Source: a virus
DNA length: 28,316 bases
Virus record (IMG/VR): IMGVR_UViG_3300043409_000317
Coordinates: 1 to 28,316 of that record
Strand: one strand, 5' to 3'
Under the pieces are notes generated by a model. That model made no database searches. It saw only the letters and a list, made by a program, of their open reading frames with translations, and had not been told where the DNA came from. The position numbers and the translations under genes are program-made. Positions within the stretch are counted from its first letter, which is position 1, and every line of letters starts with the position of its first letter. This document shows, in pieces, positions 1 through 28,316 of the stretch.

Positions 1-20
1 CTCGAAGCGCACGGAAATGA
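1..20 (+). other. Possible 3' end of an upstream gene (partial)
   Basis: The window opens inside sequence that cannot be assigned. Frame 3 reads RSARK and stops at 18-20. Frame 1 is also open and stops at 76-78, overlapping the next start codon by two bases. I prefer the frame-3 end because it leaves room for the promoter-like element at 26-63, whose second copy in this genome is intergenic. The identity of the gene is not visible; the capsid gene would be the usual neighbour of the following protein in related phages. Confidence 0.3.
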
Positions 21-25
21 AATTG

Positions 26-63
26 CATCAATGTTTTATGTTAAAAAACGAGTGGCAACCCAC
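26..63 (+). promoter_or_regulatory. Promoter-like element with GTGGCAACCCAC leader motif (copy 1)
   Basis: CATCAAT at 26-32 is followed by a -10-like TATGTT at 37-42, then exactly 9 bases later by GTGGCAACCCAC at 52-63. The same order, with TATAAT and the same 9-base spacing, is found at 5473-5512. In both cases an RBS and a virion gene follow. Given the spacing, the 12-mer would lie at the very start of the transcript. This is inferred from two copies only. Confidence 0.45.
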
Positions 64-74
64 AAGGAGAAACG

Positions 75-656
75 ATGATAGTAGCAGCGAAGTTACCGTA
101 TGTACGCTTTGAAACAGAAGTAGAAGTGACCAAGGACTTAGACGGTCACAATCAGTATAGAAACGTGATTATGGCTCATATTACCCCAGCAGGGAGTAAG
201 GATGAGATCGTAAAGTTAGCAGATGAGTGGATTGTTCAGTTGATGGACAAGAGCCAGACTAGAGGCCCATTCGATTCAGCAGCTAACGAGTATGAAGATT
301 GGCACAAACGATTCAGTAAGATGCTCGATGCCTATAAAGATGGTGTTGACATGGCTACTGACGGTACACCAATCAGGGCTAGTCTAGCATTTAGCCCAGC
401 CGAAGTAGCGCAATGTGAGAGTGTTAAAATCTTTACATTGGAAGCCCTAGCGGTATGCAACGAACAAGCCATGAACAACATGGGTATGGGTGGTAGAACA
501 CTTAAACAGAAGGCAGAGAAGATACTAGAGAACTTTGCTGGATCTAAGGTAGCAGAAGAAAATACTGCGCTGAAATCTAAACTTGAGGCTATGCAGGAAC
601 AGCTAGACAAGTTAATGGCTAATCAGCCAGAGAAGAAGCGTAAACCGAAGGAATAA
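75..656 (+). CDS. Conserved phage head-associated protein (unknown function)
   Basis: A 193-residue protein with RBS AAGGAGA before ATG 75. The middle carries a W..F..M..AYKDG...ATDGTPI stretch, then the segment around residues 118-150 (K.FTLEALA...NEQAMNNMGMGGRTLKQKAE), a pattern I associate with proteins encoded just after the capsid gene in podovirus-like phages. This part looks like a short helical-hairpin domain. The last 40 residues form a charged coiled coil ending in a Lys/Glu-rich tail. Its position directly before the adaptor gene supports a role in head assembly, but no biochemical function can be read from the sequence. Confidence 0.7.
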   Translation: MIVAAKLPYVRFETEVEVTKDLDGHNQYRNVIMAHITPAGSKDEIVKLADEWIVQLMDKSQTRGPFDSAANEYEDWHKRFSKMLDAYKDGVDMATDGTPIRASLAFSPAEVAQCESVKIFTLEALAVCNEQAMNNMGMGGRTLKQKAEKILENFAGSKVAEENTALKSKLEAMQEQLDKLMANQPEKKRKPKE

Positions 657-673
657 CTTTATAGGGGAAGTGT

Positions 674-1381
674 ATGACAATGTTAACGATGGTGCAGTCA
701 GCTTGTGTTAGGCTGGGTCTACCTTCCCCAAACGCAGTAGCAACAAGTTCAGATGTTCAATACCTACAACTCCTATCCCTTCTTAATGAGGAAGGAAGCG
801 AGTTATCTGCTAGGACAGAGTGGCAAGTATTAATCAAGGAAGCTAGTTTTACAACACTAGCTGCTGAGATTCAAGGTACTCTCGCTACAATATGTCCAGG
901 AATGAATTACATTATCAATGATACTATCTGGAACAGGACTCTCCGTAGACCTGTATTTGGGCCACTAGGCGCACAGTATTGGCAACAACAAAAGGCTATG
1001 TTTACTGCTGGCCCTTGGAATCAATACCGAGTAAAGGGTAACGACCTCACATTTTTCCCTGCACCTGCTGCTGGTCAAGACTGCTACTTTGAGTATGTGT
1101 CGAAGTATTTCGCTACTGATACTACTGGCGCGGTATACAAATCATCCTTCACGGTAGACAGCGACATATCCTTGCACAATGAGGACATAATGACGCTAGG
1201 TCTTATCTGGAGATGGAAAGCCAACAAGGGGCTTGACTTCGGCACAGACTACCAGAAGTACGAAACCAGAGTGTTGATGGAGATTGGCAGAGATGGTGCT
1301 AAACCTATTCTGAATATGGGTGAAGCCAGATACGACATCTTCCCAAGTATCACAATCCCATCGGGCAGTTGGGGGGTTTAG
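674..1381 (+). CDS. Head-tail adaptor protein (P22 gp4 / SU10 adaptor-like)
   Basis: A 235-residue protein. The N-terminus (MTMLTMVQSACVRLGLPSP, then a short Ser/Asp-rich turn and a long helix with LLNEEGSELSARTEWQ) and the later F.G...QYWQ.....GP.N.YR.....L.F.PAP..G piece match the phage adaptor family that docks under the portal and forms the head-tail junction. The C-terminal part (MTLGLIWRWKANKGLDFGTDYQKYE) is also typical. RBS AGGGGAAG precedes ATG 674. Its stop codon TAG (1379-1381) overlaps the stop of the convergent homing endonuclease gene, which suggests the endonuclease gene was inserted right at the end of this gene. The family call is from remembered patterns. Confidence 0.8.
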   Translation: MTMLTMVQSACVRLGLPSPNAVATSSDVQYLQLLSLLNEEGSELSARTEWQVLIKEASFTTLAAEIQGTLATICPGMNYIINDTIWNRTLRRPVFGPLGAQYWQQQKAMFTAGPWNQYRVKGNDLTFFPAPAAGQDCYFEYVSKYFATDTTGAVYKSSFTVDSDISLHNEDIMTLGLIWRWKANKGLDFGTDYQKYETRVLMEIGRDGAKPILNMGEARYDIFPSITIPSGSWGV

Positions 1382-1881
1382 ATATGCTTCCAACTTCTGT
1401 ACTTGCAAATATCAGTTATGGTAGCGCGAGTTACTTTAAACTTCTCAGCCAAAATATTGCCTATGCCACGAGGTTGTTGTGCAAACTGCAATCTAATGTA
1501 TATAACATCTTCTTCTGTAAGATTGGTAGAATAGTGTTTAGTTCCTTTAGGTGCTTGTCTACCCAGATGCTTCCACGAGTGAGCAATATTCTCTTTGGCT
1601 GTAACCCATTCAAGATTGCACAATCTATTGTCTGCTCGATCACCATTAATATGGTTGCATTGAGGTTTGGTAAGATCAAAACCCAGAAAAGCAGACAATA
1701 CAAGCCTAGATACATTAGTTTTTTTGCGCCTACCTTTATCCTGAATTTCCAATCTAGGGTAGCCATCTTTATCAAGACGATGTTTCAAAATAAGATTAGT
1801 TCGTTTATTGCGAATATCTCCGCAGTCAGACACTTCATATATGTGTTCAAAATCAAGTATATCGCGCCATTGCTTAGTCAT
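1378..1881 (-). CDS. HNH homing endonuclease with NUMOD4 domain
   Basis: A 167-residue protein read leftward among rightward virion genes. Residues 4-30 (QWRDI..FEHIYEVSDCGDIRN) are a NUMOD4 DNA-binding motif. Residues 75-100 are the HNH nuclease core: C75NH77INGDRADN85RLCN89LEW, with EN.AHS after it. Residues 121-165 look like a C-terminal helix-turn-helix (LAEKFKVTRATITDI...W). I chose ATG 1881 over the earlier TTG 1902 because AAAAGGGG lies 5 bases before it. The gene is free-standing (not in an intron or intein visible here) and probably mobile. It should cut a site in a relative lacking the insertion, most likely at the end of the adaptor gene. Confidence 0.9.
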   Translation of the reverse strand: MTKQWRDILDFEHIYEVSDCGDIRNKRTNLILKHRLDKDGYPRLEIQDKGRRKKTNVSRLVLSAFLGFDLTKPQCNHINGDRADNRLCNLEWVTAKENIAHSWKHLGRQAPKGTKHYSTNLTEEDVIYIRLQFAQQPRGIGNILAEKFKVTRATITDICKYRSWKHI

Positions 1882-1906
1882 TCCAACCCCTTTTATCAAC
1901 AATACA

Positions 1907-1926
1907 CATATATTATATCATATATG
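1907..1926. promoter_or_regulatory. AT-rich palindrome between divergent genes
   Basis: CATATAT at 1907-1913 and ATATATG at 1920-1926 are perfect inverted arms around a 6-base centre. The element lies between the leftward endonuclease start (1881) and the rightward start (1946). The surrounding run is nearly pure A/T and could hold a promoter for either gene or be a melting/junction site of the inserted endonuclease gene. Confidence 0.35.
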
Positions 1927-1945
1927 AGAACAGTAGGTGTATATA

Positions 1946-3553
1946 GTGGCTGATAATACTGGTCTATTTGGCGATGGCATGATGGGTGGCTACGGTAATA
2001 ACATTACTGCTGCTAACATCATACGTTCCAGATATAGACAGCCTATCGCACAAGCAGCTATGGAGAACGCTGATACAGGCTCTATACGCGCTACTCCACC
2101 CACTCCATTTGAATCATGGCTGAACGAATCAGGTCAGCGCATAATGAACCCAACCGACACCATAGCGCAAGGTGTGCAGAACTTTACTCAGCAAGATCCT
2201 GTGGACATGGGCATGAGCCTATTGAACGGTGGCATGGGTGGTGCATTAGGTGCTACGGTATGGCATGGCTCACCACATAAGTTTGACAAGTTCGACTTCA
2301 GCAAGATAGGCACAGGAGAGGGCGCACAGGCTTATGGTTATGGTGGGTATTTGGCGCAGAATCCGAATGTGGCCATACAATACCAACATATGTTATCCCA
2401 ACCTGAGTTTTCAGTTACTGCTACAGGGTTGCCCATGCGTGGGGAGTTGCCGAGAATGATGGGTGAGGCACATGGCGAATTAGTTTCTTCACATGGTGTG
2501 CAGCAAACACAAACATCTGATGTAGTTGATAGGGTTAGAGAACGGTTAGACCGTCAAATGCAAGATGCGTTAAAGGCCAATGATATGCCTTGGTTTTCCA
2601 AAGTAGCTGACATGAAAATGGATTTAAGTAGGTATACAGAAAATCCACCACCATCTGTTGGCAACCTCTACAAAGTAGACCTACCAGACGAACACATAGC
2701 CAAGATGCTTGACTGGGATAAGCCGTTGAGTGAACAACATCCTGATGTGCAAGCTGCCCTACGACCTATGATTGATCGAGCAGCCCAGACTGTGCCACAT
2801 ATACGAGATACACCAGACATGACAGGCGCATCTATTTATCAAGCAAGCCAAGCCCATCATGGTGGCAACCCAGAAGCAGTATCCGAAGCCATGAAACAAG
2901 CTGGCATCCCAGGAATCAAATACCTAGACGGTGGTAGTAGATCAAAACCCATGAGTGCATCAGCATTAAGCGCAAATAAAATATATGATGATTTAATGGG
3001 TTCGCCTGGCACATCTAACTACGTTGTATTCCCTGGCAACGAAGATATGCTCACCATACTAGAACGCAATAATCAGCCATTAGTCAACGCATTGCGCAAG
3101 CCAACAGCACAGCCTGAGTATCAAGGAGTACACCAACCACCTATGCGCGATAGTGGCGCACCATTGCACGACCTAACTGGTGGTGGCAATGTCTATCCAG
3201 ATGATATATATAGTGGAAAAGCTGCTCAATACTACGGACATACAGGCCAAAATGACCCAATGGACAGACAGACGATTGCGTTAATTCAATCGTTCAAAAA
3301 CAAGCCAAATAGCATGGTTACTATGTATCGTGCTGTACCAAATGATACTCAGCAACTAATTAATAGTGGAGATTGGGTGACGGTCAATAAAGCATACGCT
3401 AAACATCATGGCGATACACAATTCGATGGTAACTATAAGATTCTTTCTAAAAAAGTTAAGGCAAGTGATTTGTTTACCAATGGTGATTCTATTCATGAAT
3501 TTGGATATGACCCAGACAATAGCCAATTAGTCAACGCATTAAGGTCAAAATGA
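1946..3553 (+). CDS. Polyvalent-type protein with two ADP-ribosyltransferase-like domains
   Basis: A 535-residue protein. I start it at GTG 1946 (MADNTGLFGDG) because AGTAGGTG lies at suitable distance; an upstream GTG at 1937 is possible. Residues 1-100 are Gly/Met-rich. Residues 105-145 (VWHGSPHKFDKFDFSKIGTG then GYGGYLAQNP..A..Y) match the ART domain of phage polyvalent proteins, with the conserved His and Tyr of the H-Y-E class; GIKYLDGGSR and YVVF (about 323-362) continue this fold. Residues about 402-528 form a second ART-like unit: MVTMYRAVP, GDWVTVNKAYAKHHG, KKVKASDLFTNGDSIHEFGYDP. It lies between adaptor and tail genes, so it may be packaged and injected to modify host proteins. That role is inference; a structural role is the alternative. 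Confidence 0.65.
   Translation: MADNTGLFGDGMMGGYGNNITAANIIRSRYRQPIAQAAMENADTGSIRATPPTPFESWLNESGQRIMNPTDTIAQGVQNFTQQDPVDMGMSLLNGGMGGALGATVWHGSPHKFDKFDFSKIGTGEGAQAYGYGGYLAQNPNVAIQYQHMLSQPEFSVTATGLPMRGELPRMMGEAHGELVSSHGVQQTQTSDVVDRVRERLDRQMQDALKANDMPWFSKVADMKMDLSRYTENPPPSVGNLYKVDLPDEHIAKMLDWDKPLSEQHPDVQAALRPMIDRAAQTVPHIRDTPDMTGASIYQASQAHHGGNPEAVSEAMKQAGIPGIKYLDGGSRSKPMSASALSANKIYDDLMGSPGTSNYVVFPGNEDMLTILERNNQPLVNALRKPTAQPEYQGVHQPPMRDSGAPLHDLTGGGNVYPDDIYSGKAAQYYGHTGQNDPMDRQTIALIQSFKNKPNSMVTMYRAVPNDTQQLINSGDWVTVNKAYAKHHGDTQFDGNYKILSKKVKASDLFTNGDSIHEFGYDPDNSQLVNALRSK
3079..3540 (+). repeat. 15-bp direct repeat bounding the second ART-like module
   Basis: ATTAGTCAACGCATT occurs at 3079-3093 and again at 3526-3540, both read in the same frame as LVNAL. 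The preceding bases are also alike (AATCAGCC and AATAGCCA). The first copy ends the first ART-like domain (QPLVNALRK); the second ends the protein (SQLVNALRSK). The second module thus sits between direct repeats. Confidence 0.85.
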
Positions 3554-5076
3554 AAATACGAAACACTAAACGAGTATCAGCCACAGCTAACGTATCTGCA
3601 CCTGTTGGCGGTCTAAATGCGAGGGATTCCTATGCAGCTATGGATGCTGCTGACGCGGTTAAGATGGACAACTGGTTTCCACTTACGACAAGTGTACGGA
3701 TTCGTGCTGGCTACTCTAAGTGGGCTACAGGGCTAGGTGCTGCTGTCAACACCATCATGGCTTACAACTCTGGCTCTACGCAGAAGCTAATAGCTGTCGC
3801 TGGTACTAACTTCTACGATGTGACTGCTGGTGGGGCTGTAGGGGCTGCTGTAACGACCTGTACGAACTCTAGCTGGCAGCACGTTAACTTTGCTACCTCT
3901 GGTGGGTATTACCTATCATGTGTCAATGGTGTAGATGCGCCCAAAGCGTTCGATGGTACGACTTGGACTAATCCTGCTATCACAGGGGTTACTGTTACCG
4001 ATTTAATCAACGTAACGGTTCATATGCAAAGACAATGGTTTATACAGAAGGACACCATGAAGGTCTGGTATCTGCCTGTCAACTCTATTGCAGGTGCAGC
4101 CACAGCCATTGACTTCTCGTCGATATTCAAGCGCGGTGGATACTTGATGGCTATGGGTAGCTGGACTATTGACTCTGGCGCAGGTATGGATGACTACGCT
4201 GTATTCGTTACATCTGAGGGTGAAGTAGCTGCGTACAGAGGAGTAGACCCAGCATCATCACTAACTTGGGGATTGGTCGGTACTTATCAGATCGGCTCAC
4301 CAATAGGTAGAAGATGTATGTCGCAGTACGCATCCGACCTACTAATCATTACTCAAGATGGGCTTATGCCAATGTCTAAGGCATTAATGAGTTCGCGAGT
4401 AAGCAATAAAATCAGCTTAACAGATAAGATTCAATACATTATGTCATTGGATATAAGCACATACTCAACTAATGCTGGGTGGCAATGCAGACTGTTCCCA
4501 AGAGAGAATATGCTACTAATGAATGTTCCTGCTGGCAATAGTGCTAATTATCAGTACGCTATGAACACCATAACTGGTGCTTGGTGTAAGTTCACAGGCT
4601 GGGATGCTCGCTGTTGGGAGATGTACGCTGATGACATATACTATGGTGATGGACTAGGTAATGTATGCAAGGCATGGGACACCAACGCAGATGATAGTGC
4701 TAACATAAATACTGATATTATTCAGGCATTTAACTATCTTGGAACACAGAATCTCAAGCACTTCAAACTTGCTAGACCGATATTCTCCACTACTTCACAC
4801 TCAGTAGGAATCACGCTAGGGCTGAATATAGACTACAACTTTAATCAACCATTATCAACAGCTACCGTACCATCACCAGGAACTTCTGGTATCTGGAATA
4901 CATCCAAATGGAACGGCTGCGTATGGGGTTCATCCAACGGTAACGTGAAGTCAGCGTGGAACACCTCTGGTGGGATAGGCTACTGCGCTGGTATGCACAT
5001 TACCACAGCTAGTAACAATGCTTCGTTTACTTGGCAGTCTACTACCCATGTATTCGAGAAGGGTATCGGCTTTTGA
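3550..5076 (+). CDS. Tail stabilisation / hub protein (P22 gp10-like)
   Basis: A 508-residue, Gly/Ser/Thr- and aromatic-rich beta protein. The opening section, with GGLNARDSYAAMDAADAVKM, then DNWFPLTTSVRIRAGY, is the signature start of the P22 gp10-like family, which closes the tail below the adaptor. Further family features are the repeating short blades (LIAVAGTNFYDVT, YYLSCVNG.D....FDG..W), TSEGEVAAYRG and ITQDGLMPMS...., consistent with a beta-propeller-like fold. ATG 3550 overlaps the previous stop (ATGA), so translation is probably coupled. No catalytic motif is seen. Confidence 0.85.
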   Translation: MKIRNTKRVSATANVSAPVGGLNARDSYAAMDAADAVKMDNWFPLTTSVRIRAGYSKWATGLGAAVNTIMAYNSGSTQKLIAVAGTNFYDVTAGGAVGAAVTTCTNSSWQHVNFATSGGYYLSCVNGVDAPKAFDGTTWTNPAITGVTVTDLINVTVHMQRQWFIQKDTMKVWYLPVNSIAGAATAIDFSSIFKRGGYLMAMGSWTIDSGAGMDDYAVFVTSEGEVAAYRGVDPASSLTWGLVGTYQIGSPIGRRCMSQYASDLLIITQDGLMPMSKALMSSRVSNKISLTDKIQYIMSLDISTYSTNAGWQCRLFPRENMLLMNVPAGNSANYQYAMNTITGAWCKFTGWDARCWEMYADDIYYGDGLGNVCKAWDTNADDSANINTDIIQAFNYLGTQNLKHFKLARPIFSTTSHSVGITLGLNIDYNFNQPLSTATVPSPGTSGIWNTSKWNGCVWGSSNGNVKSAWNTSGGIGYCAGMHITTASNNASFTWQSTTHVFEKGIGF

Positions 5077-5471
5077 TAGTAACTGATCGCCAAGAGGAAC
5101 TTGGAAGATGGATGGAAGAGAGGCTAAAAAGGCCATATTATCAAGACGGAGCTATATATATAGGTTATGAAGTAAACGGTATTATTAAGTGCGTATCAAG
5201 TTTTAGGGGTTACAACGAAGTAGCGATGACTGTGGGTGTAGCTGTAGACAATCAAAGGCTATATTTACCTTTTTTAAAGTTCTCGTTTTGGTATCCATTT
5301 TGCCAATTAAATGTTAAGAAGTTGATTTCTATAGTAAATGAAGGTAATAACGCATCTGTAAGGATCAATTCTCACATGGGGTTTGTTGAGGAAACTAGAA
5401 TTAAAGATGCTTGTAAAGATGGGGATGTTATCATTTTTTCTATGACCAAAGAGCAATGTAAGTACATTTAA
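5073..5471 (+). CDS. GNAT-family acetyltransferase-like protein
   Basis: A 132-residue protein. I start it at TTG 5073 (MIVTDRQEEL), which overlaps the preceding stop TGA and has GAGAAGGG upstream. The C-terminal half, FWYPFCQLNVKKLISIV....NA..RINSHMGFVEETRI...CKDGDVIIFSM, follows the acetyl-CoA fold of GNAT enzymes that phages often carry (usual form: YPFNQL...N..A.r....GF..EG.lR). It lies between tail genes, and by eye is more A/T-rich than its neighbours, so it looks like an added gene (moron). The substrate is unknown; in several phage families similar proteins sit in the same virion position. Confidence 0.7.
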   Translation: MIVTDRQEELGRWMEERLKRPYYQDGAIYIGYEVNGIIKCVSSFRGYNEVAMTVGVAVDNQRLYLPFLKFSFWYPFCQLNVKKLISIVNEGNNASVRINSHMGFVEETRIKDACKDGDVIIFSMTKEQCKYI

Positions 5472-5472
5472 T

Positions 5473-5512
5473 CATCAATTTAAGGTATAATAGCTTAAAG
5501 GTGGCAACCCAC
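5473..5512 (+). promoter_or_regulatory. Promoter-like element with GTGGCAACCCAC leader motif (copy 2)
   Basis: CATCAAT at 5473-5479, a perfect -10 box TATAAT at 5486-5491, and GTGGCAACCCAC at 5501-5512, nine bases after the -10. No good -35 hexamer is seen, so an activator or a phage factor may be needed. It should drive the ejection-type genes from 5538 onward. Confidence 0.55.
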
Positions 5513-5537
5513 TCATAGCTAATTAAAGGAAAACACT

Positions 5538-6500
5538 ATGGGCGGTTTTGTAAGCGATATAACAGGCAAAGATAGTTCACCACCACCAGCACCAGATTAC
5601 GCAGGGGCAGCGACACAAACTGCTGCTGGTAATCTTGAAGCAGCTAGAGCAGCAGCTAGTGCCAATCGCGTTAATCAATACACTCCGTATGGCTCGATAA
5701 ACTACAGCCAAACACCTACTTACGGTGTTGATGGTGTCTTGAACAAAGACGCTGGGTGGAACTTAACCACAAGCCTATCGCCTTCGCAACAACGGCAATT
5801 TGACCAAAACAATCGGATTAATGAAGGTTTGGGCGATGTTGCTAACACAGGGCTAGGGTTTGTTCGTAATGCACTTAGCAATCCATTGCAAGGGGCTAAC
5901 CCACTAACCACCACAGCAGGCGATCCTGAACTCCTACGGAAAGATGTAGGCGACGCGCTGTACAGGAATAATACTCAATACCTCGACCCACAGTTTGAGC
6001 AATCGGACAAGGCACTCGAATCTCGACTAGCCAATCAAGGTGTAACACCAGGCTCTGAGGCTTATAAAGCAGCTATGCTGAACCAAGCTAATGCTCGTCA
6101 GCAAGCGTATGAATCAGCTAGGAACTCATCTACTGCTGGTAGCGTAAGTGCTGCACAAGGTCTGTATGGACAGAAGCTGAGCAACGCAAACCTCACTAAT
6201 TCTGCCAGCGCACAGGACTTTGCACAGCGTCAAGCATTGCAACAGAATCCTATCAATATACTTAATTCTGTTAGAACTGGTCAGCAAATGAACACAGCTA
6301 CCTTGCCTGTACAGAATAACGTGGCTATGCAACCAGCTACTGCTGGGCCAGATATGCTAGGTGCTGCGACTGCTAGTGGGCAATACGCACAAGGCATCTA
6401 CAACGCTGACCAAGCCAGAGCAGGGGCTACAATGGGTGGATTGGGTTCACTAGCTATGGCTGGCGCAATGGCCCCACCAGGAACATTTAAGTTTGGATAA
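5538..6500 (+). CDS. Virion protein, ejection/tail-associated type
   Basis: A 320-residue protein rich in Ala, Asn, Gln and Gly without Trp-rich enzyme motifs. The N-terminal part PDYAGAATQTAAGNLEAARA followed by ANRVNQYTPYGS.NY is a pattern I know from podovirus-like internal or tail-tip virion proteins. The middle (FEQSDKALESRLANQGVTPGSEAYKAAM then AYESARN) is helical. The C-terminus is a small hydrophobic Gly/Ala/Met segment (residues 298-312) that could contact membrane. RBS AAAGGAAAA precedes ATG 5538. It heads a run of four overlapping or abutting genes, which suggests they act together in the ejection complex. Confidence 0.7.
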   Translation: MGGFVSDITGKDSSPPPAPDYAGAATQTAAGNLEAARAAASANRVNQYTPYGSINYSQTPTYGVDGVLNKDAGWNLTTSLSPSQQRQFDQNNRINEGLGDVANTGLGFVRNALSNPLQGANPLTTTAGDPELLRKDVGDALYRNNTQYLDPQFEQSDKALESRLANQGVTPGSEAYKAAMLNQANARQQAYESARNSSTAGSVSAAQGLYGQKLSNANLTNSASAQDFAQRQALQQNPINILNSVRTGQQMNTATLPVQNNVAMQPATAGPDMLGAATASGQYAQGIYNADQARAGATMGGLGSLAMAGAMAPPGTFKFG

Positions 6501-6502
6501 TC

Positions 6503-6739
6503 ATGGATAATACATACGATAACACCTATCAAGGTCAACGTGATAGACGTGCTGACCATAATGCTGCTGGCTTAATTTTAGGCGCACAAGCCCCACAAAC
6601 ACAGAATGTAGGTGGCTGGGCTGTTGCACCTAGTGCTACATCTCAACTGGCTCAAGCACTCAAGAACTATGGTGCTATGCAACAATGGAAGAACACTATG
6701 CCACCTAGTACCGCAGTTCCACCAGTAGGAGTACCTTAA
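6503..6739 (+). CDS. Small virion-region protein sharing a motif with the next gene
   Basis: A 78-residue, Gln/Ala/Pro-rich protein of unknown function. It begins 3 bases after the previous stop. Residues 35-64 read QNVGGWAVAPSATSQLAQAL then KNYGAMQQWKN. The next protein has the related block QMVGGWYVKPTWTQNLADAM then MQYNIYKDEKD near its own N-terminus. This suggests a shared short interaction domain or a partial duplication. Its stop overlaps the next start (TAATG). The extreme C-terminus is Pro-rich. Confidence 0.65.
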   Translation: MDNTYDNTYQGQRDRRADHNAAGLILGAQAPQTQNVGGWAVAPSATSQLAQALKNYGAMQQWKNTMPPSTAVPPVGVP

Positions 6740-8517
6740 TGCCAATGAACCTGAATGACAGCCCAAAATACGGTCAGCTAAGTGGTGCTGACCTAGAGAT
6801 ACTAGGTGCTAGAGAGCAAGCTGCGACTGCTCGCGCACTCAGGAACGCGTTTAAGCCCACACAAGGACAAATGGTGGGTGGATGGTACGTTAAGCCCACA
6901 TGGACACAGAATCTCGCTGATGCGATGATGCAGTATAACATCTACAAAGATGAGAAAGATGCTAGGAACGAATACAAAACTCTCATAGGTGAGAAAAAGA
7001 GGGACATGGAAGAAATAACTGCTGAAACTATCAGGGCTCTTGGTAAGCAAACTCCTGCTCGCCAAGAAGTAGTGCCACCAGTTCAAAGCGCACCTACCAA
7101 TCAGATGGCTGGTGACTTCTTTGATTCAATGGCTAATGGCCCAGCTAATGGCACTCCTACAAACTTCTCACCAGCAGAACGCGCTATGGCATCTAATGCG
7201 CCAATGGCAGAAGCGTATACTGCGCCTACAGCAGAAGCTACAGGGAACATTAATGCAGGTGCTACAAACAATCAGTTCGTTGGTGCTGCACCCGATCAAA
7301 CTGCTCTAGCTAACGCTGTGAGGACACCAGAACCACTTCCACCAGTATCTAGTGGTCAACCTTTGCCACAAGGTCAACAAGCTAGTGCAGATGGAACGTT
7401 ACCAGCAGTTACAGTTACACCAGAGCCAGAGCCAAGCCAATTCGCACAAATGCTGCGTGGTGAAGGCCAGTATGCGCCCATACAGAAAGCTACTGTTCGT
7501 GATATACCTGCTCAAGATGGGTACGATGAAGCTGCCATGATTGCTAATGCCACTCGCGCATCGGCACGTTTCCCAGAAACATCTAAACACCTCTTTGATC
7601 TAGTTAATCAACGTAGGGTAAACGCAGCAGCTATGGCTGGTCATGGCAAGGGTGTAGCTGTAGAAGGCCAGTTGCTTAATCCGCTGACAGGAGAGCCTAT
7701 AGGTACAAGGCAGCCTAAACAACCAGCAGCAGCTAATCTCGGTACTGATTATGCGAAATTTAATCCTGATACCAACCAATGGGAAGTAAATAAACCTGTG
7801 GTAGAAAGTAAAGAAAAAATAGCAGCAGCAGGAAAGACAACAGTCGAAAACAAGATGATTAACCAGGTTGAGGGAAGTGCTAGGATGCACACCAACGAGG
7901 ACTTCATTAAGAACAGTTATAGACCTATACAAGATGCTGCTAAAGCTAGTCAATTAGTAGCAGGTAGGCTTGATGCGTTAGAAAGTTTACCAATTAGCCA
8001 GAAAACTGGCTGGGGAACTGAGGCTCAAGCTAAAGCTGCGGAAGTATTGGTTGGCATGGGATACAAGGGTGATGAGGCCAAACAGTTGGCTTCTAACTCG
8101 CAGACATTCAGAGCCATACAAGCTAGACAAGTTAATGACGAGTTAAACATGGCTAAAGGCCCACAAACCGAAGGCGATGCTGTACGCGCTAAATCAACAT
8201 TCGCAGCACTTGGCAATACACCAAATGCTAACCAATTTATCAATGACTTGCAACGTGCAATAATACAAAGAAAAGGTGCGGAGGCTAAGTTCTACCGTGA
8301 CCATTACGACCAAGCACTAAAGGATGGTGATTTATCAGTCATGGAACGAGCATGGATTAATAGCCCAGAAGCCAACAAGTCTGTATTCGATTCTCCTGTA
8401 ATGTCGAAGTGGAATAAGGCTGCCCCTACTGCTGGTGCTGGAGGATTTACCCCAACTGGTAACGCTGCTACTGACGCAGCTATTCTTAAATACGCAACTC
8501 CACCAAAGAAACCATAA
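6739..8517 (+). CDS. Large ejection-type virion protein
   Basis: A 592-residue protein, low in Cys and rich in Ala, Gln, Pro and Asn. Residues 44-75 hold the VGGW..KPTWTQNLADA motif shared with the preceding small protein. Residues 75-250 are a Pro/Ala/Thr-rich linker (PVQSAPTNQ, APTAEATG, LPPVSSGQPLPQGQ). Residues 290-590 are mainly helical (ASARFPETSKHLFDLVNQRR, ASQLVAGRLDALESLP, AEVLVGMGYKGDEAKQLA). Long helical ends joined by a flexible linker fit the internal proteins that podoviruses eject to build a channel across the envelope. No lytic transglycosylase motif is visible. Named function is inferred from composition and place. Confidence 0.65.
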   Translation: MPMNLNDSPKYGQLSGADLEILGAREQAATARALRNAFKPTQGQMVGGWYVKPTWTQNLADAMMQYNIYKDEKDARNEYKTLIGEKKRDMEEITAETIRALGKQTPARQEVVPPVQSAPTNQMAGDFFDSMANGPANGTPTNFSPAERAMASNAPMAEAYTAPTAEATGNINAGATNNQFVGAAPDQTALANAVRTPEPLPPVSSGQPLPQGQQASADGTLPAVTVTPEPEPSQFAQMLRGEGQYAPIQKATVRDIPAQDGYDEAAMIANATRASARFPETSKHLFDLVNQRRVNAAAMAGHGKGVAVEGQLLNPLTGEPIGTRQPKQPAAANLGTDYAKFNPDTNQWEVNKPVVESKEKIAAAGKTTVENKMINQVEGSARMHTNEDFIKNSYRPIQDAAKASQLVAGRLDALESLPISQKTGWGTEAQAKAAEVLVGMGYKGDEAKQLASNSQTFRAIQARQVNDELNMAKGPQTEGDAVRAKSTFAALGNTPNANQFINDLQRAIIQRKGAEAKFYRDHYDQALKDGDLSVMERAWINSPEANKSVFDSPVMSKWNKAAPTAGAGGFTPTGNAATDAAILKYATPPKKP

Positions 8518-10235
8518 TGTCAGATACTTCCCAAACAGATATGTTGCATACTGCAATCCAGAACGCGGCTGCTGCTGGCGATGGTGATTCTGTTCGACTA
8601 CTGGCTGCACAGTTACAAGCGCAGACAAACGCGCCAACTGAGCAATATCCAAGAACTAGCATAGACATCAAGACAGGGCCAGTCAAATCGCCCCTATCTA
8701 GGTTTGCTCACGGTGCAATAGACCCTATCAATGAAGCTGCTTCCATGCTGCCCAAGGGTCTACAGGCTGTCACTTCATTGGGTGGTAACTATCCTAACCC
8801 AGTTAGCAATTTCTTTGGCTCAGAGGCTAGTCGTGTACAAGACCTAAACAAGGCTAATGAGGCTGAATATAAGGCTGCAAACACAGGCTTACAGGGTGCG
8901 GATGTGGCTAGACTAGCTGGGAACGTACTTAGCCCCACCAATCTCGCTGTAGCATCTAAGATACCTATGGTACTTAGGGGCGCAAATGCTATCAAGGCTG
9001 GTGCTGCTGCTGGCACGGTTGGTGGCGCAACAGAACAAACAGATGTAAACTCACCTGACTATTGGGCTAATAAAGCAATAGAAACAGGCAAAGGTACTGT
9101 GATCGGTGCTGGTACTTCTGGGCTATTGGCTGGCGGTGCTAGGATTGTTAGACCAGAACCTAACGCTCAAGTAGCCGAATTGCTTAGACAAGGAGTAACC
9201 CCTACACCAGGTCAAACGCTTGGCGGTATAGCTAATACTATTGAAGAAAAGCTACAGTCAGTACCTATTCTGGGTGACGCAATTAGCTGGAGTAGAAAAA
9301 AGGCTAATGAGGAATTTGTAACTGGCGCGATGAACAAGGCATTAAAGCCCATCGGTGAAAGCACAACCAAGACAGGTAGGGCAGCGTTTAACGATGTAGA
9401 GAGCAAATTAAAAAAAGCGTATGACGATATAGTTCCAAAGGTTAGTTTTGTACCTGATGCTCAATGGACTGCTGATTATGGTAACTTCCAGAAACTTGTA
9501 TCTGGCCTAGCACCCACAGAGCATAAAGCATACACACGCATTATGGATGACATAATGCACCATGCAAGCCCCAATGGGCAGATGACAGGCGAAACATTCA
9601 AGATTGCATCTAGTCAATTAGCTAAAAAGGCAGCAGACTTTACATCTTCTGCAACTGCTTACGAAAGAGAGTTAGGAGATGCTCTAAACGGTACGCTTGA
9701 TGCCATGAAACAAGCTATGTACAGAGCAAACCCACAATATGCAGATAGATTAAAGGCTGTAGATACTGGCTTTGCTAATTTTGTACGCTTACAAGCAGCA
9801 TCTAAATCTACGAACGTAGGGGCAAAAGAAGGTGTGTTTAGCCCTGCACAGTTGGCAGCAGGTGTATTGGCTAGTGATAAATCGTTGCGTAAGGGTGCTA
9901 GTGCTAGGGGCAATGCTTTAATGCAAGATTATGCTGAATTGGGAACGAACGTATTGGGTAATAAAGTACCTGATTCGGGTACTGCTGGTAGATTAGCTTT
10001 ATTAGCTGGAGGTTCTGGTGCTGCTGGGTATGCTGGTTTTGGAGAGCATATACTACCTGTTGCTGGTGCATTGGGTGTTGCAAGCCTACCGTATCTGCCT
10101 GTTGGTCGTAATATTGCTTCTGCGATACTTACAAAACGACCAGAACAAGCCCAGATGCTTGCCGATGCGATAAGGAAGGCTAACCCCTTGCTGTCTGGGT
10201 CTGCTGCGATGATAGGCTCTAATCAGGGAAAGTAA
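8517..10235 (+). CDS. Large ejection-type virion protein with membrane-active segments
   Basis: A 572-residue protein starting on the overlapping TAATG. Residues 1-35 (AIQNAAAAGDGDSVRLLAAQLQ) resemble a short helical opening module seen in phage ejection proteins. Residues 55-100 and 135-205 contain Gly/Ala-rich amphipathic or hydrophobic helices (IKAGAAAGTVGGATEQ, GTVIGAGTSGLLAGGARIV). Residues 490-545 are hydrophobic again (GRLALLAGGSGAAGYAGFG, ILPVAGALGVASLPYLPVGR). Between them is a charged helical region. This layout fits a protein that inserts in the host membrane during DNA entry. It is the last gene before the tail-fibre promoter candidate at 10265. Confidence 0.65.
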   Translation: MSDTSQTDMLHTAIQNAAAAGDGDSVRLLAAQLQAQTNAPTEQYPRTSIDIKTGPVKSPLSRFAHGAIDPINEAASMLPKGLQAVTSLGGNYPNPVSNFFGSEASRVQDLNKANEAEYKAANTGLQGADVARLAGNVLSPTNLAVASKIPMVLRGANAIKAGAAAGTVGGATEQTDVNSPDYWANKAIETGKGTVIGAGTSGLLAGGARIVRPEPNAQVAELLRQGVTPTPGQTLGGIANTIEEKLQSVPILGDAISWSRKKANEEFVTGAMNKALKPIGESTTKTGRAAFNDVESKLKKAYDDIVPKVSFVPDAQWTADYGNFQKLVSGLAPTEHKAYTRIMDDIMHHASPNGQMTGETFKIASSQLAKKAADFTSSATAYERELGDALNGTLDAMKQAMYRANPQYADRLKAVDTGFANFVRLQAASKSTNVGAKEGVFSPAQLAAGVLASDKSLRKGASARGNALMQDYAELGTNVLGNKVPDSGTAGRLALLAGGSGAAGYAGFGEHILPVAGALGVASLPYLPVGRNIASAILTKRPEQAQMLADAIRKANPLLSGSAAMIGSNQGK

Positions 10236-10264
10236 CCATGAATAGAACGCTACACCCAATAATG

Positions 10265-10294
10265 TTGTTAATATCGACACATTCTAATTATAAC
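10265..10294 (+). promoter_or_regulatory. Sigma-70-like promoter candidate for tail-fibre genes
   Basis: TTGTTA at 10265-10270 and TATAAC at 10289-10294 are separated by 18 bases. The next start codon (10310) follows AGAGGTT. The 74-bp gap after the previous gene also holds a 22-codon open frame, which I take to be chance. Confidence 0.4.
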
Positions 10295-10309
10295 ACAAGA
10301 GGTTAAACG

Positions 10310-11146
10310 ATGGCCTTCAACGGAAGCGGTACTTATGTTTTGACTGCTGGGCAACCAGTAGTAGCAGGTACGGACATACTAGATTCAACATTCAACACAT
10401 TGACTGCGGATCTAGCTACTGCCCTATCTACCTGCGTAACAAGGGATGGGCAATCTCCACCTACAGCTAACCTACCTATGGGGTCATTTAAACTCACAGG
10501 ATTGGCTGCTGGTACTGCCAATGGTCATTCTGTCAGGTTTGAACAGTTACAAACTGGCATAAATAAGCTAATTACCGTAGCTGGAACTGGCGATGTAATC
10601 ACAGGAGTAATGACACCAACATACACAGCCTATGTCAATGGCGATATGTTCACGTTTATCGTCGGGAGTACGAATACTACCAATGTAACCATAAACATAG
10701 ATGGATTGGGTGCTAAAGCGGTCACAAATGGCACTACTGCTCTAACGGCTGGTGCGTTAACTTCGGGTAGGGTAGTGGTAGTACAGTACGATGGTACAAG
10801 ATTCCAGTTATTAAACAGTTACTTGGTTACTCCCATTACAGGAACTACAGGATCGACAGTCGTGCCAGTAGGAACAACAGCACAGCGAGATGCTGCCCCA
10901 AGTGCAGGATATGTAAGGTATAATACAACCACAGCAACCTTCGAGGGCTACGGCTCGGCTTGGGGATCAATAGGTGGTGGCGCAACTGGTGCTGGCGGTG
11001 ATGCTGTGTTCCAAGAGAACGCGATGATAGTCACGACAAGCTATACGCTGACTACTGCTAAAAGTGCGTCAAGTGTTGGGCCGATAACGATTAATGGTGG
11101 TGTGGCGGTTACGATTGGCGCAGGTCAGCGTTGGATTATTTTGTAG
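10310..11146 (+). CDS. Tail fibre protein (N-terminal attachment part)
   Basis: A 278-residue Thr/Gly-rich protein. The start GSGTYVLTAGQPVVAGTDI and the block TCVTRDGQSPPTANLPMGSF then KLTGLAAGTANGHSVRFEQ are typical of phage tail-fibre N-terminal regions that attach the fibre to the tail. The middle (TNVTINIDGLGAKAV) and end (TIIN-like GGVAVTIGAGQRWIIL) are beta-rich and end in a short trimeric tip of the kind seen in fibres. It is the first and longest-anchored of a set of fibre-like genes, so it may be the base on which the others are mounted. Confidence 0.75.
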   Translation: MAFNGSGTYVLTAGQPVVAGTDILDSTFNTLTADLATALSTCVTRDGQSPPTANLPMGSFKLTGLAAGTANGHSVRFEQLQTGINKLITVAGTGDVITGVMTPTYTAYVNGDMFTFIVGSTNTTNVTINIDGLGAKAVTNGTTALTAGALTSGRVVVVQYDGTRFQLLNSYLVTPITGTTGSTVVPVGTTAQRDAAPSAGYVRYNTTTATFEGYGSAWGSIGGGATGAGGDAVFQENAMIVTTSYTLTTAKSASSVGPITINGGVAVTIGAGQRWIIL

Positions 11147-11156
11147 AGGATTATAT

Positions 11157-11807
11157 ATGGGAACAGTTGTTTTAGCAGGTGCAACGTCAGGTACTACAAC
11201 CCTATCCCCTACGGATGCGGTTACAGCGACAATAACATTACCCTCGACTACCGACACATTAGTAGGGAAGGCTACGACTGATACGCTGACGAATAAGACT
11301 TTGACTTCGCCCACTATCTCTGGCACACCAGTTATGGGTGCTAGTCTGATTACAAGTGGAACAGAAGTCGCTAGTACTTCTGGTACATCCATTGACTTCA
11401 CAGGGATACCTAGTTGGGTTAAGCGGATTACTGTGATGTTTAATGGTGTCTCCACTAACGGAACAAGCAACATTCAAATTCAACTTGGTGATTCTGGTGG
11501 CATTGAAACATCTGGTTACGCTGGATGTGCTGTTACTTTGCCTTCTACATTTGCAACTTATTCTGCTGGTTTTCAGTTAATGGGTTCAAATGCGGCAGCT
11601 AGGATTTATCAGGGTCAAACAATTATTTCTTTAATGGGTAGTAATATTTGGACAGAATTTGGCATTTTAGGTCGTTCTGATTCAACTGATGTAACTTACG
11701 GCGCAGGCTCAAAAACCTTGTCTGACACACTCACTCAAATCCGCATTACCACTGTAAACGGCACAGACACCTTCGATGCTGGCTCTATAAATCTTCTCTG
11801 GGAATAG
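11157..11807 (+). CDS. Tail fibre-like protein
   Basis: A 216-residue protein; I choose ATG 11157 because AGAGGA lies just before it and the upstream gene ends at 11146. The N-terminal third is a Thr-rich repeat region (TTDTLTNKTLTSPTISGTP) common in phage fibre shafts. Residues 75-216 (IDFTGIPSWVKRITVMFNGV, then a Ser/Gly-rich beta region and IRITTVNGTDTFDAGSINLLWE) match a widespread C-terminal receptor-binding module. Probably binds host surface polysaccharide or protein, but the receptor cannot be read. Confidence 0.75.
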   Translation: MGTVVLAGATSGTTTLSPTDAVTATITLPSTTDTLVGKATTDTLTNKTLTSPTISGTPVMGASLITSGTEVASTSGTSIDFTGIPSWVKRITVMFNGVSTNGTSNIQIQLGDSGGIETSGYAGCAVTLPSTFATYSAGFQLMGSNAAARIYQGQTIISLMGSNIWTEFGILGRSDSTDVTYGAGSKTLSDTLTQIRITTVNGTDTFDAGSINLLWE

Positions 11808-11818
11808 GATAAAACACT

Positions 11819-12724
11819 ATGAGTTCTTCGATTTCTGCTCTGACGGCTGGGGGTGGTGGAGTAGTTACCACAGCAGACGCTTCTGGCAACCTCAACCTCC
11901 AATCTGGCACTACCACAATACTAGCCCTCACCTCTACTGGTGTAGCCATCACAGGGACACTCTCGGCTACTGGTGGAATGAATGACAAGATACAGCCAAT
12001 AACAGGCTCAGTAGCTAGTAGCGCATTAACCATCACGCTGAACCCTACATCACTAGATTTCAGGTCAGCAACCATTGGAAGCGGTACTGTCACCACAGTT
12101 AGTAATGCAGCAGCTATCTCGGTAGTCGTACCCTCTACAGCTACGCTAGGTACTGTAAGTGCTGTTCAATCTCGCCTTGTGGTACTAGCTATTAACAACG
12201 CTGGCACGATGGAACTCGCTGTAACTAACATCTCTGGTGGCTCTGACCTATCTGAAACTGGAGTGATCTCTACCACTCTGATAGCTGCGGCTTCCAACTC
12301 TGCCACACTTTACTACTCCACTACTGCTAGAACCTCGGTAGCGTACAGGGTAGTTGGCTACATTGAATCTACTCAAGCCACAGCAGGAACATGGGCGACA
12401 GCACCATCTACGATTCAAGGCTATGGTGGATGTGCTTTAGATGCTATGAGTAGCTTGGGGTATGGGCAGACTTGGCAATCTCCTACTCGCGCTTACTCTA
12501 CCACTTACTATAATACAACAGGCAAACCAATATTAATTAATGTGCATGGTTACGGTGGTAATAATCTTACATTTTCTGTGACTGTGGATGGCGTTGTAGT
12601 GGGGGGAATAGAAAACTCCACAGGGGCAACTTTGGGGGGTACGATTACAGCTATTGTACCTATTGGTAAGTCTTATTCTGCTTCAGGGTCTTTACCGCTA
12701 GACTCATGGACTGAACTCCGCTAA
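11819..12724 (+). CDS. Tail fibre-like protein
   Basis: A 301-residue Ser/Thr/Gly-rich protein with very few charged residues. Residues 20-50 (ADASGNLNLQSGTTTILALT) form a short shaft repeat. Residues 55-200 hold a region with DKIQPITGSVASSALTITLN and SATLYYSTTARTSVAYRVVG, a known layout of phage fibre receptor domains. The C-terminus (GQTWQSPTRAYSTTYYNTTG, KPILINVHGYGGNN, IVPIGKSYSASG) looks like a separate beta-sandwich tip. Its last bases share CCGCTAAAAGGA with the end of the fibre gene at 13000-13524. Confidence 0.75.
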   Translation: MSSSISALTAGGGGVVTTADASGNLNLQSGTTTILALTSTGVAITGTLSATGGMNDKIQPITGSVASSALTITLNPTSLDFRSATIGSGTVTTVSNAAAISVVVPSTATLGTVSAVQSRLVVLAINNAGTMELAVTNISGGSDLSETGVISTTLIAAASNSATLYYSTTARTSVAYRVVGYIESTQATAGTWATAPSTIQGYGGCALDAMSSLGYGQTWQSPTRAYSTTYYNTTGKPILINVHGYGGNNLTFSVTVDGVVVGGIENSTGATLGGTITAIVPIGKSYSASGSLPLDSWTELR

Positions 12725-12735
12725 AAGGAAAAATT

Positions 12736-12999
12736 ATGAACTACAAAGCCCCCGACAATTCACTCCACTTCATTGACCCTGACTTCGCCCATCTTCTACC
12801 CGAAGGCTGTGTACAGATAACAGAGGAAGAAGCCGAAGCCTTGCGCCCCAAGCCTCCTGTACCAACGTACAAAGACCTACGCGCACAAGCCTATCCAACA
12901 ATCGCTGACCAACTAGATTCAATATTCCATGTGGGAATAGACGGATGGAAGGCTACGATTCAGGCTGTTAAAGATAAGTATCCCAAGGAGGTAGTATAA
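12736..12999 (+). CDS. Tail fibre assembly-type small protein
   Basis: An 87-residue acidic protein. The opening (MNYKAPDNSLHFIDPDFAHL) resembles the start of tail-fibre assembly chaperones, and the end (YKDLRAQAYPTIADQLDSIF then GIDGWKATIQAVKDKYPK) is the YP.I.DQLD motif common in small proteins encoded between fibre genes. RBS AAAGGAAAA precedes ATG 12736. Its place between two fibre genes supports a folding or trimerisation role. It abuts the next start without gap. Confidence 0.65.
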   Translation: MNYKAPDNSLHFIDPDFAHLLPEGCVQITEEEAEALRPKPPVPTYKDLRAQAYPTIADQLDSIFHVGIDGWKATIQAVKDKYPKEVV

Positions 13000-13524
13000 A
13001 TGGCACTAATCTTATCAGGGGACACTGGTGTCCCAGTAACCACAGTAACAGGAACTCTGCCAGTAGCTAATGGCGGTACTGGAGTTGCAACAAGCACAGG
13101 AAGCGGTGCTAATGTATTGGGGACTTCTCCTACTCTGACTACCCCTACATTCGATTCTGCTTCACTAGCCACAATCTCTGGTACTGCCCCACTCTATATG
13201 TGTAGAGCATGGGTGAACTTCAACGGCACTGGTACTGTGGCTATCAATGCTAGTGGGAATGTATCTTCGATAACGGATAATGGTACAGGTGATTACACGG
13301 TTAATTTTACTACGGCTATGGTGGATGCGAATTATTGCGCACAGCTTTTAGGGGTTGGTAGAGAAACTAGTAGCGGAACAACCCAAGCGTCTGGTCTACA
13401 CTCTACTGACAATATAAATGCAACAACTTATACTACATCAGCCGTCAGAGTTGCTATGAATAAACTTGGCTCACTAACAGGCTTTAATGATTGCAATCCA
13501 GTTTTAGTAGCCATCTTCCGCTAA
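13000..13524 (+). CDS. Tail fibre-like protein
   Basis: A 174-residue protein. Residues 15-50 (GTLPVANGGTGVATSTGSGA, NVLGTSPTLTTPTFD) are the frequent phage shaft repeat. Residues 66-174 (MCRAWVNFNGTGTVAINASG, NVSSITDNGTGDYTVNFTTAM, ...NPVLVAIFR) match a well-known exchangeable receptor-binding tip. ATG 13000 follows the previous stop directly. Like the gene at 11819-12724 it ends in CCGCTAAAAGGA across the stop codon. Confidence 0.8.
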   Translation: MALILSGDTGVPVTTVTGTLPVANGGTGVATSTGSGANVLGTSPTLTTPTFDSASLATISGTAPLYMCRAWVNFNGTGTVAINASGNVSSITDNGTGDYTVNFTTAMVDANYCAQLLGVGRETSSGTTQASGLHSTDNINATTYTTSAVRVAMNKLGSLTGFNDCNPVLVAIFR

Positions 13525-13535
13525 AAGGACACCCA

Positions 13536-13709
13536 ATGAAAAGAATAATATATAGAACAGAATCAGGCGGTGTCGCAGTTATAGTGCCAGCAGATACTAT
13601 TGAAGCCTGTATGAAAGACATACCAGAGGGTGTTCCTTATAAGATTGTAGAGGACTCTGACATTCCTTCAGATAGAACTTTCCGTAACGCATGGGAGATG
13701 ACAGCGTGA
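13536..13709 (+). CDS. Small tail-fibre-linked protein
   Basis: A 57-residue protein. I start it at ATG 13536 (MKRIIYRTESGGVAVIVPA) with AAAAGGA upstream rather than at the earlier in-frame codon inside the fibre gene. The second half, IPEGVPYKIVEDSDIPSDRT followed by FRNAWEM, is a pattern I know from small proteins next to fibre genes in many phages. It may be a chaperone or a fibre component. The end overlaps the start of the next gene (GTGA). Confidence 0.65.
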   Translation: MKRIIYRTESGGVAVIVPADTIEACMKDIPEGVPYKIVEDSDIPSDRTFRNAWEMTA

Positions 13710-13921
13710 TAACAATTAACTTCGATAAAGCCGTCGAGATAACTCAAGATAGACTCAGAGCAGAACGCAAGCCTCTCATGGATGCTCAAGATGTTCTATT
13801 CCAACGCGCCCTAGAATCAGGCACAGACACTAAAGCTATAGTCGCTGAGAAGCAAAGGTTGAGGGATATAACCAAGATTAGCGTTACCACATTGGATGAG
13901 TTGAAAGCACTCCAAGCATAA
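13706..13921 (+). CDS. Small tail-fibre-linked helical protein
   Basis: A 71-residue protein. I choose GTG 13706 (MITINFDKAVEITQDRLRAE) over ATG 13691 because GTGA overlaps the preceding stop and MIT-I/V-F-KA is the usual start of this family; GGGAGATG provides an RBS. The rest is a charged helix (RKPLMDAQDVLFQRALESGT). Such genes pair with the preceding one in many phages, suggesting a joint role at the fibre. Function unknown. Confidence 0.65.
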   Translation: MITINFDKAVEITQDRLRAERKPLMDAQDVLFQRALESGTDTKAIVAEKQRLRDITKISVTTLDELKALQA

Positions 13922-14448
13922 TGTACACACGCTTCCTGATATACCTCCTAGCAGACTTCACAGTTAACCTAATTGGTTACTGTATAAACCCCATCCTGCC
14001 TATCTTCGCTGATAGCGAAGGCAATCTACCATCTTGGCTCAGTTGGTTTCAGACCTACGACTCTACGCTAGATGGGACTGAACCACGATTCATTGAATCA
14101 ACTAGCTGGTTGAGAACTGATGGTGTCGCTAAAAACTTCATCTATACCTACATACTGAGGGTCATGTGGCTATATCGTAACAATGCGTACGGATTTGCAT
14201 ACTCAATACTAGGCGCAAAGTCACCCTTAGTGACACTTTCCGAGGAGGGGGTTAACCCATCTGACCGTAATCCTGCTATAGAAGGTTCATACTTCACAGT
14301 CTTTGAAGATGCCGAGGGGGTACAGTATTTCCAGTACAAGCTAGTCAAAGATCGTGGGAATGGCAAGTGTTATGAAGCAAGTATCGGGTGGAAAACTTCT
14401 GGTCAGTTCGTAGCCAGATGGACTCCTTTTAGAAAATTTAACGGATAA
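13921..14448 (+). CDS. Conserved phage membrane-anchored protein (DUF7338-like)
   Basis: A 175-residue protein. Residues 3-25 (TRFLIYLLADFTVNLIGYCI) form a hydrophobic membrane segment. Then WLSWFQTYDSTLDGTE and LRVMWLYRNNAYGFAYSILG give a pattern I recognise from phage proteins encoded close to lysis genes. The C-terminal half has aromatic beta-like segments (YFTVFEDAEGVQYFQYKLVK, ..CYEASIGWKT). ATG 13921 shares its first base with the previous stop. It may take part in late envelope events; the exact role is unknown. Confidence 0.6.
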   Translation: MYTRFLIYLLADFTVNLIGYCINPILPIFADSEGNLPSWLSWFQTYDSTLDGTEPRFIESTSWLRTDGVAKNFIYTYILRVMWLYRNNAYGFAYSILGAKSPLVTLSEEGVNPSDRNPAIEGSYFTVFEDAEGVQYFQYKLVKDRGNGKCYEASIGWKTSGQFVARWTPFRKFNG

Positions 14449-14452
14449 TGTC

Positions 14453-14698
14453 ATGGAAGATAAAGTAAACGAGATGCAGGTAGCGCAAGCGGTGACAGCA
14501 GAGAAAATCTCTCGGATGCAAGTAGATATTGAGGAACTATCAACATCCATCCATCTGTTGAATAAAACGCTAATAGACATTTCTGTTACATTATCCGAAG
14601 CCAAGGGTGGGTGGAAGATGCTCATGGTTGTTGGCGGTGCTGGTGCTGCTTTGGGGTCAGGTTTGGGCTATCTAATCCATTTATTCGGAGGTAAATAA
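14453..14698 (+). CDS. Small coiled-coil protein with C-terminal membrane segment (lysis-linked)
   Basis: An 81-residue protein. Residues 1-50 form a charged helix with heptad-like spacing (AEKISRMQVDIEELSTSIHL). Residues 55-78 (MLMVVGGAGAALGSGLGYLI) form one Gly/Ala-rich membrane helix. It overlaps the 3TM holin start (TAATG). This design is that of haemolysin XhlA-like proteins or holin partners, so an accessory holin role is likely. No spanin lipobox is present. Confidence 0.6.
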   Translation: MEDKVNEMQVAQAVTAEKISRMQVDIEELSTSIHLLNKTLIDISVTLSEAKGGWKMLMVVGGAGAALGSGLGYLIHLFGGK

Positions 14699-15183
14699 TG
14701 TTTACTTTATTCACTACTATTGTGTCTTTTTTGACTGCTGGTGTTCCCAAGGTGCTAGACTTCTTCCAGGACAAGGGCGACAAGAAGCACGAACTGGAGA
14801 TGGCTCACCTCCAACTAACACGCGAACTTGAACTCCAGAAGGCTGGATTCGTACAACAAGCAAAAATAGAGGAGATTAAACTTGACGAGATTCAGACGCA
14901 GACAGCTAGTGCAGAGCAACAAGCCCTGTACACACATGACATTGAGATCGGCAAGGGGGCTAGTCAATGGGCTATCAATGCTCGTAGTTTGGTGCGCCCC
15001 ATTGTTACCTATATCCTGCTTCTACTTCTGGTATTTATCGAGGTAGGTGGATTCATCTACGCTACACAAACTGGAGTACCGTTCCCAGTAGCCATAGATA
15101 AGTTGTGGGATAAGGACATGGAAGTCGTGTGGGCATCAGTTCTCAGTTTTTGGTTCGGGTCGAGAGCGTTTAACGGTAAGTAG
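14698..15183 (+). CDS. Holin, 3TM family
   Basis: A 161-residue protein. Residues 1-20 are hydrophobic, residues 21-95 are a long charged helix (DKKHELEMAHLQLTRELELQ, AKIEEIKLDEIQTQTASAEQ), and residues 99-123 (RSLVRPIVTYILLLLLVFIE) and 140-158 (VWASVLSFWFGSRAFN) are membrane segments. The RS.RP..TY and FWFG.R motifs are the marks of the 3TM holin family (Pfam PF11351). It should permeabilise the inner membrane to release the endolysin encoded 170 bases downstream. Confidence 0.85.
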   Translation: MFTLFTTIVSFLTAGVPKVLDFFQDKGDKKHELEMAHLQLTRELELQKAGFVQQAKIEEIKLDEIQTQTASAEQQALYTHDIEIGKGASQWAINARSLVRPIVTYILLLLLVFIEVGGFIYATQTGVPFPVAIDKLWDKDMEVVWASVLSFWFGSRAFNGK

Positions 15184-15352
15184 TCGGATTTAACGACCAG
15201 TTAATGCGGTTTTAGCGGTGATTAAGCATTATATTTACCGCACGTGAATGATGCAAAAGATGTTGCAATGGTGCAACGTGAGATGCAACAAGACCTTTAC
15301 CCATAAGCGGACATTTTTGTCCGATTAGCTATTAGCCCTGAAAATGTAATAT
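15184..15352 (+). other. Intergenic region between holin and endolysin with two hairpins
   Basis: No convincing gene is present. GTTGCA-ATGG-TGCAAC (15262-15277) and CGGACA-TTTT-TGTCCG (15308-15323) are perfect inverted repeats. GATGCAA occurs twice nearby. A 26-codon open frame (15248-15328, with two Cys) lacks an RBS. The second hairpin is not followed by a U-tract, so it is not a classic terminator; it may tune endolysin expression. Confidence 0.45.
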
Positions 15353-15832
15353 ATGCGTATCTCCCAACAAGGCATTGACCTAATCAAGAGTTTTGAGGGA
15401 TGCAGACTAAAACCATACCTCTGCCCTGCTAAAAAATTTACAGTCGGTTATGGTCATGTTCTAGGGAATGGTGCTACACTAGCAGAAGCGGATAATCGCC
15501 TATTTACCAAGGAGGAAGTTGATGTTTTACTTAGAACAGATTTGGCAAGATTTGAACGCGGTGTGCTACGCTACTGTACCGTGCCTCTCACTCAATCTCA
15601 GTTTGATGCTCTTGTTAGCTGGTCTTATAACCTTGGGCTGGGGACACTCCAACGCAGTACGATGCGACAAAAAATTCTCCGAAAAGATGGAGAAGCTGCA
15701 TCGAAGGAATTACTCAAATATGACAAAGTAGGCGGTAAGGCTATAAAAGGCTTGACCAGACGAAGGCAAGCCGAGTACCGATTATTCACCCAATTAGACC
15801 CGATTACAGATACTTCGACTTCAGATACTTGA
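15353..15832 (+). CDS. Endolysin, GH24 lysozyme (muramidase)
   Basis: A 159-residue protein that cleaves the glycan of peptidoglycan. F14-E15-GCRLKPY holds the catalytic Glu; FT30VGYGH follows. The spacing E15-(8)-C24-(5)-T30 equals that of T4 lysozyme (E11, D20, T26), but Cys replaces the Asp, a variant known from other phage endolysins. LTQSQFDALVSWSYNLG and GLTRRRQAEYRLF are also typical. No signal or SAR segment is seen, so release depends on the holin. The RBS before ATG 15353 is weak. Its last 29 bases overlap the convergent phosphoesterase gene. Confidence 0.92.
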   Translation: MRISQQGIDLIKSFEGCRLKPYLCPAKKFTVGYGHVLGNGATLAEADNRLFTKEEVDVLLRTDLARFERGVLRYCTVPLTQSQFDALVSWSYNLGLGTLQRSTMRQKILRKDGEAASKELLKYDKVGGKAIKGLTRRRQAEYRLFTQLDPITDTSTSDT

Positions 15833-16583
15833 TACTTAAAGCCATCTCGTCAAATTGACCGTTGGGCTGTACGTCATTTAGCATATAACACCCTCTCCAA
15901 TGCTGATTGGTCTGAGCATTGAGATAGCCTTCGTCATGCTCATAGCACGATCCTGCCAATATAGCCGTTAACTCTACTCCATCTGCCCTCTTGCCGTAGC
16001 TAATCAATCTACCCTGTTGGTGGAAGGCAAAGCAACTCTGGTGCAGTTTAGTCAGCAAAGCAGCAGCCGAGCAGATAGGTCTACCCATAATCCCAGAAGT
16101 AAAGTAGTGAGAATAAGCAATACCATCGATAGTAACCACCTCTAGGAATGGGTATATCTGCCAACCATGCCTGTAATACTGCAAGTCATTAATCCCAATC
16201 AACCCATCTAGCTTACGATCAGCGTTAATAGCGCGATTTATACGGTGTTCGTGATTCCCTAGCGTTAGATGTAGTTCAGGATGCCAAGGCTTCTCTACAC
16301 CCTTCTTATGCTGTCTGTGGATCTCTGCGTGGATAGGCTTCATCAAGGTATCCATAGCTAACCTGGCTGCTTGAATATCAGCCCAGTACGTTCTACCCTC
16401 GAACTCCTTCTTACCCACATCAAAACTAGAGAGGGATGGCATATCCGCGAAATCCCCACCACAGACTATGACATCTGGTTGCTTATCCGCTGCGAATCGA
16501 CCTATTGCGGTTAAAAATGCAAAATCAATACCACTTTTAGCTTGTACGTCTGGAATAACTAAGTGCCTACGCGATTTAGTCAT
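15804..16583 (-). CDS. Calcineurin-like metallophosphoesterase
   Basis: A 259-residue enzyme candidate. Metal-binding motifs are in order: PD12VQ, GGD44FAD, LGN110HEHR (residues 108-114) and SH159YFTSG. These match the two-metal phosphoesterase fold (SbcD/Mre11, phosphatases and phage homologues). RBS AGGAGA precedes ATG at 16583. It is the last gene of the leftward recombination operon, which makes a nucleic-acid substrate plausible, though a nucleotide or protein phosphatase role cannot be excluded. The 3' end overlaps the convergent endolysin gene by 29 bases. Confidence 0.85.
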   Translation of the reverse strand: MTKSRRHLVIPDVQAKSGIDFAFLTAIGRFAADKQPDVIVCGGDFADMPSLSSFDVGKKEFEGRTYWADIQAARLAMDTLMKPIHAEIHRQHKKGVEKPWHPELHLTLGNHEHRINRAINADRKLDGLIGINDLQYYRHGWQIYPFLEVVTIDGIAYSHYFTSGIMGRPICSAAALLTKLHQSCFAFHQQGRLISYGKRADGVELTAILAGSCYEHDEGYLNAQTNQHWRGCYMLNDVQPNGQFDEMALSIKYLKSKYL

Positions 16584-16591
16584 GCTATCTC

Positions 16592-16933
16592 CTATAACTC
16601 TAATGGGTCGAATCCGAACTCTAGTGCGATTGCCGTACTCCTTCTCAGGAAGTAAGCATCATGGAGGAGGTACTTGTAGGGATGCTCGCCACGACACATA
16701 TGGATAATCTCATGGCAAAGCGTTTTCTGGATGGTTGCAAGATGGGAAGATTTAGCCCTCGAAATAGTGATGATATGCTTATCACCATCATGGCAGTAAG
16801 AGCCTAGACAGTCTAGTGCATCGTCTATCTCGAAGGTTATATCTTCAACTGGTGGTAGTTTCCAACGGTTCAACGGCCTCATTCCCTTGAACATGACATA
16901 CATATTCGCAAGGTCTTTTGGCTTAATGTGCAT
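16592..16933 (-). CDS. SprT-like zinc metallopeptidase-type protein
   Basis: A 113-residue protein with an HExxH motif, LCH74EIIH78, and a third possible ligand in LLH91DAYF. The segment before it (DKHIITISRAKSSHLATIQK) is like the strand-helix entry of SprT/Spartan-type domains, although the usual zinc ribbon is missing. In phages such proteins lie in DNA-processing operons, as here, and might remove DNA-bound proteins. ATG 16933 shares a base with the previous stop (TAATG). Activity is inferred from the motif only. Confidence 0.65.
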   Translation of the reverse strand: MHIKPKDLANMYVMFKGMRPLNRWKLPPVEDITFEIDDALDCLGSYCHDGDKHIITISRAKSSHLATIQKTLCHEIIHMCRGEHPYKYLLHDAYFLRRSTAIALEFGFDPLEL

Positions 16934-17106
16934 TACTTATGACACCTTCTGGGGAAGCCCATCGTATCAGCCGAGCATTTCATGGTAACTTTAATGTCGG
17001 TTAAGTGTGATGGTGTAGGGGTAAAGTTATTCTGCAAAACGTGCTTACCCTTCGCCTGTAGCATGGCTAGTGATTTAGCCCTCTCGCGTTCGTTATGTTC
17101 GGTCAT
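16933..17106 (-). CDS. Small protein of the leftward operon (57 aa)
   Basis: Not recognised. The protein begins MTEHNERERAKSLAMLQAKG and ends MGFPRRCHK, with two Cys (44 and 55). The start ATG 17106 overlaps the stop of the 48-residue gene upstream (ATGA), and its TAA overlaps the start of the metallopeptidase-like gene (TAATG). This tight fit on both sides, not the protein sequence, is the main evidence that it is real. Confidence 0.65.
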   Translation of the reverse strand: MTEHNERERAKSLAMLQAKGKHVLQNNFTPTPSHLTDIKVTMKCSADTMGFPRRCHK

Positions 17107-17249
17107 TTTACGTTCTCCAGGATAGCGTTCGCATACTCACGAACAAGTTTCATGTATGCCTCTTGAGCAGCTAGGTATTGATCTCCCAGAACTTGTACCT
17201 TCTGGCGAGCCATATCAAGCCTAGCCTTAATTTTATCGACTTCGGTCAT
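17103..17249 (-). CDS. Small helical protein of the leftward operon (48 aa)
   Basis: Not recognised. The protein (MTEVDKIKARLDMARQKVQV, then LGDQYLAAQEAYMKLVREYA) is predicted by eye to be one long charged helix or coiled coil. ATG 17249 overlaps the Gp157-like stop (ATGA) and its own stop overlaps the next start in the same way. It may be a partner of the Gp157-like or SSB protein. Confidence 0.7.
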   Translation of the reverse strand: MTEVDKIKARLDMARQKVQVLGDQYLAAQEAYMKLVREYANAILENVK

Positions 17250-17740
17250 TTGATAGTCAACCTGTCTTTATGCGTTAAGACTGCACAGGACACAGGTTCG
17301 CCTCTCAAGATTGCTTCTTTGGCAAGTGTTTTAGACGGTGTTGCGACTGTCTTAATGGTTTTGAAGTCCATAGGAATATCAGCGGTTTCACAAGTCCAGA
17401 CCAATTCAGAATCTCGGAGATAACTAATTGTAGCAGAAAAAGTGCCATCTAGGGCTTTAATCTCCTTAACCCCATGTTCTTTCATGTTTTCCATGAGGTA
17501 CGCTTTCAATCTCTCCTGTTGAGCCTCGATGACCCTCTTTTTCTCCAGTAGAGAGGCTATCGCAGTATCCAGCATTGACACTCCTGCCGACTGATTCTTG
17601 ATATGGGCGCAGACAGCACGTTGCTTGTCAGCCACCACCATCTTAGCATTTTCCCAAGCCTCCATGTCGACAACACCATCGTCATCGACAAAGAGTTCGA
17701 GGGAGGCTAACTGGTCAGCCTGATAAAGTGATATTTTCAT
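17246..17740 (-). CDS. Gp157-like phage protein (Siphovirus Gp157 family)
   Basis: A 164-residue protein. The order - acidic first third (VDDDGVVDMEAWENAKM), long coiled coil (ASLLEKKRVIEAQQERLKAY LMENMKEHG), then a beta part with GTFSATISYLRDSELVW and a C-terminal KTLAKEAILRGEPVSCAVLT - fits the phage Gp157 family (PF05565). Members commonly lie beside SSB and annealing proteins and are thought to assist recombination or resistance; the mechanism is unknown. ATG 17740 overlaps the SSB stop (ATGA), so the two are probably made in step. Confidence 0.8.
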   Translation of the reverse strand: MKISLYQADQLASLELFVDDDGVVDMEAWENAKMVVADKQRAVCAHIKNQSAGVSMLDTAIASLLEKKRVIEAQQERLKAYLMENMKEHGVKEIKALDGTFSATISYLRDSELVWTCETADIPMDFKTIKTVATPSKTLAKEAILRGEPVSCAVLTHKDRLTIK

Positions 17741-18180
17741 CAGAATGGTACATCTTCAAAGTTATCGAAGCCACCATCTCCCTTAGGAATCGATTTGGAA
17801 GCCATTTGAGGGGTCATAGGCGCACGATCTTCTTTTTTACCTGTCAAGGTAACATCCTGAACACGAACCTCGATAGAAGCCCCATCTGAGCCGTCTTCCT
17901 TTTTATACATCCGTAGGCTACATTCTCCCGAAATGGCAACTCCCTGACCCTTCAAAAGATATGGTGCTAGTGAATCAGCCCTCTTACCCCACAATGAGCA
18001 ATTCACCCATTGGGTAGCTGCGTTCTTACCCCATCCAGACTTCACCCCTACGCTAAACGAGCCTACAGAGTTGGATTCGTCATCCATGTTTACTGCAAAT
18101 GATGAAACTGCATCACCCTTTTTGGTGCTACGAACCACGATGTCACGCACTAAATGTCCTGTAAATGTGAATATATTCAT
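17740..18180 (-). CDS. ssb: Single-stranded DNA-binding protein
   Basis: A 146-residue OB-fold protein. The start (MNIFTFTGHLVRDIVVRSTK) and the central WVNCSLWGKRADSLAPYLLK, GQGVAISGE are characteristic of SSB. After a short linker it ends in D-N-F-E-D-V-P-F, the acidic tip by which SSB recruits DNA-processing proteins. RBS AAGGAGAA precedes ATG 18180. It lies between the ERF annealing protein and the Gp157-like protein, and should coat single strands for replication and annealing. Confidence 0.92.
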   Translation of the reverse strand: MNIFTFTGHLVRDIVVRSTKKGDAVSSFAVNMDDESNSVGSFSVGVKSGWGKNAATQWVNCSLWGKRADSLAPYLLKGQGVAISGECSLRMYKKEDGSDGASIEVRVQDVTLTGKKEDRAPMTPQMASKSIPKGDGGFDNFEDVPF

Positions 18181-18184
18181 AGTG

Positions 18185-18787
18185 TTATTCTCCTTTGGTT
18201 AATTGTAGTTTACGAGCATCTTTAGCTTCAATGATACGCGGATGGTGCTGTTTACCACACATGGCCATTGCTGCATCAAAGTTGGACTTGAGCAACTCCA
18301 TGTTTGCTGACGAACGTACTGCCTTAATCAGATTAACTGCATCATCTGTACCGACTGCTGCGGAGGCATCTAGGGCATCATGCTCGACTATCTCCATAGC
18401 CGTGACCCAGAGATACCTACGCTGATAGGTCTGGACTGCGCCTATGTTCTGGACTTCATGGCAACCTTTGAGGGCTGCTGACCCCATTGGGCTTGTAATG
18501 ACCAGTTCTCCACCACCCTCAGTATCAATGATCGTGAGTGTAGCTGTGTCTGCTGTGAACGAGATTGCCGAACACAAACCCAGTTCGTAGAATATCTGCT
18601 GGATGCTAGGCAAAAAATCTCCCAGTTCAAAATACTGGTACTTTGCGAAGGAATTTACACCTGACTTCTTGAGGGGGAGTGCTGCTAGTTGTTGCCTGGC
18701 CTCCATCAACTTACGATAGACACCCAGGTAAGCCATCTGCTGCTGTGCTTCCTGTTCCTGCTGTTGCTGACCGTTATCATCTCTCAT
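18185..18787 (-). CDS. ERF-family single-strand annealing protein
   Basis: A 200-residue recombinase. After a Gln-rich start (residues 7-17), the family pattern is clear: LAALPLKKSGVNSFAKYQYF (34-53), ELGDFLPSIQQ, and GAVQTYQRRYLWVTAMEI (116-133), the conserved ERF block. It should anneal complementary strands, allowing genome circularisation or repair by recombination, with SSB from the next gene. RBS AGAGGAGA lies before ATG 18787 inside a 30-bp sequence that is repeated exactly, in the other direction, at 21291-21320. It is the first gene of the leftward operon. Confidence 0.9.
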   Translation of the reverse strand: MRDDNGQQQQEQEAQQQMAYLGVYRKLMEARQQLAALPLKKSGVNSFAKYQYFELGDFLPSIQQIFYELGLCSAISFTADTATLTIIDTEGGGELVITSPMGSAALKGCHEVQNIGAVQTYQRRYLWVTAMEIVEHDALDASAAVGTDDAVNLIKAVRSSANMELLKSNFDAAMAMCGKQHHPRIIEAKDARKLQLTKGE

Positions 18788-18813
18788 TTTGATTCTCCTC
18801 TGTGGTTAATGTT
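18784..18813 (-). repeat. 30-bp leader/RBS/start repeat, copy 1 (before ERF gene)
   Basis: Read leftward, the element starts AACATTAACC, carries RBS AGAGGAGA and ends with the start codon plus one base (ATGA). It is identical over all 30 bases to 21291-21320, which is rightward. The identity stops exactly at both ends: neighbouring bases differ. Confidence 0.9.
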
Positions 18814-18823
18814 GCAGACTGAC

Positions 18824-18851
18824 AGTATCACACTTTTAGACAAGTGTGTAA
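18824..18851 (-). promoter_or_regulatory. Leftward promoter with palindromic operator
   Basis: On the minus strand, TTACAC (18851-18846) and GATACT (18829-18824) are 16 bases apart, a weak sigma-70 match. CACACTT (18829-18835) and AAGTGTG (18842-18848) form a perfect 7-bp inverted repeat around 6 bases, lying almost exactly between the two hexamers. That is the layout of a repressor operator. The expected transcript start lies next to the 30-bp leader repeat. Confidence 0.5.
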
Positions 18852-18888
18852 GTATTTTGTGGTAGCCTATACCGAGCCTAAGTAGGGT

Positions 18889-18938
18889 AGGCAAACTTGT
18901 TGCCGAACTTGCCTAACTTTTTTGCCTAATTTGCCTAG
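18889..18938. repeat. Array of TTGCC-type 9-mers
   Basis: TTGCCGAAC (18900), TTGCCTAAC (18909), TTGCCTAAT (18922) and TTGCCTAGT (18931) are two tandem pairs split by four T. TAGGCAAAC just before (18889-18897) is the same unit inverted. Regular repeats at one place in a control region point to a multi-site DNA-binding protein, either a replication initiator or a regulator. Confidence 0.65.
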
Positions 18939-18941
18939 TGT

Positions 18942-18973
18942 CCATATTCTGTATCGCTCCATATTCTGGAGCG
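18942..18973. repeat. 10-bp direct repeat overlapping a 6-bp hairpin
   Basis: CCATATTCTG occurs at 18942-18951 and 18959-18968. The second copy lies within CGCTCC-ATATTCT-GGAGCG (18955-18973), a perfect 6-bp stem. No U-tract follows on either strand, so a binding site is more likely than a terminator. Confidence 0.55.
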
Positions 18974-19097
18974 TGAAAAAAGTGTTGCCTGTAGGGGGTA
19001 TATACATTCAAGGTAGGGTAGCCTACCCCAACCACGTTATCCCCAGCCCCACCCCCTCAAAACGCGTTTAAATGGCATACCTATATACGAGTGTGGG

Positions 19098-19165
19098 TAG
19101 ACAACATGGCCAACACACTCAAGATGTCCAACATGGCCACATAAATAACTTGGACACCTTGGCCA
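19098..19165. repeat. Three 15-bp iteron-like repeats (period 26-27 bp)
   Basis: TAGACAACATGGCCA (19098-19112), TGTCCAACATGGCCA (19125-19139) and TGGACACCTTGGCCA (19151-19165) share the core CA..WTGGCCA. Starts are 27 and 26 bp apart, about two and a half helix turns. Each unit contains the self-complementary TGGCCA. The arrangement resembles iterons or cooperative operator sites ahead of the replication genes. Confidence 0.65.
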
Positions 19166-19185
19166 CCTTACCTAAAAGAAAATAC

Positions 19186-19215
19186 TTGTTGGCAAAGTAA
19201 AATCTGTGGTACAGT
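19186..19215 (+). promoter_or_regulatory. Rightward promoter candidate for the replication operon
   Basis: TTGTTG (19186-19191) and TACAGT (19210-19215) are separated by 18 bases. It lies between the 15-bp repeats and the long hairpin RNA, so transcripts would begin shortly before the hairpin. CTGCA-TCT-TGCAG follows at 19220-19232. Confidence 0.4.
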
Positions 19216-19253
19216 TCAACTGCATCTTGCAGGTGCATTGAAATAAGATAAGC

Positions 19254-19346
19254 AAGACTTCATAAACACCCTGACGGTTTTTGCTTCTCTTTCCGTTCTG
19301 CAAGCCCCTAGAAATAGTGGCAGGGTGTTTTTGAAGTCTTTTTGCA
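19254..19346 (+). ncRNA. Long hairpin RNA with U-tract: leader attenuator or small RNA
   Basis: The left arm 19254-19273 (AAGACTTCATAAACACCCTG) pairs with the right arm 19321-19340 (CAGGGTGTTTTTGAAGTCTT) with a single mismatch in 20 pairs. A 47-base loop lies between them and contains further short complements (ACGG/CCGT). TTTTT follows the stem. The RBS of the first rightward gene (GGAGG) begins only 10 bases after this. It could be a terminator-attenuator in the leader of the operon, or the 3' end of a separate short RNA. Confidence 0.55.
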
Positions 19347-19364
19347 TTTTAAATTGGAGGAATT

Positions 19365-19586
19365 ATGAAACTGAAAGAAACAGTAGCAACGCTGACCTTT
19401 ATTTCTGATACTGGATACTATGTAATAAGTCAACCAGAAGTGTGTTCCCACACAGGCGATACAATATATTCAAACATTGTTCTATCACCAGAACAGATGC
19501 GCCCAATTATCGTGGACATGGAGTCAAAACTTATATACGCAGACGAATGGTGGTCTACCCAAGGCAGCGAAGAAAGCGAGGTATAG
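19365..19586 (+). CDS. Small hypothetical protein, first gene of rightward operon
   Basis: A 73-residue protein, not recognised. It begins MKLKETVATLTFISDTGYYV and has an acidic C-terminus (STQGSEESEV). It alternates short strands with no membrane segment. The RBS TTGGAGGAATT is the strongest in this area, suggesting abundant early expression. It ends one base before the replication initiator gene. A role in early host take-over or regulation would fit its place but cannot be shown. Confidence 0.7.
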   Translation: MKLKETVATLTFISDTGYYVISQPEVCSHTGDTIYSNIVLSPEQMRPIIVDMESKLIYADEWWSTQGSEESEV

Positions 19587-19587
19587 G

Positions 19588-20379
19588 ATGCAATATTACA
19601 AACACCATATTGGTGACTTCATCAAGGACACATCAAATCTTGATGACCACCAATCCATGACCTACTTACGGATGTTATGGAAGTATTACCTAGACGAATC
19701 ACCTTTATCTGGATCATGCGAAGATATTGCGTTTACTGTGCGTTCGGATGAAAAAACGGTGCGAACGCTTCTCAAGCATTTTTTTATCTCCAGAGATGGT
19801 GCGTGGATTCATATTCGCTGCGAGAGGGAAATTAAAGGGTTTTACGATAAATCAGAGAAGGCTAGAGCATCTGCCAAATCCCGATGGGATGCCAATACTA
19901 TGCAAACGCAATGCGAACGCATAGCGAACGCATCCAAAATTGATGCGAACGTACCGAAAAGTGATGCGGATTGTATGCTACCCATAACCCATAACCCACT
20001 ACCCATTATAAAAACAAAAACAACTACAGCAAAGATGCCTACACCTGACGGTGTATCTCCTGAGTTATGGTCTGATTACTTGTCTGTAAGAAAAGGCAAG
20101 CCAATGACACAGACGGCACTAAACGGCATCGCAAGGGAAGCAACCAAAGCTGGGCTATCTCTGGAAGCTGGCCTTAGAGTTTGTGCCGAACGTGGTTGGT
20201 CAGGATTAAAAGCTGAATGGCTGGATGACAAGAAGCTGACCGTACACCAACAGCAGATGCAAGCGTTTGCTAGAGGTATTGGGATAGGTCGTACACAGGA
20301 AGTACCACACTATGAACATGAAGCCATTCAAATCTTTGACAACCCACAACTGGAGGACAATAGCCATGAGCAATTCTGA
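19588..20379 (+). CDS. Replication initiator-type protein, DUF1376 N-terminus
   Basis: A 263-residue protein. I start it at ATG 19588 (MQYYKHHIGDFIKDTSNLDD) just after the previous stop with AGG upstream. Residues 1-90 are the DUF1376 / YdaU winged-helix-like domain (HQSMTYLRMLWKYYLDESPL, then a helix-turn-helix with EKTVRTLLKHFF). Residues 95-150 are a polar linker encoded by repeated DNA. Residues 155-225 (GVSPELWSDYLSVRKGKPMT, GLSLEAGLRVCAERGW.GLKAEWL) are typical of phage O-like replication proteins. It precedes a P-like helicase-loader gene, matching the O-P gene order of lambdoid phages. It probably binds the origin. Confidence 0.8.
   Translation: MQYYKHHIGDFIKDTSNLDDHQSMTYLRMLWKYYLDESPLSGSCEDIAFTVRSDEKTVRTLLKHFFISRDGAWIHIRCEREIKGFYDKSEKARASAKSRWDANTMQTQCERIANASKIDANVPKSDADCMLPITHNPLPIIKTKTTTAKMPTPDGVSPELWSDYLSVRKGKPMTQTALNGIAREATKAGLSLEAGLRVCAERGWSGLKAEWLDDKKLTVHQQQMQAFARGIGIGRTQEVPHYEHEAIQIFDNPQLEDNSHEQF
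19900..20008 (+). repeat. Iteron-like repeats inside the replication gene: candidate origin
   Basis: ATGCAAACGCA (19900), ATGCGAACGCA (19911) and TAGCGAACGCA (19922) are tandem 11-mers; after 10 bases ATGCGAACGTA follows (19943), and after another 10 the degenerate ATGCGGATTGT (19964). Then come four 7-mers: CCCATAA, CCCATAA, CCCACTA, CCCATTA (19981-20008), and an A-rich tract to about 20032. This mirrors the phage lambda origin, where iterons and an A/T-rich segment lie within the initiator gene O. Origin function is inferred. Confidence 0.6.
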
Positions 20380-20770
20380 CCATAAGCCACTACCGTTTAG
20401 CTGGATTGAGGAGATATTTCAAACCATGTTCAACAACTACGGAAGCGAGTTTGCCCGAAAGTGGTCATCTGGTGTACTGGATGCTCATAAGAACGATGAG
20501 GGATTACAAAGTATCAAAAAGGCTTGGTGTGTGAAGCTAGGAGGCTTTGTAAACGACAAGGGTGCTATCAAGAACGCGCTATTGAACTTACCAGAGCATC
20601 CGCCTAGCTTACCTGCTTTTGAAGCCCTATGTAAGCAGTTCAGAACCACAGAAGCGTACCATGCTCTGCCAAACCACCTATCTGAAACTGCTATTGCCAA
20701 TGGTAAAAAGCAACTAGCAAGTATTATGCGTATGTTGGAAACATCAAAACTACTCAAGGAGGCCAAATGA
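20366..20770 (+). CDS. Helicase-loader candidate (phage replication protein P-like)
   Basis: A 134-residue protein. I start it at ATG 20366 (MSNSDHKPLPFSWIEEIFQT), where GGAGG lies upstream and the gene overlaps the initiator gene by 14 bases. WIEEIFQTMFNNYGSEFARK, then IKKAWCVKLGGF, a short helix, and PPSLPAFEALCKQF are the pattern of phage P-like replication proteins, which recruit the host DnaB helicase. The gene is shorter than lambda P (about 230 residues), so only the part common to small members is present. Its stop overlaps the next start. Confidence 0.7.
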   Translation: MSNSDHKPLPFSWIEEIFQTMFNNYGSEFARKWSSGVLDAHKNDEGLQSIKKAWCVKLGGFVNDKGAIKNALLNLPEHPPSLPAFEALCKQFRTTEAYHALPNHLSETAIANGKKQLASIMRMLETSKLLKEAK

Positions 20771-20946
20771 TGTGGAAACAGACTAGCCCAGTAAGTATCG
20801 TAGAAACCGAAGGCGATTGGCACATAGACAGGAACACGGTCTGCGGAGTAACCAAATACTGCCTGTATCGTGGGCGCGATGTGGTAGGCTCTTACGTTAC
20901 TGCTGCGAAGGCCAAAGCAGCCAAACTTGAAATGGAGACAAAATGA
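20770..20946 (+). CDS. Small phage protein (58 aa)
   Basis: Not recognised by name. MWKQTSPVSIVETEGDWHID then a short turn and YCLYRGRDVVGSYVTAAKAK resemble small phage proteins with a two-strand sheet and a C-terminal Ala/Lys helix. AAGGAGG lies 7 bases before ATG 20770; an ATG three bases earlier would add one Met. The stop overlaps the next start (ATGA). It is a link in a chain of coupled early genes. Confidence 0.65.
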   Translation: MWKQTSPVSIVETEGDWHIDRNTVCGVTKYCLYRGRDVVGSYVTAAKAKAAKLEMETK

Positions 20947-21197
20947 GGAACTTTCTGGACTATTCATTAATAGCAATCGCTGTGATCTTAATGCTCGCCA
21001 TGACCGACATCTTCGCTTGCCCATCTAAAGGCATCGAGAAGCTGCCAGAACACCTTGTGAAGCCCTACTGCGAGTGCTATCACAGGATTATGCTTGAGCC
21101 AAGATGGGTAATGCCTGGGCGCGAAAGAGCCGAGTTAATCTGCGGTGGACAAGCGTGGGACAAGGCTTACAGGGAATCTAGGGGTAAATTTAAATAA
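20943..21197 (+). CDS. Small membrane-anchored or exported Cys-rich protein
   Basis: An 84-residue protein. Residues 8-24 (SLIAIAVILMLAMTDIFAC) are a hydrophobic segment that could be a signal peptide or membrane anchor; a Cys at position 26 lies close to it, so a lipoprotein is conceivable although the box is not canonical. The outer part holds CECYHRI and LICGGQAWDKAY. Start overlaps the previous gene (ATGA). Possible roles are envelope protection of the infected cell or a spanin-like part, but neither is proven. Confidence 0.6.
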   Translation: MRNFLDYSLIAIAVILMLAMTDIFACPSKGIEKLPEHLVKPYCECYHRIMLEPRWVMPGRERAELICGGQAWDKAYRESRGKFK

Positions 21198-21209
21198 ATC
21201 TTCACTTTC

Positions 21210-21269
21210 CTTGATAATTGTCAAGATAAATCGTGTTTATGTGCTTGTGGAACGTATTTACATATGTAA
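21210..21269. promoter_or_regulatory. Two palindromes before the second rightward gene block
   Basis: CTTGATAATTGTCAAG (21210-21225) is a near-perfect 16-bp palindrome (14 of 16 bases). TTACATATGTAA (21258-21269) is a perfect 12-bp one. They lie in the 119-bp gap after 21197. A promoter of the form TTGTGG-16-TAATTA (21245-21272) overlaps the second palindrome. A regulated internal promoter is likely. Confidence 0.45.
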
Positions 21270-21290
21270 TTATTCGTCTGCACCAAACGA

Positions 21291-21320
21291 AACATTAACC
21301 ACAGAGGAGAATCAAAATGA
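21291..21320 (+). repeat. 30-bp leader/RBS/start repeat, copy 2
   Basis: Starts AACATTAACC, contains RBS AGAGGAGA and ends in ATGA of the gene at 21317. Identical over 30 bases to the inverted copy at 18784-18813, so the two genes have the same 5' leader and initiation region although their proteins differ. Confidence 0.9.
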
Positions 21321-21532
21321 ACGCTTACCAAATTTTTGACACATCTACATCAGACGAAAATCTATATGCTACCGCACAGGATAGGGCTGATAGTTGGTTT
21401 TGGGAAGACGAGTGCGAGGTAATGATTTTTAAGGATGGGTCATACTTGAGTTTTGATAAAATGCACCAGTATAAGCATCATGGTTACTGCAAAACCACAG
21501 GCGCAGATACATCCATGAGGCATTGTTATTAA
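21317..21532 (+). CDS. Small hypothetical protein (71 aa)
   Basis: Not recognised. MNAYQIFDTSTSDENLYATA, then a Trp/Asp/Glu-rich turn (DSWFWEDECEVMIF) and a His/Tyr-rich end (KMHQYKHHGYCKTTG). It looks like a small soluble domain. It is translated from the same 30-bp leader as the ERF gene, which suggests similar translation level or common control. Confidence 0.65.
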   Translation: MNAYQIFDTSTSDENLYATAQDRADSWFWEDECEVMIFKDGSYLSFDKMHQYKHHGYCKTTGADTSMRHCY

Positions 21533-21563
21533 GGCGAAAGCCCCACTTAAAGGGATAATCAAA

Positions 21564-21851
21564 ATGAACAGCACAGTAGAATTTGACACAGTAGTAGGCG
21601 ATAACCTAGAAGTAACCGTAGAAGGTGAATACTCAGGCGAGGACAGGGACTTTGGCTGCGAAGTCACCAAGGTTTATATCACTACCGACACAGCTAAAAA
21701 TGATATACTTTACCTTCTGTCAAAGCTAGGCAAGGACATACTGGATTCAGAATTGTGGGATGTATGCTACATGGACATGGAGGCTCAACAGCGCGAGGCT
21801 GACGAGGCTAGAGCAGATGCTAAACGTGATAACGAAATGTTCGGAGGCTGA
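21564..21851 (+). CDS. Small acidic hypothetical protein (95 aa)
   Basis: Not recognised. Residues 1-45 alternate strands (STVEFDTVVGDNLEVTVEGE, GCEVTKVYITTD); residues 48-95 are a charged helix (ILYLLSKLGKDILDSELWDV then AQQREADEARADAKR). Many Asp and Glu. A GGC-GAAA-GCC mini-hairpin and AAAGGGA precede ATG 21564. High acidity in an early phage protein can mean DNA mimicry of a host factor, but the charge pattern alone is weak evidence. Confidence 0.65.
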   Translation: MNSTVEFDTVVGDNLEVTVEGEYSGEDRDFGCEVTKVYITTDTAKNDILYLLSKLGKDILDSELWDVCYMDMEAQQREADEARADAKRDNEMFGG

Positions 21852-21852
21852 G

Positions 21853-22056
21853 ATGCAAGACTTGCACCCTGAGTTCAAAAGACAGTATGCAAGTCAAATT
21901 CAGGTGTTTCGCGCATTATGTGACCATCGCCCTGCGTTAACGTGGAAACTGATTAGAAAGATATTGATTGACAAACATAGATGCCCCTTTTATGTGGTCG
22001 GCATTTTATTTAAACAAATTCCAAAAGATCAAAAAGGAGATAGGACAAATGGATAA
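21853..22056 (+). CDS. Small basic hypothetical protein (67 aa)
   Basis: Not recognised. I choose ATG 21853 (MQDLHPEFKRQYASQIQVFR) because GGAGG precedes it. The protein is rich in Arg, Lys and aromatic residues (HRPALTWKLIRKILIDKHRC) and looks like a compact helical nucleic-acid-binding domain, in contrast with the acidic protein just upstream. Its end overlaps the next small gene by 8 bases. Confidence 0.6.
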   Translation: MQDLHPEFKRQYASQIQVFRALCDHRPALTWKLIRKILIDKHRCPFYVVGILFKQIPKDQKGDRTNG

Positions 22057-22141
22057 ATTTTTCAATGAATGGCTGTACCCGATGGGTCTGGGACTGATGG
22101 CAGGGATTGCCTTTGCAACGCTGATTTTTCTTGGGGTGTGA
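22049..22141 (+). CDS. 30-residue single-pass membrane mini-protein
   Basis: MDKFFNEWLYPMGLGLMAGI then a hydrophobic end AFATLIFLGV. Residues 11-30 form one membrane helix running to the C-terminus. AGGAG is upstream; the start overlaps the previous gene and the stop overlaps the next (TGATG). Tiny membrane proteins of this type often alter the host envelope or block superinfection; here this is inference. Confidence 0.55.
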   Translation: MDKFFNEWLYPMGLGLMAGIAFATLIFLGV

Positions 22142-22611
22142 TGACCATGAACGAGATATTTTTGAAGTATAAAGAACTGCTGAAACAAACTCCACCACTA
22201 ACTGCCGAGGAGATAGAGAAGAAAATGATGAAGGACTACGGATGGACTTGGCAAGAGATTAAACTAGCGCAGGAATACTGCACCCCACCAGAGAAGAAGA
22301 ACTACTGGGTGGATGAAAAGAGCAGCCAAGATTGGACAGGCTGGACTGATAAATACTGTGGTAGCAAATCCATTAACGATGCCACAGCACAGGATTGGGA
22401 TGCTGTACGACCTGACATGGTTAACTCGCCACCTCATTACACCAAGGGAGGTATAGAAACCATTGACTTCATCCAAGCCAAGTTATCACCAGAGGAATAT
22501 AGAGGCTATCTAAGGGGCAATCTGCTGAAGTACGCTAGTAGGCTAGGTGAGAAGGACTCGGACGATGCTGGCAAGGCTGCGTGGTATGCTCAACGGTTGG
22601 AGATGCTGTGA
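22141..22611 (+). CDS. DUF3310 domain protein
   Basis: A 156-residue protein. I start it at ATG 22141 (MTMNEIFLKYKELLKQTPPL), overlapping the previous stop. Residues 93-156 are the DUF3310 domain: VNSPPHYTKGGIETIDFIQA, then EYRGYLRGNLLKYASRLGEK, ending DDAGKAAWYAQRLEML. The family is often annotated as a nucleotide kinase-like protein, but its biochemical role is not firmly known to me. The N-terminal 90 residues are specific to this phage and Trp-rich. It is coupled to the methyltransferase by GTGA overlap. Confidence 0.85.
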   Translation: MTMNEIFLKYKELLKQTPPLTAEEIEKKMMKDYGWTWQEIKLAQEYCTPPEKKNYWVDEKSSQDWTGWTDKYCGSKSINDATAQDWDAVRPDMVNSPPHYTKGGIETIDFIQAKLSPEEYRGYLRGNLLKYASRLGEKDSDDAGKAAWYAQRLEML

Positions 22612-23876
22612 GGTATCTCTCGGTCTGTTCAGGTATTGAGGCTGCCACAGTAGCTTGGCACGACCTTGGATGGAAGCCAGAGGCCTTCTCAGAGATCGAG
22701 AAGTTCCCTAGCCAAGTTCTCAACCATCACTATCCAGATGTACCCAATCTTGGGGATATGACCAAATACAAGGAGTGGAAGCTAAATGAATCAATCGACA
22801 TTCTGGTCGGAGGAACACCCTGTCAATCTTTCTCAATCGCAGGGCTTAGACAAGGGCTACAAGATCCAAGAGGAAACCTCATGCTCACCTATCTTGGAAT
22901 TCTTGACAAGTTTAGACCCAAGTGGTGCGTATGGGAAAACGTGCCAGGTGTCCTCAGTTCCAATGGAGGAAGGGATTTTGGTTCCTTCCTTGGGGCGTTG
23001 GGCGAACTCGGCTATGGGTTCGCATACAGAGTGTTGGATGCTCAAAACTTCGGAGTCGCACAAAGGCGCAGAAGGGTGTTTGTTGTCGGATGTCTTGGAG
23101 ACTGGCGAAGTGCCGCAGAGGTTCTTTTTGAGTCCGAAAGCCTGCTCGGGGATTCTAAGAAGAGCAGAGAAACGAGGGAAGAAACTTCCAACACGATTAC
23201 AACAGGCATTGGAAGCCGCCTTGATGGACAAATAGACCAGTTTGTTGTTGGGTCTGGTACAGATCCAGAACTCATGTCTACCCTCAATGCGTCTGATTCA
23301 GATAAATGGGGTTGCAATCAATGGGTTGATGAAGGTAAATGTATAGTCTATGAGAACCACCCAGCAGACAGCCGTGTGACAGAAATGGGCGAAACTTGCT
23401 CTACTGTCGCTGCACGTTGGGGTACTGGTGGTGGTAACGTACCATTTGCAGTAAAAAGCTACGCTTTACAAGGTAGTATGATCGGTAGAGCAGAGAAGAA
23501 TGGGCCACAAGGAGATGGTGTTAACGAGGACATTAGCTTCACGCTTAATACTACTGACCGTCATGCAGTAGCATCAACCTTCAAGATTATAGGTGGATGC
23601 GAGGGTGGTGGCAAAGGGTATTTGGGGCAAGACGAGAAGGCTTTTACTATTAGTACGGTACAGGATCAAAACTTGCATCACCACATGGCAGTACGCAGAC
23701 TAACTCCAGTTGAGTATGAACGCTTACAGGGCTTTCCTGATGGCTATACAGACATTCAACTTAATGGCAAGCAGACACCAGATGGCGGTAGATACAAGGC
23801 ACTTGGTAACTCAATGGCTGTACCGGTAATGGCATGGATTGGTAAGCGCATCCAGGAGGTCGAATGTGGCTCTTAA
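22608..23876 (+). CDS. DNA cytosine-5 methyltransferase
   Basis: A 422-residue enzyme that methylates C5 of cytosine in DNA. GTG 22608 gives MRYLSVCSGIEAATVAWHDLG, motif I for AdoMet; GGTPC72QSFSIAG is motif IV with the catalytic Cys; WE110NV is motif VI; AQ152RRRRVFVVG is motif VIII; RRLTPVEYERLQGFP (363-377) and ALGNSMAVPVMAWIG close motifs IX-X. Between them lies a long variable region of about 190 residues that should recognise the target; it includes repeated S/C-T-L/V/I units (CSTVAARWGTGGGN, SFTLNTTDRHAV, AFTISTVQDQNL). It likely protects phage DNA from host restriction. No cognate nuclease is adjacent. Confidence 0.92.
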   Translation: MRYLSVCSGIEAATVAWHDLGWKPEAFSEIEKFPSQVLNHHYPDVPNLGDMTKYKEWKLNESIDILVGGTPCQSFSIAGLRQGLQDPRGNLMLTYLGILDKFRPKWCVWENVPGVLSSNGGRDFGSFLGALGELGYGFAYRVLDAQNFGVAQRRRRVFVVGCLGDWRSAAEVLFESESLLGDSKKSRETREETSNTITTGIGSRLDGQIDQFVVGSGTDPELMSTLNASDSDKWGCNQWVDEGKCIVYENHPADSRVTEMGETCSTVAARWGTGGGNVPFAVKSYALQGSMIGRAEKNGPQGDGVNEDISFTLNTTDRHAVASTFKIIGGCEGGGKGYLGQDEKAFTISTVQDQNLHHHMAVRRLTPVEYERLQGFPDGYTDIQLNGKQTPDGGRYKALGNSMAVPVMAWIGKRIQEVECGS

Positions 23877-23968
23877 TCGCAGCGTATATGTTCGCAGTCG
23901 GCTGGAATGTCCACGAAGTAACAACACCAAGAGAGCCGATAATTAAAGTGGAGGTGAGGAATGACTAA
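23864..23968 (+). CDS. Small membrane protein (34 aa)
   Basis: MWLLIAAYMFAVGWNVHEVT with a charged tail ending VEVRND. Residues 2-14 are a short hydrophobic helix. AGGAGG precedes ATG 23864, inside the methyltransferase gene (13-base overlap). Its own end carries GGAGGTGAGG, the RBS of the next gene. Function unknown. Confidence 0.55.
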   Translation: MWLLIAAYMFAVGWNVHEVTTPREPIIKVEVRND

Positions 23969-24131
23969 GATTGAGGAGTTGAAGAAGGAGATGGATGCTT
24001 GCAGGGCTGCGTGGGATGTTGCGGATGCTGCTGCGGATGATGCGAAGGTTGCTGTGGATGATGCTGCGGATGCTGCGGATGCTGCGTGGGATGCTTACCA
24101 AGCTGCACTAAAGGAGGTGAAGAATGACTGA
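23961..24131 (+). CDS. Ala/Asp-repeat coiled-coil small protein (56 aa)
   Basis: After MTKIEELKKEMDACRAAWDV the sequence is a run of A-D-A units (ADAAADDAKVAVDDAADAAD, AAWDAYQAAL) encoded by tandem GATGCTGCG repeats. This should be a single acidic amphipathic helix. Repeat number can change by slippage. Start and stop overlap both neighbours. Similar Ala/Asp-rich mini-proteins occur in other phage early regions; the role is unknown. Confidence 0.6.
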   Translation: MTKIEELKKEMDACRAAWDVADAAADDAKVAVDDAADAADAAWDAYQAALKEVKND

Positions 24132-24267
24132 ACAAGATAAAGCATGGATAGACTACAGGCTTCGTCAAGAACGTGAGTATGTCGAGCAGAATGAAGTTGA
24201 GGACAAAAGAGAGAAGGTGCTGGCAAGGATATACAAACAACTGGAGGCTTTAAATGATAACAATTAA
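24124..24267 (+). CDS. Small charged helical protein (47 aa)
   Basis: Not recognised. MTEQDKAWIDYRLRQEREYV followed by EQNEVEDKREKVLARIYKQL is one long charged helix. ATG 24124 overlaps the previous stop and GGAGGTGAAG lies just before it. Its end overlaps the next gene by 14 bases. Probably binds a partner as a coiled coil. Confidence 0.6.
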   Translation: MTEQDKAWIDYRLRQEREYVEQNEVEDKREKVLARIYKQLEALNDNN

Positions 24268-24613
24268 AGACTGGATGGAGGGTGTTAAGTACCGTATCAG
24301 CGATGTCTGGCACTTTCAATGGCAATGCTTCGGCTCTAACGCTGTTGGTCTAACATCAGAGTGGGGTGAGCAAGGTGGGCGCGACTACACAGTTGTCTAT
24401 GACCCAAACACAATGGAGGTATTCGAGGTGTGTAGCTATAGCAATAAGGACTGTACTGCGTTACGTTGGATTCATCCTAAGTACAAAGCTGCGTATTTAG
24501 CAGAGGAACGATTAAGGGGTATGGGCAACATCTTTGATTTTCAAGATGTCAAATTTACCGAAGTCAAATCACCAGGAGGATGGGCATGGCTAACAAAACT
24601 AATTGGGTTATAG
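24254..24613 (+). CDS. Hypothetical Trp-rich protein (119 aa)
   Basis: Not recognised. MITIKDWMEGVKYRISDVWH and FQWQCFGSNAVGLTSEWGEQ give an aromatic beta-rich start, with DYTVVYDPNTMEVFEVCSYS in the middle and a basic/aromatic end (HPKYKAAYLAEERLRG, GGWAWLTKLIGL). No membrane segment. RBS GGAGG precedes ATG 24254. It lies in the coupled early gene chain and overlaps the next gene by 28 bases. Confidence 0.65.
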   Translation: MITIKDWMEGVKYRISDVWHFQWQCFGSNAVGLTSEWGEQGGRDYTVVYDPNTMEVFEVCSYSNKDCTALRWIHPKYKAAYLAEERLRGMGNIFDFQDVKFTEVKSPGGWAWLTKLIGL

Positions 24614-24888
24614 TGTCATGTATTCAACAGTTTGTGACATCTTATTGCGTGGAGTGTCCTGTTGACTTCCCTGAGTATGCTTTGGACACGGTGACAGCAG
24701 GAGAGGCTAAAGAGTTTTCACAACACTACATAGGAGAGAATATACTATCATATCAGGTACATACGTTAGACGAGGCTATAGGGCAATGCGATATAGACAA
24801 CGAATATTTTAAGAAGTCAAGCACAGAGCAGAAGGTTCAAGCGTTTTTCACTAAGGAGAACGAGATTGGTAATCAAAGGAACAACTAG
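24586..24888 (+). CDS. Hypothetical protein (100 aa)
   Basis: Not recognised. I start it at ATG 24586 (MANKTNWVIVSCIQQFVTSY) because AGGAGG lies 6 bases upstream. CVECPVDFPEYALDTVTAGE and YQVHTLDEAIGQCDIDNEYF suggest a small alpha/beta domain with four Cys, including C-V-E-C. The 3' end overlaps the next small gene by 23 bases. Confidence 0.65.
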   Translation: MANKTNWVIVSCIQQFVTSYCVECPVDFPEYALDTVTAGEAKEFSQHYIGENILSYQVHTLDEAIGQCDIDNEYFKKSSTEQKVQAFFTKENEIGNQRNN

Positions 24889-25036
24889 CGGTTACAAAGA
24901 CATGGCAGATGGCACACTACGGTTAATCATAGACATCGAGCCAATGTGGGCGAGAGATGCAGTTCAACTGTTCGCTGATCGGGGAACATTAGTAGCGATT
25001 GCAGCTTTAAATGAAGATCAAATCGAAGAAATGTAA
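24866..25036 (+). CDS. Small conserved-type phage protein starting at TTG (56 aa)
   Basis: The frame MVIKGTTSGYKDMADGTLRL then IIDIEPMWARDAVQLFADRG and TLVAIAALN matches a family of small phage proteins (DGTLRL.IDIEP..A..A..LF...GT.VAIA) found near replication or NinG genes. TTG 24866 is chosen because AAGGAG lies 7 bases upstream; a later ATG would remove the first strand. It overlaps both neighbours. It may serve nucleic-acid metabolism, but this is not established. Confidence 0.65.
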   Translation: MVIKGTTSGYKDMADGTLRLIIDIEPMWARDAVQLFADRGTLVAIAALNEDQIEEM

Positions 25037-25538
25037 ATCGTGTGGGGTAGAGTTTACCCCTACTCGACCAATGCAGATAGTATGCACCTGGTCGTGCGCG
25101 AATGACTTGACTGCTCGTAAGAAGCTACGCGCTATCAGGTTAGAGCAATCCAAGGGTAGACAGGAACTCAAAGGGCGCAGGGAGTGGCTACAAGATACCC
25201 AGAAGGCATTTAACAAGTTTATCCGTACTAGGGATGCTACCGAGCCTTGCATTAGCTGTAATCGACACCACACAGGGCAGTATCATGCTGGACACTACAT
25301 GGCTACGAGTGTACGACCCAACCTAAGATTCACAGAGGACAACGTACATAAACAATGTCAACCGTGTAATACTCACCTAAGTGGGAATCTTTTATGCTAT
25401 CGTATCAACCTAATCAAGAAAATTGGTCAGGAAGCTGTAGATGTTTTAGAATCCGCACCAGTAGAAAAGAAGTGGACTATCGACGAGTTGAAAGAAATAC
25501 AACAGAAATATCATAAATTAAACAAGGAGATGATATGA
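25011..25538 (+). CDS. ninG: NinG/Rap-type recombination nuclease
   Basis: A 175-residue protein. Zinc-binding Cys pairs are C8/C11 with C25/C29, and C80/C83 with C116/C119. REWLQDTQKAFNKFIRTRD, PCISC, Y-H-A-G-H95, LRFTEDNVHKQCQPCN and SGN match NinG (PF05766), the lambda Rap Holliday-junction endonuclease family. It should resolve recombination or replication junctions before packaging and acts with ERF and SSB of the leftward operon. RBS is weak; the start lies within the preceding small gene, so coupling is likely. Confidence 0.9.
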   Translation: MKIKSKKCKSCGVEFTPTRPMQIVCTWSCANDLTARKKLRAIRLEQSKGRQELKGRREWLQDTQKAFNKFIRTRDATEPCISCNRHHTGQYHAGHYMATSVRPNLRFTEDNVHKQCQPCNTHLSGNLLCYRINLIKKIGQEAVDVLESAPVEKKWTIDELKEIQQKYHKLNKEMI

Positions 25539-25966
25539 AACACATGAGTGCAGACAGGGTTTATCTAAGCAGGAATGAACAACGCGACCTAAAACAAACC
25601 AGACAAGAGCGCATAAGGCAGCTAATAGCCCAGAAGCCCCTAATTCGTACCAAAGAGATGGCTATAATCATGGGGTTAACTGATTTTGTGGTAACTAATG
25701 CCATGCGAAGTATCAGAGATGAGTTCACTACAGTTTATCTAGCTAATACTGGTCAAGGGCGGTTAAAGGGCTTTATCTTGAATCCTGACTACGTTCATGT
25801 ACCTAAACCAGATGACCCACTAGCGTTTAAGAAATCACCTTATGGCCGTATGGTCTTTGTAGACGATTTGATGCTGGCTAAATATGGAACGAAAGCGTTA
25901 GCCCAGCCCCTAAAAAAACTACCACGCAATTCTGTTGGATCTACAATGGAAGGAGGGTACTGGTAA
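25535..25966 (+). CDS. Helix-turn-helix-type hypothetical protein
   Basis: A 143-residue protein. Residues 20-65 (ERIRQLIAQKPLIRTKEMAI, then IMGLTDFVVTNAMRSIRDEF) look like a winged-helix DNA-binding domain; TVYLANTGQGRLKGFILNPD then reads like the wing and exit strand. The C-terminal half is basic. ATG 25535 overlaps the NinG stop (ATGA). Its position just before terminase suggests a late-gene regulator or a DNA-binding helper, but both are unproven. Confidence 0.6.
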   Translation: MKHMSADRVYLSRNEQRDLKQTRQERIRQLIAQKPLIRTKEMAIIMGLTDFVVTNAMRSIRDEFTTVYLANTGQGRLKGFILNPDYVHVPKPDDPLAFKKSPYGRMVFVDDLMLAKYGTKALAQPLKKLPRNSVGSTMEGGYW

Positions 25967-26214
25967 TGCTAGACTTCCCCATCTCTGATAATCTTACTAC
26001 AGTAGGACATTTAATGACTTCTCCACTTTCTACCCCAAAGGACTGGGCTGGTGATATAATAGCACTTCGTAAGCTAATCAATAACATAGCTGGTGACTGT
26101 AATGACCGAGAGTATCGGTCTGCTTTGCCTCGTATACAAGAGGCTATAGAACATCTAAACTCACTAACTTACTATTGCGAAACAACACCAGAAAGACTAA
26201 AACGTAGTGGATGA
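25966..26214 (+). CDS. Small hypothetical helical protein (82 aa)
   Basis: Not recognised. MLDFPISDNLTTVGHLMTSP, then a helix pair (DWAGDIIALRKLINNIAGDC and SALPRIQEAIEHLNSLTYYC). The start shares a base with the previous stop (TAATG) and AGGAGGG lies upstream. Probably a small helical bundle. Confidence 0.6.
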   Translation: MLDFPISDNLTTVGHLMTSPLSTPKDWAGDIIALRKLINNIAGDCNDREYRSALPRIQEAIEHLNSLTYYCETTPERLKRSG

Positions 26215-26401
26215 CACAGATATAGCCTCAATTAACGAGGAGATTCAAAGAGATTCAGAGTTAAGACGAGTACGCGCCCTAGTCAAAAAGACCCCACGTT
26301 CCAGTATATGCTTGGAGTGTGGAGTAAAGACAGACAAGGGTGCGCGCTGGTGTTCGTTACCATGTAGGGACTTCTGGCAACTACGCAAAGGTGTGAAATG
26401 A
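26207..26401 (+). CDS. Small zinc-ribbon protein
   Basis: A 64-residue protein from GTG 26207. The second half, SSICLECGVKTDKGARWCSL then PCRDFW, holds C-x2-C and C-x3-C pairs that fit a zinc ribbon; the first half is acidic and helical (DDTDIASINEEIQRDSELRR). Stop overlaps the terminase small subunit start (ATGA). Possible roles are transcription or terminase assistance. Confidence 0.65.
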   Translation: MDDTDIASINEEIQRDSELRRVRALVKKTPRSSICLECGVKTDKGARWCSLPCRDFWQLRKGVK

Positions 26402-26796
26402 CACTCACAGCTAAACAAGAATCATTCGCATTAGCTATAGTCAATGGTAAGAGCCAAACTGACGCTTACAAAGAAGCGTATGACACTTCAAACTATAAGG
26501 ATAATACAATCCATGTTAATGCTAGTAAGCTAGTTTCCAATGCTAATGTAGCACTAAGGATAGCTGAGTTGCGTAAGGCTATAGTTTCAAAGGAGTTATG
26601 GACACGCGAGAAGTCAGTTAAGGCATTAATCGATGTATACAACCATCCTGATGCTAAGTGTTCAGACAAGACAGCCTCAGTCAAGGAATTGAACTGTATG
26701 CACGGTTTTAATGCGCCAGGACAACTCAACGTAGATCACAAGTTCGAGTTGCTACTCCCATTCGTCACCCAGACTATGATTGATCGCAATAGCTAG
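26398..26796 (+). CDS. Terminase small subunit
   Basis: A 132-residue protein. MTLTAKQESFALAIVNGKSQ, TDAYKEAYDTSN, HVNASKLVSNANVALRIAEL are the helix-turn-helix start of the Terminase_2-type small subunit (LT.KQ..F......G.s...AY..AY). It binds the packaging site on concatemer DNA and delivers it to the large subunit. The C-terminal part (FELLLPFVTQTMI) should bind the large subunit. The stop shares a base with the large-subunit GTG start. Confidence 0.88.
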   Translation: MTLTAKQESFALAIVNGKSQTDAYKEAYDTSNYKDNTIHVNASKLVSNANVALRIAELRKAIVSKELWTREKSVKALIDVYNHPDAKCSDKTASVKELNCMHGFNAPGQLNVDHKFELLLPFVTQTMIDRNS

Positions 26797-28118
26797 TGGG
26801 AATAAACCAATACGCTGTACGCGATGCTTTCGATAAGTTCCATCGTAGGAAAGAACGCTGGGGTGTTCTCGTATGCCATAGACGAGCAGGTAAGACTGTA
26901 GCTTGCATAGCTGAATTAGTTACCTGCGCTCTAGTTACACCTAAGTCTAATGCTCGGTTCGCCTATATCTGCCCACAGTTCAATCAAGCAAAGGATGTGG
27001 CTTGGGTCTACATTAAGCAATTAACCTCTGATATACCTGGTATCTCCTATAACGAATCAGAACTACGCGCAGACCTGCCAAATGGAAGCCGTATAAGGCT
27101 GTATGGGGCGGATAACCCAGATAGGATGAGGGGTCTATACCTTGATGGGGTAATACTCGATGAATACGCTGATATGAAGCCCTCAATATGGGGTGAGGTG
27201 CTTCGACCAGCATTATCAGATCGTAAGGGCTGGGGGGTGTTCATTGGTACACCTAAAGGCCATAATGACTTCTACGACCTATGGATGCGTACCGAATCGT
27301 CTAATGATTGGTTCAGGATGATGCTCAAGGCTAGTGAATCAGGTCTAATAGACCCAGTAGAGTTAGCAGCAGCCAGATGCGAGATGACCGATGACCAGTT
27401 CGCCCAGGAGTTCGAATGTTCATTCGAGGCAGCCATTCAGGGTTCGTACTACGGCAAGGAATTAGCCCTATTGGAGAGTTCGGGCCAGATTACCTCAGTT
27501 CCTTGGCAGCCAGAGGTGGATGTATTCGCTGCGTTTGACATAGGATTCAGCGACGATACCTCGATTTGGTGGTATCAGATCGTCAATGGCGAGATCCACG
27601 TTATCGACCACTTTGCCACAAATGGGGAAAATATCTCATTTTATGCCACCAAACTCTCCGAAAAGGGGTATAATTACAACAAGTTCGGGGGTAAGCCTTT
27701 TATCTGGCTACCCCATGACGCGAGAGCAAAGACATTAGCTGCTGCTGGTAAGAGCGTACAGCAACAGTTCTTAGAACTAGGTTACGCAAGTAGGATAGTG
27801 CCTACGCTGTCTATTCAAGATGGCATACAGGCTACTAGAATGACACTTCCAAAGTGTTGGTTTGACAGAGAGAATTGCAAAGACGGACTAAACAGCCTCA
27901 GTCTTTACCGTAGAGAGTTTGACGAGGGTAGGAAGGTGTTTAGAGAGCATCCGTTGCATGACTGGACTTCTCACGATGCCGATGCTTTCAGAATGTTATC
28001 AGTAGCTTGGCGAGAGGAACAGAAACCTAAACCCCCTCCTGAGATTAGATTCCCAACCCAGCAGACCATCGCTGAGTTAATTAAAGCCCAGCGCAATAAG
28101 CGCATTAATGATGATTAG
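26796..28118 (+). CDS. Terminase large subunit
   Basis: A 440-residue packaging motor from GTG 26796. The ATPase has Walker A HRRAGK33T (27-34), Walker B GVILD122E123Y and coupling motif GTPKG (151-155). The RNase H-like nuclease has FD248IGFSDD at the first strand, HDARAKT near 314 and HDADAFR near 407, giving the acidic metal ligands. Length and motif order are normal. It cuts and pumps phage DNA into the capsid through the portal, which should be encoded past the right edge. Confidence 0.95.
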   Translation: MGINQYAVRDAFDKFHRRKERWGVLVCHRRAGKTVACIAELVTCALVTPKSNARFAYICPQFNQAKDVAWVYIKQLTSDIPGISYNESELRADLPNGSRIRLYGADNPDRMRGLYLDGVILDEYADMKPSIWGEVLRPALSDRKGWGVFIGTPKGHNDFYDLWMRTESSNDWFRMMLKASESGLIDPVELAAARCEMTDDQFAQEFECSFEAAIQGSYYGKELALLESSGQITSVPWQPEVDVFAAFDIGFSDDTSIWWYQIVNGEIHVIDHFATNGENISFYATKLSEKGYNYNKFGGKPFIWLPHDARAKTLAAAGKSVQQQFLELGYASRIVPTLSIQDGIQATRMTLPKCWFDRENCKDGLNSLSLYRREFDEGRKVFREHPLHDWTSHDADAFRMLSVAWREEQKPKPPPEIRFPTQQTIAELIKAQRNKRINDD

Positions 28119-28126
28119 GAGATACC

Positions 28127-28316
28127 ATGCCGTTCGGAACTGACCCACTAGATATTTACCACAATGGAGTTTGGTACAACCATGCAGGAGTGCAGATCTC
28201 TGGGGTTGATGATAGCAATATAGTATCAGCGACAGCAGTCATGGTGAACGGAGATACAATCTTCACATCTACTGGCGATGTGACAATACATGACCTAGTA
28301 TCTGTATGCGTGACAG
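28127..28316 (+). CDS. Virion-type protein, partial at right edge
   Basis: Open from ATG 28127 (RBS AGGAGA) to the window end: 63 codons seen. MPFGTDPLDIYHNGVWYNHA, then AGVQISGVDDSNIVSATAVM and a Thr/Asp-rich beta stretch. The short strand-rich composition is like head-decoration or fibre domains. Identity cannot be decided from this fragment. Confidence 0.5.
   Translation, partial: MPFGTDPLDIYHNGVWYNHAGVQISGVDDSNIVSATAVMVNGDTIFTSTGDVTIHDLVSVCVT

Follow-up and report, generated by a model that had tools for sequence, protein, structure and literature searches.

Start-associated sequences (SAS) and extended SAS (ESAS) have been described in the cluster K mycobacteriophages and the cluster EF Microbacterium phages (PMC3203893, PMC7302621). 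In T4-type phages, promoter early stem-loop (PeSL) cassettes are stem-loop modules located between small early ORFs and are connected with ORF shuffling, as described in PMC4503421. In cluster O mycobacteriophages, 17-bp repeats flank genes that have been gained or lost (PMC4351075). The 30-nt sequence examined here is quite likely a multicopy, lineage-specific, start-associated leader/RBS module that serves ERF and an array of small non-structural ORFs. The copies always lie at start codons and precede unrelated ORFs. It is exactly behind the leader that the ORFs differ, and the DNA ahead of them, as far as the start codon, is nearly unchanged. Array members further along have a hairpin as well as the leader.

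The window, which is the whole stretch of DNA analyzed, is a virus record of 28,316 bases (IMGVR_UViG_3300043409_000317). The features discussed are listed in Table 1. A repeat search of the window found that the two leader copies are 30 nt long, form 100% complementary arms, and lie 2477 nt apart, which confirms the identity over leader, RBS, and start codon that an earlier sequence-only reading had pointed out. Both copies span the leader, the Shine-Dalgarno sequence (SD, AGAGGAG), a spacer, the ATG, and one further base. The whole window has no further perfect repeat that reaches 20 nt. When a 25-nt part of the repeat was searched with up to 3 mismatches, only the two copies were matched, and the window itself contains just these two close copies. 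The flanks of both copies recur in other, independent contigs at the same places. Thus, the pair is not an assembly artefact. The copies face in opposite directions because the ERF operon runs leftward and the small-ORF array runs rightward.

Table 1. Features of the window around the two leader copies.
Feature	Position	Strand	Evidence or remark
ERF single-strand annealing protein gene, 200 aa	18185..18787	-	Pfam PF04404 E=3.4e-10; PHROG 155 E=2.9e-22
Leader copy 1 (AACATTAACCACAGAGGAGAATCAAAATGA)	18784..18813	-	ERF start codon 18785-18787; core ATTAACCACAGAGGA at 18796-18810
Conserved region upstream of the ERF leader (TTACACACTTGTCTAAAAGTGTGATACTGTCAGTCTGC)	18814..18856	-	inverted repeat ACACTT-N6-AAGTGT
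Conserved region upstream of leader copy 2	21222..21290	+	common to G001 and G007; other DNA in G002
Leader copy 2	21291..21320	+	71-aa ORF start codon 21317-21319; core at 21294-21308
71-aa ORF, function unknown; exchangeable first ORF behind leader copy 2	21317..21532	+	ORF
Degenerate hairpin linker (TAAGGCGAAAGCCCCACTTAAAGGGATAATCAAAATG) between the 71-aa and 95-aa ORFs	21530..21566	+	sequence
95-aa ORF	21564..21851	+	homologues with the leader directly ahead in G006 and G007

Relatives of the window were gathered by pattern and protein scans of IMG/VR. The family includes G001 (37,122 bp), G002 (L002), G003 (L007), G006 (L144), G007 (L153), and G008 (L194), with G004 (L094) and G005 (L139) as more distant members. 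Close relatives are few (8 contigs, mostly fragments), and G008 ends short of the leader region. A similar isolate was not found in the phage collection, where the window gave two short matches of 72-76%. The core, ATTAACCACAGAGGA, is present in 14 start-proximal copies with 0-2 mismatches (11 of the 14 are exact) in eight related IMG/VR contigs, including the window. The ATG lies 2-8 nt past the 15-nt core in all 14 copies. There are 2-3 copies per contig. Across the eight contigs they precede eight ORF families, which are ERF, the first or second ORFs of 71, 67, 58, 56, and 55 aa, the 95-aa family, and a 97-aa ORF in G005. One weak similarity was seen between the 67-aa and 55-aa ORFs (E=0.003, 23 residues). 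The copies in the window and in G001 are all found among replication and small non-structural genes. A scan of IMG/VR with the 15-mer core returned 101 stretches, of which only the family contigs were retained; most of the stretches were set aside as coding or as unrelated leaders. The sequence-only reading had described a two-copy repeat. Both copies are real, but they are not a mere pair and belong to a multicopy family.

The exchange of ORFs can be followed at the small-ORF site. An identical 29-mer is present at the same site in G001 (L001) and G002 (L002) before other ORFs. The ORF behind it is of 71 aa in the window, 67 aa in G001, and 56 aa in G002, and the three are unrelated. In G006 and G007 this ORF is absent and the 95-aa gene is directly behind the leader. 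In the stretch that follows the 84-aa gene, the window and G001, its nearest long relative, are 98% identical from -80 to -23, 100% identical from -22 to -1, and 30% identical past the start codon. BLAST homology between the two stops at 21321 and restarts at 21551, just ahead of the 95-aa gene. In G002 the leader is the same, a third ORF follows it, and other DNA lies upstream. The conserved DNA upstream of leader copy 2 is probably a promoter region; a sigma-70 promoter scan gave no candidate at either leader copy of the window. The 71-aa ORF had no match in Pfam or PHROG. Because eight ORF families stand behind the same leader and homology ends at the start codon, the copying of a ready-made leader, which was one of the options in the sequence-only reading, is supported.

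At the ERF locus, the core is invariant in the window, G001, G002, and G006, and a diverged, shortened copy is present in G003. In three of four relatives, conservation of the ERF leader is limited to its first 22 nt (AACATTAACCACAGAGGAGAAT). Just ahead of the ERF ATG, the relatives have TAC, CAC, or TACA where the window has CAAA. The 22-nt stretch is common to the ERF and small-ORF loci in G001 and G002 as well. Other starts in the family often have the spacer tail CAAAATG, among them those of the 95-aa gene (window and G001) and a 66-aa ORF (G004). Judged from these alignments, the 30-nt identity of the window is the 22-nt stretch shared by both loci plus a family-typical spacer tail. The region upstream of the ERF leader is conserved in G001, G002, and G003, and mostly in G006; it may be a promoter or an operator. 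Unusual conservation of the ERF leader was considered and rejected, as several other leaders are comparably conserved among the relatives. Any function beyond that of an RBS is therefore argued from the multiplicity of the leader and not from its rate of change.

The linker between the 71-aa and 95-aa ORFs of the window is degenerate. Fuller linkers, running from GGGGCGCAAGCCCC through the leader to the ATG, are found in G001, G002, G004, and G005. In these contigs the small ORFs are separated by a stop codon, a GGGGC-NNNN-GCCCC hairpin, the leader or a shorter SD, and the ATG. The hairpin appears as GGGGC-GCAA-GCCCC between some of the tandem small ORFs, with the leader after it, and in G004 a hairpin-plus-leader linker lies ahead of the 95-aa gene. 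The distance of approximately 20-35 nt from hairpin to ATG is occupied by the leader. The hairpin GGGGCGCAAGCCCC with an SD was tried as a marker of the family and rejected. It precedes many different leaders in unrelated phages, and thus the hairpin alone is generic.

More distant ERF phages (approximately 50-60% ERF identity) form a second lineage that has the same architecture with a different leader, TTGACAACAACA..GGAG, or TAATTGACAACAACA(A)GGAG..ATG in its fuller form. This leader was found in 80 copies, with 2-3 copies in each of 30 loci, some of which overlap. It precedes at least eight unrelated ORFs, and the ORFs form about a dozen clusters. First copies share GTAAAGTCCGTCTTGT-like upstream DNA and later copies share a GGGGGCGCAAGCCCCC hairpin. 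Behind the nearly identical upstream DNA there are 14 distinct first ORFs of about eight families. Some ORF families occur in both the first (promoter-type) and the later (hairpin-type) position, which is what shuffling predicts. On its sequence organization, the second lineage is an independent replicate of the leader architecture.

The leader module consists of the A/C-rich ATTAACCAC, the strong SD AGAGGAG, an A-rich spacer, and the ATG. The predicted SD pairing of both window copies is above average, at joint rank 8 of 45 genes, and their start regions are fairly open, at ranks 12 and 14 of 45. These ranks are good but unexceptional. Since the copies are always at starts and carry AGAGGAG, and given these ranks, a role in translation initiation is the plain reading. 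Ahead of the SD, ATTAACCAC is a conserved stretch that does not pair with 16S rRNA. Conserved bases of this kind led the authors of the SAS work to suspect an extra role (PMC3203893), and an extra role for ATTAACCAC can be argued in the same way. ATTAACCAC may be a ribosome-binding enhancer, a site to which a phage factor binds, or simply recombination homology that has been retained.

Other explanations of the repeat were weighed. That chance or ordinary RBS convergence made the 30-nt match can be practically dismissed. Both copies do occupy the place of an RBS, at which SD motifs and A-rich spacers are recurrent, and AGGAGAATCAAAATG-like strings are present in other phages, but 100 dinucleotide-preserving shuffles of the window gave no match to the 25-nt part with 3 mismatches allowed, and relatives that carry copies at the same sites refute it. 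Across 2.3 Gb of phage records, the best match to the 30-mer covered only about 26 of 29-30 bases, and therefore a 30/30 identity is beyond the reach of RBS convergence. The claim that RBS similarity is insufficient was thus borne out. A pure recent duplication, by which the ERF leader was overwritten by, or was the source of, the small-ORF leader and has no function of its own, is improbable. Only in the window does the CAAAATG tail match between the loci, the ERF starts of the relatives being TACATG, CACATG, and TACAATG. However, this tail is so frequent at other family starts that it may be independent in origin, and the 22-nt core is shared between both loci in G001 and G002, so this sharing predates the window phage. 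The sequence-only reading had also raised an inversion site that could flip the segment between the copies. After a flip of 18.8-21.3 kb, ERF and the small-ORF array would have traded promoters. An inversion was rejected and is highly improbable, since all of the relatives that span the segment (G001, G002, G003, and G006) are collinear with the window and have the copies in the same orientation. The copies are inverted, a flip would keep both leaders intact, and an annealase gene adjoins one copy; against this, no copy before ERF has upstream DNA of the small-ORF type, or the reverse, and a recombinase was not seen among the 20 window proteins scanned, the 28-kb record being probably incomplete.

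A shared translational operator, through which an RNA-binding protein of the phage, or else an RNA from phage or host, would switch ERF and the small ORFs together, is fairly unlikely. The copies span the SD and the start codon, the site of action of translational repressors, 16S pairing leaves the conservation of ATTAACCAC unexplained, and the core is kept while the spacer tail drifts. Independent drift of the two leaders had been named beforehand as evidence against the sequence-only reading; in the aligned relatives the spacer tails do drift independently, but the core hardly does. On the other side, no candidate regulator was identified, and the structure predicted for the two window leaders is weak, with no defined hairpin (z = +0.5 and +1.0). 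An Rfam search of the leader gave no match, and with these scores a special RNA structure in the leader itself was rejected. The narrower proposal, a sequence-specific RNA operator in which a phage factor would recognize ATTAACCACAGAGGAG and co-regulate ERF and the captured small ORF, appears slightly less probable still. If an operator is present, new genes would join a post-transcriptional regulon by landing at the leader, and the lineages would differ in their operator/factor pairs.

The favored reading is that the leader is a ready-made unit for expression and also serves as a joint at which ORFs are exchanged. The leader module would give an acquired ORF efficient or co-ordinated translation. 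The mosaicism points to recombination at the leader, and the short leader identity may be the joint at which ORFs are inserted, lost, and swapped by homologous recombination between phages. ERF-type annealing could perhaps drive recombination at these joints. This ties the repeat to a sharp ORF swap at the start codon and offers a concrete model of phages fitting small, unknown genes into expression sites that already exist. The leader, or the hairpin with the leader, can serve as a sequence handle for finding such accessory ORFs.

Similar leaders were also considered elsewhere. Kinship with a Krischvirus (T4-like) leader, which matches at 26/29 in one PeSL-like context, was rejected. That phage does not carry the long leader in multiple copies, and the match is thus taken as RBS convergence. 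A bacterial source was rejected as well. Of the 3 matches in bacterial contigs, the rejection is based on the two enterobacterial ones, which lie ahead of a small, unrelated gene and seem to be chance matches; the third is in a Spirulina MAG.

The cluster O repeats resemble the leader in lying at junctions of gene gain and loss, but they are palindromic and are stated as not closely linked to start sites (PMC4351075). The PeSL cassettes are comparable in their link to ORF shuffling and in that a stem-loop lies between small ORFs, as in G001, G002, G004, and G005 and, in degenerate form, in the window. The PeSL cassettes contain an early promoter, whereas the linkers here hold the leader between hairpin and ATG, and it is the RBS leader that is conserved in them. 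In each array, conserved DNA lies upstream of the first copy and may represent a promoter. Lacking the promoter that defines PeSLs, the linkers are not PeSLs in the strict sense.

The closest likeness is to SAS. Both are short asymmetric repeats within a few nucleotides of start codons, and both combine an SD-type motif (AGGA(G) in SAS, AGAGGAG here) with conserved bases that do not pair with 16S rRNA, here ATTAACCAC. Both precede non-structural genes of different families in the same gene-relative orientation, have a lineage-specific sequence, and have a second element directly upstream of some copies. They differ in sequence, which is unrelated, SAS being GGGATAGGAGCCC / GGGAAAGGACCCC. The conserved leader is longer here, at 15-22 nt or more, and has 2-3 copies per contig compared with 11-19 per genome in cluster K. 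The ESAS is a 17-bp imperfect inverted repeat, whereas a short GC hairpin precedes some copies here, and the leader phages are uncultured and metagenomic. Since neither the consensus GGGATAGGAGCCC nor the 11-19 copies are found, the leader is SAS-like and not a member of the cluster K SAS. The literature searched gave no report of start-associated sequences outside actinobacterial phages, and the leaders described here would extend them to two lineages of uncultured phages that encode ERF, each with a leader sequence of its own.

In the related contig G001, a 203-aa ORF looks like another gene inserted at a start codon, since the junction at its start is of the same CATTTCTTCTCC type as that at the start of the 84-aa gene in contig G002. 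The NUMOD4/HNH ORF falls within a stretch of the window that lacks homology to G001 (BLAST gap 1345-2002).

The inverted repeats upstream of the two 30-nt leaders, those of ERF and the 71-aa ORF, differ from each other, and both are candidate operators. The repeat upstream of the 71-aa ORF leader has variants TTGACAATTGTCAA and TTGACAAATGTCAA in relatives. The TTGCCTA/TAGGC cluster is a possible origin or operator region; part of it is exchanged for other DNA in G001, G003, and G006. The repeats within a 56-aa ORF of the window vary between the window and relatives.

The SSB leader resembles the 30-nt leader as a third relative, shorter by 2 nt (ATTAACC..AGGAGAAT). This likeness may be coincidence because the stretch also encodes ERF residues (..LQLTKGE*).

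Features of the window and of contig G001 (L001)
Feature	Position	Strand	Sequence or context
NUMOD4/HNH homing-endonuclease-like ORF	1378-1902	-	
SSB leader	18181-18208	-	CTACAATTAACCAAAGGAGAATAACACT-ATG, within ERF 3' end
Inverted repeat upstream of ERF leader (copy 1)	18829-18848		ACACTT-N6-AAGTGT
TTGCCTA/TAGGC repeat cluster	18860-18950		between ERF and rightward genes
Inverted repeat upstream of 71-aa ORF leader (copy 2)	21206-21224		CTTGATAATTGTCAAG
GGATGCTGC-type repeats	24014-24093		within 56-aa ORF, AADAADA-like
203-aa ORF	L001 6539-7150	-	in front of 84-aa gene
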